The position numbers and the translations under genes were made by a program. A stretch of DNA of 64,000 bases from Streptomyces sp. BA2 (GTDB lineage Bacteria; Actinomycetota; Actinomycetes; Streptomycetales; Streptomycetaceae). Shown here piece after piece: positions 1 to 64,000 of this stretch. Position 1 is the first letter of the stretch; each line of letters starts with the position of its first letter. Below the pieces are notes generated by a model. The model saw nothing but the letters and a program-made list of their open reading frames with translations. It did no database searches and was not told the origin of the DNA. The DNA lies in contig NZ_WSRO01000002.1 in assembly GCF_009769735.1 (NCBI RefSeq), forward strand, positions 3,360,001 to 3,424,000, in the 5' to 3' direction.

Positions 1-5
1 AACGC

Positions 6-362
6 CTAGGGCCGGTCGAGACGCAGCCGCACAGCCTTCGGGAGCCCGGCCACCACCAGGTCGTACGAGTCCTCGACCAGCTCCCGGACCATCGCGTCCG
101 GGAGTTCGGCGTCCACCGTCACGGTGTTCCAGTGCCGCTTGTTCATGTGCCAGCCGGGCACGATCTCCGGGTGCGCGGCCCGCAGCTGGACCGCCATGTC
201 CGGGTCGCACTTGAGGTTCACGCTCAGCGGCGTCGCGTCCAGCGAGCTCAGCGCGAACATCTTGCCCGCGACCTTGAACACCGAGGCCTCGGGCCCGAAC
301 GGAAACTCCTCCGCCACGTCGTTGAACGACAGGCAGAACGCACGCAGCTCCTGCGGGGTCAC
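6..362 (-). CDS. MmcQ/YjbR family protein
   Basis: A 118-residue protein with the compact features of the MmcQ/YjbR family: an N-terminal helix, a conserved FPFG-type segment near residue 20, an LSVNLKCDP strand near residue 50 and a W-H-x-N-K-R-H-W motif near residue 75. The family adopts a small CyaY-like fold and has been suggested to bind DNA, but its cellular role is not established. The GTG start at 362 overlaps the TGA of the upstream CorC-like gene as GTGA, so the two are probably translationally coupled and sit at the end of the phoH-ybeY transcript. Family assignment is fairly secure; function is unknown. Confidence 0.85.
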   Translation of the reverse strand: MTPQELRAFCLSFNDVAEEFPFGPEASVFKVAGKMFALSSLDATPLSVNLKCDPDMAVQLRAAHPEIVPGWHMNKRHWNTVTVDAELPDAMVRELVEDSYDLVVAGLPKAVRLRLDRP

Positions 363-1660
363 CCCGACGCCTCCTTCTCCGCGCCCGCCGGCGCGACCGG
401 CTCCACGAGCACCGTCACGATCTTGTTCCGCCGCCCTGCGGCGGATTCCGCGGTGAGCCGCAGCTCGCGGCCGTCCGGCAGCGGCACGAGCGCCGACGCC
501 CCGGCGATCGGCACCCGGCCGAGGGCCTTGGCGAGCAGACCGCCGACCGTCTCGACGTCCTCGTCGTCGAACTCGTCGAGCCCGAAGAGCTCGCCGAGGT
601 CACCGATGTCGAGGCGCGCGGTGACGCGGTAGCAGCCGTCGTCGAGCTCTTCGACGGGCGGCAGTTCACGGTCGTACTCGTCGGTGATCTCGCCGACGAT
701 CTCCTCGAGGATGTCCTCGATGGTGACGATCCCGGCCGTGCCGCCGTACTCGTCGATGACGACGGCGACGTGGTTGCGCTCCTGCTGCATCTCGCGCAGC
801 AGGTCGCCCGCGTTCTTCGTGTCGGGCACGAACGTCGCCGGGCGCATCGCCGTCGACACCAGGTCCGACTCGCTGTCGCGGTTGATGTGCGTCTTGCGGG
901 CCAGGTCCTTGAGATAGACCATGCCGACGACGTCGTCCTCGCTCTCACCCGTCACCGGGATGCGCGAGAAACCGGACCGCAGCGCGAGCGTGAGGGCCTG
1001 CCGGATGGTCTTGAAGCGCTCGATGGCGACCAAGTCCGTCCGGGGCACCATGACTTCGCGTACGAGGGTGTCGCCGAGCTCGAAGACGGAGTGCACCATG
1101 CGGCGCTCGTCGTCCTCGATGAGCGATTCCTTCTCGGCCAGGTCGACCATCGCGCGCAGCTCGGCCTCGGAGGCGAACGGGCCGCGCCTAAAGCCCTTGC
1201 CGGGCGTGAGGGCGTTGCCGATGAGGATCAGGAGCGGCGGGATGGGGCCCATGATGCGGGCCAGCGGCAGCAGGACGTACGCGGCGGCGGTCGCGGCGTT
1301 GAGCGGGTGCTGGCGGCCGATGGTGCGCGGCGAGACGCCCACGGCCACGTACGAGACGAGGACCATCACCGCGATGGCGATGGCGAGCGCCTCCCAGGTC
1401 TCGGGGAATTCGTTCAGGCAGGCGTACGTCACCAGGGAGGCGGCAGCCATCTCACACGCGACGCGCACGAGCAGCGCCACGTTCAGATAGCGGGTGGGGT
1501 CGGCGGCGACCTGCGCGAGCTTCGCGCTGCCGCGCCGCCCGGAGCGGACCGCCTCCTCCGCCCGGAAGCTGGAGACGCGGGCGATGCCCGCCTCGGCGCA
1601 GGCCGCGAGCCAGGCGACGACGACCAGGGCGACGGCGCCCGCGATCAACTGGAAGCTCAT
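359..1660 (-). CDS. CorC/HlyC-type CBS-domain membrane protein
   Basis: A 433-residue hemolysin-family (CNNM/CorC) membrane protein. The first 150 residues form a DUF21 domain with several hydrophobic helices. A CBS pair follows at roughly residues 200-330, including [12 protein letters not shown] and the [14 protein letters not shown] segment, and a C-terminal CorC_HlyC domain occupies about 345-420. Relatives are linked to magnesium or cobalt efflux; the older name hemolysin is historical and not supported here. The gene starts 5 nt after the ybeY stop and overlaps the MmcQ-like gene by four bases, so the four genes phoH, ybeY, this one and the next are probably one operon. Placement directly after phoH-ybeY is common in actinobacteria. 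Confidence 0.93.
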
Positions 1661-1664
1661 GGCC

Positions 1665-2162
1665 TCAGGAGACGGTGGGCGCCGGAGACGGCCCGGTCAG
1701 GCCGTTCTCGGCACGCCAGCCGTCGACGATGGCCGCCTGAAGACCGAACATCTCGGCCTTCTCGTCCGGCTCCTCGTGGTCGTACCCGAGCAGGTGCAGC
1801 ACCCCATGGACGGTGAGCAGCTGGAGCTCCTCGTCCATGGAGTGCTCCGTGGGCGCTTCCTTGCCCTGCTTGATGGCGACCTCGGGGCAGAGCACGATGT
1901 CGCCGAGGAGGCCCTGCGGGGGCTCCTCCTCGTCCTTGGCCGGCGGGCGCAGCTCGTCCATGGGGAAGGACATGACGTCCGTCGGTCCCGGCAGGTCCAT
2001 CCACTGGATGTGGAGCTGCTCCATGGCGTCCTCGTCCACGACGATCACCGAGAGCTCGGAGAGCGGGTGGATGCGCATCCGCGCGAGGGCGTAGCGGGCG
2101 ATGTCGAGGATCGCCTGCTCGTCGACCTCGGTTCCGGATTCGTTGTTGACGTCGATCGACAT
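1665..2162 (-). CDS. ybeY: endoribonuclease YbeY
   Basis: A 165-residue metal-dependent endoribonuclease that acts in 16S rRNA 3'-end maturation and ribosome quality control. The zinc-binding signature H-x3-H-x5-H is present as [11 protein letters not shown] near residues 117-127, and the upstream DVMSFPMDE block is the conserved substrate-side motif. Length is normal for actinobacterial YbeY. It lies 13 nt downstream of phoH and 4 nt upstream of the CorC-like gene, the usual phoH-ybeY pairing. ATG start at 2162. Confidence 0.97.
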
Positions 2163-2175
2163 GGCGCTGGCTTCG

Positions 2176-3225
<1,050 letters not shown>

Positions 3226-3340
3226 GGGCCGGCACTTAGGCCTGCTCATCCTCCTCATGCGGGGCTTGGTGGCCGCTCGACAGCCTTGCACTGCCAAGGG
3301 TACGACGCACCACTGTCACCGCCGTAGGGCTTTTCCACTC

Positions 3341-3356
3341 CTGTCGCGCGCGACAG
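3341..3356. other. 16-bp perfect palindrome between pfkB-like gene and phoH
   Basis: CTGTCGCGCGCGACAG is a perfect 16-bp palindrome in the 149-bp spacer between the PfkB kinase stop (3375) and the phoH start (3225). It could be a terminator stem for the kinase transcript or an operator for phoH. It has no T-tract, so neither reading is proven. Confidence 0.45.
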
Positions 3357-3374
3357 CCCCGGCGACTGCTCCGG

Positions 3375-4478
3375 CTACGCCGACCGGAACCCGATCGTGG
3401 GCACGGCACGCCGCAGCGGCCACGGGCGCGTGGCCTCCGGAAGCAGGCCCTCCAGGAACCCGTACCGGTGCAGCGCCACCGGGTCCTGGTCGTCGACCTC
3501 CCGCACGGTCCGCCACCACGTGGCGACCTCCGCCCAGCCCGGCGCCGAGAGGGAGCCCCCGAACTCCTGCACCGAGAGCGCCGCCGTGAGCCCCGCGAAG
3601 GCGAGCCGGTCGGCGAGCGGCCACCCGGCGAGGGTGCCGGTCACGAAGCCCGCCACGAAGACGTCACCGGCGCCCGTGGGGTCGAGCGCCTCGACCGCGA
3701 TGGCCGGGACCTCGGCGGTCTCGCCGGTCCTGCCGTCCACCGCGTACGCCCCTTCGGCACCCAGCGTCACCACGGCGAGCGGCACGTGCTCGGTCAGTGC
3801 CCGCGCGGCGGCCCGGGGGCACTGCGTACGGGTGTACCGCATGGCTTCCTCCGCGTTCGGCAGGAACGCCTCGCAGTGCGCCAGGTCCGGGAGTCCCGCG
3901 AGGTCCCAGCGCCCGGTGTCGTCCCAGCCGACGTCGGCGAAGATCCGCGTGCCCGAGCGCGCGGCCCCGGCGATCCACGGCGCGCGCGTGCCGGGCGTCA
4001 GGGAGGCGACGGCGGCACGCGCGCGTGGCGGGCATGTCGGGGCGCCGCCGTCCGGACAATCGGCGTCGGGCGGCGGCTGGTGGCCGTGGCTGACCATGGT
4101 CCGCTCGCCCTCGTACGCCATGGACACGGTCACCGGTGAGTGCCAGCCGGGGACGGTGCGTGACGTCGCGAGGTCGATGCCCTCGCCCTGTTCGAGCGCG
4201 TCCCAGCAGTACTCCCCGTAGTGGTCGTCCCCGAAGGCCGCCGCGAGCGAGGTGCGCAGGCCGAGCCGGGCAAGGGCGGTCGCCATGTTGGCGACGCCGC
4301 CGGGGCTCGAGCCCATCCCGCGCGCCCAGGACTCGGTGCCGCGTACGGGCGCGGAGTCGAGCCCGGTGAAGATGATGTCGAGGAAGACCGTGCCGGTGAG
4401 GAAGACGTCGCAGGGCGGATCGCCTGCTCTGCGGGCTGCCTTGAGCGGGTCGATGCTGGGTTTGAGAGGTACGACCAT
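3375..4478 (-). CDS. PfkB-family carbohydrate/nucleoside kinase
   Basis: A 367-residue PfkB/ribokinase-family kinase. The N-terminal region has the substrate-side SPGGVANMA motif near residue 58. The C-terminal signature DPTGAGDVFVAGF near residue 260 supplies the anion hole and the catalytic Asp. It should transfer a phosphate from ATP to a sugar or nucleoside; the sequence does not identify the substrate. The adjacent upstream gene is an adenine/adenosine deaminase-family enzyme, so a purine-related substrate is one possibility (inference only). The protein is longer than typical ribokinases (about 310 aa), mainly through its N-terminal lead and a C-terminal tail after residue 310. Confidence 0.9.
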   Translation of the reverse strand: MVVPLKPSIDPLKAARRAGDPPCDVFLTGTVFLDIIFTGLDSAPVRGTESWARGMGSSPGGVANMATALARLGLRTSLAAAFGDDHYGEYCWDALEQGEGIDLATSRTVPGWHSPVTVSMAYEGERTMVSHGHQPPPDADCPDGGAPTCPPRARAAVASLTPGTRAPWIAGAARSGTRIFADVGWDDTGRWDLAGLPDLAHCEAFLPNAEEAMRYTRTQCPRAAARALTEHVPLAVVTLGAEGAYAVDGRTGETAEVPAIAVEALDPTGAGDVFVAGFVTGTLAGWPLADRLAFAGLTAALSVQEFGGSLSAPGWAEVATWWRTVREVDDQDPVALHRYGFLEGLLPEATRPWPLRRAVPTIGFRSA

Positions 4479-4536
4479 GCAGGGACCGTAACGGACGGAC
4501 GCCGCGCGGTCTTGTTGAAGACCGCCCCGGCGGCGA

Positions 4537-5538
4537 TCAGTCGAACGAATAATCCGCGACCTCGGCGATGTACCGAGCCCGCAGTGCCTCTTCCTCCGCG
4601 CTCCCGTCGAGGAAGGACGCCTCGAACGAGTTCCGCGCGAGTTCCCGCAGCCGCTCCTGGTCGAGGGACAGGGCTTCCCGTACGGCGTGGAAGGTGTCGT
4701 CGACGTAGCCGCCGAAGTACGCGGGGTCGTCGGAGTTGACCGTGCACAGCAGCCCGGCGTCCATCATCCGCGCGAGGGGGTGCTCTTCGAGTACGTCGAT
4801 GGCGCGCAGCCGGACGTTGGACAGCGGGCAGAGGGTGAGCGGCACCCGGTCCCGCACCAGGCGTTCCACCAGCTGCGGGTCCTCCATGCACCGCAGCCCG
4901 TGGTCGATGCGCTCGACGCCCAGGATGTCCAGGGCCTCCGTGATGTACGCGGGCGGGCCCTCCTCGCCCGCGTGCGCGACCCGGCGCAGACCGAGCGCGG
5001 CAGCCGCCTCGTACACCTCGCGGAACTTGGCGGGCGGGTGGCCGACCTCGGCGGAGTCGAGTCCGACGCCGACGATGCGGTGGAGATGGGGCCGCGCGGC
5101 CTCCAGGGTCTCCAGGGCCGATTCGGCGGACTGGTCCCTCAGGAAGCACATGATGAGCCGGGTCGAGATGCCGTGCCGCTCGGCGCTGCGGTCGAGGGCG
5201 CGTCCGAGCCCTTCGATCACCGTCCCGATGGCGACGCCGCGGGCCATGTGGGCCTGCGGGTCGAAGAAGATCTCGGCGTGCCGCACGCCCTGCCGGGCAG
5301 CCCGCGCCAGATAGGCGTCGGCGAGCTCCTCGAAGTCTTCCTCGGTCCGCAGCACGGCCATGAGCCCGTAGTACAGATCGAGGAAGGACTGCAGATCATC
5401 GAAGAGGTAGGCCTTGCGGAGCTCTTCGGTGTCCGCGTACGGGAGGGTGACGCCGTTGCGGGCGGCGAGGGAGAAGGCCAGCTCGGGTTCGAGCGTCCCC
5501 TCGATGTGGAGGTGGAGTTCGGCTTTGGGAAGGGGCAT
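4537..5538 (-). CDS. adenine deaminase-like member of the adenosine deaminase family
   Basis: A 333-residue amidohydrolase that hydrolytically deaminates a purine base or nucleoside. Zinc ligands appear as HLH in the AELHLHIEG motif (residues 7-15), then HAGEEG near residue 190, and SDDPAYFGG near 270 with the catalytic Asp pair. The segments GTLEPEL, LQSFLDLYY, VGLDSAEVGHPP and TLCPLSN match, as I recall them, the subgroup containing Pseudomonas PA0148. That enzyme was shown to deaminate adenine rather than adenosine, so adenine is the likelier substrate. The PfkB kinase lies 58 nt downstream and RNase Z 13 nt upstream on the same strand. Family is certain; the adenine/adenosine choice is inference. 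Confidence 0.9.
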   Translation of the reverse strand: MPLPKAELHLHIEGTLEPELAFSLAARNGVTLPYADTEELRKAYLFDDLQSFLDLYYGLMAVLRTEEDFEELADAYLARAARQGVRHAEIFFDPQAHMARGVAIGTVIEGLGRALDRSAERHGISTRLIMCFLRDQSAESALETLEAARPHLHRIVGVGLDSAEVGHPPAKFREVYEAAAALGLRRVAHAGEEGPPAYITEALDILGVERIDHGLRCMEDPQLVERLVRDRVPLTLCPLSNVRLRAIDVLEEHPLARMMDAGLLCTVNSDDPAYFGGYVDDTFHAVREALSLDQERLRELARNSFEASFLDGSAEEEALRARYIAEVADYSFD

Positions 5539-5551
5539 GACGGCGGCTCAC

Positions 5552-6460
5552 TCAGGTGGTTCGTTTGGGCAGAGGTACACGCAACAGGTCTTGTGCGACG
5601 GTGAGTTCACCGTCGAACCCCGCGTCCCGGGCCTGTTGCTCGAATACGCCGGGGTCGGGGTAACGCTGGCTGAAGTGGGTCAGTACGAGATGCCGCACGC
5701 CGCAGTCCACGGCGACCCGGGCGGCCTGCCCTGCGGTCAAGTGCCCGTGGTCGAGGGCAAGTTGTTCGTCCGCGTCCAGGAAGGTGGACTCGATGACGAG
5801 CATGTCGCAGCCGTCGGCAAGGGCGTGGACGCCGTCGCAGAGCCGGGTGTCCATCACGAAGGCGAACTTCTGCCCCCGCCGTACCGAGCTCACCTCTTCG
5901 AGCGCGACGCCGCGCAGCACGCCTTCCCGCTGCAGGCGTCCGACGTCGGGGCCCGCGATGCCGCGCGCGGCGAGCAGCTCCGGGAGTATGCGCCTCCCGT
6001 CGGGCTCGGTGATGCGGTAGCCGAAGGACTCGACGGGGTGCGAGAGCTTGACGGCGTCGAGCGCGAACGAGGGGGTGAGCGCCAACCGGCCGTCGCCTGC
6101 GACGGGTTGCTCGACGAGGGGGACGGTCTCGCGATAGGCGGTGGCGTACCGCAGCCGGTCGAAGAAGGCCTGACCGGAGCGCGGGAAGTGCACGGTCACG
6201 TCATGCGGGACCCGGTCCAGGTTGATCCGCTGGATGACGCCGGGCAGCCCGAGCGAGTGATCACCATGGAAATGCGTGACGCAGATCCGGTGCAGGTCGT
6301 GCGCGGCGACCCCGGCACGCAGCATCTGCCGCTGCGTGCCCTCGCCGGGGTCGAAGAGGATGCCCTGCCCGTCCCAGAGCAGGACGTAGCCGTTGTGGTT
6401 GCGGTGCCGGGTGGGGACTTGGCTGGCGGTGCCGAGGACCACCAATTCGCGTGCGGACAA
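5552..6460 (-). CDS. rnz: ribonuclease Z
   Basis: A 302-residue tRNase Z of the metallo-beta-lactamase fold, which removes tRNA 3' trailers. The zinc motif HxHxDH is present as [10 protein letters not shown] near residues 61-70, with later ligands in the LVIESTFL and LTHFSQRY segments. The start is a rare TTG at 6460. Translating from it gives [18 protein letters not shown], matching the usual N terminus of the family; the nearest in-frame alternative (GTG in the LVVL stretch) would cut the first strand. The gene sits between the deaminase and the HIT hydrolase on the same strand. Confidence 0.95.
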
Positions 6461-6465
6461 GGCGA

Positions 6466-6497
6466 GTTATCCCGTTGTCTCGTTATCCCGTTATCCC
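6466..6497. repeat. 8-bp tandem repeat at the HIT gene 3' end
   Basis: Four consecutive 8-bp units with consensus GTTATCCC (second unit diverged to GTTGTCTC). They occupy the 30-bp gap between the RNase Z start and the HIT gene and run into the HIT stop codon (TAA at 6491-6493). Confidence 0.7.
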
Positions 6498-6844
6498 GGA
6501 GGCCACTGCAGGCCGCGTCCGCCGAGGACGTGGGCGTGCGCGTGGAAGACGGTCTGTCCCGCGCCGGTGCCGGTGTTGAAGACGATGCGATAGCTCTCCG
6601 CCTTCTCCTCGGCGGCGACCTCGCCGGCCTCGCGGAGGACGTCGGCGGCGATGGTGGGTTCGGCGGCGGCGAGGGCGGCGGCGTCGGGGTAGTGCGCCTT
6701 GGGGATGATCAGGACGTGGCTGGGGGCCTGCGGGTTGATGTCCCGGAAGGCGACGGTCGTGTCCGTCTCCTTCACGAGGGTCGCGGGCACCTCGCCCGCG
6801 ACGATCTTGCAGAACAGGCAGTCAGCCTGCGGTTCTCCCGCCAT
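6491..6844 (-). CDS. HIT family nucleotide hydrolase
   Basis: A 117-residue histidine-triad protein. The family motif H-x-H-x-H is seen as VFHAHAHVLGG near residues 100-110. The HVLIIPKAHY strand near residue 45 and the N-terminal CLFCKIVAGEVPA segment (with a CxxC pair) are typical of the Hint/PKCI branch, which hydrolyses AMP-linked phosphoramidates. The ATG at 6844 is preceded by a GGAGG ribosome site about seven bases away. It is followed on the same strand by rnz. The exact physiological substrate is not predictable. Confidence 0.94.
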   Translation of the reverse strand: MAGEPQADCLFCKIVAGEVPATLVKETDTTVAFRDINPQAPSHVLIIPKAHYPDAAALAAAEPTIAADVLREAGEVAAEEKAESYRIVFNTGTGAGQTVFHAHAHVLGGRGLQWPPG

Positions 6845-6955
6845 GGGGCGCCTCCGGTCCTAGCTGGTTGTACTGGCCCCCCGCATGCTATCCGGGCTGC
6901 GCCCACGCCTGGCCCCCTCCCTTGGCCCCCGGCGGCCGGCCCCCTACCGAACAAG

Positions 6956-6995
6956 CTTTCCCGCCCACCCGCCCGCCCACCCGATTGCCCCGCAG
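6956..6995. repeat. dispersed CTTTCCCGCCCACCC repeat, copy 1
   Basis: First of three intergenic copies of a GC-rich element beginning CTTTCCCGCCCACCC and ending CCCCGCAG; the others are at 12992 and 17071. It lies in the 229-bp spacer between the tricorn-like protease stop (7074) and the HIT start. Apart from this element I see nothing defined in that spacer. Confidence 0.7.
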
Positions 6996-7073
6996 CGACC
7001 ATCGATTGGCCGCAGTCGCGAGCGCTCCGGGGCCGAAGCAGCCCCGCAGCCACCGGACGACAGCGAGGACGCC

Positions 7074-10000
7074 TCACGACCCCGGCAGCTCCGGTGCCGT
7101 CTTCGGTGGGGTCGTCTCCAGGGCCGCCAGCGCCAGGCGGATCGCCTCGTCCAACTGGGGGTCCCTGCCTGCCGCGTAGTCCTCCGGTGTCGTCACCACC
7201 TCGACGTCCGGGTCCACCCCGTAGTTCTCGACGCCCCAGCCGTATCCCTCCAGCCAGAACGCGTACTTCGGCTGCGTCACCAGCGTCCCGTCGACCAGGC
7301 GGTACCTGCTGTCGATGCCGATCACGCCGCCCCACGTCCGCGTGCCCACCACGGGACCGATCCCCAACGCCTTGATCGCCGCGTTCACGATGTCCCCGTC
7401 GGAACCGGAGAATTCGTTGGCGACAGCGACGACGGGTCCGCGTGGCGCGTCCGCCGGGTAGCTGAACGGCCGTGTGCCCCGCGGCAGGTCCCAGCCCACG
7501 ATCTTCCGGGCCAGTTTCTCGACCACCAGTTGGGACGTGTGCCCGCCCCGGTTCTCCCGTACGTCCACCACGAGACCGTCCCTGGCCACCTCCACCCGCA
7601 GGTCCCGGTGGATCTGCGCCCAGCCGGGAGCCTGCATGTCCGGCACGTGGAGGTAGCCGAGCCGCCCGCCTGACCGCTCGTGGACGTACGCACGCCGGTC
7701 GACGACCCACGCGTGGTACCGCAACGGCTCCTCGTCGTCGACCGGGATCACCACCGCGTGCCGTGGATCGCCCCCGCCCGCGGGCGACACCGTGAGCTCC
7801 ACCGGCTTCCCCGCCGTACCCACCAGCAAGGGTCCGGGTCCCGCCACCGGATCGACCGGCCGGCCCGCCACCGCAAGGAGCGCGTCTCCCGCCCGCACCG
7901 CCACCCCCGGCGCGGCGAGCGGCGACTGGGCGGCCGGGTCCGACGTCTCGGAGGGGAGGATCCGGTCGATCCGCCACGCCCCGTCCTCGCCCCGCGAGAC
8001 ATCCGCGCCGAGCAGCCCCTGCCGCACCGCCGAACTTCCCCAGGCCCCGCCCCCCATGACGTACGCGTGCGAGGTGCCGAGTTCCCCGGCGACCTCCCAC
8101 AGCAGGTCGACGAGGTCGTCGTGCGTGGCCACCCGGTCGAGCACCGGACGGTACCGGTCGAGGACGCCGTCCCAGTCGACCCCGCCCAGGTCGGGCCGCC
8201 AGAAGTTGTCCCGCATGAGGCGCCCGGCCTCGTCGTACATCTGGCGCCACTCCGCAGCCGGATCGACCGTCTGCCGGACCCGCGTGAGGTCGACGGTGAT
8301 GTTCGAGTCGGAGCTCTCGTCACCGGAGGCCCGACGGTCGCTCGGCACGACCTTCAGCTTTCCGTCGGCCCACAGCAGCACCCGCTTGCCGTCCCCGCTG
8401 ACGGCGAAGTGGTCGGCGTCCGACGCCAGTTCCTCGATGCGCTGCTGTACGAGGTCGTAGCGCTCGAGCTCGGTCTGCGGGTCGGGGTCCGTCGGCGTGG
8501 CGCGGGACGCGCCGAGGACGCCCCGCACGGGGTGCCGCAGCCACAGGACGCCGTCCTTGGCGGCCCTCAGGGTCGAGTAACGGGCGGCCTCGACCGGGAA
8601 CGGCACGATGCGGTCGGCCAGGCCGTCGAGGTCGATGCGGGTGACGGGCGAGCCCTCGCTGTCCGGGGTCTCGTCCTTGTCGGGCGCCTCGAAGGGCCGC
8701 CCGTGCCGCTGCGGCCCGAAGGGTGAGGGTGTGGTGGCGGCCAGCGTGATCAAGTACGGCCGCGAACCTCCTACGAAGGCGAGGTCGAAGACGTGCTCGT
8801 CGTAGACAGGGTCGAAGGCCCGCGCGGACAGGAACGCCAGATGCTTGCCGTCAAGCGTGAACGCGGGCGCGTAGTCACGGAACCGCAGCGGAGTCGCGTC
8901 GGACACCGAGAGGTCGGCCGTGTTGGCCAGCTTCAGCTGGCGCAGCGGACGCGGCCCCGGATGCGACCACGCCAGCCAGGCCGAGTCCGGCGAGAAGACG
9001 AGCCCGGTGGCGTCCCCGTCCTCCCCGCGGTCGACCTCGCGCACCTCCCCGCTCTCCCGCTCGACGAGCAGCACCCGCCCGTCGTGCGAGGCGACGGCGG
9101 CCCGGCTGCCGTCGGGTGCCATGGCGAGGCCGAGCACCCGGCCCAGCTGCCCGGCGGCGATCCTGCGGGGCGTGGCACCCGGCGCGAGGCCCGTGGCGGG
9201 CGCGAACTGGAGCGCGTCGTCGCCCTCCGCGTCCGTCACCCACACGACGTGTTCCTCGCCGTCGACGCGGAACGTGCGCGGCAGCCGTGCGCGCACTCCG
9301 TGCTCGGCGGCGAGCGCGCGGGCGGGCCCCTCGCGGTGGGTCACCCAGTGCACGCCGCCGCGCACGGAGACGGCGCTGCCGCGTCCCGTGTGGTCGGGAG
9401 CGGCGGCGCCGAACCAGCGCGCGGCGCTCACGGGGAACGGCTGGAGGTCGGTGCGCTGGCCGCCGAGGCGGACGTCGACGCGGCGCGGCTCGGCGTCCAC
9501 CAGGTCGTCAAGGAGCCAGAGTTCACCCGCGGACGCGTACACGACGCGGGTGCCGTCGGTGGCGGCGTGCCGGGCGTAGAAGCTGTCGACGCCGGTGTGC
9601 CGGCGCAGATCGGAGCCGTCGGGCAGCGAGGAGTAGACGGCGCCGACGCCTTCGTGATCGGAGAGGAAGGCGATACGCTCCCCCACCCACAGCGGGTACT
9701 CGATGTTCCCGTCGAGCTCTTCATGGACGCGTACGAAGCGGTCGTCGCCGCCCTCGTCGCCGGTACCGCCGTCCCCGGCACCGCCGCGCCGGATCCAGAG
9801 CTTGCCCGCCGTGCCGCCGCGGTACCGCTTCCACCAGGCGGCCTCGCGCCCCATCGGCGCGGAGAGCAGGAGGAGTTGGCCCTCCCGTGGGCCGTACGCG
9901 ACGTCCCCCACGACTCCGTACGGCAGCGTGTCCGCGGGCCCGCCGTCCAGCGGTACGGCCCGCGCCCAGCTGCGGCGCAGCGAGGCCTGGCCGGACGTGC

Positions 10001-10322
10001 TGACGGCGAGAACCCGCCCGTCCGGGGTCCAGCCGCGCACGGACGTCCGTGAACTGCCCCAATACGTGAGGCGCTTGGACGACCCGCCGTCGACGGGAGC
10101 GACATGCACCTCGGGGGAGCCGTCACGCGTGGACGTCCACGCGATGGTCGTCCCGTCCTGGGAGATGCGGGGGTGGTTCACCGGCATGTTGTCGGCGCTG
10201 ACGCGCCATGCCCGGCCACCGTCGAGGGGCGCGACCCAGACGTCGTCCTCGGCGGTGAAGGCGACCAACTCGCCGCGCAGATGCGGAAACCGGAGATACG
10301 CGGGGTGTCCAGTCAGTGTCAC
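7074..10322 (-). CDS. tricorn-type S41 family protease
   Basis: A 1082-residue cytosolic protease resembling tricorn, which degrades peptides released by the proteasome. The first ~660 residues are beta-propeller-like repeats with blocks such as SPDSAWLAW. A helical bundle precedes SHAY near residue 747, the Ser-His pair of the tetrad. A PDZ-like segment follows at about 800-860. The S41 core has NEFSGSDGD near 974 with the nucleophilic Ser, and VENYGVDPD near 1028 with the catalytic Glu. All four catalytic positions seem present. There is no signal peptide, consistent with a cytosolic role. Actinobacteria have proteasomes, so a peptide-recycling job is plausible (inference). It stands alone as a transcription unit on the minus strand. 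Confidence 0.93.
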   Translation of the reverse strand: MTLTGHPAYLRFPHLRGELVAFTAEDDVWVAPLDGGRAWRVSADNMPVNHPRISQDGTTIAWTSTRDGSPEVHVAPVDGGSSKRLTYWGSSRTSVRGWTPDGRVLAVSTSGQASLRRSWARAVPLDGGPADTLPYGVVGDVAYGPREGQLLLLSAPMGREAAWWKRYRGGTAGKLWIRRGGAGDGGTGDEGGDDRFVRVHEELDGNIEYPLWVGERIAFLSDHEGVGAVYSSLPDGSDLRRHTGVDSFYARHAATDGTRVVYASAGELWLLDDLVDAEPRRVDVRLGGQRTDLQPFPVSAARWFGAAAPDHTGRGSAVSVRGGVHWVTHREGPARALAAEHGVRARLPRTFRVDGEEHVVWVTDAEGDDALQFAPATGLAPGATPRRIAAGQLGRVLGLAMAPDGSRAAVASHDGRVLLVERESGEVREVDRGEDGDATGLVFSPDSAWLAWSHPGPRPLRQLKLANTADLSVSDATPLRFRDYAPAFTLDGKHLAFLSARAFDPVYDEHVFDLAFVGGSRPYLITLAATTPSPFGPQRHGRPFEAPDKDETPDSEGSPVTRIDLDGLADRIVPFPVEAARYSTLRAAKDGVLWLRHPVRGVLGASRATPTDPDPQTELERYDLVQQRIEELASDADHFAVSGDGKRVLLWADGKLKVVPSDRRASGDESSDSNITVDLTRVRQTVDPAAEWRQMYDEAGRLMRDNFWRPDLGGVDWDGVLDRYRPVLDRVATHDDLVDLLWEVAGELGTSHAYVMGGGAWGSSAVRQGLLGADVSRGEDGAWRIDRILPSETSDPAAQSPLAAPGVAVRAGDALLAVAGRPVDPVAGPGPLLVGTAGKPVELTVSPAGGGDPRHAVVIPVDDEEPLRYHAWVVDRRAYVHERSGGRLGYLHVPDMQAPGWAQIHRDLRVEVARDGLVVDVRENRGGHTSQLVVEKLARKIVGWDLPRGTRPFSYPADAPRGPVVAVANEFSGSDGDIVNAAIKALGIGPVVGTRTWGGVIGIDSRYRLVDGTLVTQPKYAFWLEGYGWGVENYGVDPDVEVVTTPEDYAAGRDPQLDEAIRLALAALETTPPKTAPELPGS

Positions 10323-10367
10323 GCAGCCAGCCTAGGCAGCCTCGGCGGAGCCGGGCAGGGTTTTGGA

Positions 10368-10970
10368 TCACTTGCCCCTGCATGAGCACGTCGGATCGGG
10401 CTGCTGCGGCGGCGGGTCGGGCGTGGCGGTCACCGTGACGGTCGCCGCGGGCGGCTGGTCGGGCTCATCCGGCTGGTCCGGATCCTCGGGCTGCTCCGGT
10501 TCGTCGCCTCCGGCGCAGTCGCCGAGTACGTCCACGCGGAACCACTCCTTGCCGTCGACCTTGGCGGTGAGGTTCCCGCGTACGCAGTGTCCGTCGACGA
10601 CGGACCACACCGAGCCCTTGACGGTGACCTCGCTGGTGTTGTCCGAACCCTTTCCGTTCCTGGCCTGCCCCTGGCAGTCGACGGTGACGGCGGTGTCGCG
10701 GTCCGGAGAGCCGCTGGACGGTGTGACCCGGTCCTTGTAGCGGGCGTTACAGCTGATCCACAGCACGTCGAGGTGCTGCCGCTCCAGCTCCTTGGTCGCC
10801 ATTTCGTCGGTGGTGATCGCGACGGCCGCGGTGTTCATGCCTCCATCGACCGGGTCGCACGCGGTGACCCCGATCACCGCCGCCCCCGCGAACCCGACGG
10901 CGTACAGCACCCGCCGGCGCCGTCCGCGTACGTCCACCGCACGATCACGTAAGCGCCTCAATGCCCCCAT
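10368..10970 (-). CDS. putative secreted lipoprotein, function unknown
   Basis: A 200-residue protein that I do not recognise. The N terminus is Arg-rich up to residue 20, followed by a hydrophobic stretch ending in V-T-A-C at residues 35-38, a plausible though non-canonical lipobox. The mature part contains several Cys (ISCNARY, VDCQGQ, GHCVRG, GDCAGG), likely disulphide-forming outside the cell. A Pro/Glu/Asp-rich tail ends in a TCSC motif. It may be a membrane-anchored extracellular protein. The gene is separated from rsmE by about 80 nt and from the tricorn-like gene by 45 nt, all on the same strand, so it may be co-transcribed with one of them. Confidence 0.75.
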   Translation of the reverse strand: MGALRRLRDRAVDVRGRRRRVLYAVGFAGAAVIGVTACDPVDGGMNTAAVAITTDEMATKELERQHLDVLWISCNARYKDRVTPSSGSPDRDTAVTVDCQGQARNGKGSDNTSEVTVKGSVWSVVDGHCVRGNLTAKVDGKEWFRVDVLGDCAGGDEPEQPEDPDQPDEPDQPPAATVTVTATPDPPPQQPDPTCSCRGK

Positions 10971-11048
10971 AGGCGGCAGAGTGCCACTACTAGCCGCGTG
11001 ACGGTAGACCCCTTTGCGTCCACTCCCCCGGGTTCCGCCCCGGCGGGT

Positions 11049-11816
11049 TCAGGACCAGCGGCCCGTGCGTCCCAGGAGCAGTGCGGCCGCCGCCGTCCCC
11101 GCGGTCGACGTACGCAACACGCTGCGCCCCAGGCGGTACGGCTTCGCGCCCGCGTCCGCGAAGGACGCCAGTTCGTCCGGGGATACGCCGCCCTCGGGGC
11201 CGACCACGAGGACGATGTGCCCGGCCGTCGGGAGGTCGGCTGTGGCCAGCGGTTCGCTGCCCTCCTCGTGCAGGACCGCGGCGAGGTCGGCGGAGGCGAG
11301 CAGCGCCGCCACCTGCTTGGTCGACGCGGCCTCCGCGACCTCGGGGAAGCGCACCCGGCGCGACTGCTTGCCCGCCTCGCGCGCCGTGGCACGCCACTTG
11401 CCGAGCGCCTTGAGGCCGCGCTCGCCCTTCCACTGTGTGATGCAGCGCGACGCGGACCAGGGCACGATCGCGTCGACGCCGGTCTCCGTCATGGTCTCGA
11501 CGGCGAGTTCACCGCGATCCCCCTTGGGCAGCGCCTGTACGACGGTGATCCGGGGCTCCTGCGGCGCCTCTTCCTGTACGGAGTCCATCCGCAGGATCAG
11601 CCGGTCCTTGCCCTCGGTGTCCAGGACCACGCACTCGGCCCAGCGCCCGGCCCCGTCGGTCAGGACGACGTCCTCACCGGCGTGCAGCCGCTTCACGGAG
11701 ACGGCATGGCGTCCTTCGGGACCGTCGAGTACGTAGCGCCCCTCGCCGCCCGCGGCCGTGTTCTCGAAGGTCTCGAAGGTCTCGAAGGTCTCGACGACGA
11801 AGACGGGCGCGGTCAC
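11049..11816 (-). CDS. rsmE: 16S rRNA (uracil1498-N3)-methyltransferase
   Basis: A 255-residue SPOUT-class methyltransferase that modifies U1498 of 16S rRNA. The AdoMet-binding knot is clear: VVGPEGGVSPDEL near residue 205 and LRTSTAGTAA near 235. A PUA-like N-terminal domain contains RYVLDGPEGRHAVSVKRL. The GTG start at 11816 overlaps the TGA of the upstream nitronate monooxygenase gene (GTGA), which fixes the start; an in-frame extension further upstream is only noise. A 9-bp minisatellite near the N terminus encodes FETFETFE, an unusual insertion of low-complexity sequence in the first 20 residues. Confidence 0.95.
   Translation of the reverse strand: MTAPVFVVETFETFETFENTAAGGEGRYVLDGPEGRHAVSVKRLHAGEDVVLTDGAGRWAECVVLDTEGKDRLILRMDSVQEEAPQEPRITVVQALPKGDRGELAVETMTETGVDAIVPWSASRCITQWKGERGLKALGKWRATAREAGKQSRRVRFPEVAEAASTKQVAALLASADLAAVLHEEGSEPLATADLPTAGHIVLVVGPEGGVSPDELASFADAGAKPYRLGRSVLRTSTAGTAAAALLLGRTGRWS
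11761..11796. repeat. 9-bp minisatellite inside the rsmE 5' end
   Basis: Four tandem 9-bp units (GTCTCGAAG and single-base variants) encode the repeated tripeptide Phe-Glu-Thr near the N terminus of RsmE. The period is a multiple of three, so copy-number change would keep the frame. Confidence 0.85.
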
Positions 11817-12910
11817 GCCTGGCTCCCGGGGTGGGTCCCCTGCTGCCCCCCGGCCGCCAACACGTCCTTCGCCGCGGCCAGTTCGGCCGCGAGGACCTCC
11901 ACGAGCTGCCCCGCGGGAAGCTCCCGCGCCATGCGGTGGCCCTGCCCCGCCCACAGCGCCATGCCCTGCGCGTCACCGGCCTTGGCCGCGGCCTTGCGCA
12001 GGCCGCTGGTGAGGTGGTGGATCTGGGGGTAGGCGGCGGGGGCGTAAGGGCCGTGCTCGCGCATGAAGCGGTTGACCAGGCCCCGCGCGGGGCGTCCTGA
12101 GAAGGCGCGGGTCAGTTCGGTCCGGGTGAACAGCGGGTTGGTCATGGCCTGCTTGTGCAGGACGTTCGCGCCCGACTCGGGGCAGACCAGGAAGGCCGTG
12201 CCGAGCTGCGCGGCGTCCGCGCCTGCCGCGAGCACCGCGGCGATCTGCGAGCCGCGCATCAGACCGCCGGCCGCGACGACGGGGATCTGCACGGTGTCGC
12301 GCACCTGCGCGATGAGCGAGAGAAGGCCGATTCCGGCGCCGTCCGTCTCGGGGTTGTCGCGGTGCGTGCCCTGGTGGCCACCGGCCTCGATGCCCTGCAC
12401 ACACACGGCGTCGGCGCCCGACCACTGGGCGGTCTGCGCCTCTTCGGGCGAGGTGACGGTGGCGACGGTGATGGTGCCGACCCGCGCGAAGGCGTCGAAG
12501 ACGTCGCGGGTGGGGCAGCCGAAGGTGAACGACACCAGCGGCACCGGGTCCTCGACGAGGATCGCGAGCTTGGCGTCGTAGCCGTCGTCGCGTCCGCTGT
12601 CCGGATCGCCGAGCTGCGTCTCGTACCAGGCGGCCTCACCGGCGAGCTGGTTGCGGTAGACGTCGACGGCGGCGGCGTCGGCGTACTCGGGCTGCGGCAT
12701 GAACAGATTCACGCCGAACGGGCGGCTCGTGAGCCCCCGCAGCTGTTTGATCTCCTGGTACATCCCGTCGGCGGTTTTGTACCCGGCGGCGAGATATCCG
12801 AGCCCCCCGGCCTCGGACACGGCCGCGGCGAGCTGGGGGCACGAAGCGCCGCCCGCCATGGGGGCCTGCACGATCGGAAGGCGGCAGAGATCGGTCAGTG
12901 CGGAGGACAT
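11813..12910 (-). CDS. nitronate monooxygenase-family flavoprotein
   Basis: A 365-residue FMN-dependent TIM-barrel protein of the nitronate monooxygenase/2-nitropropane dioxygenase family. The N terminus has the family motif PIVQAPMAGG near residues 11-20, and the phosphate-binding region QGIEAGGHQGTH lies near residue 170 with the conserved His. It should oxidise alkyl nitronates, or act as a related enoyl-reductase-type flavoenzyme. The ATG at 12910 is chosen because MSSALTDLCRLPIVQAP is the expected N terminus; the open frame upstream is shadow sequence. The stop overlaps the rsmE start by GTGA, so the two genes are coupled. A strong hairpin at 13033-13072 separates it from dnaJ. Confidence 0.92.
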   Translation of the reverse strand: MSSALTDLCRLPIVQAPMAGGASCPQLAAAVSEAGGLGYLAAGYKTADGMYQEIKQLRGLTSRPFGVNLFMPQPEYADAAAVDVYRNQLAGEAAWYETQLGDPDSGRDDGYDAKLAILVEDPVPLVSFTFGCPTRDVFDAFARVGTITVATVTSPEEAQTAQWSGADAVCVQGIEAGGHQGTHRDNPETDGAGIGLLSLIAQVRDTVQIPVVAAGGLMRGSQIAAVLAAGADAAQLGTAFLVCPESGANVLHKQAMTNPLFTRTELTRAFSGRPARGLVNRFMREHGPYAPAAYPQIHHLTSGLRKAAAKAGDAQGMALWAGQGHRMARELPAGQLVEVLAAELAAAKDVLAAGGQQGTHPGSQA

Positions 12911-12991
12911 GAACGCATCGTGCCATGCCCTGGGCGGGCGGCCGAATCGCCCCTTGCGCCTTGCCCGCGGGCGCCTGCGGCGGGCTACAGA

Positions 12992-13022
12992 CTTTCCCGC
13001 CCACCCACCCGGCACCCCGCAG
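12992..13022. repeat. dispersed CTTTCCCGCCCACCC repeat, copy 2
   Basis: Second copy of the intergenic element described at 6956, here starting CTTTCCCGCCCACCCACCC and ending CCCCGCAG. It lies between the nitronate monooxygenase start and the dnaJ terminator. Confidence 0.7.
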
Positions 13023-13032
13023 AAATCGGCAA

Positions 13033-13072
13033 TGCTCCGGCGCCGGAGGGCAAACCCTCCGGCACCGGAGCA
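13033..13072 (-). terminator. strong hairpin terminator after dnaJ
   Basis: Two 18-nt arms (13033-13050 and 13055-13072) are complementary except at one position and enclose a CAAA loop. The hairpin starts 8 nt beyond the dnaJ stop codon. It has no long T-tract, which is usual for Streptomyces terminators. Confidence 0.8.
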
Positions 13073-13080
13073 CCGAAATC

Positions 13081-14220
13081 TCAGCGACCGTTGAACGCGT
13101 CCTTGAGGCGTGAGAACAAGCCCTGCTGCCCCGGCTGGAACTGCCCCGTGGGCCGCTCCTCGCCCCGCAGCACCGCCAGCTCCCGAAGGACCCGCTCCTG
13201 CTCCGCGTCCAGCTTGCTCGGCGTGAGGACCTCGACGTGCACGATGAGGTCTCCGCGACCGCCGCCCCGCAGGTGCGTGATGCCCCTGCCGTGCAGCGGC
13301 ACCGACTGACCGGACTGCGTGCCCGGCCGGATGTCGACCTCTTCCAGGCCGTCCAGCGTCTCCAGGGGCACCTTGGTGCCCAGAGCCGCGGCCGTCATCG
13401 GGATGGTGACCGTGCAGTGCAGATCGTCCCCGCGCCGCTGGAACACGGCGTGCGGCAGCTCGTGGATCTCCACGTACAGGTCGCCGGCGGGGCCGCCGCC
13501 GGGGCCGACCTCGCCCTCGCCCGCGAGCTGGATCCGCGTGCCGTTGTCGACACCGGCGGGGATCTTCACGGTGAGCGTCCGCCGCGACCGGATGCGGCCG
13601 TCGCCGGCGCACTCGGGGCACGGAGTGGGCACGACCGTGCCGAAGCCCTGGCACTGCGGGCACGGCCGCGACGTCATGACCTGACCGAGGAAGGACCGCG
13701 TGACCTGCGACACCTCGCCGCGACCGCGGCACATGTCACACGTTTGAGCGGATGTCCCCGGCGCGGCACCTTCACCGCTGCAGCTCGTACAGACGACCGC
13801 CGTGTCGACCTGTATGTCCTTGGTGGTCCCGAAGGCCGCCTCGTCCAGGTCGATCTCGAGCCGGATCATGGCGTCCTGGCCACGGCGCGTGCGCGACCGG
13901 GGGCCGCGCTGCGACGCCGTCCCGAAGAACGCGTCCATGATGTCCGAGAAGTTGCCGAAGCCACCGGCCCCGAAACCGCCCGCGCCCCCGCCTGCGCCCT
14001 GCTGGGACAGCGGGTCGCCGCCGAGGTCGTAGACCTGCTTCTTCTGCGGGTCCGACAACACCTCGTACGCGGCGTTGATCTCCTTGAAGCGCTCCTGAGT
14101 CTTCGGATCCGGATTCACGTCCGGGTGAAGCTCTCGCGCAAGCCTCCGGAAGGCCTTCTTGATCTCGTCCTGGGAAGCGTCGCGGCGCACGCCTAGTACG
14201 GCGTAGTAGTCCGTGGCCAC
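13081..14220 (-). CDS. dnaJ: molecular chaperone DnaJ
   Basis: A 379-residue type I DnaJ co-chaperone that stimulates DnaK ATPase and delivers unfolded clients. The J domain covers residues 1-65 with the HPD tripeptide in ELHPDVNPD, followed by a Gly-rich linker. The zinc-finger region holds four Cys-pair motifs (VCTSCSGEG, TCDMCRGRG, PCPQCQGFG, PCPECAGDG) at about 145-215, then the C-terminal substrate-binding domains. It starts with GTG at 14220, immediately after the hrcA stop at 14221-14223. It is therefore the second gene of an hrcA-dnaJ operon presumably controlled by the CIRCE site upstream of hrcA. This is the copy not linked to dnaK. Confidence 0.97.
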   Translation of the reverse strand: MATDYYAVLGVRRDASQDEIKKAFRRLARELHPDVNPDPKTQERFKEINAAYEVLSDPQKKQVYDLGGDPLSQQGAGGGAGGFGAGGFGNFSDIMDAFFGTASQRGPRSRTRRGQDAMIRLEIDLDEAAFGTTKDIQVDTAVVCTSCSGEGAAPGTSAQTCDMCRGRGEVSQVTRSFLGQVMTSRPCPQCQGFGTVVPTPCPECAGDGRIRSRRTLTVKIPAGVDNGTRIQLAGEGEVGPGGGPAGDLYVEIHELPHAVFQRRGDDLHCTVTIPMTAAALGTKVPLETLDGLEEVDIRPGTQSGQSVPLHGRGITHLRGGGRGDLIVHVEVLTPSKLDAEQERVLRELAVLRGEERPTGQFQPGQQGLFSRLKDAFNGR

Positions 14221-15237
14221 TTACGACTCCGCCAGGATCTGTCCGACGTAACGTGCCACTGCGCGTACTGCTCCCATCGTTCCCGGATAGTCCATGCGGG
14301 TCGGGCCGACCACGCCGAGTTTGGCTACTGCCTCGCTGCCCGAACCGTAGCCGACGGAGACCACGGAAGTGGAGCTGAGTCCCTCATGGGCGTTCTCGTG
14401 ACCGATCCGTACGGTCATGCCCGAATCCGTGGCCTCGCCAAGCAACTTGAGCAGGACGACCTGCTCCTCAAGAGCCTCCAGGACGGGCCTGATGGTGAGG
14501 GGAAAGTCATGTCCGAAGCGGGTGAGATTGGCCGTTCCGCCGATCATCAGCCGCTCCTCGGTCTCCTCGACGAGGGTTTCGAGGAGGGTGGAGAGCACCG
14601 TCGCCACCGTGCCCCGGTCCTCCGCGTCGAAGGACTCCGTCATGTCCTGCACCAGCTGCGGCACATCCGCGAAGCGGCGGCCCGCGACCCGGCTGTTGAG
14701 CCGCGCCCGCAGATCCGCGAGCGAGGTCTCGCCGAACGGTGCGGGACAGTCGATCATGCGCTGCTCGACCCGGCCCGTGTCCGTGATCAGTACGAGCATC
14801 AGGCGGGCGGGAGCCAGCGAGAGCAGCTCCACGTGCCGCACCGTCGAGCGGGTGAGGGACGGATACTGCACGACCGCGACCTGCCGGGTCAGCTGCGCGA
14901 GCAGCCGCACCGTGCGCGCCACGACGTCGTCGAGGTCGACGGCGCCGTCGAGGAAGTTCTGGATGGCCCTGCGCTCCGGCGCCGCCATCGGCTTGACGCC
15001 CGCGAGCTTGTCGACGAAGAGGCGGTACCCCTTGTCGGTCGGGATGCGGCCCGCGCTCGTGTGGGGCTGGGCGATGAACCCTTCCTCCTCCAGCGCCGCC
15101 ATGTCGTTGCGGACCGTGGCCGGGGAGACCCCGAGGCTGTGCCGCTCGGTGAGCGCCTTGGAGCCGACGGGCTCCTCGGTGCCGACGTAGTCGTGGACGA
15201 TGGCGCGCAGCACCTCGAGCCTGCGTTCATTCAGCAT
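14221..15237 (-). CDS. hrcA: heat-inducible transcription repressor HrcA
   Basis: A 338-residue repressor that binds CIRCE elements and controls class I heat-shock genes. The N-terminal winged helix ([18 protein letters not shown], then [18 protein letters not shown]) is the DNA-binding part. The central GAF-like and C-terminal domains ([34 protein letters not shown]) are complete. The ATG at 15237 gives the canonical N terminus; an open frame running on to 16503 is an artefact of high G+C. A CIRCE operator lies 54 nt upstream of the start, so autoregulation is likely. dnaJ follows with no gap. Confidence 0.97.
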
Positions 15238-15290
15238 CCGCGCACACCTCCACCGTTTTGCCCTGAAACCTGTCTGCCCTGCGGCTGTGC

Positions 15291-15317
15291 CTGGCACTCC
15301 CCGCGGGCGAGTGCCAG
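15291..15317 (-). promoter_or_regulatory. CIRCE operator upstream of hrcA
   Basis: A perfect inverted repeat with 9-bp arms CTGGCACTC and GAGTGCCAG separated by exactly 9 bp. The classical CIRCE is TTAGCACTC-N9-GAGTGCTAA; the inner GCACTC/GAGTGC cores and the spacing are identical, and the outer bases are shifted toward G+C. On the minus strand a TACACT -10-like hexamer lies at about 15333-15338 just upstream of it, so HrcA bound here would block early transcription. Confidence 0.9.
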
Positions 15318-15426
15318 CCTGTACCGCGCCCAGTGTACGGCCGCGAGGTACGACCCCGGCAAGGGCCGGACCTCCTGTGTCGGTCCGGCAGGCGAGGCGG
15401 CGGCTGCCAAGGCGCCCGTGCGGGGC

Positions 15427-15432
15427 TAGCGT
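15427..15432 (+). promoter_or_regulatory. candidate -10 box for a leaderless MBL-fold gene transcript
   Basis: TAGCGT fits the TANNNT -10 pattern and ends 6 bp before the ATG at 15439, leaving no room for a ribosome-binding site. A CTGCCA hexamer lies 17 bp upstream. This suggests transcription starts at or beside the start codon. Confidence 0.45.
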
Positions 15433-15438
15433 CGACTC

Positions 15439-16182
15439 ATGGACGTGGCACTGGCTTGGGACGAGGCGGGCTGGGAGCGGCTCGCGCCGCATGTGGGACG
15501 GCGGCGCCTCCCGGTGTGGGACTGCACGGCGGGCCTTGTCGTCGGCGGCGAATCGGCGCTGATGATCGAGGCGGGGGCGACCCTGCGCGAGGGGGCACAG
15601 TTGCGCACCCAGGCGCGCGACATCCTCGGCGGGGGCCGCCGGGTCACGCACCTCGCTCTGACGCACCCGCACTTCGACCATGTCCTTGGCGCCGCGGCGT
15701 TCGCGGGCGTGGAGGTGTACGGCGCGGTCGGCCTCGACGCTCTCCTCGCGAGGGGCCGCGACGAACTGCGCCACGATGCCGTGCGGCAGGGCGTCGACCC
15801 GGACGCGGCCGCGGAGGCCGCCGATCTGCTCGTCCACCCGCACCACCTGGTGTGCGGGGAGTGGACGCTCGACCTGGGCGGCGGGGTGCAGGTGCTGCTC
15901 GCGAACGTCGGCCCGGGGCACTCGGGCCACGACCTGGCGGTCCTGGTCCCCGGCACGGACAGCTCTCCGGAGATCGTCTTCTGCGGAGACCTGGTCGAGG
16001 AGTCGGGCGAACCGCAGGCGGGGACGGACGCGGTCCCGAAGCGATGGCCGGCGGCGCTCGACCGGCTCCTCTCCCTGGGCGGGGAGGACGCGCTGTACGT
16101 GCCGGGGCACGGTGCGGTGGTCGATGCGGCTTTTGTCCGTGCGCAACGCGCCACACTGGCGGCCCGCTTCGGCGTGTCGTAG
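15439..16182 (+). CDS. MBL-fold metallo-hydrolase
   Basis: A 247-residue metallo-beta-lactamase-fold hydrolase. Metal ligands are visible in [10 protein letters not shown] near residues 74-83, [10 protein letters not shown] near 160 and FCGDLVEES near 178, with a final GHGAVVD near residue 220. The substrate cannot be told from sequence; relatives include glyoxalase II-like and lactonase-like hydrolases. It is divergent from hrcA and lies 34 nt upstream of the DUF3097 gene on the same strand. The start has no Shine-Dalgarno sequence but a -10-like box 6 bp upstream, so a leaderless mRNA is likely. Confidence 0.9.
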
Positions 16183-16203
16183 CCGGTCGTACGCCACTTC
16201 TCT

Positions 16204-16209
16204 TATCGT
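16204..16209 (+). promoter_or_regulatory. candidate -10 box for the DUF3097 gene
   Basis: TATCGT fits TANNNT and ends 7 bp before the ATG at 16217. This supports that ATG, rather than the GTG at 16211, as the start of a leaderless transcript. Confidence 0.4.
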
Positions 16210-16216
16210 CGTGCGA

Positions 16217-17050
16217 ATGCGCCAGTACTCCGCAGACCTCACGCCGCCGTGGAAGAAGCCGAAGCCCGTGCCGGAGGTCGCAGCGGATGCGGACCTCGTG
16301 GTGGAGGAGCTGAGCACCGGCTTCTGCGGGGCGGTGATCCGCTGCGAGAAGACGGCGGAGGGTCCGACGGTGACCCTGGAGGACCGCTTCGGCAAGCACC
16401 GCGTCTTCCCGATGACGCCGGGCGGCTTCGCCCTGGAGGGCCGGACGGTGACGCTGGTCCGCCCGTCGACTGCCGCTTCCTCCACCTCGCCTGTACGTCC
16501 CACACGTACCGCCTCGGGCTCGGTGGCCGTGCCGGGGGCGCGGGCCCGGGTCGCCCGTGCCGGGCGGATCTACGTCGAGGGGCGGCACGACGCGGAGCTG
16601 GTCGAGCGGGTGTGGGGCGACGACCTGCGGATCGAGGGTGTGGTCGTCGAGTACCTGGAGGGCATCGACGACCTCCCCGCGATCGTCGAGGAGTTCGCCC
16701 CCGGCCCTGACGCGCGTCTGGGCGTCCTGGTGGACCACTTGGTGCCCGGCTCCAAGGAGTCAAGGATCGCGGCGGCGGTGAGTTCTCCGTCGGCGCTGGT
16801 GGTGGGGCACCCCTACATCGACGTGTGGGAGGCGGTGAAGCCGTCCTCGGTGGGGATCGCTGCGTGGCCCCGCGTGCCGAGGGGGCTCGACTGGAAGACG
16901 GGCGTCTGCGAGGCCTTGGGCTGGCCGCCCCACACTGGCGCGGCCTGGCAACGGATCCTGGGCTCGGTACGCAGCTACCGGGATCTTGAACCGGCGCTGC
17001 TGGGCCGCGTGGAGGAACTGATCGACTTCGTCACGGCGGCTGATTCCTAG
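16217..17050 (+). CDS. DUF3097 family protein
   Basis: A 277-residue actinobacterial protein of unknown function that I recognise as DUF3097. It has an [15 protein letters not shown] terminus and an internal block beginning [18 protein letters not shown] near residue 115, which resembles a TOPRIM-like nucleotide-handling fold (EGRHDAEL, then [11 protein letters not shown]). The family is nearly confined to actinobacteria and no activity is established. The start at 16217 is preferred over much longer open frames because the family begins here and a -10-like box lies just upstream. A hairpin at 17052 directly follows the stop. Confidence 0.88.
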
Positions 17051-17051
17051 C

Positions 17052-17068
17052 CCGCCGCTGCGCGGCGG
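17052..17068 (+). terminator. hairpin after the DUF3097 gene
   Basis: CCGCCGC and GCGGCGG arms with a 3-nt loop begin 2 nt beyond the stop codon and are followed by ATCTTTCCC, so this is a probable intrinsic terminator. Confidence 0.65.
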
Positions 17069-17070
17069 AT

Positions 17071-17102
17071 CTTTCCCGCCCACCCGCCCGATTGCCCCGC
17101 AG
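17071..17102. repeat. dispersed CTTTCCCGCCCACCC repeat, copy 3
   Basis: Third copy of the element at 6956 and 12992: CTTTCCCGCCCACCCGCCCG followed by ATTGCCCCGCAG. It lies in the spacer between two convergent genes. Confidence 0.7.
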
Positions 17103-17109
17103 TTGCCTG

Positions 17110-17170
17110 TTTCAGCCCGTCCGGCGTTTGAGGACCGGGGTCTGGGGCGGAGCCCCAGTTTCGGGAAGGG
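17110..17170. repeat. Streptomyces intergenic repeat with hairpin
   Basis: The block running TTTCAGCCCGTCCGGCGTTTG and on through CTGGGGCGGAGCCCCAG is a motif I recall as very frequent between convergent Streptomyces genes. It contains a 7-bp stem (17142-17148 with 17152-17158) and may act as a terminator for hemW, which ends at 17209 on the minus strand. Confidence 0.6.
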
Positions 17171-17208
17171 GCGGGATTGGGGAAGGCCCCGCAGGGACCG
17201 CCCGAACC

Positions 17209-18441
17209 TCAGTCCACCAGGTCCCGCACCACCGCATCCGCCAGCAACCGCCCCCGCAGGGTAAGCACGGCCCGCCCCTCCTCGTAGGGCCCCGCCTGAA
17301 GGAGGCCGTCCGAGAGGGCCCGCCCCGCAGCCGCAAGCCCCGCAGGCCGCAGCAACGACAACGGACACCCCTCAAGCAGCCGCAGCTCCAGCAGAATCCG
17401 CTCCACCCGCCGATCCTCAGCGGCAAGAATCTCCCGCCCAGCCCCAGGCGAGCGCCCCGCGGCAAGAGCTCCCGCGTACGCCCCGGGATGCTTGACGTTC
17501 CACCACCGCACACCCCCCACGTGGCTGTGGGCCCCCGGCCCGGCCCCCCACCAGTCGGCCCCACGCCAGTACAGCTCGTTGTGCAGGCACCGCCCCGCGT
17601 CGGACGTGGCCCAGTTCGACACCTCGTACCAGGAGAACCCGGCACCCCCCAGCACCTCGTCGGCGATCAGATACCGGTCCGCGTGCACGTCGTCGTCCGT
17701 CATCGGCACCTCGCCACGCCGGATCCGCCGCGCCAGCTGCGTGCCCTCCTCGACGATCAGGGCGTAGGCGCTGACGTGGTCGGGTCCGGCCCCGATCGCC
17801 GCGTCGAGCGTGGCCCGCCAGTCGTGGTCCGTCTCGCCCGGCGTCCCGTAGATGAGGTCGAGGTTGACGTGCTCGAAGCCCGCGGCGCGCGCCTCCGCCA
17901 CGCAGGCCTCGGGCCGCCCGGGGGTGTGCGTGCGGTCGAGCACCTTCAGTACGTGCTGCTTGGCGCTCTGCATCCCGAAGGAGACGCGGTTGAAGCCTCC
18001 GGCCCGCAGCTCGCTCAGGTAGGCCGGGTCGACGGACTCGGGGTTCGCCTCGGTGGTGATCTCCGCGTCGTCCGCGAGCCCGAACTCCTCCCGTACGGCC
18101 CCCAGCATGCGGACCAGGTCGGCCGCGGCGAGCAGCGTCGGCGTACCGCCCCCGACGAAGACGGTCTGTACCGGGCGCGGGTCGTCCCCGAGGACCTTCC
18201 GCGCCATCCGTACCTCGTCGATCAAGGTGTCCGCGTAGTTGTCGCGTGAGGCGAGCACTCCGCCGGAGCCGCGCAGCTCGGTGGCGGTGTAGGTGTTGAA
18301 GTCGCAGTAGCCGCAGCGCGTGGCGCAGTACGGGACGTGGAGGTAGAAGCCGAGCGGACGCGTCCCCGCACCCGTGAGGGCGGACGCGGGCAGGGCCCCG
18401 TCCTCGGGCATGGGCTCACCATCGGGCAGTGCGGAAGGCAT
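17209..18441 (-). CDS. hemW: radical SAM heme chaperone HemW
   Basis: A 410-residue radical SAM protein of the HemW/oxygen-independent coproporphyrinogen oxidase-like family. The [4Fe-4S] motif CxxxCxxC is present as CATRCGYCDF near residues 39-48, with GGGTPTLL near residue 100 and the HemW C-terminal domain. HemW binds heme and helps insert it into respiratory enzymes, and is distinguished from HemN by the lack of the extra N-terminal Cys. Placement beside hrcA-dnaJ and lepA is conserved in many bacteria. It is transcribed away from the phosphatase gene at 18493, also on the minus strand, with a 51-nt gap. Confidence 0.93.
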   Translation of the reverse strand: MPSALPDGEPMPEDGALPASALTGAGTRPLGFYLHVPYCATRCGYCDFNTYTATELRGSGGVLASRDNYADTLIDEVRMARKVLGDDPRPVQTVFVGGGTPTLLAAADLVRMLGAVREEFGLADDAEITTEANPESVDPAYLSELRAGGFNRVSFGMQSAKQHVLKVLDRTHTPGRPEACVAEARAAGFEHVNLDLIYGTPGETDHDWRATLDAAIGAGPDHVSAYALIVEEGTQLARRIRRGEVPMTDDDVHADRYLIADEVLGGAGFSWYEVSNWATSDAGRCLHNELYWRGADWWGAGPGAHSHVGGVRWWNVKHPGAYAGALAAGRSPGAGREILAAEDRRVERILLELRLLEGCPLSLLRPAGLAAAGRALSDGLLQAGPYEEGRAVLTLRGRLLADAVVRDLVD

Positions 18442-18492
18442 ACCTTCGATTGTCCCGCACCGCGGAGGAACCCGAAGACCGAGCCGACGCCG

Positions 18493-20415
18493 CTACTGCG
18501 CCTGCAACACCAGCACCGCCAGATCGTCATCCGGCGGCCGCTCGGAAAATTCGTGCACCAGCCTCTTGATCCGTTCGGCCACCAGAGCCGCGTCCATCCC
18601 CGCGCAGCTCGCGAGCGCCGTTGCGAGGCCGTCGCCGTCGTCGAACATCAGTTGTCCCGTGCGGCGCTCCGTCACCCCGTCCGTGACGCAGAGCAGCGTG
18701 TCTCCCGTGCGCAGCTCGAAGGTCTCGCTCGCATACGTCGCGTCGTCGACGACCCCGAGCAGCAGCTGGGGCGTGGCCGCCGCCCGGACCGTCCCGTCCG
18801 GGGAGAGGAGGAGGGGCAGCGGGTGGCCCGCGCTCGCCACCGTGCAGCGGACGCCGCCGTCGTCCAAGGGCACCAGCTCGCCGTAGAGGAGGGAGAGGAA
18901 GCGGGAGGTGGCCCCGTCGGTCGGCACGCCTTGGCCGCCCGCCACCGCGACCACCGCCGCGGCCGCGTCCGCCGCCTCCGTCGCATCGTCGAGGAGGAGC
19001 TGGTTGAGGCGGTCGAGCACTTCCGCGACCTCGTACCCCTCGCGGGCGAGCAGCCGCAGCCACGGCCGGGCGAGGCCGATCACGACGGCCGCCTCGACGC
19101 CCTTGCCCTGTACGTCGCCGAGCGCGAAGCACCAGCGGCCCTTGCCCGCCTGGAACACGTCGTAGAAGTCTCCGCCGGGACCGCCCTTGTCCCGCGGCTC
19201 GTACACGACTCCGCTGTGCACTCCGGGGATGTCCGCGACGGAGCTCGGAAGGAGGCCGCGCTGCAGGACCTGGCTGATGGTGGCCTGGCGCTGATAGCGG
19301 CGCGCCGCGCTGATGGCCAGCGCGACGCGGCGGCTGAAGTCCTCGATGAGGCCCGTGACTTCGTCGGCGAAGCGCACCATCCCGGCCCGCCCGATGATGA
19401 GCGTGCCAAGCACGCGGCCGCCCGCCGTCAGGCGGTACGCCAGGGCCGTGCCGCTCGCCTCTTCCGCCGGTGCCTCGGCGGGCCACGGCACGGGGACGGG
19501 GCCGGAGCCCACCGATTCGGGGAGCCGGGGCGGGTCCTTCTCCAGGCTGCGGCGCAGTTCTTCTATCCGCTGTTCGCTGGTGTGCCAGACGCGGGCGAGC
19601 CGGGAGCCCGCGCTCCCGCTCACGGTGCCGCGCGGCGCGACCTCCGGTTCGTCGTCGAGCCATACCGCGCACCAGTCGGCGAGCCGCGGCACGAGCAGCT
19701 GCCCGGCGAGGGCGGCCACGAGGTCCTCGTCGAACTGTCCGGCGAGCAGGTCGGACGCCTCGGCGAGGAAGGTGAGCGCGCCGCGGTTGACCCACTCCGT
19801 GTCGTGCGTGATCCGCTTCGGCAGCGGCGCGAGGATCTCGGCGGTGCGCAGCCCTCGCTGCACGGCCTGCTCACTCGCGTACGACTCGATCTCGTGGACG
19901 GCCTGGACGCCGCCGACCGGGAGGCGGGCCCAGACTGCCTTGGTGCCGGTGCGGTAGGTGATGCCCCAGGAGTCGGACAGAGTTGCGACGAGCTGGAGTC
20001 CTCGGCCGTACTCGGGTGTGCCGGGCGGCTGGGGCGTGGGTTCGCTGCGGACGGCGCGGGCGGGGTGGTGGTCGGAGACCTCGATGACCAGGCTGTCGGA
20101 GCTCTCCCCCAGGCCGGCCTCGTCGAGCCGGCACAGGAGCTCGACCGTCGTGCCCGCGTGCACGACGGCGTTCGTGACGAGTTCGCTGACCAGCAGCACC
20201 GCGTCGTCCGCGAGGCGGTCGGTGACACCCGCGGCCGCGGGCACCGAGAGCTCGATCCAGTCGGCGAGCGCCGCGCGTACGAACTTGCGTGCGGCGGCGG
20301 GCGCCAGCGGGTTTCCGGGCAGGGACGTGCACACCACCGCCGGCGGGCCGGGCTGGTGCCCCGGCTGGGCGGACGCACGGAAAGTGGTCTCCCGTTGCAT
20401 CGGAATGGCCCCCAC
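18493..20415 (-). CDS. anti-sigma-like ATPase / GAF / PP2C (SpoIIE) phosphatase
   Basis: A 640-residue regulator with three parts. An RsbW-like ATPase at about 42-162 carries an N box (LVSELVTNAVVHA) and a G box (YGRGLQLV). A GAF-like sensor lies at about 208-365. A PP2C/SpoIIE phosphatase at about 402-640 has GGDFYDVF and ALGDVQGKG metal-site motifs. It probably dephosphorylates an anti-anti-sigma factor while the N-terminal module phosphorylates or binds one, tuning an alternative sigma factor. The GTG at 20415 is chosen because AGGAG lies 7 nt upstream; an ATG at 20400 is the alternative. The order kinase-sensor-phosphatase and the divergent kinase/regulator pair recall S. coelicolor OsaC beside osaA-osaB. 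Target and signal are unknown. Confidence 0.9.
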   Translation of the reverse strand: MGAIPMQRETTFRASAQPGHQPGPPAVVCTSLPGNPLAPAAARKFVRAALADWIELSVPAAAGVTDRLADDAVLLVSELVTNAVVHAGTTVELLCRLDEAGLGESSDSLVIEVSDHHPARAVRSEPTPQPPGTPEYGRGLQLVATLSDSWGITYRTGTKAVWARLPVGGVQAVHEIESYASEQAVQRGLRTAEILAPLPKRITHDTEWVNRGALTFLAEASDLLAGQFDEDLVAALAGQLLVPRLADWCAVWLDDEPEVAPRGTVSGSAGSRLARVWHTSEQRIEELRRSLEKDPPRLPESVGSGPVPVPWPAEAPAEEASGTALAYRLTAGGRVLGTLIIGRAGMVRFADEVTGLIEDFSRRVALAISAARRYQRQATISQVLQRGLLPSSVADIPGVHSGVVYEPRDKGGPGGDFYDVFQAGKGRWCFALGDVQGKGVEAAVVIGLARPWLRLLAREGYEVAEVLDRLNQLLLDDATEAADAAAAVVAVAGGQGVPTDGATSRFLSLLYGELVPLDDGGVRCTVASAGHPLPLLLSPDGTVRAAATPQLLLGVVDDATYASETFELRTGDTLLCVTDGVTERRTGQLMFDDGDGLATALASCAGMDAALVAERIKRLVHEFSERPPDDDLAVLVLQAQ

Positions 20416-20517
20416 GTTTCGGCTCCTGAGCAGTTCGGTCGAATACGCCTCAGGCGACACGGACAGAGTGACAGACTGGCCACGCCCATAAGCACCGAGT
20501 TACTGAAGTGGGCCGCT

Positions 20518-23500
20518 ATGAGTGAGAACAGTGCTATGCCCGCGCTCGGTTACGGCCGGATTCCGGCACCGGAACCAGCTCCGATACCTCCGCCGCACGC
20601 CGGGAACGATCCGGACACGGCACCAGAAATCATTCCGGAGACCGCCCCGGAAGCGGCATCCGATCTGCGCGTCCTCCTGTCCGCCATGCGGGCGGCGCGC
20701 GACGGTGACTTCACCAAGGTCACGGTGAGTGGCCACGGCCTGGTCGCCGACCTGCACACGGTGTTCAACGAAATGCTCGACCGCTCTCTCCACTTCGACG
20801 GTGAACTCGCGCGCGTACGGCGGGAGATCATCCGGCACGGCCATCTCGACGAGCGGTTCACCGCGAGCCCGGGACAGGGCAGCTGGGCCACGCGCGTGGC
20901 AGACGTGAACTCCCTGCTCGACTCCCTGGTCGCCCCGGCGGCCAACGCGACGCGCGTACTGAACGCCGTCGCGGGCGGTGACCTCACCCAGCGCGTGGAC
21001 CTGCACGACGGCTCCCGCGAGCTGCGGGGAGACCTGCGGCGCCTGGGCCGTGCGGTGAACACGATGGTCGACCAGCTGTCGCTCTTCACGGGCGAGGTCA
21101 CCCGTGTCGCCCGTGAGGTCGGCACGGAGGGGCGGCTCGGCGGTCGCGCCAAGGTGCGTGGTCTGTCCGGGAGTTGGCGTGACGTGACGGAGGCCGTCAA
21201 CACGATGGCCGCCCGGCTCACCGCTCAGGTGCGTGACATCGCCCTGGTGACGACGGCGGTGGCGCAGGGCGACCTGACGCGGACGGTCACGGTCGAGGCG
21301 ACGGGCGAGCTGCTCGAACTGAAGCTGACCGTCAATACGATGGTCGAACAGCTCTCCGCGTTCGCGGCGGAGGTGACGCGTGTCGCCCGCGAGGTCGGCA
21401 CCGAGGGGCAGTTGGGCGGCCGGGCGCAGGCCCGTGGTGTGTCGGGGGTCTGGAAGGACCTCACGGACAACGTCAACTTCATGGCGTCGAACCTCACCTC
21501 CCAGGTGCGCAACATCGCCCAGGTGACCACGGCCGTCGCCAACGGCGACCTGAGCCAGAAGATCACCGTGGACGCCCGGGGCGAGATCCTGGAGCTGAAG
21601 TCGACGGTGAACACGATGGTGGACCAGCTCTCCGCGTTCGCCGACGAGGTCACCCGCGTGGCCCGCGAGGTCGGCACGGAGGGCAATCTGGGCGGTCGCG
21701 CTCAGGTGCGCGGCGTGTCCGGGGTCTGGAAGGACCTCACCGACAACGTCAACTTCATGGCGGACAACCTCACCTCTCAGGTGCGCAACATCGCCCTCGT
21801 GTCGACGGCGGTCGCCCAGGGCGATCTCGGCAAGAAGATCACGGTGGAGGCGAAGGGCGAGATCCTGGAGCTGAAGTCGACCATCAACACGATGGTCGAC
21901 CAGCTCTCCGCGTTCGCCGACGAGGTCACCCGCGTCGCCCGCGAGGTCGGCACCGAGGGCAACCTCGGCGGACAGGCCCAGGTGCGCGGCGTCTCCGGCG
22001 TATGGAAGGACCTCACCGACAACGTCAACTTCATGGCGCTGAACCTCACCTCCCAGGTGCGGAACATCGCCCAGGTCACCACGGCCGTCGCCAACGGCGA
22101 CCTGTCCAAGATGATCACGGTGACGGCGCGCGGCGAGATCCTGGAGCTGAAGGACACCGTCAACACGATGGTGGAGCAGCTGCGCGCCTTCGCGGACGAG
22201 GTGACCCGCGTGGCCCGCGAGGTCGGCACGGACGGCCGGCTCGGCGGGCGGGCCCAGGTGCTCGGCGTATCGGGCGTATGGAAGGACCTCACCGACAACG
22301 TCAACTACATGGCCGACAACCTCACCGGCCAGGTCCGCAACATCGCGCAGGTCGCGACGGCGGTGGCGCAGGGTGATCTCTCCAAGAAGATCGACGTGGA
22401 CGCGCGCGGCGAGATCCTGGAGCTGAAGACCACCATCAACACCATGGTGGACACGCTGTCATCCTTCTCCTCCGAGGTCACCCGCGTGGCCCGCGAGGTC
22501 GGCTCCGAGGGCCAACTGGGCGGCCAGGCAAGGGTCGAGGGCGTCTACGGCACGTGGAAACGCCTGACGACGAACGTGAACGAACTCGCCCTGAACCTCA
22601 CCACCCAGGTCCGCGCGATCGCCGAGGTCGCATCCGCCGTGGCCCAGGGCGACATGACCCGTTCCATCACCGTCGAGACCCGCGGCGAGGTCTCCGAGCT
22701 CAAGAACAACATCAACGTCATGGTCTCCAACCTCCGCGAGACCACCCGCGCCAAGGACTGGCTGGAGTCGAACCTGGCCCGTCTCGCGGGGCTGATGCAG
22801 GGCCACCGTGACCTGATGGAGGTCGCGGACCTGATCCTGCGCGAACTGACCCCGCTCGTGAACGCGCAGTACGGCGCGTTCTTCCTGGCCGACCCGGAGG
22901 CCGGGGACGCCACGACGCTGCAGACTCCGCCGGTCAAGGGGCTCGCCTTCATCGCCGGGTACGGCTCCGCGCAGGGCTCGGTCGTCGACACGGGCGCGAT
23001 GCCCGCGCACGGCCTGGTGCGCCAGGCCGCCCTGGAGAAGAAGCGGATCCTCGTCGACGAGGTGCCGCCCGACTACATCAAGATCACCTCGGGCCTTGGG
23101 GACTCCGCCCCGGCCAGCCTGGTGATCATCCCCATCCTCTTCGAGGACAAGCTGCTCGGCGTCATCGAACTGGCCACGTTCTCCCGCTTCTCGGACGTGC
23201 ACCTGGCGTTCTTCGATCAGTTCGTGAGCACCATCGGCGTCGCGATCAACACGATCATCGCCAACTCCCGTACGGAATCACTGCTCAGCGAGTCCCAGCG
23301 GCTCGCCACGCAGCTCCAGGACCGGTCGGACGAACTCCAGCTCCAGCAGGCGGAGTTGCAGCGCTCGAACGCCGAGCTGGAGGAGAAGGCGGCACTCCTG
23401 GCCACGTCGTCCCAGTACAAGTCGGAGTTCCTCGCGAACATGTCGCACGAGCTGCGCACGCCGCTGAACTCCCTGCTCATCCTGGCCCGGCTGCTCTCCG

Positions 23501-24783
23501 ACAACCCCGACAGTCATCTCTCCGACCAGGAAGTGCAGTTCGCGACCACGATCCACCGCTCGGGCTCCGACCTCCTCCAACTCATCAACGACATCCTCGA
23601 CTTGTCGAAGATCGAGGCGGGCAGGATGGACGTACGCCCCAAGAAGCTCCCCCTCGTCAAGGTCCTCGACTACGTCCACGCGACGTTCCGCCCGCTCACC
23701 CTGGACCGCGGGCTCGCGTTCGAGGTGTCGGTCGGCGAGGACGTGCCGCGGGAGATGTTCTCGGACGAGCAGCGGCTCCAGCAGATCCTGCGCAACCTCC
23801 TGTCGAACGCGGTCAAGTTCACCGCGAGCGGCCGGGTCGAGCTGCGCGTGAGCCGCGTCAAGAACACCGGCGACCGGCGGCTCCACGACGGCGGCGACCG
23901 GCTCTGCTTCGCCGTCACGGACACCGGCATCGGCATCCCCGCCGACCAGCTCCCGGCCATCTTCGAGGCGTTCCAGCAGGCCGACGGCACCACCAACCGC
24001 AAGTACGGCGGCACCGGCCTCGGCCTCTCCATCAGCCGCGAGATCGCCGGGCTCCTCGGCGGCCGTATCACCGCGGAGAGCAGTCCGGGCAAGGGTTCCA
24101 CCTTCACGCTCTACGTCCCCGTGGTGCACCCCGGCCACGGGCCCGCCGCCGCGGCGTACGCGGCGACCAGGTCGCTCACCACCCCCGAGCCGCACGACGA
24201 GCGGGTCACCATGTCCCCGCACACCTTCCATGAACAGAACGACAGCTGGCCGACGCCGACCAAGCTGGAGGAGTACCGGGAGGGCCCGGCCGGCCGCATA
24301 CTGCGTGGGCGCCGCGTCCTGATCGTGGACGACGACATCCGCAACGTCTTCGCGCTCACCCACGTACTGAGCCGTGTCGGCATGCCCGTCCTCTACGCGG
24401 AGAACGGCCGCGAAGGCATCGAGACCCTGGAGCGCAACCCCGACACCGACCTCATCCTGATGGACATCATGATGCCGGAGATGGACGGCTACGAAACCAT
24501 CGCCGCGATCCGCCGCACCCCGCGCTGGACCGGCCTGCCCATCATCGCGCTGACCGCCAAGGCGATGCCCGGAGACCGCGAGAAGGCCATCGAGCAGGGT
24601 GCCAACGACTACGTTCCCAAACCCGTGGATGTGGACCAGCTGCTCACCGTCGCCTGCGCGCTTCTGGCACCCGAGGCCGCCGACAGGACAGAGCCGGACG
24701 CTCCCGCCACCACAGATACAACCGTTGCTCCGGAACCGGCAGGCGCTCACGGGGAGGCCGCCGTTCCGCCGACGACCGAGTGA
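20518..24783 (+). CDS. soluble poly-HAMP hybrid histidine kinase
   Basis: A 1421-residue hybrid kinase without membrane helices. Six HAMP-type units of about 92 residues occupy roughly 178-741; each has [10 protein letters not shown], a GV-G-WKDLT block, a TTAVA-GDL block and a GEILELK block. A GAF domain follows (about 755-915), then HisKA with [14 protein letters not shown] (phospho-His near 977). HATPase has [19 protein letters not shown] and [10 protein letters not shown]. The C-terminal receiver has [13 protein letters not shown] with the phospho-Asp near 1317. The repeat architecture is that of fungal group III (Nik1/Os-1) osmosensing kinases and, as I recall, of Streptomyces OsaA. The ATG at 20518 lacks a strong Shine-Dalgarno. 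A stand-alone response regulator follows 10 nt downstream. Confidence 0.94.
21046..22741 (+). repeat. six 276-bp tandem repeats encoding HAMP units
   Basis: Six consecutive, in-frame units of about 276 bp within the hybrid kinase gene. The middle units are nearly identical at the protein level, with phrases such as [15 protein letters not shown] recurring unchanged. The end units are more diverged. Confidence 0.85.
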
Positions 24784-24793
24784 GGCACTGTCC

Positions 24794-25381
24794 ATGAGCA
24801 CAGAGGTCATGACCGACAACCGATCGAGCATCCTTCTTGTCGATGACATGGAGGACAACCTGATGGCGCTCGAAGCCGTCCTGGGGTCACTCAACGAACC
24901 ACTGGTGCGCGCCCGTTCGGGCGAGGAGGCGATGAAGGCGCTTCTGCGCCAACGTTTCGCCGTGATCCTCCTGGACGTACGCATGCCGGGGATGGACGGC
25001 TTCGAGACCGCGTCGAACATCAAACGACTCGACCAGACCAAGGACGTGCCCATCATCTTCCTGACGGGCACCGACAACGACGCGGGCTACGCCTTCCGGG
25101 GCTATGCGACGGGCGCCGCGGACTATCTCACCAAGCCGTTCGACCCCTGGGTGCTGCGCGCCAAGGTCACCGTATTCCTCGAACTGCACCGCAAGAACCG
25201 GCAGTTGGAGAAGATCCTGGCGCGCGAGCAGCAGCAGTTCGACGAGCTGGCGGCCCGCCTCTCGGCGATCGAGACGCACATGGCCGCCAGCAGCCTCAAG
25301 GACGTCCTGGAACTGCGCCACCACGTGACGCACATGGAGGAGCTGGTGAAGGAGATGCGGCGCGGGCGGGGTGATGCCTGA
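24794..25381 (+). CDS. response regulator with C-terminal coiled coil
   Basis: A 195-residue response regulator without a DNA-binding domain. The receiver covers about residues 12-130: acidic pair DDMEDN, phospho-Asp near 60 in ILLDVRMPGMDGF, FLTG at the conserved Thr position and the KPFDP Lys motif. The rest (about 135-190) is charged and helical, probably a coiled coil (LEKILAREQQQFDEL, LRHHVTHMEELVKEM). It most likely accepts phosphate from the upstream hybrid kinase and works by protein-protein contact, as proposed for OsaB. The ATG at 24794 lies 10 nt after the kinase stop; an ATG at 24809 is an alternative. The stop codon lies inside a 52-bp perfect palindrome. Confidence 0.92.
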   Translation: MSTEVMTDNRSSILLVDDMEDNLMALEAVLGSLNEPLVRARSGEEAMKALLRQRFAVILLDVRMPGMDGFETASNIKRLDQTKDVPIIFLTGTDNDAGYAFRGYATGAADYLTKPFDPWVLRAKVTVFLELHRKNRQLEKILAREQQQFDELAARLSAIETHMAASSLKDVLELRHHVTHMEELVKEMRRGRGDA

Positions 25382-25411
25382 CCCATGGGTCAGGCATCAC
25401 CCCGCCCGCGC
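25360..25411. terminator. 52-bp perfect palindrome, bidirectional terminator
   Basis: Bases 25360-25385 and 25386-25411 are perfectly complementary with no mismatches. The palindrome overlaps the last seven codons and TGA of the response regulator and ends 14 bp before the stop of the convergent acyl-CoA ligase. Its location between convergent genes suits a shared terminator, although a stem with almost no loop is unusual. Confidence 0.85.
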
Positions 25412-25425
25412 ACGGCAGTCGAGGC

Positions 25426-27315
<1,890 letters not shown>

Positions 27316-27362
27316 GACATCCTCCGGACCCGCGACAATGCGGCGACTGGCTGGCGGCTGCT

Positions 27363-27402
27363 GGGCTTGTTCAACGTGCGAGGGTCTTGTTTAACTTGCG
27401 AG
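27363..27402. promoter_or_regulatory. two adjacent 20-bp direct repeats upstream of the acyl-CoA ligase gene
   Basis: Units 27363-27382 and 27383-27402 match at 17 of 20 positions (core CTTGTT-AAC--GCGAG). They are AT-richer than their surroundings and lie 48 bp upstream of the GTG. Spacing by about two helical turns suggests a regulator operator or promoter region; no regulator is identified. Confidence 0.5.
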
Positions 27403-27480
27403 TAACCTACGAGCAGTGATCAGAGTAGAGCGCGGAAGCCTGGCGCGTAAGGGGCTTCTGCCTGTCACTTCATACAAGAA

Positions 27481-27511
27481 CGGGTCCGCCGCGCAAAGCG
27501 CGACGGACCCG
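27481..27511. terminator. hairpin after lepA
   Basis: Arms 27481-27494 and 27498-27511 pair with one mismatch around an AAA loop. It lies 54 nt beyond the lepA stop (minus strand) in the spacer shared with the acyl-CoA ligase promoter. Confidence 0.75.
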
Positions 27512-27564
27512 CTGAGATGCCTGTGTGACGCCCGCGCCGGACGGGGCGGCAGCTGAGGCCGTGA

Positions 27565-29442
27565 CTACTTCTTCGCCTTGCCAGGACCGCTGTCGTCACT
27601 GGAGAGCACCGCGATGAAGGCTTCCTGCGGCACCTCGACGGAGCCGACCATCTTCATGCGCTTCTTGCCCTCCTTCTGCTTCTCGAGCAGCTTGCGCTTA
27701 CGCGAGATGTCACCGCCGTAGCACTTGGCGAGGACGTCCTTGCGGATGGCGCGGATGGTCTCGCGGGCGATGACCCGGGAGCCGATCGCGGCCTGGACGG
27801 GAATCTCGAAGGCCTGGCGCGGGATGAGCTCGCGCAGCTTGGCGACCAGGCGCACCCCGTACGCGTACGCCGCGTCCTTGTGCGTGACGGCCGAGAAGGC
27901 GTCGACCTTGTCGCCGTGCAGCAGGATGTCGACCTTGACGAGCTGGGCGGACTGCTCGCCGGTGGGCTCGTAGTCCAGCGAGGCATAACCGCGCGTCTTG
28001 GACTTCAGCTGGTCGAAGAAGTCGAAGACGATCTCGGCGAGGGGGAGCGTGTAGCGGATCTCCACACGGTCCTCGGAGAGGTAGTCCATGCCGAGCAGGG
28101 TGCCGCGCCGGTTCTGGCACAGCTCCATGATCGAGCCGATGAACTCGCTGGGCGCGAGGAGCGTGGCGCGCACGACGGGCTCGAAGACCTCGTCGATCTT
28201 GCCCTCGGGGAACTCACTCGGGTTGGTGACCGTGTGCTCGGTGCCGTCCTCCATCACCACGCGGTAGACCACGTTCGGAGCGGTGGCGATGAGGTCGAGT
28301 CCGAACTCGCGCTCGAGCCGCTCACGGATCACGTCGAGGTGAAGGAGCCCCAGGAAGCCGACACGGAAGCCGAAGCCGAGCGCGGCGGACGTCTCGGGCT
28401 CGTAGACGAGCGCGGCGTCGTTGAGCTGCAGCTTGTCGAGGGCCTCGCGCAGGTCCGGGTACTCCGAGCCGTCCAGCGGATAGAGACCCGAGAAGACCAT
28501 CGGCTTCGGGTCCTTGTAGCCGCCGAGGGCCTCGGTCGCGCCCTTGTGCAGGGAGGTGATCGTGTCACCGACCTTGGACTGACGGACATCCTTCACGCCG
28601 GTGATGATGTAGCCCACCTCGCCGACGCCGATGCCGTCGGCCGAGGTCATCTCGGGGGACGACACACCGATCTCGAGCAGCTCGTGCGTGGCACCGGTGG
28701 ACATCATCCGGATCCGCTCACGCTTGTTGAGCTGGCCGTCGACGACTCGTACGTACGTCACGACGCCTCGGTACGAGTCGTACACCGAGTCGAAGATCAT
28801 CGCTCGCGCGGGCGCGTCGGCGACGCCGACCGGCGGCGGAACCTCGGCGACGACCTTGTCGAGCAGCGCCTCGACGCCCATGCCGGTCTTCGCGGAGACC
28901 TTCAGCACGTCGTCGGGCTCGCAGCCGATGAGGTTCGCGAGCTCCTCGGAGAACTTCTCCGGCTGGGCGGCCGGCAGGTCGATCTTGTTGAGCACCGGGA
29001 CGATCTTGAGGTCGTTCTCCATCGCCAGGTAGAGGTTGGCGAGAGTCTGCGCCTCGATGCCCTGCGCCGCGTCCACGAGGAGGACCGTGCCCTCACAGGC
29101 CGCGAGCGAGCGGGACACCTCGTACGTGAAGTCCACGTGACCCGGGGTGTCGATCATGTTGAGGATGTGGGTCTTGGTCTGCGCGGCGCCCGGGCCCTCC
29201 GTGGGGGCCCAGGGCAGACGCACCGCCTGGGACTTGATCGTGATGCCGCGCTCACGCTCGATGTCCATGCGGTCGAGGTACTGGGCGCGCATCTGGCGCT
29301 GCTCGACCACACCGGTCAGCTGGAGCATCCGGTCGGCGAGCGTGGACTTGCCGTGGTCGATGTGCGCGATGATGCAGAAATTACGGATCAGAGCCGGGTC
29401 GGTACGGCTCGGCTCGGGCACATTTTTAGGGGTCGCGGGCAC
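27565..29442 (-). CDS. lepA: elongation factor 4 (LepA)
   Basis: A 625-residue translational GTPase that acts on stalled or mistranslocated ribosomes. G motifs are present: AHIDHGKST (G1), DTPGHVDF (G3) and NKIDLPAA (G4). The LepA-specific C-terminal domain ends in [10 protein letters not shown] before a short Ser/Asp/Lys tail. The GTG at 29442 ([16 protein letters not shown]...) gives the usual actinobacterial length, and a longer upstream frame is rejected. It is divergent from rpsT, a common actinobacterial arrangement. A hairpin follows the stop at 27481-27511. Confidence 0.96.
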
Positions 29443-29691
29443 GCAGGGTCCTGTCTCTTGAGGCGCCTGTCGCCTCGGGTCGGATCTATACGTAGGTTCC
29501 ATGGTCCCATGGGTGAGGCACTGGGCCTGGTGTGGGCCGGTCCGGGTGGGGGGCGGGCCCGGATTGGGCCGCTCGGAGGGCGGCTGGTAATCTGGGCAGC
29601 TGTGTCTCCTTGCCCTCTCGGTACTGAGGCACGTGTCAAAGAAACTCATCTGCAGTACCTCTGCAGAACCTGAACCTGAAAAGGCTCTTTC

Positions 29692-29958
29692 GTGGCGAAC
29701 ATCAAGTCCCAGATCAAGCGGATCAAGACCAACGAGAAGGCGCGTCAGCGCAACAAGGCGGTCAAGTCTTCCCTGAAGACCGCGATCCGCAGGGCTCGCG
29801 AGGCCGTTGCCGCTGGTGACACCCAGAAGGCCGTCGAGGCGACGCGCGAGGCTTCGCGCCAGCTCGACAAGGCCGTCTCCAAGGGCGTCATCCACAAGAA
29901 CCAGGCCGCCAACAAGAAGTCGGCGCTTGCTTCGAAGGTCGCGACCCTCCAGGGCTGA
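29692..29958 (+). CDS. rpsT: 30S ribosomal protein S20
   Basis: An 88-residue Lys/Arg/Ala-rich protein ([20 protein letters not shown] and on) that binds 16S rRNA early in small-subunit assembly. Length and sequence are normal. It starts with GTG at 29692 behind an AAAAGG ribosome site. The 249-bp spacer to lepA must hold both promoters; I cannot assign boxes there with confidence. A GC-rich terminator hairpin follows at 29966. Confidence 0.98.
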
Positions 29959-29965
29959 AACCCTT

Positions 29966-29983
29966 GCCCCGGCTCGCCGGGGC
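29966..29983 (+). terminator. rpsT terminator hairpin
   Basis: GCCCCGG and CCGGGGC arms around a CTCG loop, 8 nt after the rpsT stop. Confidence 0.7.
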
Positions 29984-30064
29984 GCTGATCAATCCTCACC
30001 GCGAGGGTAATTCGAGCCCTCTACCTCGAATCGCGGACAGACCACGCAGTACGCCACGCTGCGA

Positions 30065-30094
30065 CAATGCCCCCGGCCCACTCCGGGGGCATTG
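30065..30094. terminator. perfect 12-bp hairpin in the rpsT-holA spacer
   Basis: Arms 30065-30076 (CAATGCCCCCGG) and 30083-30094 (CCGGGGGCATTG) with a 6-nt loop. Placed between convergent genes, so a second, possibly bidirectional, terminator. Confidence 0.7.
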
Positions 30095-30130
30095 CTGTGT
30101 CCGGGGCGGGGGCGTAAGGGGCGGGGGCGT

Positions 30131-30320
30131 AAGGGGCGCGGGGAACGGCGCGAGCAACCACGGACTACCCGCACACGAACACCAGCGGACGTACCTCTAG
30201 GGGCGCGGGGAACGGCGCGAGCAACCACGGACTACCCGCACACGAACACCGGCGGACGCTTCCTCAGGGGCGCGGGGAACTGCGCGAGCAACCACGGGCT
30301 ATCCGCGGATTACGAACCGG
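30131..30320. repeat. 67-bp tandem array of a Streptomyces intergenic repeat
   Basis: Units start at 30133, 30200 and 30267 with GGGGCGCGGGGAAC followed by CGCGAGCAACCACGG. The first two are almost identical over 67 bp, and the third diverges after its first 35 bp. A shorter GGGGCGTAAGGGGCG duplication precedes the array. A single relative lies at 62810. Confidence 0.8.
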
Positions 30321-30340
30321 CGGGTGTGAACGGCTCAAGC

Positions 30341-31324
30341 TCAGCGCCGCGACCTCGCCGCACGGGCGACGGCGACGACGGCCTTCTCCAGGGCGTACTC
30401 GGGGTCGTCGCCTCCGCCCTTGACCCCGGCATCGGCCGCCGCGACAGCGGTCAGAGCCGCCGCCACCCCGTCGGGAGTCCACCCCCGCATCTGCTGGCGG
30501 ACCCGGTCCACCTTCCAGGGCGGCATACCCAGCTCCCGGGCAAGATCCGCCGGCCGCCCGCCCCTCGCAGAGGACAGCTTCCCGATGGCCCGCACGGCCT
30601 GTGCCAACGCACTGGTGATCAGGACGGGGGCGACCCCGGTCGACAAAGACCACCGCAACGCTTCGAGCGCCTCGGCGGCCCGCCCCTCCACCGCACGGTC
30701 GGCCACGGTGAAACTGGAGGCCTCGGCCCGGCCCGTGTAATAGCGGCCGACGACGGCCTCGTCGATCGTGCCCTCGACGTCCGCCACCAGCTGGGACACC
30801 GCCGAAGCGAGCTCCCGCAGATCGCTGCCGATCGAGTCGACCAGGGCCTGGCACGCCTCGGGCGTGGCCGAACGGCCCAGGCCGCGGAACTCGCTCCGTA
30901 CGAACGAGAGCCGGTCCGAGGCCTTGGTCATCTTGGGGCAGGCGACCTCACGAGCCCCCGCCTTGCGGGCCGCGTCGAGCAGTCCCTTGCCCTTGGCGCC
31001 GCCCGCGTGCAGCAGGACGAGGGTGATCTCCTCGGCCGGCGACGCGAGATACGCCTTCACGTCCTTGATGGTGTCGGCCGACAGATCCTGCGCGTTGCGT
31101 ACGACCACGACCTTGCGCTCGGCGAAGAGCGAGGGACTGGTCAGCTCGGCGAGCGTGCCGGGCTGCACCTGGTCGGAGGTGAGGTCGCGCACGTCCGTGT
31201 CGGCGTCGGACGCACGGGCGGCCGCGACCACCTGCCGCACGGCGCGGTCGAGGAGGAGGTCCTCCTGGCCCACGGCGAGCGTGAGGGGAGCGAGCGGGTC
31301 GGCGGTATCTGTCTTCCTGGCCAT
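30341..31324 (-). CDS. holA: DNA polymerase III subunit delta
   Basis: A 327-residue clamp-loader delta subunit, which opens the beta sliding clamp. The N-terminal segment LTLAVGQEDLLLDRAV, the central block ITLVLLHAGGAKGKGLLDAARKAGA and the C-terminal MPPWKVDRVRQQMRGWTP region are typical of actinobacterial HolA, which lacks a functional Walker A. The ATG at 31324 (MARKTDTADPLAPL) is preferred over the frame extending to 31360. It neighbours comEC/comEA, a usual linkage. Confidence 0.93.
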   Translation of the reverse strand: MARKTDTADPLAPLTLAVGQEDLLLDRAVRQVVAAARASDADTDVRDLTSDQVQPGTLAELTSPSLFAERKVVVVRNAQDLSADTIKDVKAYLASPAEEITLVLLHAGGAKGKGLLDAARKAGAREVACPKMTKASDRLSFVRSEFRGLGRSATPEACQALVDSIGSDLRELASAVSQLVADVEGTIDEAVVGRYYTGRAEASSFTVADRAVEGRAAEALEALRWSLSTGVAPVLITSALAQAVRAIGKLSSARGGRPADLARELGMPPWKVDRVRQQMRGWTPDGVAAALTAVAAADAGVKGGGDDPEYALEKAVVAVARAARSRR

Positions 31325-31410
31325 CGCGGTCAAGCATCCCACGCGGCACTGACAGCCCACCCCGTACGGCCGGTTTCCGGGCGGCTCCCCCCGTACCGGA
31401 GAATGGCCAG

Positions 31411-31656
31411 GTGACCGACGTACGACATGTCCTGGTGCTGCCCGACCGCGATGCCGCGGAGGAAGTGGCCGAAGAACTCCCCGACCGTTTCGGCGTGCGC
31501 GAGCAGCCCCAACTCGTCCGTGACGCCCTGGCCGGCGAGGACGACGCCGAGGACGCGCAGTGGCTGGTCGTGGTCGAAGACCCCGAGCGGCGCCTGGACC
31601 GCACGGCGCTGGACGAACTGGCGGCTGAGCACGAGGGCTGGCTCGAAGCTCCCTAG
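31411..31656 (+). CDS. small acidic conserved hypothetical protein
   Basis: An 81-residue acidic protein (MTDVRHVLVLPDRDAAEEVA and on, ending HEGWLEAP) with strand-helix alternation suggesting a compact alpha/beta domain. I do not recognise a family with known function. It starts with GTG at 31411 behind GGAG, 9 nt upstream, and shows strong third-position GC. It is divergent from holA across 86 bp and convergent with the YceI gene, whose stop is 22 bp away. Probably real and conserved among Streptomyces. Confidence 0.75.
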   Translation: MTDVRHVLVLPDRDAAEEVAEELPDRFGVREQPQLVRDALAGEDDAEDAQWLVVVEDPERRLDRTALDELAAEHEGWLEAP

Positions 31657-31677
31657 GCCCCCCGCGAGGGCCCGGCG

Positions 31678-32736
31678 TCAGCTCTTGGGCAGGACCTGGA
31701 TGTCGAGGTCGATCGAGATGCTGGGTCCGATCGCCGCGATGCCACGGGCGAGCATCGTCTGCCAGTTGATCGTGAAGTCGTCGCGATGCAGCTCGGTCGA
31801 GGCGCGGCAGGCCACACGGGTCTCCCCCTCAAGGCCGCGCCCCACCCCGAGGTACTCCGTCTCCAGCGTCACCGTGCGCGTCACCCCGTGCAGCGTCAGA
31901 CCGCCCGTGATCGCCCAGCGGCTACCGCCCTTGTGCACGAAGCGGTCGCTGTAGAACTCCATCGTCGGGAAACGCTCCACGTCGAGGAAGTCCCCGGACC
32001 GCAGGTGGTCGTCGCGCATCTTCACCGCGGTGTCGATGGAGGCGGCGTCGATCACGACGTGCATCGCGGAGTCCTCCATGCGCTCCCCCAGCCGTATGGC
32101 TCCCGCGAAGCTGTTGAACCGCCCGTGAATACGGGCAAGTCCGATGTGCCGCGCGGTGAAGGCGACCGAGGAGTGCAGGGGATCGATCTCCCAGTCACCG
32201 GGCTCGGGCAGCGCCGGGGGCGTGGCTATCTGGAGCATGACGTCACCGAGCGAGGCGTGCGCGCTCTCCCCTACCGTGGCGTTCGCCCGGTACGGAGTGA
32301 ACCCTTCCGCCGAGACCGCCAAGCGGTAGTCACCGGCCGGAACGGTCGCGACGAACGAACCGAACGGATCAAGTCCCCCACCGACGACCTTGCGCCCCAT
32401 GGCGTCACTGACCGCGAACTCCGCGTGCCGCACGGGCTCGTTGACGGGGTCGAGCACCCGGCAGCTGAGCACTCCCGCACTGGGCGGAACCGCCACCGCG
32501 GAAAGGGGTCCCCCGACCCGCCCGGCTCGTACTGCCCGACCCACTCGTCCTGTCCGTCCTGTCCGTCCTGCCGATCCTGTCCGTCCTGCCTGTCCTGCCT
32601 GCCCGGCTCGCCCTGCCTGCCCGACTTGTCCTGCCTGCCTAACTTGTTCTGCTTGCCCGGCTCGGTTCGTCCGGCCGGCTCGGTTCGTACGGTTTCCCAG
32701 CCAACGGCCGAACATATGCGACACACCCCCGCGCAC
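31678..32736 (-). CDS. YceI family protein with collagen-like segment and carboxypeptidase-regulatory-like domain
   Basis: A 352-residue protein. Residues about 10-70 form a cationic Gly-x-x-like stretch (RAGQAGQAGRTG type). Next is a carboxypeptidase-regulatory-like beta domain at about 85-170 (VLSCRVLDPVNEPV, then PAGDYRLAVSAEGFTPY). A C-terminal YceI lipocalin-like domain covers about 180-350 (WEIDPLHSSVAFTARHIG, DVERFPTMEFYS, LTLHGVTRTVTLE). YceI proteins bind isoprenoid-type lipids. No signal peptide is evident. GTG at 32736 is chosen because AGGAG lies 8 nt upstream; ATG at 32715 is the alternative. It lies 68 bp downstream of comEC on the same strand. Confidence 0.85.
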   Translation of the reverse strand: MRGGVSHMFGRWLGNRTNRAGRTNRAGQAEQVRQAGQVGQAGRAGQAGQAGRTGSAGRTGRTGRVGRAVRAGRVGGPLSAVAVPPSAGVLSCRVLDPVNEPVRHAEFAVSDAMGRKVVGGGLDPFGSFVATVPAGDYRLAVSAEGFTPYRANATVGESAHASLGDVMLQIATPPALPEPGDWEIDPLHSSVAFTARHIGLARIHGRFNSFAGAIRLGERMEDSAMHVVIDAASIDTAVKMRDDHLRSGDFLDVERFPTMEFYSDRFVHKGGSRWAITGGLTLHGVTRTVTLETEYLGVGRGLEGETRVACRASTELHRDDFTINWQTMLARGIAAIGPSISIDLDIQVLPKS

Positions 32737-32804
32737 CTTGACAACTCCTGTCACGAAGAGGCATTCGATCACCGTTGCGGCATTCGATGCAACACGAACC
32801 CACT

Positions 32805-35524
32805 TCACTGGAATCCTGCGTTAGCACTTGAACTGTCGCGAGTAGCCGAATTGGTCACCCCGAGTGGCGTTTTGGCGGTGGCCACCTCCAAAGTCGGCGC
32901 CGCTCCGTCTGACGGCTCGGTCACTGAACCGCCGGTCGGCCCGATGACCGCGATCGCGCCGTTCGTATCCGTCCGCAGCACCTCCGCTCCCCCAGCCCTC
33001 AACGCCGCGACCGTGCGGGGTGCCGGGTGTCCGTATGAGTTGTCCCGTCCGCAAGAGATGAGAGCGAGGCGAGGCGAGGCCCGCCGCAGGAGCCCGGGGT
33101 CCTGATAGGCCGAGCCGTGGTGGGCGACCTTGAGCACGTCCACGGGTGGCAGCGCCGCCACCGCCGGGGTGCGCGCCAGGGCTCGCTGGGCGGGCGGTTC
33201 GAGATCACCGAGCAGGAGCAGGGTCACCCCCTTGGCCCGGACGAGCAGGGTGACGCTGGCGTCGTTCGGGCCATCGGGAGTCGGCGCCGGGCCCGAACCG
33301 TCCGCCGTGGGCCAGAGCACCCGCCAGTCGAGGGCGCCGCCACCCGCACGCCGCCGCTCCCCCGCCACGGCGTGGCTCACCTGGATCCCGTGGGCGGCCG
33401 CCTGCTCCCGTACGAACCGCGCCTGCTCGGAAGGCTCTTGATACCCCGTCGTCTGGATCGCCCCGACCGAACGCCCCCGCAGTACGCCCGGCAGGCCCGC
33501 CACATGATCGGCATGGAAATGCGTCAACAGCACCAGAGGCACACGGGTCACGCCGAGCGAACGCAGACAGCGGTCCACGAGCACCGGGTCGGGCCCCGCG
33601 TCGACGACCACCCCCGCCCCGTCACCGGCGGCGAGCACAGTGGCGTCCCCCTGGCCCACGTCACACATCGCGAACCGCCAGCCCGGCGGCGGCCAGCCCG
33701 CGATCACCCGGGTGAGGGGCGGAGGTTGGACGATCGCCAGGAGGAGCAGCAGGGCGCAGGCCACGCTGAGCCAGGGGTGCCTGACGAGCCTGCGGCCGAC
33801 CAGCACCACGCCGACCGTGGCGAGGGCGAGCAGCAGACCGCCGTGCCAACCGCCGGGCCAGTCGACCCCACTGCCGGGCAGAGCCGCGCCCGTGCGGGCG
33901 ATGTCCGCGATCCACCCGGCCGGCCAACTCGCGCCCCAAGCCAAGGCCTTGGCGACCGGCATCGCCAACGGCGCCGTCGCCAGCGTGGCGAAGCCGAGGA
34001 CCGTGGCAGGCGCGACGGCCACCTCCGCGAGGAGGTTGCAGGGCACCGCCACCAGGCTCACCCGTGCCGCGATGACGGCGACGACCGGAGCGCACACCGC
34101 CTGCGCGGCAGCCGCGGCGGCCAACGCCTCGGCCAGGCGCGGAGGAACCCGGCGTCCTTGCAGGGCCGCGCTCCACCTCGGGGCGAGGGTGAGCAGGGCT
34201 CCGGTGGCGAGGACGGAGAGCAGAAAGCCGGGGCTCCGGGCAAGCCACGGGTCGTACAGGACCAGCAGCAGTACGGCGGCGGCCAGGGCCGGGATCAGCG
34301 ACCGGCGCCGCCCGGTGCCGATGGCCAGCAGTGCGATCAGCCCGCAGGCCGCGGCCCGCAGCACGCTCGGGTCCGGCCGGCAGACGATGACGAAGCCGAG
34401 GGTGAGGGCGCCACCGATCAACGCCGTCGCCCGCAGCGAGATCCCCAACCGTGGGGCGATTCCACGTCGTTCAGCGCGCTGGGCGAGGCTGGGCGGGCCG
34501 ATGAGCAGGGCGAGGACGATCGTGAGGTTGGCTCCGCTCACCGCCAGGAGGTGCGTCAGGTCGGTCACCTTGAAGGCCTCTTCCAGCTCGGGCGGCACGC
34601 GCGAGGTGTCCCCGACCACCAGCCCCGGCAACAGTGCCCGGGCGTCGGGCGGCAATCCGTCCGTGGCCTCCCGCAACCCGCCCCGCAACCGTCCCGCCAG
34701 ACGCTGCGGTCCTGACGGCGCCTCGATCACCCGCGGCGCCGGCTCTCCGGACACCCGAAGCACCGCAGCGACGCGGTCGCCCCGCGGCAAGGGTGGCGCG
34801 AGGCGCGCCTGGACACGAAGCCTGGTGGAGGGCAGGAGCGAGAGCCAACGGGCCCTGGGCCAGGGACCGGCGGAATCCCCCTCGTCCTCATCCCCGCTGG
34901 CGCTCCCGGCGAAGACCAGGGCCGGGGTGCGGGTCACGGAGGTACTCCCATCCGTCGACGTGACCCGGACGATCTCCGCATCCAACATGACGGAGGGCGG
35001 CAGGGCGTGGGCCCCCGTCACACGGGGCCGGGTCAGCCGGGGGTCGGAGGTGACCTCCAACTCGACCTCCGCTTCTGCATATTGCCTCGCCAGGCCAGGG
35101 ACTGGGCCCCGGTGCAGGTCTGTCCCATGCAGTGCCGCGGAGGTAGCGCCCGCCGCGGCACAGAGGAGGACAGCCGCCACCGAGACCCGCCGCCAGGGCT
35201 GCCGTCGCCTTGAGCCGTCGGCCGGCTCTGTCGCACTCCGCCGTCCTTCACCCTCCGGTCGCCCCCGCACCGTCCAGGCCACCAACAGGGCGCTCGCCAC
35301 CGCCACGCAGGCCACCACGGCTGCGATCACCCACCGAGGCGGAGCATCCAGCGCCACGGCCGCGGTCCCCCACGCCGCGAGGGCGGGCGGCACGAGGCGC
35401 AGGTCCAGCGGGCCCTCAAGGCGAGGGTGGGAGTCCCCCGGCCGATGCCCGGGCGGGGCGTGAACGGTGGGGTGGCCCGGGGCCGCTGGGGTCCCCGGCG
35501 CGACGGCCGCCCGGCTCACCGCCC

Positions 35525-35528
<4 letters not shown>
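32805..35528 (-). CDS. comEC: ComEC/Rec2-type DNA uptake channel protein
   Basis: A 907-residue polytopic membrane protein of the ComEC/Rec2 family, the predicted channel for single-stranded DNA import. After a short Pro-rich N terminus come an N-terminal membrane/OB-like region, the Competence domain with many helices (about 320-600), and a C-terminal metallo-beta-lactamase domain (LTHFHADHVAGLPGV, AHHGSAYQDPG near 670-840) that may degrade one DNA strand. The ATG at 35528 overlaps the comEA TGA (ATGA), so the two are coupled. Natural transformation is not established for Streptomyces, so the physiological role is uncertain. Confidence 0.94.
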
Positions 35529-37120
<1,592 letters not shown>

Positions 37121-37189
37121 GCCAACGACGCTAGGCACCGCGGCACAATTAAGTTGATCTTGGTCAATTCCCGTGGATTACCCGGGAGT

Positions 37190-37198
37190 TGTGGATAA
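37190..37198 (-). promoter_or_regulatory. perfect DnaA-box-like 9-mer upstream of comEA
   Basis: TTATCCACA on the minus strand matches the classical DnaA box. A degenerate relative TAATCCACG lies at 37172-37180. Both are 50-80 bp upstream of comEA. A chance match is possible, so function is unproven. Confidence 0.35.
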
Positions 37199-37227
37199 CT
37201 CCGTCACCCACACCCACTCAACGCCCC

Positions 37228-38073
37228 TCACCAGGGCGAAACCACAGCCCCCAACAACCCCGGCCCCGTATGCGCCCCGATCACCGCGCCGACCTCGCTC
37301 ACATGCAGCTCCGCGAGGCCTGGTACCCGGTCCCTGAGGCGGTCCGCGAGGGTGGATGCCCGTTCCGGGGCCGCCAGGTGATGCACCGCGATGTCGACGC
37401 GGTTCGACCCGGCCCGCTCGACCACGATCTCCTCGAGCCGGGCGATCGCCTTGGACGCCGTCCGCACCTTCTCCAGCATCTCGATGCGCCCGCCGTCCAG
37501 CTGAAGCAGGGGCTTCACGGCCAGCGCCGAGCCCAACAGGGCCTGTGCGGCGCCGATCCGGCCGCCACGGCGCAGATAGTCCAGTGTGTCGACGTAGAAG
37601 TACGCGGACGTGTTCGCGGCCCGTTTCTCCGCCGCCGTCACCGCCTCGTCCACCGAGCCGCCCGACTCCGCGGCCTCCGCCGCCGCGAGCGCGCAGAAGC
37701 CGAGGGCCATCGCGACCATCCCGGTGTCCACCACCCGCACAGGCACCGGCGCGTCCTTCGCGGCGAGGACCGCCGCGTCGTACGTGCCCGAGAACTCGGC
37801 GGACAGATGCAGCGAGACGATGGCCGTCGCGCCCGACTCGGCGACCTTGCGATAGGTCTCCGCGAAGACTTCCGGGCTCGGCCGCGATGTGGTCACGGAA
37901 CGCCGTTTCTGCAGCGCCAGGGCCAGGGAGCGGGCGGAGATCTCGGTGCCCTCTTCGAGCGCCTGGTCGCCGATGACCACGGTCAGAGGTACCGACGTGA
38001 TGCCGTGCCGCTCCATCGTCCGCTGCGGCAGATAGGCCGTTGAATCCGTGACGATCGCGACATGACGGGACAT
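37228..38073 (-). CDS. DegV family fatty-acid-binding protein
   Basis: A 281-residue DegV protein that binds a fatty acid. Family signatures: the N-terminal VAIVTDSTAYLP, the SRPSPEVF block near residue 58, ATAIVSLHLSAEFSGTYDAA near 80, and VRVVDTGMVAMALGF. In Firmicutes such proteins (FakB) present fatty acids to the kinase FakA; no FakA-like gene is visible here. ATG start at 38073. It is on the same strand as comEA but about 110 bp upstream of... the next minus-strand gene start, so it is probably a separate unit. Confidence 0.93.
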   Translation of the reverse strand: MSRHVAIVTDSTAYLPQRTMERHGITSVPLTVVIGDQALEEGTEISARSLALALQKRRSVTTSRPSPEVFAETYRKVAESGATAIVSLHLSAEFSGTYDAAVLAAKDAPVPVRVVDTGMVAMALGFCALAAAEAAESGGSVDEAVTAAEKRAANTSAYFYVDTLDYLRRGGRIGAAQALLGSALAVKPLLQLDGGRIEMLEKVRTASKAIARLEEIVVERAGSNRVDIAVHHLAAPERASTLADRLRDRVPGLAELHVSEVGAVIGAHTGPGLLGAVVSPW

Positions 38074-38159
38074 GCGGTGGAGATTACCTGCCTGGGCCCG
38101 ACGGCGGCAGCCCGACCCCTCGCGGGTCAGTCTGCCAGCCGCGCTCCCGGCCGTGCCAG

Positions 38160-38195
38160 GTCGCCCGCGCAGTCGCCCGCGCAGTCGCCCCCGCG
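38160..38195. repeat. three 12-bp tandem repeats
   Basis: GTCGCCCGCGCA twice, then GTCGCCCCCGCG, ending 2 bp before the stop codon of the next minus-strand gene (38197). The rest of the 123-bp spacer shows nothing recognisable. Confidence 0.75.
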
Positions 38196-38196
38196 G

Positions 38197-38964
38197 TCAC
38201 GTCGTGCTCTCGGGCCTGGTCTGCTTCTCCCAGGAGTAGACGGGCCGCGGCGTCGGCGGCGTGATGGCCGGCCGCGCCGACTCCTCCGCCGGCGATGAGG
38301 ACCGCTTCGCCTGTTCCGCCTGCTCCGACGGCTCCGTCCACGTCTGCTCGGCACCCTTGCCCGCGTCCGCCGCCTGCTCCGGCTCGGGCCACGCGGCGGG
38401 CGTCTGCGTGGGCGAGGGCTCCTTCGTCCAGTGCCGCAGCGCGCCCGTCTCCAGGTCGATCTGCGAGCTCAGCGAGTCCAGGTCGTCGTCGGCGAACCGG
38501 TGGGACCGGTCGCGCACCGCCCACCGCAGCGAGTCCGCCGACTTGGTGATCTGCTCCGTACGCTCCCGCAGCGCGGGGAGCCGCGCGGCCAGGGACGTCT
38601 TGTCGGGGTCGCGCTCAAGGCGCCGGAGGTCGTCGTCCAGCTCGTGCCCATGCGTGCTGAGCCGCTCGAAGAGCCCCAGGGACTCCTTCAGCGAGGCGTC
38701 TTCGACCACGCCCGCCTGCAGGGCCTCCTGTGTGGCCCGCATCGACGTGCGCAACTTGAGCCGCAACTGGGCCAGTTCGCCGGCCGCGCCCACCTGGGCG
38801 AAGCTCCTGGCGCGCAGCGTCGTGTCCTCCACCGAACGGCGCGCCTGCGAGATCGTGCGGTCCACGCCACGCTTGGCGGCGCCGACCGCCTTCACCGTCA
38901 TGTACGCACCAAAGACCACGAACAGCAATACGAGCAGCGCCACGATCACGCCCACGGCTTCCAT
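38197..38964 (-). CDS. membrane-anchored coiled-coil protein, function unknown
   Basis: A 255-residue protein that I do not recognise by function. An N-terminal membrane helix (residues 3-25, VGVIVALLVLLFVVFGAY) is followed by a long charged helical region to about residue 165 (KRGVDRTISQARRSVEDT, LFERLSTHGHELDDDLRRLE), likely a coiled coil. The tail is disordered and rich in Pro, Glu and Ser. The short extracellular N terminus suggests a type I-like anchor with a cytosolic body, a form seen in proteins that organise membrane or cell-envelope assemblies. It stands alone between leuS and degV on the minus strand. Confidence 0.8.
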   Translation of the reverse strand: MEAVGVIVALLVLLFVVFGAYMTVKAVGAAKRGVDRTISQARRSVEDTTLRARSFAQVGAAGELAQLRLKLRTSMRATQEALQAGVVEDASLKESLGLFERLSTHGHELDDDLRRLERDPDKTSLAARLPALRERTEQITKSADSLRWAVRDRSHRFADDDLDSLSSQIDLETGALRHWTKEPSPTQTPAAWPEPEQAADAGKGAEQTWTEPSEQAEQAKRSSSPAEESARPAITPPTPRPVYSWEKQTRPESTT

Positions 38965-39023
38965 GACGCTCCTCCCAGGTCCTGCGGCGAGTTCCGCACC
39001 GACTCTTCAACGGTAAACGCAAA

Positions 39024-39062
39024 GGGCAGGCCGAGGGTTCCAACGGAACCCCCAACCTGCCC
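39024..39062 (-). terminator. leuS terminator hairpin
   Basis: Two stacked stems (39024-39030 with 39056-39062, and 39035-39041 with 39045-39051) separated by a small internal loop, with an AAC apical loop. It lies 55 nt beyond the leuS stop. Confidence 0.7.
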
Positions 39063-39116
39063 GTAGGGGACTACCCTCATGCCCCCTCGCGTGCCTCGCG
39101 TGCCTCGCGCCGGGCG

Positions 39117-42029
39117 CTACGCCGGAACGATGTTCACCAGCTTCGGCGCCCGCACGATGACCTTGCGGATCCCGGCGCCGTCCATCGCGGCCAGCACCCT
39201 CTCGTCCCCCAGGGCCACCTTCTCCAGCTCCTCGTCCGAGATCGACGGGGAGACCTCCAGGCGCGCCCTGACCTTGCCCTTGATCTGCACGACGCAGGTC
39301 ACGGTCTCGTCGACGACGTACGCCGGGTCGGCGACGGGGAAGTCCTGGTGGACGACCGAGTCGGTGTGGCCCAGCTTGCGCCACAGCTCCTCGCCGACGT
39401 GGGGGGCCAGCGGAGCGATCAGCAGCACCAGGCGCTCGGCGACCGAGCGCGGCAGCGTGCCGCCCTCCTTGGTCAGGTAGTTGTTCAGCTCGGTGATCTT
39501 GGCGATGGCGGTGTTGAACCGCATGCCGTCCAGGTCCTGGCGCACGCCGTCGATCGCCTTGTGCAGGGCGCGCAGCGTGCCCTCGGCGATGTCGGACTCC
39601 GCGACGTCCGCGACCGTGACCTCACCGGTCGACTCGTCGACGATCAGACGCCACATGCGCTGCAGCAGGCGGTACTGGCCGACCACCGCGCGCGTGTCCC
39701 ACGGGCGCGAGACGTCCAGCGGGCCCATCGCCATCTCGTACAGGCGCAGGGTGTCCGCGCCGTACTCCTCGCAGATCTCGTCCGGAGTGACGGCGTTCTT
39801 CAGGGACTTGCCCATCTTGCCCAGCTCGCGCTTGACCGGCTCGCCCTCGAAGAAGTACTGGCCGTCGCGCTCCTCGACCTCGGTCGCCTGGACCGGGAAG
39901 CCGCGGCTGTCGCGGTACACGTAGGCCTGGATCATGCCCTGGTTGAACAGCTTGTGGAACGGCTCGGAGGACGAGATGTGCCCCAGGTCGAACAGCATCT
40001 TCGACCAGAAGCGGGCGTACAGCAGGTGCAGCACCGCGTGCTCGGCACCGCCCACGTACAGGTCGACGCCACCGGTCGGCTGCCCCTCGCGCGGGCCCAT
40101 CCAGTACTGCTCGACGGCCGGGTCGACCAGCTTCTGGTCGTTGTGCGGGTCCAGGTAGCGCAGCTCGTACCAGCACGAACCGGCCCAGTTGGGCATGGTG
40201 TTGGTCTCGCGGCGGTACTTCTTGGGCCCGTCGCCCAGGTCCAGGGTGACGTTGACCCAGTCCTCGTTGCGGGACAGCGGCGTCTCCGGAGAGGTGTCCG
40301 CGTCGTCCGGGTCGAAGGTGCGCGGGGAGTAGTCCTCGACCTCCGGCAGCTCCAGGGGCAGCATCGACTCGGGCAGCGAGTGGGCGACGCCGTCCTCGTC
40401 GTAGACGATCGGGAAGGGCTCGCCCCAGTAGCGCTGGCGGCTGAACAGCCAGTCGCGCAGGCGGAAGTTGACGGTGCCCTCGCCGATGCCGCGCGTGGCC
40501 AGCCAGCCGGTGATCCGTGCCTTGGCACCGGCGACGTCCAGGCCGTCCAGCGAGATCTCCTCGTTCGAGGAGTTGACCAGCTTCGCCTCGTAGGAGGAGA
40601 AGGCGTCGTCCCACGTCGCCGTGTCGGTACCGCGGCCGTCCGAGGGCTCGACCACGCAGTGCATCGGCAGGTGGAAGGCGCGGGCGAAGGCGAAGTCGCG
40701 GCTGTCGTGCGCCGGGACGGCCATGATCGCGCCGGTGCCGTAGCCCATCAGGACGTAGTCGGCGATGAAGACCGGGACCTGCTCGCCGCTGACCGGGTTG
40801 GTGGCGTAGACGCCGGTGAAGACGCCGGTCTTCTCCTTGGCGTCGGCCTGGCGCTCCACGTCGGACTTGGAGGCGGCGAACGCGCGGTACTTGGCGACGG
40901 CCTCGGCCGGGGTGGCGTGCCCGCCGGTCCACGTCTCGTGGGTGCCCTCGGGCCAGGCGTCGGGGACGACCTTGTCGACCAGCTCGTGCTCGGGCGCCAG
41001 GACCATGTAGGTGGCGCCGAACAGCGTGTCCTGGCGGGTGGTGAAGACGGTGATCGCGTCGCCGTCCTCGGAGCCGACCGGGAAGTCGACGCGGGCGCCT
41101 TCGGAGCGGCCGATCCAGTTGCGCTGCTGCAGCTTGATGGCCTCGGGCCAGTCCAGGCCGTCCAGGTCGTCCAGCAGGCGGTCCGCGTACGCCGTGATGC
41201 GCATGTTCCACTGACGCAGCTTGGCCTTGAAGACGGGGAAGTTGCCGCGCTCGGACCGGCCGTCGGCGGTGACCTCCTCGTTCGCCAGGACGGTGCCCAG
41301 GCCGGGGCACCAGTTGACGGGCGCGTCGGACGCGTATGCCAGGCGGAACTCGCCCAGTACCTCAGCGCGCTCCGCGGCGTTCAGCTCGCTCCACGCGCGC
41401 GTGGTGCCCGGTACGGCACGCTCACCGCTGTCGAACTGCGCGACCAGGTCGGCGATCGGACGGGCCTTCTTCGCCTCCTCGTCGTACCAGGAGTTGAAGA
41501 TCTGTACGAAGATCCACTGGGTCCACTTGTAGTAGTCCGGGTCGATCGTCGCGAAGGAGCGGCGATTGTCGTGGCCCAGGCCCAGACCGCGCAGCTGCGT
41601 CTTCATGTTCTCGATGTTGGCCTCGGTGGAGACCCGGGGGTGCGTGCCCGTCTGCACGGCGTACTGCTCGGCGGGCAGGCCGAAGGCGTCGAAGCCCAGG
41701 GTGTGCAGGACGTTGTGGCCCGTCATGCGCTGGAAGCGCGCGTAGACGTCCGTGGCGATGTAGCCCAGCGGGTGGCCGACGTGCAGGCCGGCGCCGGAGG
41801 GGTACGGGAACATGTCCATGATGAACTTCTTGGGCTTGGCGACCAGCGCGGCCTGCGCGGCCGACGCCTCGGCGGACGGCGCCAGGTCACCGCTCGGGTT
41901 CGGCGCCTCGTACGTGCCGTCGGCGTCCCAGAAGTCCTGCCAGCGTGCCTCGATGTCGGCGGCCAGGGCGGCCGTGTAGCGGTGCGGTGCGGCCACCTCG
42001 GAGGCGGCAGCAGAATTCGTCTCGCTCAT
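39117..42029 (-). CDS. leuS: leucyl-tRNA synthetase
   Basis: A 970-residue class I synthetase charging tRNA-Leu. The HIGH-type motif is HVGH in the [15 protein letters not shown] region near residue 90. The editing (CP1) domain lies in the middle. KMSKS is KMGKS in [11 protein letters not shown] near residue 730. The C-terminal anticodon-binding and Leu-specific domains are complete. The ATG at 42029 ([20 protein letters not shown]) follows a GAGG site; the longer frame upstream runs through the attenuator and is rejected. A leader peptide and terminator at 42195-42087 imply control by leucine or charged tRNA-Leu supply. Confidence 0.97.
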
Positions 42030-42086
42030 GATCCTCAAAGCTCCATCGATCGTCTCTGCCTGCGGAAATGACCGTCCTGGCCAAAT

Positions 42087-42112
42087 GAAAAATCCCCTCA
42101 CACAGGAGGGGA
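42087..42112 (-). terminator. intrinsic terminator in the leuS leader (attenuator)
   Basis: On the minus strand, a stem of 7 bp (42106-42112 with 42093-42099) around a 6-nt loop is followed at once by five T residues (42092-42088). It lies 58 nt upstream of the leuS start and downstream of the Leu-rich leader peptide. A real U-tract is uncommon in Streptomyces, so this is a strong terminator candidate inside the leader rather than at a gene end. Confidence 0.85.
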
Positions 42113-42113
42113 C

Positions 42114-42166
42114 GCCGCGCCGATGCCGACCGTGATTTTCCGGCGGTCGGGACTGATCAGCGCGGC
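42114..42166 (-). promoter_or_regulatory. alternative RNA structures in the leuS leader
   Basis: A perfect 7-bp hairpin (42126-42132 with 42144-42150) is enclosed by a second possible 7-bp pairing between 42160-42166, inside the last leader-peptide codons, and 42114-42120, just before the terminator stem. A ribosome on the leader peptide would cover the 42160-42166 strand. How this couples to the terminator is inference. Confidence 0.6.
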
Positions 42167-42195
42167 CCGCTAAGCAGAAGGCGTACGGCACGCAT
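42157..42195 (-). CDS. leuS leader peptide with three consecutive Leu codons
   Basis: A 12-codon frame, ATG at 42195 to TGA at 42157, encodes [12 protein letters not shown]. The three Leu codons (CTT CTG CTT) are consecutive. Two are CTT, a rare codon in high-GC Streptomyces, which fits a ribosome-stalling sensor. A TACCCT -10-like box ends 6 bp before the ATG, implying a leaderless transcript that starts with this peptide. An RNA hairpin and an intrinsic terminator follow before leuS. The arrangement is the textbook layout of ribosome-mediated attenuation: when charged tRNA-Leu is scarce, stalling would prevent termination and raise LeuRS synthesis. The peptide is seen directly; its regulatory role is inferred. 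Confidence 0.82.
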
Positions 42196-42201
42196 GGCGT
42201 C

Positions 42202-42207
42202 AGGGTA
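42202..42207 (-). promoter_or_regulatory. candidate -10 box of the leuS leader
   Basis: TACCCT (TANNNT pattern) on the minus strand, ending 6 bp before the leader-peptide ATG. No convincing -35 hexamer is seen 16-19 bp upstream. Confidence 0.5.
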
Positions 42208-42443
42208 CCGCAGCGCTCGCGCCGCCCGCGACGAGGTTCCCCCGCACCACTCCGCGCCGCCCCGAGGCCCACGGGAAGCCCGGCGCTCCACCTTTGGCCA
42301 AGGGTTACTCCGCGTACCGACCGCTATCGGGGCAACACCAAGATCGCATCGCGTTTAGATAACAACGCAATAACTCAAACCTCGTACTCACTGGTATGCG
42401 GCGACTTAGCATGCGGCGATCGAGCCATTTCGGAGTCGCCCCC

Positions 42444-43610
42444 ATGAACCCTCTGAATCCTCATCGCAAGAGCCGCGCAAGCCGCACCGACCGCAAGAGC
42501 CGTTCGTTCGCAGCATTCCCCGAACCAAGCAGAGCCACGCGTGGAGTCCTGACCACCGCCGCACTGCTGCTGATACCCCTGCTCGTGGTCATCGGGAGCG
42601 ACGCCTTCCGCGCCGCACTCGACTTCACCACCGGCGTCCTGTCCCTGGTCTCCCTGACCTCCGCCGTCGTCTGGGGCCTGGTCGCCACGGACCGGCTCTT
42701 CCTGCACTCCCGTCAGCGACTGCTCGCCCAGGCCGTGCACCGGGCCACCGCCGTCGCCTCCATCGGTTTCCTCCTGCTCCACGCCACCATCAAGCTCGCG
42801 CTCGACCACGTCTCTCCGGTCGGCGCCCTCATCCCCTTCGGGCTCGGCTTCTCCGGCAGCGACGGGCTCATCGGCCTCGGCTCGCTCGCCGGGCTCCTCA
42901 TGGTGGTCACAGGCGTCACCGGGGCCCTGCGCAGCGCCTTCGCCTCGCCGGCCCAGGTCGCGTCGCGCTGGCGCGCGCTGCACATGCTCGCCTACCCGGC
43001 CTGGTGTTCGGCGCTGATCCACGGCCTGTACGCGGGACGCCCGCCCAGCGCGTGGGTGACCGCCCTGTACTGCCTCTGCCTGGTCGCCGTCGCGGGCGCG
43101 GTCGCGTTGCGCGCCGCCCCGCTCCCGATCAAGCGGAAGGTGGCCGCCCGGATCCTTGCCCTCCTCGAAACCGAGGGCAGGGCCCGCAACAGAGAGCCCG
43201 TCCGCCGGGACACCACCGAGTCCCCGCTCCCCGGCACGGCCGCCGCTCCCGGCCGTGCCCCCGAACCCGGGCCCGACCCGACCCCGGTGGTCGGCATCGC
43301 GGCGGCCTACCGCGTCCTCGCCTCCAGCAACCAGCCCACGGAGGTCCTGCCGCTCACCGACCCCCCGCCGCCCCGCTGGCCGTCCCCGTCCCCGCCTCCC
43401 CCGGCCGAGGCCCCTCACATCCCGTACGACACCGCGTACGACTACGACACCACGTACGACCCGCCGTACGGCGCGGCCCACAACCCCCCGTACGAGGCCC
43501 CGTACCAAGCCCCGTACGACAGCGGCCCCGCCACTGAACCGCTGCCCCACACCTTCCAGGCGCCGAGTTCGGGCGAGCCCTGGAACGCCGCCACCGGAGG
43601 CCCCAAGTGA
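42444..43610 (+). CDS. cytochrome-b-like membrane protein
   Basis: A 388-residue protein with about five to six membrane helices in residues 30-235 and a disordered Pro-rich tail with Pro-Tyr repeats. Two helices carry His pairs spaced as in b-type haem proteins: HRATAVASIGFLLLHAT and LHMLAYPAWCSALIHG. This suggests a ferric-reductase-like or cytochrome b transmembrane domain. The ATG at 42444 has GGAG 8 nt upstream; an in-frame ATG at 42396 is less likely. The stop overlaps the GTG of the next gene (GTGA), a NuoF/ferredoxin-like protein, so the two probably form an electron-transfer pair across the membrane. Haem binding is inferred. Confidence 0.85.
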   Translation: MNPLNPHRKSRASRTDRKSRSFAAFPEPSRATRGVLTTAALLLIPLLVVIGSDAFRAALDFTTGVLSLVSLTSAVVWGLVATDRLFLHSRQRLLAQAVHRATAVASIGFLLLHATIKLALDHVSPVGALIPFGLGFSGSDGLIGLGSLAGLLMVVTGVTGALRSAFASPAQVASRWRALHMLAYPAWCSALIHGLYAGRPPSAWVTALYCLCLVAVAGAVALRAAPLPIKRKVAARILALLETEGRARNREPVRRDTTESPLPGTAAAPGRAPEPGPDPTPVVGIAAAYRVLASSNQPTEVLPLTDPPPPRWPSPSPPPPAEAPHIPYDTAYDYDTTYDPPYGAAHNPPYEAPYQAPYDSGPATEPLPHTFQAPSSGEPWNAATGGPK

Positions 43611-45202
43611 ACGCGTCGCTGCCCGACGTCCCCGAAGTCCGAGTCGTCGGGCTTCCGCTCCTGACCTCGGGCTTCGATCTGGTCGAGCGCCTCGATCTGG
43701 CGATGCACCTGAAGGTGCACGGCCCGCTCGAACCGATGGCCGGGGAGTCCCTCGCCACCCTCTCCGAGGCCATCTCGCTGCGCGGCAGGGGCGGCGCGGG
43801 CTTCCCCTTCGCCAAGAAGCTGCGCTCGGTCGCCGACGCGGCGATACGTCGCGGCGTGCGCCCCGTGGTCGTCATCAACGGCAGCGAGGACGAACCCGCC
43901 TGCCGCAAGGACACCGTCCTGATCAACCGCGCCCCGCACCTCATCCTCGACGGCGCTCTCCTTGCCGCCGAGGCCCTGGGCGCCCGCACGCTCGTCGTGG
44001 GCGTGACCCGGGACTCCACCGAGTCCTCGATGCTCGCGGCGCTCGCCGAGCGCGGCCTGACCAACCGGCGCGGATCGAGCATCCGCGCGCGCGTGCAGCG
44101 CAATCCGGTGCGCATGGTGACCGGCGAATCGTCGGCGTTGGTGCGCTCGGCGGACGGCGGCCCGCCCATGCCGCCGGGGCGCAAGGTGCACACCTCCGAC
44201 TCCGGAGTGGGCGGCGCGCCCACGCTGCTGTCCAACGCGGAGACCTTCGCCCAGCTCGCGGTCGCCGCCCGGATCGGCCCCGACCGCTACTGCCGCACCG
44301 GCCTGCGGGACGAGCCGGGCACGGTGCTGCTCACCGTCTCCGGAGCCGTCGCCAGACCCATGGTGGTCGAGGTCCCCACGGGAGTGCCCTTGCGGTACGT
44401 CCTGCAGCTGGCCGGCGCCCCGCCGCTCCCCCAGGGTGTCCTGACGGGCGGCTATCACGGCAAGTGGCTCGACGCGGTCACCGCTCATGACGCGGTCGTC
44501 TCACGCGCCTCCCTGGAGGCCTGCGGCGGCGCGCTCGGCGCGGGCGCGATCCTGCCGATCGGCGCCGGGACCTGCCCGCTCGGGGAGGCACTGCATGTGG
44601 CGAACTGGCTGGCCTCCGAGAGCTCGGGACAGTGCGGCCCCTGCTACCTGGGCCTTCCCGCGGCGGCCCGCGGACTCGCCGACGTCCTGGACGGCGGCGG
44701 TCCCACCGCCCTTGAGGCGCTGCGCGAGGTGACACGGGCCGTGAAGCGACGCGGCGCCTGCAAGCACCCCGACGGTACGGCGGCCTTCATCGAGTCCACG
44801 ATCACCGCGTTCACGGACGACCTCGCCGCGCACGTCCTGGGCGGCGGCTGCGGCCGCCCCGTGGAGGGCGTCCTGCCGCTCCAGGCGGAAACCCCGCAGG
44901 GCGAGGCCCCCAGTGGCCGCAGGCTGGCCGTCGACTGGACGCTCTGCCAGGGCCACGGGCTGTGCGCGGACATCGTCCCCGAGCTGATCCAGCTGGGCCC
45001 CGACGGCTTCCCCGGAGTAGCGGAAGCGTCCGTACCGCGGTACTCCGAAGCGCGTGCCGAGCGTGCCGTACGCCGCTGCCCCGCGCTCGCCCTGCGCATC
45101 GAGGAGGACCCGTCCGTGCCCTCGCCGCGCACGGCACTGCCGCTCGCACTGCCGCCGGGCAGAGGCCGTGGCCGCAGGGCGCTCGGCAGCGGACGTCAGT
45201 GA
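43607..45202 (+). CDS. NuoF-like flavo-iron-sulfur protein with C-terminal ferredoxin domain
   Basis: A 531-residue protein related to the NuoF subunit of complex I but separate from a nuo operon. The FMN site RGRGGAGFPFAKKL lies near residue 62, the nucleotide-side NGSEDEPACRKD near 92, an SLBB domain near 240-300, and an iron-sulfur region with SSGQCGPC near 345 and GACKHPDG near 390. The first Cys of the usual ESCGxCxPC is Ser here. A C-terminal 3Fe-4S-type ferredoxin follows (CQGHGLC, then CPALA, about 445-505). It is coupled by GTGA overlap to the cytochrome-b-like gene, suggesting a small redox module. Donor and acceptor are unknown. Confidence 0.88.
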   Translation: MNASLPDVPEVRVVGLPLLTSGFDLVERLDLAMHLKVHGPLEPMAGESLATLSEAISLRGRGGAGFPFAKKLRSVADAAIRRGVRPVVVINGSEDEPACRKDTVLINRAPHLILDGALLAAEALGARTLVVGVTRDSTESSMLAALAERGLTNRRGSSIRARVQRNPVRMVTGESSALVRSADGGPPMPPGRKVHTSDSGVGGAPTLLSNAETFAQLAVAARIGPDRYCRTGLRDEPGTVLLTVSGAVARPMVVEVPTGVPLRYVLQLAGAPPLPQGVLTGGYHGKWLDAVTAHDAVVSRASLEACGGALGAGAILPIGAGTCPLGEALHVANWLASESSGQCGPCYLGLPAAARGLADVLDGGGPTALEALREVTRAVKRRGACKHPDGTAAFIESTITAFTDDLAAHVLGGGCGRPVEGVLPLQAETPQGEAPSGRRLAVDWTLCQGHGLCADIVPELIQLGPDGFPGVAEASVPRYSEARAERAVRRCPALALRIEEDPSVPSPRTALPLALPPGRGRGRRALGSGRQ

Positions 45203-45223
45203 ACCGTCGTCGAGACACAGATA

Positions 45224-45252
45224 AGCGGGCCACCCGATCCGGGTGGCCCGCT
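45224..45252. terminator. perfect 12-bp hairpin between NuoF-like gene and tRNA-Ala copy 1
   Basis: Arms 45224-45235 and 45241-45252 with a 5-nt loop. It can terminate both the plus-strand NuoF-like gene and the minus-strand tRNA. Confidence 0.8.
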
Positions 45253-45261
45253 CTCATCTGC

Positions 45262-45340
45262 TGTGGAGCTAAGGAGAATTGAACTCCTGACCTCCTGCAT
45301 GCCATGCAGGCGCTCTACCAACTGAGCTATAGCCCCTTGC
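45262..45340. repeat. 79-bp direct repeat containing tRNA-Ala, copy 1
   Basis: Identical to 49723-49801; the flanks on both sides differ. Confidence 0.85.
45264..45336 (-). tRNA. tRNA-Ala (GGC), copy 1
   Basis: A 73-nt cloverleaf on the minus strand: acceptor GGGGCTA with TAGCTCC plus discriminator A, D arm AGCTCAGTTGGTAGAGC, anticodon stem CCTGC/GCAGG with loop ATGGCAT (anticodon GGC), and T arm GGAGTTCAATTCTCC. CCA is not encoded. It reads GCC, the main Ala codon in high-GC genomes. A TAATGT -10-like box lies at about 45373-45378 upstream. Confidence 0.96.
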
Positions 45341-45433
45341 CTGTCCGCCCGGTTTCCCCGGCGGCTCCGCCAACATTACACGGTCCTCCCCGTGCTCCAC
45401 CAAATCGTTTCCGGTCTGTACGGATACGGCCGG

Positions 45434-45439
45434 TACTGT
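45434..45439 (+). promoter_or_regulatory. candidate -10 box of a leaderless GT87 transcript
   Basis: TACTGT fits TANNNT and ends 8 bp before the GTG at 45448; no Shine-Dalgarno is present. Confidence 0.4.
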
Positions 45440-45447
45440 CAGCCTTC

Positions 45448-46713
45448 GTGACCGTGATCGCGCTTGTCGGCGCCCGCCACCGCGTGCCCCTCGCCGCCGG
45501 GGTGTGCCTGCTCTCCTTCACGGCCTTCTGGCTCGCGCAGCGCGCCGCGGACGTCTCGATGATCGACTTGATGGTCTACCGCGCCGAGGGCGAGACCGTG
45601 CGCGCGGGCGGCGATCTCTACGCGCTGCGCACCACCGAGGCCCATCTGCCCACCACCTACCCGCCGTTCGCCGCCCTGCTGTTCACTCCGCTGACGCTCC
45701 TGGACACGGCGGACATGCGCACGCTGGCGACGCTGGGGAATCTGCTCCTCCTGGTGACCTTCACGCACCTCGCTCTCCGTCTCGTCGGACCCGTCCCGCA
45801 CATCGGGCACGCGCGCGTGGAGACCGTCCCGCGCATGGAGGCCGCCCTGTGGGTGTCCGCGCTCGCGGTCTGGGCCGAGCCGGTGTGGACGACCCTGCGG
45901 TACGGCCAGATCAATCTGCTGCTCGCCGTCCTGGTCCTGTGGGACCTGTCCCGGCGCCCCGGCCACCGCTGGGCGGGCCTCGGCATCGGCATCGCGGCCG
46001 CGGTCAAGCTCACTCCCGCGCTCTTCGCGGTGTTCCTGCTGATCACCGGTGCCGCCGAGGCCGTGCGGCGGGGGCAGTGGCGCGTACCCGTGCGCCGTGC
46101 GTGCGTGGCGGCCGTCTCGTTCGCCGGCGCGACGCTGCTCGCGGCCGCCGTCCTGCCGTACGACTCCCGGCGCTTCTGGACCCGGATGGTCTTCGAGGCG
46201 GGCCGGGTCGGGCTTCCCGAGGACACCGCGAACCAGTCACTGCGCGGGGTCCTCGCACGGCTCCTGCACACCACGGAGCCCGGCATCTGGTGGGCGGTGG
46301 CCGCGGCGGCGGCCGGCGTGCTCGGGCTCGCGGTCGCGGTGCGCGAGGCGCTGCGTGGGGAGCGCGCGAGGGCGGCGGTGAGCTGCGCGGCGACGGCGCT
46401 CCTCGTCAGCCCGGTGTCGTGGTCGCACCACTGGGTGTGGTGCGTGCCGATGGCCCTGCTCGTGTGGACCGAGGCGGTGCGCCGGGGCGGCCGGGCCCGG
46501 TGGGCGGCCACCGGCGCCGTGGTCCTCGTCTTCTGTTCGTACGCCCTGTGGTGGGTTCCGCACGGCGTGGGGCGGCTTGAACTCGGCCAGAATTATGGCG
46601 AGATGACGTTGTCCGCCCTCTACGTAGGGACCGCTTTCGCGTTCCTGCTGCAAGGAGCCGGACGCCGCACCCGCCTGTGGATCAAGCGAGATCAAGCCGT
46701 GGCGAAGGAGTAG
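45448..46713 (+). CDS. GT87 family (DUF2029) membrane glycosyltransferase
   Basis: A 421-residue integral membrane protein with about ten hydrophobic helices and the GT87 pattern seen in polyprenyl-phosphate-mannose-dependent mannosyltransferases: MIDLMVYRAEG with the catalytic Asp in the first loop, TYPPFAALLFTPL near residue 70, LRYGQINLLLAVLV near 150 and SWSHHWVWCVPM near 330. It probably adds a sugar to a lipid-linked glycan or glycolipid on the outer face. The GTG at 45448 lies outside the tRNA gene and follows a -10-like box. Its 3' end overlaps the convergent small zinc-protein gene by 22 bp. Confidence 0.87.
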   Translation: MTVIALVGARHRVPLAAGVCLLSFTAFWLAQRAADVSMIDLMVYRAEGETVRAGGDLYALRTTEAHLPTTYPPFAALLFTPLTLLDTADMRTLATLGNLLLLVTFTHLALRLVGPVPHIGHARVETVPRMEAALWVSALAVWAEPVWTTLRYGQINLLLAVLVLWDLSRRPGHRWAGLGIGIAAAVKLTPALFAVFLLITGAAEAVRRGQWRVPVRRACVAAVSFAGATLLAAAVLPYDSRRFWTRMVFEAGRVGLPEDTANQSLRGVLARLLHTTEPGIWWAVAAAAAGVLGLAVAVREALRGERARAAVSCAATALLVSPVSWSHHWVWCVPMALLVWTEAVRRGGRARWAATGAVVLVFCSYALWWVPHGVGRLELGQNYGEMTLSALYVGTAFAFLLQGAGRRTRLWIKRDQAVAKE

Positions 46714-46925
46714 AAGCGCTTGAGTGTGCAGTGTTCGTCGAGCAGCCGGCCATAGATCGGCTCCCCTTCGAGTTCGCGGTACGTCTCGATGGGGTCGCCC
46801 TTTATGATCAGCGCCCGCGCGCACTCCTCGCACCAGTACTGGTAGTCCGGGTTGACGGGTTCCATGTCGCGGACGATCGGCGTACCACTGCCGCACCAGT
46901 CGCACTTCCGCCTGTGTGCACCCAT
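46692..46925 (-). CDS. small Cys-rich (zinc-binding) protein
   Basis: A 77-residue protein with two CxxC pairs (CDWC near residue 8 and CEEC near 31), probably one zinc site, followed by a helical acidic region. I recognise no named family; function is unknown. The ATG at 46925 has GGAG 7 nt upstream, while a TTG at 46928 is less likely. It follows the other small zinc-ribbon gene with 3 bp between stop and ATG, so they are co-transcribed. Its 3' end overlaps the convergent glycosyltransferase gene. Confidence 0.8.
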   Translation of the reverse strand: MGAHRRKCDWCGSGTPIVRDMEPVNPDYQYWCEECARALIIKGDPIETYRELEGEPIYGRLLDEHCTLKRFYSFATA

Positions 46926-46928
46926 CAA

Positions 46929-47120
46929 TCAGCTCCAGCTGTGGCCGCAGGCCGTGCACACGTACGAGACACCGCCGTTGTCGCCGAGAACTTGGGCGAC
47001 ATGGGACGAACCGCAGGACGGACAGGTGAGGAGGGCGATCGCTGCGAAGGGAGAGGCAGCGCGTCGCGGCGCGGCCACTGCGACGGGGCCCTCGGCCCCA
47101 TCGAGGATGCTCGAAGGCAT
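46929..47120 (-). CDS. small zinc-ribbon protein
   Basis: A 63-residue protein ending in a zinc ribbon with CPSCG near residue 42 and CTACGHSW at the C terminus. The fold resembles the TFIIS-like ribbons that contact RNA polymerase or nucleic acid, but no function can be assigned. The ATG at 47120 is preceded by GGGAGGGAG, an excellent ribosome site; longer frames upstream are noise. It is co-transcribed with the next small Cys-rich gene and lies downstream of the MFS gene on the same strand. Confidence 0.8.
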   Translation of the reverse strand: MPSSILDGAEGPVAVAAPRRAASPFAAIALLTCPSCGSSHVAQVLGDNGGVSYVCTACGHSWS

Positions 47121-47206
47121 CGCTCTCCCTCCCGTCGGGTCACATTCGGTGGTCTGGTGCGGTCCCCTTCCGGCTGTCCGATTCTGCCACGGCCTGAGCG
47201 ACCCGG

Positions 47207-48709
47207 TCAGCGACGCCGTCGTACCAGTCCGGACACGGCGCCCAGTGCGGCCACCCCGGCCAGGGCGTACGCGCACACCAGAAGCGCGTCCGCGGATGAA
47301 TACGCCTCCGGAGCCCCTTGTGACTCAAGCCGGTTGAGGAAAAGTGCGCCGTAACACGCCACGCCGATCAGCTGGCCGAGCTGCGCGACCGTCGAGAGGA
47401 GGCCGCTGGCGTCCGCTGCGTCCTCGGGCCGCACCGTGGAGAGCGCCCGGGTCAGCGTGGGGCTGAACCCGAGGGAGAGACCGGCGCCGATACCCACGAA
47501 GGCGACATACAGCCACGGTCCGCCTTCCCCGCCGTCCCGAAGCAGCACACCCACGGCGACCGCCGAGACCGCGGTGAGCGTGAACCCGCCGGGAATCAGT
47601 ACCCGTTGGAGCACCGCCGGCCAGTGCCGCCACGTCAGGCCGACCACGCCGAAGACCACCGCGGTCGGCGCGAACGTCAGCCCCGCGCGCAGCGCGCTGT
47701 AGCCGAGCCCGCCCTGGACGTGCAGCGTGAGCACGAACAGGAAGCCCGCGTTGACCCCCATCACCGCGGCGATCCGGAAGACCGCGAGGCCCATGCCGGG
47801 GATGCGCAGGACCCCCGGCGCGATCAGCGGCGCACCGCCGCCGCGGGCGAGCCGGGACTCGTACGCGCGGAAGAGGGCGAAGAGCACCGCCGCGGAGCCC
47901 ATCGAGAGCCAGGACCACAGCGGCCAGCCCTCCTGCTGCCCGAGCACCAGCGGCACGGTGAGCAGCGAGACGACGGCACCGAGCAGCACGAGCCCCGGCA
48001 GATCGAGCCCACGCGCGCGTGGCCCCTGCCCCGGCTCCCGGGCGGCGTCACGCGGCAGCACACGCCCCGCCGTGATCAGCAGGACCACGCCGACCGGCAC
48101 GTTCACCAGGAACACCGGTCGCCATCCCGTGCCGAACAGATCGGCGCTGACCAGAACCCCGCCGAGCACCTGCCCAGCCGCGGCCCCGACGGCGAGCACG
48201 GCCGAGTACGCGCCGAGCGCCTTCGTCCGCGCCTCGCCGGTGAAGTTGCGCTGGATCAGACTGAGCACCTGCGGGATGAGCAGCGCCGAACCCGCACCCT
48301 GCAAAAGCCGGAAGGCGATCAACTCGCCAGTGCCCTGACTGAGTCCACAGGCGAGCGACGCCACGGTGAAGACCGCGAGGCCCAAGAGGTAGACGCGACG
48401 GTGCCCGAGGCGGTCACCGAGCCGCGCGCCGGTGATCAGGAACACGGCGTACGTAATGGTGTATCCGGCGATCACCAGCTGCAACCCGGCGCCGGACGTG
48501 CCCAGTTCGGTGCGGATGGTGGGCGCCGCGACATTGACGATGAAGACGTCGAGCAGCGCCATGAACTGCGCGGCGATGAGGACCGCGAGCAGCCGCCCGG
48601 GGCGATTGTCAGTGCCGGGGGCTTTACTGAACGCAGGGTCCGCATCAGGGCTCGAACCAGCGGGATCCGCCGCGCCGGACGGGGTGGTGGACGGGGTGGT
48701 CGTTGTCAT
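47207..48709 (-). CDS. MFS exporter, DHA2 (EmrB/QacA) family
   Basis: A 500-residue proton-coupled drug or metabolite exporter with about 14 membrane helices. Typical motifs: LLDVFIVNVAAPTI in helix 1, the motif A loop GARLGDRLGHRRVY near residue 95, and motif C-like GAAAGQVLGGVL near 170. The ATG at 48709 is followed by a Thr/Pro/Ser-rich cytosolic lead. It is divergent from an XRE regulator, with a 94-bp shared promoter region containing a TGCTG-N7-CAGCA inverted repeat, suggesting local control by that regulator. Substrate unknown. Confidence 0.92.
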   Translation of the reverse strand: MTTTTPSTTPSGAADPAGSSPDADPAFSKAPGTDNRPGRLLAVLIAAQFMALLDVFIVNVAAPTIRTELGTSGAGLQLVIAGYTITYAVFLITGARLGDRLGHRRVYLLGLAVFTVASLACGLSQGTGELIAFRLLQGAGSALLIPQVLSLIQRNFTGEARTKALGAYSAVLAVGAAAGQVLGGVLVSADLFGTGWRPVFLVNVPVGVVLLITAGRVLPRDAAREPGQGPRARGLDLPGLVLLGAVVSLLTVPLVLGQQEGWPLWSWLSMGSAAVLFALFRAYESRLARGGGAPLIAPGVLRIPGMGLAVFRIAAVMGVNAGFLFVLTLHVQGGLGYSALRAGLTFAPTAVVFGVVGLTWRHWPAVLQRVLIPGGFTLTAVSAVAVGVLLRDGGEGGPWLYVAFVGIGAGLSLGFSPTLTRALSTVRPEDAADASGLLSTVAQLGQLIGVACYGALFLNRLESQGAPEAYSSADALLVCAYALAGVAALGAVSGLVRRRR

Positions 48710-48757
48710 GGCACCGAGCGTGACGGCGAGTTGGTACGGGTAACGAGAGCCCGCTGA

Positions 48758-48774
48758 TGCTGGTACTGGCAGCA
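48758..48774. promoter_or_regulatory. candidate operator between MFS and XRE genes
   Basis: An inverted repeat TGCTG-N7-CAGCA centred in the 94-bp divergent promoter region. It is the only symmetrical site seen there and may bind the XRE regulator. Confidence 0.35.
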
Positions 48775-48803
48775 CCTGGCAAGGCCCGGGGCGAGGGCCG
48801 ACG

Positions 48804-49733
48804 ATGGGGGATGTGACAACGATGGGGACGACTCAGCGACGCAGGCCGGAGCTCGCCGCCTTCCTGCGCGGCCGCAGGGCCAGGGTGACACCGGCCGACG
48901 TGGGCATGCCGCCGGGCCTGCGCCGCCGCACGCCCGGCCTGCGCCGCGAGGAAGTCGCCCAGCTCTCCGGAGTCGGCGTCACCTGGTACACGTGGCTGGA
49001 GCAGGGCCGCCCGATCAACGCCTCGGCGCAGGTCCTGGACGCCGTGGCGCGAACGCTCCGCCTCGACAAGCCGGAGCGCGAGCATCTGTACCACCTGGCC
49101 GAGGTTCCGTACGAGCCCGACCGCAGGACCTCGTCCCCCGCGGCCGTCGGCCCGGAGATCCAGGGCATCATCGACGCCCTCGACCCCCACCCGGCAGTGG
49201 TCTACAACGAGCGGTACGACATCCTCGCCACCAACCCCGCCTACCGGGACCTGTTCTTCGTCCCGCAGCTTGAGGCCTTCGGGGCGCCGAACGTGCTGTG
49301 GACGCTGTTCATCGCGCCCGACCCCGTCTGTCCGCTGGTCTTCCGCGACGAGGAGCTGCCGGTGATGGTGGCGACGCTGCGCAGTTCGTACGGACGGCAT
49401 GTGGGCGAGCCCGCCTGGGAGGAGTTCATACGCCGCCTGTCCGCCGCCAGCGCGCACTTCGCCGAGCTGTGGGAGAGCGGCGACGTGGCGCCGCCGGGGC
49501 CGCGTGTGAAGACGTTCCGGCACGAGGCGGTCGGAGAGCTGCGGATGACGTCGGTCTCGCTGTCCATCAACGGCATGCCGGAGTGCAGGATCGTCGCGTA
49601 CACCCCGGACGACGAGGAGAGCCGCGCGCGGGCGGCCGAGCTGCGCGGGCTCAGACCCCCGGAAGCGGAAGGACCTGCGGGAACGAAAGGATCCCGCCCT
49701 CTGATGAGGACGGGATCCGGATTGTGGAGCTAA
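48804..49733 (+). CDS. XRE-family regulator with MmyB-type ligand domain
   Basis: A 309-residue regulator. An N-terminal helix-turn-helix (about 15-85) contains RTPGLRREEVAQLSGVGVTWYTWLEQGR, typical of the MmyB/XRE group. A ligand-binding domain (about 110-265) includes YNERYDILATNPAYRDLF. Such proteins usually repress or activate a neighbouring gene, here the divergent MFS exporter. ATG at 48804; an ATG at 48822 is also in frame. The 3' end is odd: the last codons contain a hairpin and the stop codon lies inside tRNA-Ala copy 2, so the final ~20 residues may be recently acquired read-through sequence. Confidence 0.9.
   Translation: MGDVTTMGTTQRRRPELAAFLRGRRARVTPADVGMPPGLRRRTPGLRREEVAQLSGVGVTWYTWLEQGRPINASAQVLDAVARTLRLDKPEREHLYHLAEVPYEPDRRTSSPAAVGPEIQGIIDALDPHPAVVYNERYDILATNPAYRDLFFVPQLEAFGAPNVLWTLFIAPDPVCPLVFRDEELPVMVATLRSSYGRHVGEPAWEEFIRRLSAASAHFAELWESGDVAPPGPRVKTFRHEAVGELRMTSVSLSINGMPECRIVAYTPDDEESRARAAELRGLRPPEAEGPAGTKGSRPLMRTGSGLWS
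49689..49718 (-). terminator. hairpin downstream of tRNA-Ala copy 2
   Basis: GGATCCCG (49689-49696) and CGGGATCC (49711-49718) pair, with an inner 3-bp extension. It lies 6 nt beyond the tRNA 3' end on the minus strand and inside the XRE coding sequence. Confidence 0.7.
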
Positions 49734-49801
49734 GGAGAATTGAACTCCTGACCTCCTGCATGCCATGCAGGCGCTCTACCAACTGAGCTATAGCCCCTTG
49801 C
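49723..49801. repeat. 79-bp direct repeat containing tRNA-Ala, copy 2
   Basis: Identical to 45262-45340. Confidence 0.85.
49725..49797 (-). tRNA. tRNA-Ala (GGC), copy 2
   Basis: Same 73-nt sequence as copy 1, with anticodon GGC. The 3' end overlaps the last 9 bases of the convergent XRE gene, including its TAA. A good promoter lies upstream at 49833-49862. Confidence 0.96.
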
Positions 49802-49832
49802 GTTCCTCCCGCTCGGCGGGCGAACAAGAAGA

Positions 49833-49862
49833 ACTTTAGCCTGCGACGAGCCGGAATGTGAA
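49833..49862 (-). promoter_or_regulatory. promoter of tRNA-Ala copy 2
   Basis: On the minus strand TTCACA (49857-49862) and TAAAGT (49833-49838) are separated by 18 bp, close to the vegetative TTGACA/TATAAT pattern, 36 bp upstream of the mature tRNA. Confidence 0.6.
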
Positions 49863-49929
49863 ATCCGGGTGACGGGCCCTCCCGGGCCCTGTGACCAGCG
49901 GCTCTCGCACCCGCCCGGCCCAGGGCGGA

Positions 49930-50571
49930 CTAATCGTCGTCGCCGAGCACCGGCTCCGGCAGCGTGCCGGCGTTGTGCTCAAGGAGGCGCCAGCCCCGCG
50001 CGCCCTGGCCGAGCACGGACCAGCAGCAGTTGGAGAGCCCGCCGAGGCCCTCCCAGTGGTGGGACTCCAGGCCGAGGAGGCGGCCGATGGTGGTGCGGAT
50101 CGTGCCGCCGTGGCTGACCACCACGAGCGTGCCGTCCTCCGGCAGCTTCTCGGCATGGCGCAGCACGATCGGCGCGGCACGGTCGGCGACCTCGGTCTCG
50201 AGCTCGCCACCACCGCGACGCACCGCTTCGCCGCGCTTCCACGCGGTGTACTGGTCGCCGAAGCGCGCGATGATCTCGTCGTGCGTCAGGCCCTGCCATT
50301 CACCGGCGTACGTCTCCTGGAGGCCCTCCTCGTGCGTGACGGCGAGGCCGGTGAGGGCGGCGAGTTCGTTCGCGGTGGCCGCCGCCCGCTTCAGGTCGGA
50401 CGCCACGATGGCGTCCGGCTTCAGCGAGGCGAGCAGCCGGGCGGCGCGCCTGGCCTGACCGACACCCGTGTCGGTCAGCTCGATGTCCGTGGAGCCCTGG
50501 AAGCGGCGCTCCAGGTTCCAGGACGTCTGGCCGTGCCGCCACAGGATGATCCGGCAGCCGCGGTTGGTCAC
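49930..50571 (-). CDS. histidine phosphatase family protein
   Basis: A 213-residue phosphoglycerate mutase-like phosphatase. The catalytic motif LWRHGQTSWN with the phospho-His lies at residues 10-19, and the second His motif VSHGGTIR is near 155. Relatives include phosphatases of phosphosugars and nucleotides; the sequence does not say which substrate. The GTG at 50571 overlaps the rsfS stop (GTGA), so it is translationally coupled to rsfS and part of the nadD-LCP-rsfS unit, a conserved actinobacterial arrangement. Confidence 0.92.
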   Translation of the reverse strand: MTNRGCRIILWRHGQTSWNLERRFQGSTDIELTDTGVGQARRAARLLASLKPDAIVASDLKRAAATANELAALTGLAVTHEEGLQETYAGEWQGLTHDEIIARFGDQYTAWKRGEAVRRGGGELETEVADRAAPIVLRHAEKLPEDGTLVVVSHGGTIRTTIGRLLGLESHHWEGLGGLSNCCWSVLGQGARGWRLLEHNAGTLPEPVLGDDD

Positions 50572-51014
50572 CGAAGCTCACCGTCCAGGTCGGCTGCCTC
50601 CTCCGCGGCGCGCTGCTCGGCGTGCTCGGCGGCCTTGCCGCGGGTGGCGACGGCGTCCGCGGGGAGGTCGATCTCGGGGCAGTCCTTCCACAGGCGCTCG
50701 AGGGCGTAGAAAACACGCTCCTCGCTGTGCTGGACGTGCACCACGATGTCCACGTAGTCCAGGAGGACCCAGCGGGCTTCGCGGTCGCCCTCGCGGCGCA
50801 CCGGCTTGACGCCGAGCTCCTTGCTGAGCCGCTCCTCGATCTCGTCGACGATCGACTTGACCTGACGGTCGTTGGGCGCGGAGGCGAGCAGGAAGGCGTC
50901 CGTGATCGACAGCACGTCGCTGACGTCGTACGCGATGATGTCGTGCGCGAGCTTGTCGGCGGCCGACTGTGCGGCGACCTTGATGAGCTCGATGGAGCGG
51001 TCCGTGGCGGTCAC
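50568..51014 (-). CDS. rsfS: ribosomal silencing factor RsfS
   Basis: A 148-residue Iojap-family protein that binds L14 on the large subunit and blocks subunit joining during starvation. The core has AYDVSDVLSITDAFLLASA near residue 30, RREGDREARWVLLDYVDIVVHV near 75 and YALERLWKDCP near 105. The tail is Ala/Glu-rich. The GTG at 51014 follows an AAGGAAAG site; an extension to 51059 is not family-like. nadD lies upstream with the LCP gene between them, and the phosphatase overlaps by four bases. Confidence 0.95.
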   Translation of the reverse strand: MTATDRSIELIKVAAQSAADKLAHDIIAYDVSDVLSITDAFLLASAPNDRQVKSIVDEIEERLSKELGVKPVRREGDREARWVLLDYVDIVVHVQHSEERVFYALERLWKDCPEIDLPADAVATRGKAAEHAEQRAAEEAADLDGELR

Positions 51015-51181
51015 TAGTGAGCTTTCCTTCAGGTGGTCAAGACATACCAAGGGTCTCACGGACCGCCGACAGCACTCCCGGCAATAACTCGATCACCCTG
51101 TCTGCTGCGTCACCCCGGCCGGGAAGCCTCCGATCAGGAAAGCCCCCGGCCGGTAAAGCCCCCGGCCGGGGGACGAGCAGG

Positions 51182-52861
51182 TCAGCCCGTCTTGTAGTCC
51201 TGGCCGAGGACGACCGACACATCGGCGTTCGGCGCGGTCCTGCCCTTGCGGACCGCGCTGTCCGGCAGGCCGAGGGTCTTGGCGACCTCGGTGGCCTGCG
51301 TCTTCTTGTCCGCGTCGGCGTACGTGACCTGCGATGCCGCCTGGGCCCCGGAACCCGCGCCGCTGTCCACGAAGGTGTAGCCGCCGTTGACCAGCGAGAT
51401 CCGCGCTTCCTGCCCCGCGCCCTGGCTGCCGGAGGCGTTCTTGACGCCGACCCGTACGGCCGCTCCCTTGTCCGGGTTCTTGACCGCGCCGCCCAGGACG
51501 TTCTTGACGACGCTCGCGCCGGCCTTCTCCGAGAGCGTCCCGTCCTGCTGCACCGGGAGCAGCTGCGTGGAGTAGTCGCCGCCCTTCGCACGGTCGGCGA
51601 GCTTGGCGAGGAAGGCGCCGAGGTCGTTCTCCTTGAGGGATGGGTCCAGGATCTGGGCCAGCGACTGGACGGTGGTCGTCGCGGCCTGCGGGTCGGACGA
51701 CAGCTTCCGCAGGACGCCCTGCATGACCTGCCCGAACCGGTCGAGCTGCGCGGTCTCGGACTCGCCGGACGCGCGGTAGGTGGCGTACGCGACGGCCATC
51801 GGACCGCTCAGGGTCTGCTGCTCGCCCTTCTTCACGAGGGGCGCCTGACCCTTCTTGGCCTTGGGGTCCGGCACGTTCGCGTCCGTGTCGATGTCGATGT
51901 TGCCGACCAGCTCGACGAGGTTGTTCAGGTAGGGGGTGTCGAGCCGCCAGGTGCCCTCGACCTGCGTGCCGAGCAGGCTGTCGATCGACTCGCGCGTACC
52001 GGTCGAACCGTCGTCGTCGACCGACTTGCCGAGCGTCGTCCCCGCGCCCTCGTCGTTCGTCACGGAGAGGGAGTTGGGCAGCAGGACCGTGGTGCCGCGC
52101 TTGGTGGTGGTGTTGTTCACCAGGAGCGCCGTGGAGGTGCCGCCCCCCTTGGTGTTGTGCAGGTGGACGACGATCACGTCGCGGTTCTGCGGTCCTGCCG
52201 CCACGGCGCCGTCGCCGGACGCGTCGTCCGACAGGCCCGGCAGCTTGCCCGCGTACCAGAGATAGCCGACGCCGCCCGCGATCACGAGCGCGAGCACCAC
52301 GACGAGCGCGACGACCCGGGAACGCCCGCGCCGCTTGGCCTCCTCGCGCCGCTCGGTGCGGCTCTCGGTGAACTTCAGCCAGTCGATGACGTCTTCGGAC
52401 TCTTCGTCCGGCTCCTCGATGAAGGAGAACTGCTGGGTCTCGTACGCAGGGTCGCGACGCTCCGGCTCACGCCGGGGCTCGGGTTCGAACTCCGGCTCCG
52501 GCTCCGGCTGCGGCTCCGGCTCCGGCTGCCGCGACTGCTGCGGAATCCAGCCGGTCTGCGTCTGCTGGGGCTGCTGCTGGTCGTACGTGCCGTACGTCGC
52601 GTACGGGTCATAGCCGTAGCCCTGCGGCTGCTGCTGCTGGGACGGCTGCTGCTGGGCCTGCGCCCCGTACTGGTCGTACGAAGCCGGCGGCTGGGCCTGC
52701 TGCGGCTGCGGGGCCTGCTGCTGGAACTGCTGGGCCTGCTGGACCTGCTGATACACCGGCTGCCCATACTCGTCGTACCCGACGACCTGGTACTGATCAG
52801 CCGCGTACTCGCCCGCGTACGGGTCGCCGCCCGCATACGGGTCGTACTGTCGGTCGTTCAC
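51182..52861 (-). CDS. divergent LytR-CpsA-Psr (LCP) protein with LytR_C domain
   Basis: A 559-residue membrane protein. The first ~150 residues are Gln-, Pro-, Tyr- and Glu-rich and presumably disordered in the cytosol. A membrane helix follows at about 181-203, then an LCP-like domain (about 215-400) and a LytR C-terminal domain (about 465-559). LCP enzymes attach teichoic acids or glycans to peptidoglycan, but the usual Arg/Asp catalytic residues (the SIPRD and R-x-x-R-Q blocks) are not recognisable here. From memory it corresponds to S. coelicolor SCO2578 of the spore-wall complex. The GTG at 52861 follows AGAGGGG. It is 16 bp downstream of nadD. Confidence 0.82.
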   Translation of the reverse strand: MNDRQYDPYAGGDPYAGEYAADQYQVVGYDEYGQPVYQQVQQAQQFQQQAPQPQQAQPPASYDQYGAQAQQQPSQQQQPQGYGYDPYATYGTYDQQQPQQTQTGWIPQQSRQPEPEPQPEPEPEFEPEPRREPERRDPAYETQQFSFIEEPDEESEDVIDWLKFTESRTERREEAKRRGRSRVVALVVVLALVIAGGVGYLWYAGKLPGLSDDASGDGAVAAGPQNRDVIVVHLHNTKGGGTSTALLVNNTTTKRGTTVLLPNSLSVTNDEGAGTTLGKSVDDDGSTGTRESIDSLLGTQVEGTWRLDTPYLNNLVELVGNIDIDTDANVPDPKAKKGQAPLVKKGEQQTLSGPMAVAYATYRASGESETAQLDRFGQVMQGVLRKLSSDPQAATTTVQSLAQILDPSLKENDLGAFLAKLADRAKGGDYSTQLLPVQQDGTLSEKAGASVVKNVLGGAVKNPDKGAAVRVGVKNASGSQGAGQEARISLVNGGYTFVDSGAGSGAQAASQVTYADADKKTQATEVAKTLGLPDSAVRKGRTAPNADVSVVLGQDYKTG

Positions 52862-52877
52862 CGGTGCCCCTCTCGGC

Positions 52878-53516
52878 TCAATCGCCGCGGTACAGCTCGC
52901 GCTTGTCGATATAACGCACCACACCGTCCGGCACCAGATACCAGACGGGGTCACCCTTGGCGACCCGCGCACGGCAGTCCGTGGACGAGATGGCGAGGGC
53001 CGGGACCTCGACCAGCGAGACACCGCCCGCCGGCAGGCCCGGGTCGGCCAGCGTATGGCCGGGCCGGGTGACTCCGATGAAGTGCGCCAGGGAGAACAGC
53101 TCTTCGGTGTAGCGCCAGGTGAGGATCTGGCCGAGGGCGTCGGCGCCCGTGATGAAGAAGAGGTCCGTGTCGGGATTGAGCGTGCGCAGATCGCGCAGCG
53201 TGTCCGTCGTGTAGGTCGGACCGCCGCGGTCGATGTCGATGCGGCTCACCGAGAACTGTGGGTTCTCGGCCGTCGCGATGACCGTCATCAGATAACGGTC
53301 CTCGGCCGGGGACACCGCCTTGTCGCTCTTCTGCCACGGCTGCCCGGTCGGCACGAACACCACCTCGTCGAGGTGGAACTGCGCGGCGACCTCCTGGGCC
53401 GCCACCAGGTGTCCGTGGTGGATCGGGTCAAACGTTCCGCCCATGACGCCCAGGCGGCGTTTGCCCTTGCTGGCCGGGCCGGTACCGGGACCGGTAGGCA
53501 TGTCCTGCTCTCCCAT
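52878..53516 (-). CDS. nadD: nicotinate-nucleotide adenylyltransferase
   Basis: A 212-residue nucleotidyltransferase that makes deamido-NAD from nicotinate mononucleotide and ATP. The [11 protein letters not shown] motif lies near residues 26-36, VPTGQPWQK near 57, the substrate-binding [15 protein letters not shown] near 125, and the SSTDCRAR segment near 180. The start at 53516 adds a short Gly/Pro/Lys-rich lead; ATG at 53501 is another option. It heads the nadD-LCP-rsfS-phosphatase unit. Confidence 0.95.
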
Positions 53517-53577
53517 GCGTGCAGACCCTACCGGCCCGGTCGACGGGCTCTGGTTCAGCCGTCCGTTCCGTGAGACC

Positions 53578-53616
53578 GCTCAGTGGTTCCGCTCAGTGGT
53601 TCCGCTCAGCGGTCCC
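53578..53616. repeat. three 13-bp tandem repeats
   Basis: GCTCAGTGGTTCC twice and GCTCAGCGGTCCC once. The third copy contains the stop codon of the 53-residue membrane protein gene. Confidence 0.8.
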
Positions 53617-53767
53617 GGTTGAAGCGCGTGGTGATCCACAGGAGCAGCATCAGCGCGACGAACGCGCCACCGCCGGTGACGAGAGGGCTGATGCTTGCGT
53701 GCTCGTCGACGTGCTTGCCCTCGGAGGCGAGAGTGACCAGCTGGGAGGCGGTGCTGTGGAGGCTCAT
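53606..53767 (-). CDS. 53-residue single-helix membrane protein
   Basis: A short gene encoding MSLHSTASQLVTLASEG..., a membrane helix (about residues 30-47, GGGAFVALMLLLWI) and a basic C terminus TTRFNRDR. I recall similarly short proteins with an FNRDR ending beside nadD in other Streptomyces, which supports it being real; function is unknown. Topology is probably N-out/C-in. It lies 89 bp upstream of nadD and 84 bp downstream of another small membrane-protein gene on the same strand. The stop codon sits in a 13-bp tandem repeat. Confidence 0.78.
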   Translation of the reverse strand: MSLHSTASQLVTLASEGKHVDEHASISPLVTGGGAFVALMLLLWITTRFNRDR

Positions 53768-53851
53768 CGTCGGCAGGACCTATCCGGAGGTGGGCGGGAC
53801 AAAGACTTACGGGCCATCGTATGCGGGGACCCGGGCCGAGCTCACGCCGAC

Positions 53852-54136
53852 TCAGCTGTTGTGGTCCGCGCGGTCGGTCTCATCGCCCCCGCCGGGACGG
53901 CTCTCGCCGCCCTCAGCGGTATCGCCGGGGCGGGTGCCGGGGTCGGCGTCGGCGCCCTGGCGGTAGCCGCGCAGCAGGAACCACGCCGCGAGCACGCAGC
54001 CGACGACCATGACGATCAGCACGACGCGGAGCAGATTGCCCGCCCCCTGCTCCTTCGCGGCCAGGGCGGCCGCCTCCGTGACCCAGTGGTGGGCTGCGGC
54101 GCTCTGCTCCATGACGGCCATGACGGGCGACTCCAT
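53852..54136 (-). CDS. small single-helix membrane protein, unknown function
   Basis: A 94-residue protein: about 30 amphipathic residues, one membrane helix (about 34-52, LLRVVLIVMVVGCVLAAWFLL) and a disordered acidic Gly/Asp-rich tail. No family is recognised. The ATG at 54136 is favoured over ATGs at 54121 and 54112 only because it includes a complete amphipathic lead; the start is uncertain. It is divergent from the M48 metallopeptidase gene and precedes the 53-residue membrane protein. Confidence 0.65.
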   Translation of the reverse strand: MESPVMAVMEQSAAAHHWVTEAAALAAKEQGAGNLLRVVLIVMVVGCVLAAWFLLRGYRQGADADPGTRPGDTAEGGESRPGGGDETDRADHNS

Positions 54137-54220
54137 TCGCTGTGCTGCCCTGTCACGGTATCTCCGCCTAGGCTGGGTCCCACCTCGGGGGCATGACTGG
54201 ACGAGCATGGGGGATGGGGC

Positions 54221-55321
54221 ATGACCGACGACAACGACCACGGCCACGCGAAAGACGGCGGCCACGAGAACGTGCCGAGCAGGCAGCGCAGGCGCTTCCC
54301 CGGCATCTCGTCACGGGCGTACGAACACCCGGCGGACCGTTCGGCCCTGGTGGCCCTGCGCAAGCTCACCGGCTTCGACACCGTCTTCAAGGCGCTCAGC
54401 GCGCTGCTCCCGGAGCGGAGCCTGCGGCTCCTGTTCCTCTCGGACTCCGTACGGGTCTCCGACGCGCAGTTCGCGCACCTCAACACCATGCTGCGGGACG
54501 CCTGTTACATCCTGGACCTGGAGAAGGTCCCGCCGATGTACGTGAACCAGGACCCGAACCCGAACGCGATGTGCATCGGCCTCGACGAGCCGATCATCGT
54601 GGTGACCACGGGTCTCGTCGAGCTGCTCGACGAGGAGGAGATGCGCGCGGTCGTCGGTCACGAGGTGGGCCACGCACTCTCGGGCCACTCGGTGTACCGG
54701 ACGATACTGCTCTTCCTCACGAACCTGGCGCTCAAGGTCGCCTGGATCCCGCTCGGCAATGTCGCGATCATGGCGATAGTGACCGCCCTGCGCGAGTGGT
54801 TCCGCAAGTCCGAGCTGTCGGCGGACCGCGCCGGGCTCCTGGTGGGCCAGGACCTCAAGGCGTCGATGCGCGGTCTGATGAAGATCGCGGGCGGCAACCA
54901 CCTGCACGAGATGAACGTGGACGCGTTCCTGGAGCAGGCCACGGAGTACGAGGCCGGGGGCGACCTGCGTGACTCGGTCCTGAAGATCCTGAACGTACTG
55001 CCGCGTACGCACCCCTTCACCACCGTGCGCGCCGCCGAGCTGAAGAAGTGGGCCGGGACCCGCGACTACCAGCGGATCATGGACGGCCACTACCCCCGCC
55101 GCGACGGGGACAAGGACACCTCGGTGTCGGACTCCTTCCGCCAGTCGGCGTCCAGCTACGCCGACGACGTACGCCACAGCAAGGACCCGCTGATGAAGCT
55201 GGTCAACGACATCGCGGGCGGCGCGGGCGACCTGGGCGGCAAGCTGCGCGGGAAGTTCACGGGGCAGGGCGGCGCCCGGAACGACGACCCGCCCGCCGAG
55301 GACACGCGGCCCGGGAAGTAG
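54221..55321 (+). CDS. M48 family metallopeptidase
   Basis: A 366-residue zinc protease of the HtpX/Ste24 family. The zinc motif HEVGH is near residue 147 in VVGHEVGHALSGH, and the third ligand Glu lies in SELSADRAG near 200. A hydrophobic segment near residues 162-190 could be a membrane-associated hairpin. The C-terminal ~100 residues are charged. HtpX-like proteases help clear damaged membrane proteins; the role here is inferred. ATG at 54221. It is the only plus-strand gene in this stretch and its stop abuts a 9-bp minisatellite. Confidence 0.9.
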   Translation: MTDDNDHGHAKDGGHENVPSRQRRRFPGISSRAYEHPADRSALVALRKLTGFDTVFKALSALLPERSLRLLFLSDSVRVSDAQFAHLNTMLRDACYILDLEKVPPMYVNQDPNPNAMCIGLDEPIIVVTTGLVELLDEEEMRAVVGHEVGHALSGHSVYRTILLFLTNLALKVAWIPLGNVAIMAIVTALREWFRKSELSADRAGLLVGQDLKASMRGLMKIAGGNHLHEMNVDAFLEQATEYEAGGDLRDSVLKILNVLPRTHPFTTVRAAELKKWAGTRDYQRIMDGHYPRRDGDKDTSVSDSFRQSASSYADDVRHSKDPLMKLVNDIAGGAGDLGGKLRGKFTGQGGARNDDPPAEDTRPGK

Positions 55322-55366
55322 CCCTCAGAGCCCACAGAACCCTCAGAGCCCTCAGAGCCCTCAGAA
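55322..55366. repeat. 9-bp minisatellite between convergent genes
   Basis: Five tandem 9-bp units, consensus CCCTCAGAG, directly after the metallopeptidase stop and running over the stop codon (55361-55363) of the convergent SCO2583-like gene. Confidence 0.9.
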
Positions 55367-56428
55367 CGAAGGCTGGGCAGTGGCCGAGAGCGAGCCGCAC
55401 AGCGCCGTGGCATCACCCGTCGCGTAAGGGTCGGTGCCCGCGGGGCCGCCCGCCTTCGCCTTCTGCCCGGCGAGCAGTGGCCGCAGCTGGTTGGCGGAGT
55501 CGGCGGAGCAGGCGAGCGGACCCGCCTGCATGTACGACACGAGCAGCTCGGCCTGGCGCATCCGCAGGTCGTCGCGGTCGAAGCGGAACTGCAGCTCCCG
55601 GCGGACGGTGAACAGCGAGGCCTTGACGTGCTCGCCCTTGCCTGCAGGACGCAGCGCGTAGACGAAGGTGTGGTCCGAGGTCACCTCCAGGGTGTTCTTG
55701 TCCGTCTCGGTGGCGTGCAGCGTGCCGTGGACGCGGATGCCGGGCGATGCGAGGGCGGTCTTCGTCGGGTCGAACCGCACCAGCCAGCCGGTGGGCGCGT
55801 GCCGACCGTCCGCCGCCGGGTGCGCGAAGCTCTTGTCGAACTGGTCGAGCTGCCGGGGGTCGAGCAGGATGCGCGCGGAGCGCACGGCGCCTCCGGTGAG
55901 GACGTCCGGGTCGAGCGAGGACTCGACGAGATAGTCCTTGGCGGTGGTCAGCGCGGTCATCACCTGACCGTCCGAGAAGTGTGAAGTGCGCCGCGCCGCA
56001 GGGAGGTTGATGCCCGAAGCGCCCACCCGGAACTGCGCGGCCTGGCTGTGCGCGTACAGGTCGGCGGGCTTCTCGGCGCCGGGCACGGGCCCCTGTGGGG
56101 CGAGCGGTATGACCGTCATGCGCAGCGGCTCGGGGCGCTGGGCGACCGGGTTCTGGTACGGATGGCGTACGCCCATGTAGATCGCGGTGCCGAAGGCGAC
56201 GGCGATCAGCAGGACGAGGATCACGGCCTGTTTGGAGAGGCGCCGGCGGCGCGCGGGAAGGCGGCGCACCGCGTGCGTGTGGTCACTCATGCGCTCCTGT
56301 GCGGAGTACTCCTGGAGCCGCGCGGCGCGGACGAACGACTCGTCGAAGACGACGGATCGGTACTCGTCCTCACCACCGGCCGGAGCGCCCTCGGGGGTCC
56401 CCTCAGGTGGTTCTCCTGGCCCGCCCAT
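55361..56428 (-). CDS. SCO2583 family membrane protein
   Basis: A 355-residue protein that I recognise as the SCO2583-type membrane protein. An acidic N terminus contains YRSVVFDESFVRAARLQEYSA near residues 22-42, then a basic stretch, one membrane helix (about 68-87, AVILVLLIAVAFGTAIYMG) and a ~260-residue extracellular domain with a few Cys (PLACSADS, ALCGSL). Function is not established. It lies immediately downstream of the SCO2584-like gene, with which it shares the N-terminal SVVFDE-F motif, so the two may be related partners. Confidence 0.85.
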   Translation of the reverse strand: MGGPGEPPEGTPEGAPAGGEDEYRSVVFDESFVRAARLQEYSAQERMSDHTHAVRRLPARRRRLSKQAVILVLLIAVAFGTAIYMGVRHPYQNPVAQRPEPLRMTVIPLAPQGPVPGAEKPADLYAHSQAAQFRVGASGINLPAARRTSHFSDGQVMTALTTAKDYLVESSLDPDVLTGGAVRSARILLDPRQLDQFDKSFAHPAADGRHAPTGWLVRFDPTKTALASPGIRVHGTLHATETDKNTLEVTSDHTFVYALRPAGKGEHVKASLFTVRRELQFRFDRDDLRMRQAELLVSYMQAGPLACSADSANQLRPLLAGQKAKAGGPAGTDPYATGDATALCGSLSATAQPSF

Positions 56429-56517
56429 ACCTTCAGGGTAGGTCTCCGCGCGGTCAGGTAAACGCCCTGGTACACGACAAGTTCTGACAACTTCTCACGG
56501 GATGCGGGCGCCGCTTC

Positions 56518-57093
56518 TCACGGGACGCGGGGCGTCGCGGACACCGCGGGCGGGCCGTACTCCGCGGAGGCCGACGGCTCCGTGGAGTACGGCGGCGGGG
56601 CCGGGTCCTGGCGGCCCGTCGACGCGCCGCGGTAGACCGCGGTGAAGGCGAGCGCGACCATGCCGATGCCCATCAGGAGGGCGAGCATCCAGGCGACGGG
56701 GCGGTGCCAGCGGTTGTGGCCTCCATAGCCGTGTCTGCCGTACCCGTCCTCGGTGAATTCCCGGTCGTACACGTCGTCGAGGTCGGCGTCGCGGCCGAAC
56801 TCGCCGCCGTCGTCGGGGCCGAACCCCTCGTCGTAGAGGTCGTCCTCCGGCGAATCACGGCCAGGGCCCCGGGTGCGGGCCCTGTGGCTCTCGGCCTCGG
56901 AGGCCTCGGCGCGCGCCTGGGCGGCGGCCAACAGCCGCTCCACCGCGGTGGGTTCATGAACCTCGGCGGCCTTGACGAAGGCCTCGTCGAAGACCACGGA
57001 GGCGAACTCTTCGTCCGCACCCCCGCGGTCGCGGTCGTCGTCGGGCTCCCAGCCGTCAGGAAACGACGGCGTGCCCCCCACGTCCTCCGGCAC
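56518..57093 (-). CDS. SCO2584 family spore wall biosynthesis protein
   Basis: A 191-residue protein of the SCO2584 type, recalled as part of the Streptomyces spore-wall synthesising complex with MreB-related proteins. Features: an acidic N terminus with FASVVFDEAFVKAAEVHEPTA (about 30-50), a charged disordered middle, one membrane helix (about 130-152, WMLALLMGIGMVALAFTAVY) and a short Pro/Ser-rich outside tail. The large cytosolic part would fit a scaffold role. It lies 89 bp upstream of the SCO2583-like gene on the same strand and downstream of proA in the same orientation. Confidence 0.85.
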   Translation of the reverse strand: MPEDVGGTPSFPDGWEPDDDRDRGGADEEFASVVFDEAFVKAAEVHEPTAVERLLAAAQARAEASEAESHRARTRGPGRDSPEDDLYDEGFGPDDGGEFGRDADLDDVYDREFTEDGYGRHGYGGHNRWHRPVAWMLALLMGIGMVALAFTAVYRGASTGRQDPAPPPYSTEPSASAEYGPPAVSATPRVP

Positions 57094-57180
57094 CCTTCCA
57101 GCGTAGCCCCGGAAGGGGCAATCTGGGCAGACGGTACGGGAATTCAGCCGATGCTCCGTGGATGCTCCGTGGGGGCGGCT

Positions 57181-58482
57181 TCAGCGGATGTGGCCGTCGC
57201 CGGTGACGATGTACTTCGTCGAGGTCAGCTCGGGAAGCCCCATCGGGCCGCGGGCGTGCAGCTTCTGTGTGGAGATGCCGATCTCGGCGCCGAAGCCGAA
57301 CTGGCCGCCGTCCGTGAAGCGCGTGGAGGCGTTCACGGCGACCGTCGTGGAGTCCACGAGCTGGGTGAAGCGGCGTGCGGCCTGCTGCGAGGTGGTGACG
57401 ATCGCCTCGGTGTGCCCGGAGGTCCACAGGCGGATGTGCTCGACGGCCTGCTCCAGGGAGTCCACGATGCCCGCCGCGATGTCGTACGACAGGTACTCGG
57501 TCTCCCAGTCCTCGGTGGTCGCGGGCACGACGGTGGCCTTCGACCCGTCGGCGTACGGGAGCACGCGCTCGTCGGCGTGCACGGTGACCCCGGCCTCGGC
57601 CAGGGCGTCCAGGGCGCGCGGCAGGAAGGCCTCGGCGATGTCCGCGTGCACCAGGAGCGTCTCGGCGGCGTTGCAGACGCTGGGCCGCTGGGCCTTGGAG
57701 TTGATGAGGATGTCGACGGCCATGTCCAGATCGGCGTCGGCGTCCACGTACACGTGGCAGTTGCCGGTGCCGGTCTCGATGACCGGGACGGTGGACTCCT
57801 CGACGACGGTCTTGATCAGCGAGGCGCCGCCGCGCGGGATGAGGACGTCGACGAGGCCGCGGGCGCGCATCAGCTCTCGTACGGAGTCGCGGTTCTCGCC
57901 CGGCACGAGCTGGACGGCGTCGGCGGGCAGGCCCGCTCCGTGGACGGCGTCGCGCAGCACGCGGACGAGCGCGGTGTTCGATTCGTACGCCGATGACGAG
58001 CCCCGCAGGAGCACCGCGTTGCCGGACTTCAGGCAGAGGGCGGCGGCGTCCACGGTGACGTTCGGGCGGGCTTCGTAGATGATCCCGACGACGCCGAGCG
58101 GGACGCGGACCTGGCGCAGGTCGATGCCGTTCGGCAGGGTCGAGCCGCGGACGACCTCGCCGACGGGGTCGGGCAGGGCGGCCACGTCGCGCACGTCGGC
58201 GGCGATGGCGCGGACCCGCTCCGGGGTGAGCGTCAGACGGTCGACGACGGACTCGCTGGTCCCGGCCTCGCGGGCGCGGGCGGTGTCCTTGCCGTTGGCC
58301 TCGATGATCTCGGCGGTGCGTACCTCGAGGGCGTCGGCGATCGCCAGGAGCGCGTCGTCCTTGGCGGCACGCGGCAGCGGCGCGAGCTTCGCGGCGGCGC
58401 CACGGGCGCGGTAGGCGGCCTGGGCGACGGGCGAGAGGTTGTCGTACGGCAACCCCGAGAACGGAGGCGTGAGGGACGTCAT
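57181..58482 (-). CDS. proA: gamma-glutamyl phosphate reductase
   Basis: A 433-residue NADPH-dependent enzyme for the second step of proline synthesis, reducing glutamyl phosphate to glutamate semialdehyde. It shows the aldehyde dehydrogenase-like fold with [17 protein letters not shown] near residue 110, [12 protein letters not shown] near 140 and the catalytic Cys in [13 protein letters not shown] near 240. ATG at 58482. proB lies two genes upstream on the same strand with an unknown 160-residue gene between, so proline genes are close but not overlapping. Confidence 0.96.
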
Positions 58483-58573
58483 GACCGCAGCGTAATAGGG
58501 ACCGGCCGCGGTACACGCGCTGTTTCAGCAGCCGAGACCAGGGTGCTCACGGCGGCTCGAAAAGCAAGACGGC

Positions 58574-59056
58574 TCAAAAGGGGTGCACGCCCACCGGGGT
58601 CGCGGGCAGCGGGCCGTACCCCTCCGCGATGCGCTGGTGGTAGGTGTCGCGGTCGATGACCTCGAGCCCCACGATCTCCCAGGGCGGGAGCTGCGCGCTC
58701 TGCCGGTGCTCGCCCCAGAGCCGGAGCGCGACCGCGGCGGCGTCGTGCAGGTCGCGGGCCTCTTCCCAGTACCGGATCTCCGCGTGGTCGGGCGCATACC
58801 TGCTGGTCAGCAGAAAGGGATGGTCGTGGGCGAGCTGTTCGAGCCCCCGCCTGACCTCCTTCAGCGGGGCTTCGCCCCCCGAGACGCTCAGGGTGACGTG
58901 CCACAGACGGGGCGCGTCCACCGTCTCGCCCTCCTGACTCTCGTCCGTCTCGCCCGCCGCTTGCGTGTCACCGGTGTACGTCGCCCCCGCGGCGACGCTG
59001 GTCAGGGACCGCTCAGCCGGCGCGCGGGACGACGCTCCCGGGCGCACTCGTCTCAC
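58574..59056 (-). CDS. conserved hypothetical protein between proA and proB
   Basis: A 160-residue protein, hydrophilic throughout. A variable N-terminal ~45 residues is followed by a compact domain: RLWHVTLSVSGGEAPLKEVRRGLEQL, RYAPDHAEIRYWEEARDL, LRLWGEHRQSAQLPPWEIVGLEVIDRDTYHQR. The domain looks alpha/beta and is well preserved in codon use; no function is known to me. The GTG at 59056 has GAGGAGG 5 nt upstream. Two 19-bp direct repeats precede the ribosome site directly. Confidence 0.78.
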   Translation of the reverse strand: MRRVRPGASSRAPAERSLTSVAAGATYTGDTQAAGETDESQEGETVDAPRLWHVTLSVSGGEAPLKEVRRGLEQLAHDHPFLLTSRYAPDHAEIRYWEEARDLHDAAAVALRLWGEHRQSAQLPPWEIVGLEVIDRDTYHQRIAEGYGPLPATPVGVHPF

Positions 59057-59068
59057 GACGGCCTCCTC

Positions 59069-59106
59069 TACGCAATGGTGGTGCGGATACGCAATGGTCG
59101 TGCGGA
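59069..59106. repeat. two 19-bp tandem direct repeats upstream of the 160-residue gene
   Basis: TACGCAATGGTGGTGCGGA (59069-59087) and TACGCAATGGTCGTGCGGA (59088-59106) differ at one base and end next to the ribosome-binding site on the minus strand. They may be a regulator site or part of the 5' leader. Confidence 0.75.
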
Positions 59107-59280
59107 AGTGTCTGGAACAAAGTTGAGCAGGCCAAGCGCCCCCGCGGGGCGGTTTTGGGGAGTTTCACCTCGCAGGGGCCGGTCGGCGCACGGCGTTCGC
59201 GCCTGTTTTCGGCCGGGGAGCGCTGGGGCCTGTGTGACTCCTGTGACGGCAGAACCGCGGACGCAGGGGGGCGTGAACGG

Positions 59281-60420
59281 CTAGTCGTGCAGCAGGGCCA
59301 GGTCGTCGCGGTGCACCACTTCCCGCTCGTACGCCGGTCCGAGCTCCCGCGCGAGCTCCCGCGTGGAACGGCCGAGGAGCTGCGGGAGCTCCTTGGCGTC
59401 GAAGTTCACCAGACCCCGCGCGACGGCCCGCCCCGCGGTGTCCCGCAGCTCGACCGGGTCGCCCGCGGCGAAGTCGCCCTCGACCGCCGCGATCCCGGCG
59501 GGCAGCAGCGATTTGCGCCCCTCGACGACGGCGCGCACCGCCCCGTCGTCGAGCGTCAGCGCGCCCTGCGGCTCTGAGGCGTGCTGGAGCCAGAGGAGCC
59601 GGTCTCCGGAGCGGCGGCCGGTGCGGTGGAAGTACGTACCGGTGTCGCGGCCCGCGAGGGCGTCGGCGGCGTGGCTCGCGGAGGTCAGGACCACCGGGAT
59701 GCCGGCGGCCGCGGCGATCCGCGCGGCCTCGACCTTGGTGACCATGCCGCCGGTGCCGACGCCCGCCTTGCCCGCGCTGCCGATCTGGACGTGCTCTATG
59801 TCGGCGGGGCCCGTGACCTCGGAGATCCGTGAGGTGCCGTGCTTCGCCGGGTCGCCGTCGTAGAGGCCGTCCACGTCCGAGAGCAGCACCAGGAGGTCGG
59901 CGTGGACGAGGTGCGCGACGAGGGCGGCGAGCCGGTCGTTGTCGCCGAAGCGGATCTCGTCCGTCGCCACGGTGTCGTTCTCGTTCACGACGGGCAGCGC
60001 GCCCATCGCCAGGAGCTGGTCGAAGGTGCGGGAGGCGTTGCGGTGGTGGGCACGGCGTGCCATGTCGTCGGAGGTGAGGAGCACCTGCCCGACGCGTACG
60101 CCGTAGCGCGCGAAGGAAGCGGTGTAGCGGGCCATGAGAAGGCCCTGGCCGACGCTGGCGGCCGCCTGCTGCCTCGCCAGGTCCTTGGGGCGCCTGCGCA
60201 GCCCCAGCGGCGAGAGCCCGGCGGCGATGGAGCCGGAGGACACGAGCACGATCTCGCGCTCGCCGCCGCTGCGGCTCCTGGCGAGCACGTCAACGAGGGC
60301 GTCAACGCGATCGGCGTCCAGGCCCCCCGACGCGGTGGTCAGGGACGAGGACCCGACCTTGACGACAACCCTGTGGGCCTCTGCGATGCCCTGCCTTGCC
60401 CCAGCCACGTGCTTCCCCAA
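59281..60420 (-). CDS. proB: glutamate 5-kinase
   Basis: A 379-residue kinase for the first step of proline synthesis. The amino-acid-kinase domain has VVKVGSSSLT near residue 20, LVSSGSIAAG near 58, VVNENDTVATDEIRFGDND near 145, LLSDVDGLYDGDP near 175 and GTGGMVTKVEAA near 220. A C-terminal PUA domain (about 285-360) is retained. In other bacteria this enzyme is feedback-inhibited by proline. ATG at 60420. The 224-bp gap to the 160-residue gene contains only the tandem repeat. Confidence 0.96.
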   Translation of the reverse strand: MGKHVAGARQGIAEAHRVVVKVGSSSLTTASGGLDADRVDALVDVLARSRSGGEREIVLVSSGSIAAGLSPLGLRRRPKDLARQQAAASVGQGLLMARYTASFARYGVRVGQVLLTSDDMARRAHHRNASRTFDQLLAMGALPVVNENDTVATDEIRFGDNDRLAALVAHLVHADLLVLLSDVDGLYDGDPAKHGTSRISEVTGPADIEHVQIGSAGKAGVGTGGMVTKVEAARIAAAAGIPVVLTSASHAADALAGRDTGTYFHRTGRRSGDRLLWLQHASEPQGALTLDDGAVRAVVEGRKSLLPAGIAAVEGDFAAGDPVELRDTAGRAVARGLVNFDAKELPQLLGRSTRELARELGPAYEREVVHRDDLALLHD

Positions 60421-60692
60421 TTGATCCTGAAGATCCCATTCCCTGCCGGACCAGCAATCTACGCGAGTGAGCCGGTGAGGTGCCCACGCATTTCGAGGGG
60501 CGGACCGGGCAGGGGCCGAAGGCGCCCCCGAGGCGAATCCGGGCCTCGGGGTTCAGTACCTTTGCCCCTTTATCCGGTGATTGTCGTCACGGAAGATTGC
60601 TACAGAGCCACGGCACGTCATACGGTCAGTGGTCGTCTTCCCCGACTTCCCCCCATCCGATCCCCCCGATCCCCCGCCAGGAGCCCAAGCCC

Positions 60693-62789
60693 GTGCCCTC
60701 TGCCGGACTCGCACCCCGCCGCATCGTGCAGCTCTCCGCGCTGTTCGCGATGTTCGCGCTCTTCACGGCCCAGCTCGTCAGCGCGCTGGTCCCGTATGTA
60801 CCGGTGTTCATCGCCGCGTCGGCGGCGAACCTCGCGCTCGATGTCTATCTCCAGTACAAACAGCCGGGCCTCCTCTCCCTCCTGGGCAAGATCCGCTTCG
60901 ATGTCACCGTCAGGCAGCTCCTGCGCGACATGCTGATCCTGGTCGGCCTGCTGCGCATCGACGGCATCGAGCCGCTGGCCGAGCAGTCGCCGCTGACCAT
61001 CTCGCTGCTCGCGTTCTACTTCCTGCACTTCGGCTGCCAGGCCACCGCCATACTGGTGCGCCGCACCCGCCAGCTGCCGATCGTCACGCGCAACATCGAC
61101 GCGTCCGCGCTGCACCTGACCGCGGCCCCGCCGCGGATCCTCTCGCGCCGCCAGGCCCACCGCCTGCTGACGTTCTCGATCCCCACCACGGCAGGTCTTG
61201 TGGTCACCGCGGCCACCACGGACGCGTACTGGGGCGGCATCGGCCTCGGGATCTCCATCGCCCTGATGGGCGCCGGCGCGATCTACCTCTCCACGTGGCT
61301 GCTCCCCAAGAAGCGGGCGAAGAACGACGAGAAGGTCATGGAGTGGCTGGACAACTGGCTGGCCGACTACCAGCCGTCCGTCGCGATGTACTTCTCGGGC
61401 GGCTCCACGTCCGCGTACCAGGCGAACATGTGGCTCTCCACGCTCTCCAAGCTCGACGGCAAGCCGCTGATCGTGCTGCGTGAGCGGTTCATGGTGCAGA
61501 AGATCGACGCGACGGACGTCCCGATCATCTGCTTCCCGAAGGTCGCGACGATGTTCTCCCTGGAGACCTCGACGCTGAAGATGATGCTGCACCCGGCGAA
61601 CGCCGCGAAGACCTCGCAGGTCCTGCGCATCCCCACGATCAAGCACGCCTTCATCAACCACGGCGAGAGCGACAAGCTGTCCTCCTGCAACCCGTACGCG
61701 AAGGCGTACGACGAGGTGTGGGTGGCAGGCCCCGCCGCGCGCGACCGCTACCAGGCCGCCGACGTCGGCGTCGAGGACAAGGACGTGGTCGAGGTCGGCC
61801 GCCCCCAGCTGTCCCCGATCCTGCCGTCGACGGGCGCCCCCACGGGGCCGTTCACGACCGTTCTGTACGCCCCCACCTGGGAGGGCTGGGACGGCAACCC
61901 CGGCAACACGTCGGTGACCCTCGCGGGCGAGAACATCGTCCGGCACCTGCTCGCCGACCCCGGCGTCCGGCTCATCTACAAGCCGCACCCGATGACGGGC
62001 TCGCAGGACCCCCGCGCCGGCGCCGCCAACGACCGCATCAAGGCGATGATCCGCGAGGCCGCCGCCAAGCGTTCCGGCGAGCGTCCCGGCCAGGATGCCT
62101 TGGCCGAACTGGCGCGCCGCACCGCCGAGTTGGACCAGCTGACCTCGACCGCGTTCCGCAAGAGCGTGGACGAGATGGAGCGGATGATGCTCCAGGGCAC
62201 GCCCGACGGCGACCAGCAGGCCGCGGTCGCCGAGGCGACGGCGGCGTGGGAGGCGGCGTACTGGGCGTCGTTCCCCGAGTGGGAGCACCAGATCATCACC
62301 ACCGCGCGCCCCGCGATCTTCTCCTGCTTCAACCAGGCGGACCTGCTGATCAGCGACGTCTCCTCGGTCGTCTCCGACTGGCTGTCGAGCGAGAAGCCGT
62401 ACGCGGTCGCCAACACGTCCGGCATGTCCGAGGCGGACTTCCGCACGGGCTTCCCGACGGTGAGCGCGGCGGCGATCCTCTCCCCGACCGCCGAGGGCGT
62501 CCCTGACCTCCTGGAGGCCGTCCGCTCCCCGGAGCTCGACACGCACGCCGAGGCCCGCGTGGCCCTCAAGGAGCACCTCCTGGGCCCCTCGGACCCGCCC
62601 TCCCTGGTCCGCTTCAACGAGGCGGCCCTCGCGCTCGCGGCCAAGGCCGATGAGCGCCGCCTGCGCATGGCCACCCGCATCGACGCGGAGATCCCCGGCC
62701 AGCGGGCGGCACAGGACGCGGCGGAGGAGATGGAGTCCGACCCGACGGAACCGAATCCGAACGGCGCGGAGGACTCGGTTACTGCTTGA
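60693..62789 (+). CDS. CDP-glycerol glycerophosphotransferase-like polymer synthase (membrane)
   Basis: A 698-residue protein: the first ~215 residues hold about six membrane helices (IVQLSALFAMFALFTAQLV and others). The C-terminal ~470 residues form a teichoic-acid-type transferase domain with FINHGESDK, VLYAPTWEGWDG, RLIYKPHPMTGSQD and LLISDVSSVVSDWL. It should transfer polyol-phosphate or glycosyl-phosphate units into an anionic wall polymer. From memory it corresponds to the PdtA-type proteins of the Streptomyces spore-wall cluster, but that identity is unverified. The GTG at 60693 follows AGGAG by 9 nt. It is divergent from proB across 272 bp. Confidence 0.88.
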   Translation: MPSAGLAPRRIVQLSALFAMFALFTAQLVSALVPYVPVFIAASAANLALDVYLQYKQPGLLSLLGKIRFDVTVRQLLRDMLILVGLLRIDGIEPLAEQSPLTISLLAFYFLHFGCQATAILVRRTRQLPIVTRNIDASALHLTAAPPRILSRRQAHRLLTFSIPTTAGLVVTAATTDAYWGGIGLGISIALMGAGAIYLSTWLLPKKRAKNDEKVMEWLDNWLADYQPSVAMYFSGGSTSAYQANMWLSTLSKLDGKPLIVLRERFMVQKIDATDVPIICFPKVATMFSLETSTLKMMLHPANAAKTSQVLRIPTIKHAFINHGESDKLSSCNPYAKAYDEVWVAGPAARDRYQAADVGVEDKDVVEVGRPQLSPILPSTGAPTGPFTTVLYAPTWEGWDGNPGNTSVTLAGENIVRHLLADPGVRLIYKPHPMTGSQDPRAGAANDRIKAMIREAAAKRSGERPGQDALAELARRTAELDQLTSTAFRKSVDEMERMMLQGTPDGDQQAAVAEATAAWEAAYWASFPEWEHQIITTARPAIFSCFNQADLLISDVSSVVSDWLSSEKPYAVANTSGMSEADFRTGFPTVSAAAILSPTAEGVPDLLEAVRSPELDTHAEARVALKEHLLGPSDPPSLVRFNEAALALAAKADERRLRMATRIDAEIPGQRAAQDAAEEMESDPTEPNPNGAEDSVTA

Positions 62790-62809
62790 CCGCAGAGAGC
62801 GCCCCGTAA

Positions 62810-62845
62810 GGGGCGCGGGGAACTGCGCGACAAGCCACGACGCGC
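62810..62845. repeat. single copy of the GGGGCGCGGGGAAC intergenic repeat
   Basis: GGGGCGCGGGGAACTGCGCG followed by ACAAGCCACGACG, closely related to the units at 30133-30300. Confidence 0.7.
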
Positions 62846-62864
62846 CCGCACGGTGTACGAACAA

Positions 62865-62904
62865 GAGAAGGGCCCCCGGAGCCGAAGCTCCGGGGGCCCT
62901 TCTC
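62865..62904. terminator. perfect 18-bp bidirectional terminator
   Basis: Arms 62865-62882 and 62887-62904 pair completely around a CGAA loop between the convergent polymer synthase and obg genes. The stem base is A/T-rich on both sides. Confidence 0.9.
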
Positions 62905-62926
62905 ACACTGCCCTGGGCGATCCCGC

Positions 62927-64000
62927 CTAGAACGGTTCGAAGTCGTCGTACGCCTTCTCCGCGTCGTCCCGCTCCGCGTCCCGGTCCCTGCGGCGCTGAG
63001 CAGCGGGGCGGGGCGCCTCCAGGCGGTGGTCCTCGCCGCGGCGGCCCAGCATCTCCGCACCGGCCATCACCGTGGGCTCCCAGTCGAAGACGACCGCGTT
63101 GTCCTCGGGGCCGATGGCGACGCCGTCGCCCGTGCGGGCGCCCGCCTTCATCAGCTCTTCCTCGACGCCGAGACGGTTCAGCCGGTCCGCGAGGTAGCCG
63201 ACGGCCTCGTCGTTGTTGAAGTCGGTCTGGCGCACCCAGCGCTCCGGCTTCTCGCCGCGCACGCGGTAGATGCCGTCGTCGCCGAGCTTGACGGTGAAGC
63301 CCGCGTCGTCCACGGCCTTGGGCCGGATGACGATACGGGTCGCCTCCTCCTTCGGCTTCGCGGCGCGCGCCTCGGCCACGACCTCGGCGAGCGCGAAGGA
63401 GAGCTCCTTGAGCCCCTTGTGCGCCACGGCCGACACCTCGAAGACGCGGTAGCCGCGGGCCTCCAGGTCGGGGCGGACCAGGTCGGCGAGGTCCTGGCCG
63501 TCCGGTACGTCGATCTTGTTGAGGACGACGACGCGCGGGCGGTTCTCCAGGCCGGCGCCGTACTCGCGCAGCTCGGCCTCGATGATGTCGAGGTCGGAGA
63601 CGGGGTCACGGTCGGACTCGAGGGTCGCCGTGTCCAGGACGTGCACCAGGACGCTGCACCGCTCGACGTGCCGCAGGAATTCGAGCCCGAGGCCCTTGCC
63701 CTGGCTCGCGCCCGGGATCAGACCCGGTACGTCGGCGATGGTGTAGACGGTCGAACCGGCCGTCACCACACCGAGGTTGGGGACCAGCGTCGTGAACGGG
63801 TAGTCCGCGATCTTCGGCTTGGCCGCGCTCAGGACCGAGATCAGCGAGGACTTGCCGGCGCTCGGGTAGCCGACGAGCGCGACGTCCGCGACCGTCTTGA
63901 GCTCCAGGACGACATCGCCCGCGTCGCCCGGCTCACCGAGGAGCGCGAAGCCGGGCGCCTTGCGGCGGGCCGAGGCGAGCGCCGCGTTGCCGAGGCCGCC
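62927..64000 (-). CDS. obgE: GTPase Obg/CgtA (5' end beyond the window)
   Basis: The C-terminal 357 residues of the ribosome-associated GTPase Obg; the start lies beyond the window end. Visible parts: the end of the Gly-rich Obg fold, G1 in [13 protein letters not shown]3 in [12 protein letters not shown]4 in VLNKIDVPD, and the OCT domain that follows. The extreme C terminus is Arg/Asp/Glu-rich. Obg acts in ribosome assembly and, in Streptomyces, is linked to the onset of development. The window does not show the upstream ribosomal genes rpmA and rplU usually found next to it. A perfect bidirectional terminator follows its stop. Confidence 0.96.

Follow-up and report, generated by a model that had tools for sequence, protein, structure and literature searches.

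The leuS gene of Streptomyces sp. BA2 is preceded by a conserved leader predicted to act as a ribosome-mediated transcription attenuator

The leuS gene of Streptomyces sp. BA2 is preceded by a leader element that is very probably a ribosome-mediated transcription attenuator, with a predicted response to leucine. The element lies on the minus strand of the window, as we term the whole 64,000-nucleotide stretch of DNA that was analysed, and it combines three features of a classical attenuator: a leader frame with Leu codons, a compensated stem at the end of that frame, and an intrinsic terminator before the gene. The features are as follows.

42202..42207, minus strand: -10-like box TACCCT, 6 nt 5' of the leader ATG (from the sequence)
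42157..42195, minus strand: leader peptide frame of 12 codons, with ATG at 42195 and the TGA ending at 42157 (from the sequence)
42172..42180, minus strand: putative regulatory Leu codons CTT CTG CTT (from the sequence)
42157..42166, minus strand: 5' strand of the leader stem (B), GCCGCGCTGA, overlapping the last leader codons and the stop (from the sequence)
42126..42150, minus strand: inner hairpin CCGACCG/CGGTCGG, arms 42150-42144 and 42132-42126 (from the sequence and fold)
42114..42123, minus strand: 3' strand of the leader stem (D), TCGGCGCGGC, which makes a ten-pair stem with B (from the sequence)
42093..42112, minus strand: terminator stem-loop TCCCCTC-CTGTGT-GAGGGGA (from the fold and a terminator scan)
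42088..42092, minus strand: T tract TTTTT (from the sequence)
39117..42029, minus strand: leuS, leucyl-tRNA synthetase of 970 aa, ATG at 42029 (Pfam PF13603, PF00133, PF08264, PF09334)

An initial annotation had read this region as the layout of ribosome-mediated attenuation on a tRNA synthetase gene, a reading that the conservation of the leader, the Leu codons and both stems supports. The -10-like box (42207-42202), the 12-codon frame with three consecutive Leu codons, two of them CTT (42195-42157), the inner hairpin behind it and the terminator with its five T residues (42112-42088) are all present as that annotation described them; a second pairing, suspected between the end of the peptide and the base of the terminator, corresponds to B (42166-42157) with D (42123-42114), and the T run is separated from the leuS ATG by 58 nt. 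Its description of CTT as rare is fair, given that the codon makes up 73 of 1801 Leu codons (4.1%) when counted over 35 long frames of high GC3 in the window, a set that was chosen mechanically and may include false frames. A terminator scan of both strands from 41900 to 42600 returned three sites against a shuffle mean of 0.4, two of the three being the leuS leader hairpin, and the fold of 42027-42195 had a z of -2.77, with 2 of 200 shuffles equally low. When 41900-42500 was searched with cmscan, no Rfam family matched the leader above its own threshold; at E<=1 the T-box was not matched, and the sole match was a sub-threshold one to an unrelated lncRNA family.

Conservation within the genus was examined in 121 Streptomyces genomes searched with the LeuS N-terminus, 119 of which matched; the two lacking a leuS match were left out. 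A leader of the form MRA..LLL..PR was found in all 119 leuS upstream regions, as the SEPR variant in 63 and the SGPR variant in 31. The Leu codons are identical, CTT CTG CTT, in 107 of the regions; stem strand B is invariant in 119/119, each of which also carries a TANNNT ending 5-8 nt 5' of the leader ATG; and TTTTT stands immediately 3' of the terminator stem in 114. The inner hairpin varies in both sequence and length and is absent from some relatives (L118-L120, for example). Within the genus alone, the stems were invariant and none of the 20 predicted pairs had changed on both sides.

Directly before leuS, the block GGCAGAGACGATCGATGGAGCTTTGAGGATC at 42060-42030 is also strongly conserved in the genus, with GATGGAGC retained in 113 and GGCAGAG in 91 of the 119 regions; this conservation goes beyond that required of a Shine-Dalgarno sequence. 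Separately, TCATGTCCGG recurs 3' of the T tract in many other actinobacteria (L190-L195, just after the terminator). The purine-rich block raises the alternative that control is mainly translational, the Leu run pairing with 42060-42030 as has been suggested for the LEU element of leuA; UUCUGCU can indeed pair with the GGCAGAG of those 91 regions, and leader bases 17-24 are paired with AGGCAGAG in the window's predicted minimum-energy fold. We judge this very improbable, because an intrinsic terminator stands between the Leu run and the block, because 17 of the 119 regions have GGCAGAT, and because the first Leu codon is CTC in 11 genomes, 9 of which keep GGCAGAG, so that a mismatch is accepted. 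Pairing of the Leu run with GGCAGAG showed no compensation in the 119 genus regions and was rejected.

A 1051-aa open frame that begins at GTG 42272 and is in frame with leuS could be taken to mean that the leader frame is part of a longer LeuS N-terminus, yet the leader is read in a different frame from this long ORF; moreover, among the 108 regions in which the LeuS match starts at residue 1, the distance from leader to leuS is spread over the three frames (23, 44 and 41 regions), so that no LeuS extension is kept. Similarly, the terminator might serve an upstream gene, since the minus-strand frame 42375-43550 runs towards it. Both this frame and the plus-strand frame 42396-43610 that overlaps it lack a Pfam match, so that either may be the gene, and outside the genus the element accompanies leuS in 87 of 98 matches. 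We consider either account extremely unlikely.

The spread of the attenuator candidate was followed with a covariance model built from 115 distinct genus sequences. In an order-level sample all 197 genomes matched the model, including 16 from outside the genus; some of the genus genomes, however, had contributed sequences to the model and so match by construction. In a class-level sample the model matched 115 of 296 genomes and 54 of 114 genera; 28 of the 115 matching genomes belong to the genus, and outside it 87 of 268 genomes match. The remaining 181 of the 296 gave no match under strict filters, and the strictness of these filters leaves absence there unproven.

Of 106 out-of-genus matches listed, 98 were examined, and it is 87 of these that sit upstream of leuS; among matches with E<=1e-4, 85 of 87 do so. 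Nine weak matches (E 0.006-0.04), as well as L230, a match at a contig end, had no leuS match in the stretch downloaded. One match away from leuS, L258 (E 1.2e-5), falls within a long open frame and was taken as false; the frame appears to encode a P-type ATPase. A DNA pattern scan of named genomes placed all 20 of 20 loci 88-218 nt before a LeuS match, with Amycolatopsis, Gandjariella, Isoptericola and Streptomyces among the taxa, along with assembled genomes labelled Actinophytocola, Frankiaceae, Sporichthyaceae, Propionibacteriales and others.

This wider set allowed the stems to be assessed by covariation. The parser required at least 7 pairs for B:D and permitted 0-4 nt before the terminator; 78 of 87 leuS-linked sequences entered, and nine fell outside the parse (L207, L225, L236, L241, L242, L245, L248, L255 and L269). 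After near-duplicates and ambiguous sequences had been removed 66 remained, six of which were dropped from the alignment for unusual lengths (L165, L166, L198, L224, L257 and L261), so that the alignment comprised 60 sequences plus the window (61 in all). Over both stems 95.0% of cells were paired and two-sided changes occurred at 11 of 18 pairs. The B:D stem contributed 98.2% of cells paired and two-sided changes in 5 of 10 pairs (among them C-G to U-A, G-C to A-U and U-A to C-G), and the terminator stem 90.9% and 6 of 8 pairs; these percentages are biased upwards by the preselection of rows, and that for the terminator is lowered where the aligner moved its arm by one column. Cells with a two-sided change numbered 71 against a shuffle mean of 16.7 (0 of 500 shuffles as high), and slid versions of the alignment gave at most 10. 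In the four outer B:D pairs (columns 23-26 with 72-75), two-sided change was absent among the 61 sequences. The initial annotation had proposed that conserved Leu codons, stems and T tract, together with compensatory changes, would support its reading; the former are borne out by the genus alignment, with a leader in all 119 regions, and the latter were found in both stems across actinobacterial families. Together these comparisons indicate that the leader element is not a chance arrangement.

The position of the Leu codons relative to the stem is also constrained. All 77 parsed out-of-genus sequences place their last Leu codon exactly 8 nt 5' of B; it reads CTT in 74 of them and CTC in the other 3. 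An in-frame start was present within 60 nt in all 77, a loose test in which ATG, GTG and TTG were all accepted. In several families the stop codon falls directly 5' of B rather than at its end; L211, L216, L223, L240 and L246 have a TAG just 5' of B, the stem being non-coding, and still keep the codon-to-stem spacing. The loop of B:D, meanwhile, spans 3 to about 50 nt outside the genus. Such a fixed 8-nt register is expected if the position of the ribosome on the last Leu codon matters for B.

In Escherichia coli the ribosome footprint extends 15 nt beyond the first P-site base. When this figure was applied to the window, the probability of B:D was 1.00, 0.80 and 0.21 with Leu codons 6, 7 and 8, respectively, in the A site, and 0.00 with the ribosome at the stop codon, which also covers B; the same states in 195 relatives (117 of the 119 genus sequences and 78 others) gave means of 0.99, 0.78-0.79, 0.21-0.26 and 0.00. 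At +15, therefore, the last Leu codon is the one able to open B:D, and a stall on the first would leave the stem intact; if the footprint is set to +12 or +18, opening of B:D in the window shifts by one codon. The terminator was favoured in each ribosome state modelled, with a probability of 0.94-0.96 in the window and means of 0.88-0.99 over the 195 relatives, although single sequences dropped to near 0.

B:D and the terminator do not overlap, so that a textbook competition between the two is not visible, and no conserved antiterminator able to exclude the terminator emerged from state models, loop controls or a five-pair helix scan. The best candidate was pairing of D with the terminator loop, which in a truncated-transcript model was commonest with B masked and the 3' arm not yet made, and for which five-pair helices are possible in 98% of the 115 genus sequences. 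It was rejected: outside the genus 27 of 62 unique cases fell below the shuffled mean versus 35 above it, and permutations were as low or lower in 28 of 90 cases with the genus loop, 16 of 60 with the loop of the window, and 19 of 90 and 154 of 180 with two other loop types. In the five-pair helix scan of the upstream part against the terminator, pairing between the Leu run and the 3' arm of the terminator was the only kind frequent across the class (72-87% of the 61 sequences), the commonest competing helix being UCCUU with GAGGG (87% of the 61). In the window, this corresponds to the complementarity, with G-U pairs, of 42180-42172 to 42099-42093 in the 3' arm, which most of the 61 sequences share. 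As a switch this pairing was likewise rejected. A ribosome stalled on the Leu codons would mask them, which is the wrong direction; furthermore, although the helix would be stronger with C than with U as the last base of the run, 74 of the 77 parsed sequences retain CTT. The complementarity probably arises incidentally from Leu codons rich in pyrimidines and an arm rich in G.

That no conserved antiterminator was established, and that the terminator is favoured in all modelled ribosome states, would suit a constitutive leader, in which an ordinary terminator would reduce transcription of leuS to a constant degree and the Leu codons would be uninformative. Such a leader would not readily account for a Leu codon fixed 8 nt from the stem in 77 of 77 sequences, as the rare CTT in 74, nor for a register that stays fixed although the stem loop varies from 3 to about 50 nt, and we regard it as improbable.

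We favour attenuation, which might proceed as follows. Transcription would probably start at or beside the leader ATG, so that a ribosome loads at once on a leaderless frame. With charged Leu-tRNA plentiful, the ribosome would clear the Leu codons, finish at the stop and depart, upon which B:D and the adjoining terminator would form and most transcripts would end near 42088. Were Leu-tRNA short, the ribosome would stall on the Leu codons; with the last of these (CTT) in the A site it would cover half of B, B:D could not close, and the free D would interfere with the terminator, allowing polymerase to continue into leuS. Because no conserved antiterminator was established we infer the step from stall to read-through, as we do the stall, the read-through itself and the way in which free D would block termination. 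Tentatively, and with the view that this is rather unlikely, we suggest that the leuS attenuator has no textbook antiterminator: a ribosome at the near-invariant slow CUU, 8 nt before the leader stem, would dissolve the stem that adjoins the terminator (0-4 nt apart as parsed), such that the presence or absence of the neighbouring stem, not a competing hairpin, decides termination, by a mechanism that would be old and widely conserved.

The attenuator would probably provide more leucyl-tRNA synthetase when charged leucine tRNA is scarce. The covariation and the fixed codon-to-stem spacing define a solid, testable family for which no Rfam model matched, and this family can help to locate synthetase genes under leucine-starvation control among actinobacteria. 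A further question is how a stalled ribosome could prevent termination, given that the two conserved stems occupy separate stretches of the leader.

The trp and leu operon attenuators of E. coli consist of a leader peptide containing the sensed amino acid, a stem over the end of the peptide, and a terminator before the gene. The window element has this layout of leader, stem and terminator in common with them, whereas the textbook 2:3 antiterminator is not established for it; unlike the E. coli attenuators, it would control a synthetase gene and probably has a leaderless start. The LEU elements of actinobacterial leuA are likewise Leu-codon leaders before a leucine gene; there, according to the extracts of PMC1262725, a pseudoknot-like fold brings the Leu codons into pairing with the Shine-Dalgarno box. 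The window element differs in having a terminator, and its pairing of the Leu run with GGCAGAG is unsupported, being without compensation.

That the type might not be new had been allowed for at the outset, and a leuS attenuator has in fact been predicted: the extracts of Seliverstov et al. (2005; PMC1262725) place candidate classical attenuators before the leuS genes of S. coelicolor and S. avermitilis, which agree with the window in the gene, a Leu-codon leader ORF, a terminator with poly-U and the classical mechanism proposed. In S. lividans TK24, a 2021 RNA-seq study reported LeuL2, a leaderless leader peptide upstream of leuS that has a hairpin and then a run of uridines behind it (PMC8079986, in extract). 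The leader in the window fits the LeuL2-type MRAVRLLLS(E/G)PR directly upstream of leuS, differing from LeuL2, which is from another species, by one residue; the leaderless start has RNA-seq behind it for LeuL2, whereas for the window the evidence is the TACCCT box. As described in these extracts, the leuS leaders of both papers are orthologues of the window element.

As far as the same extracts go, the case for leuS attenuation in Streptomyces consists of predictions for two genomes, together with an annotation based on RNA-seq in one more. Among the literature matches listed, no leuS attenuator beyond Streptomyces was recognised: the term leuS is absent from the main text, as retrieved, of PMC4833913, PMC13236596 and PMC8269248; PMC11995493 has leuS as a neighbour of trpP and does not treat its attenuation; nor do PMC9413887 and PMC3896937, in which the term matched the author name Leustek. 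The breadth seen here, 54 of 114 genera in the class sample, is a possible novelty, and Lopatovskaya et al. (2010) may already list leuS attenuators outside Streptomyces; the fixed codon-to-stem register, as read from the alignments, may be new. A leuS attenuator is thus already known in kind and for leuS itself; whereas the candidates in the extracts of PMC1262725 come from only two Streptomyces, the present analysis adds the class-wide spread, with its covariation, and the fixed register between the last Leu codon and the leader stem.
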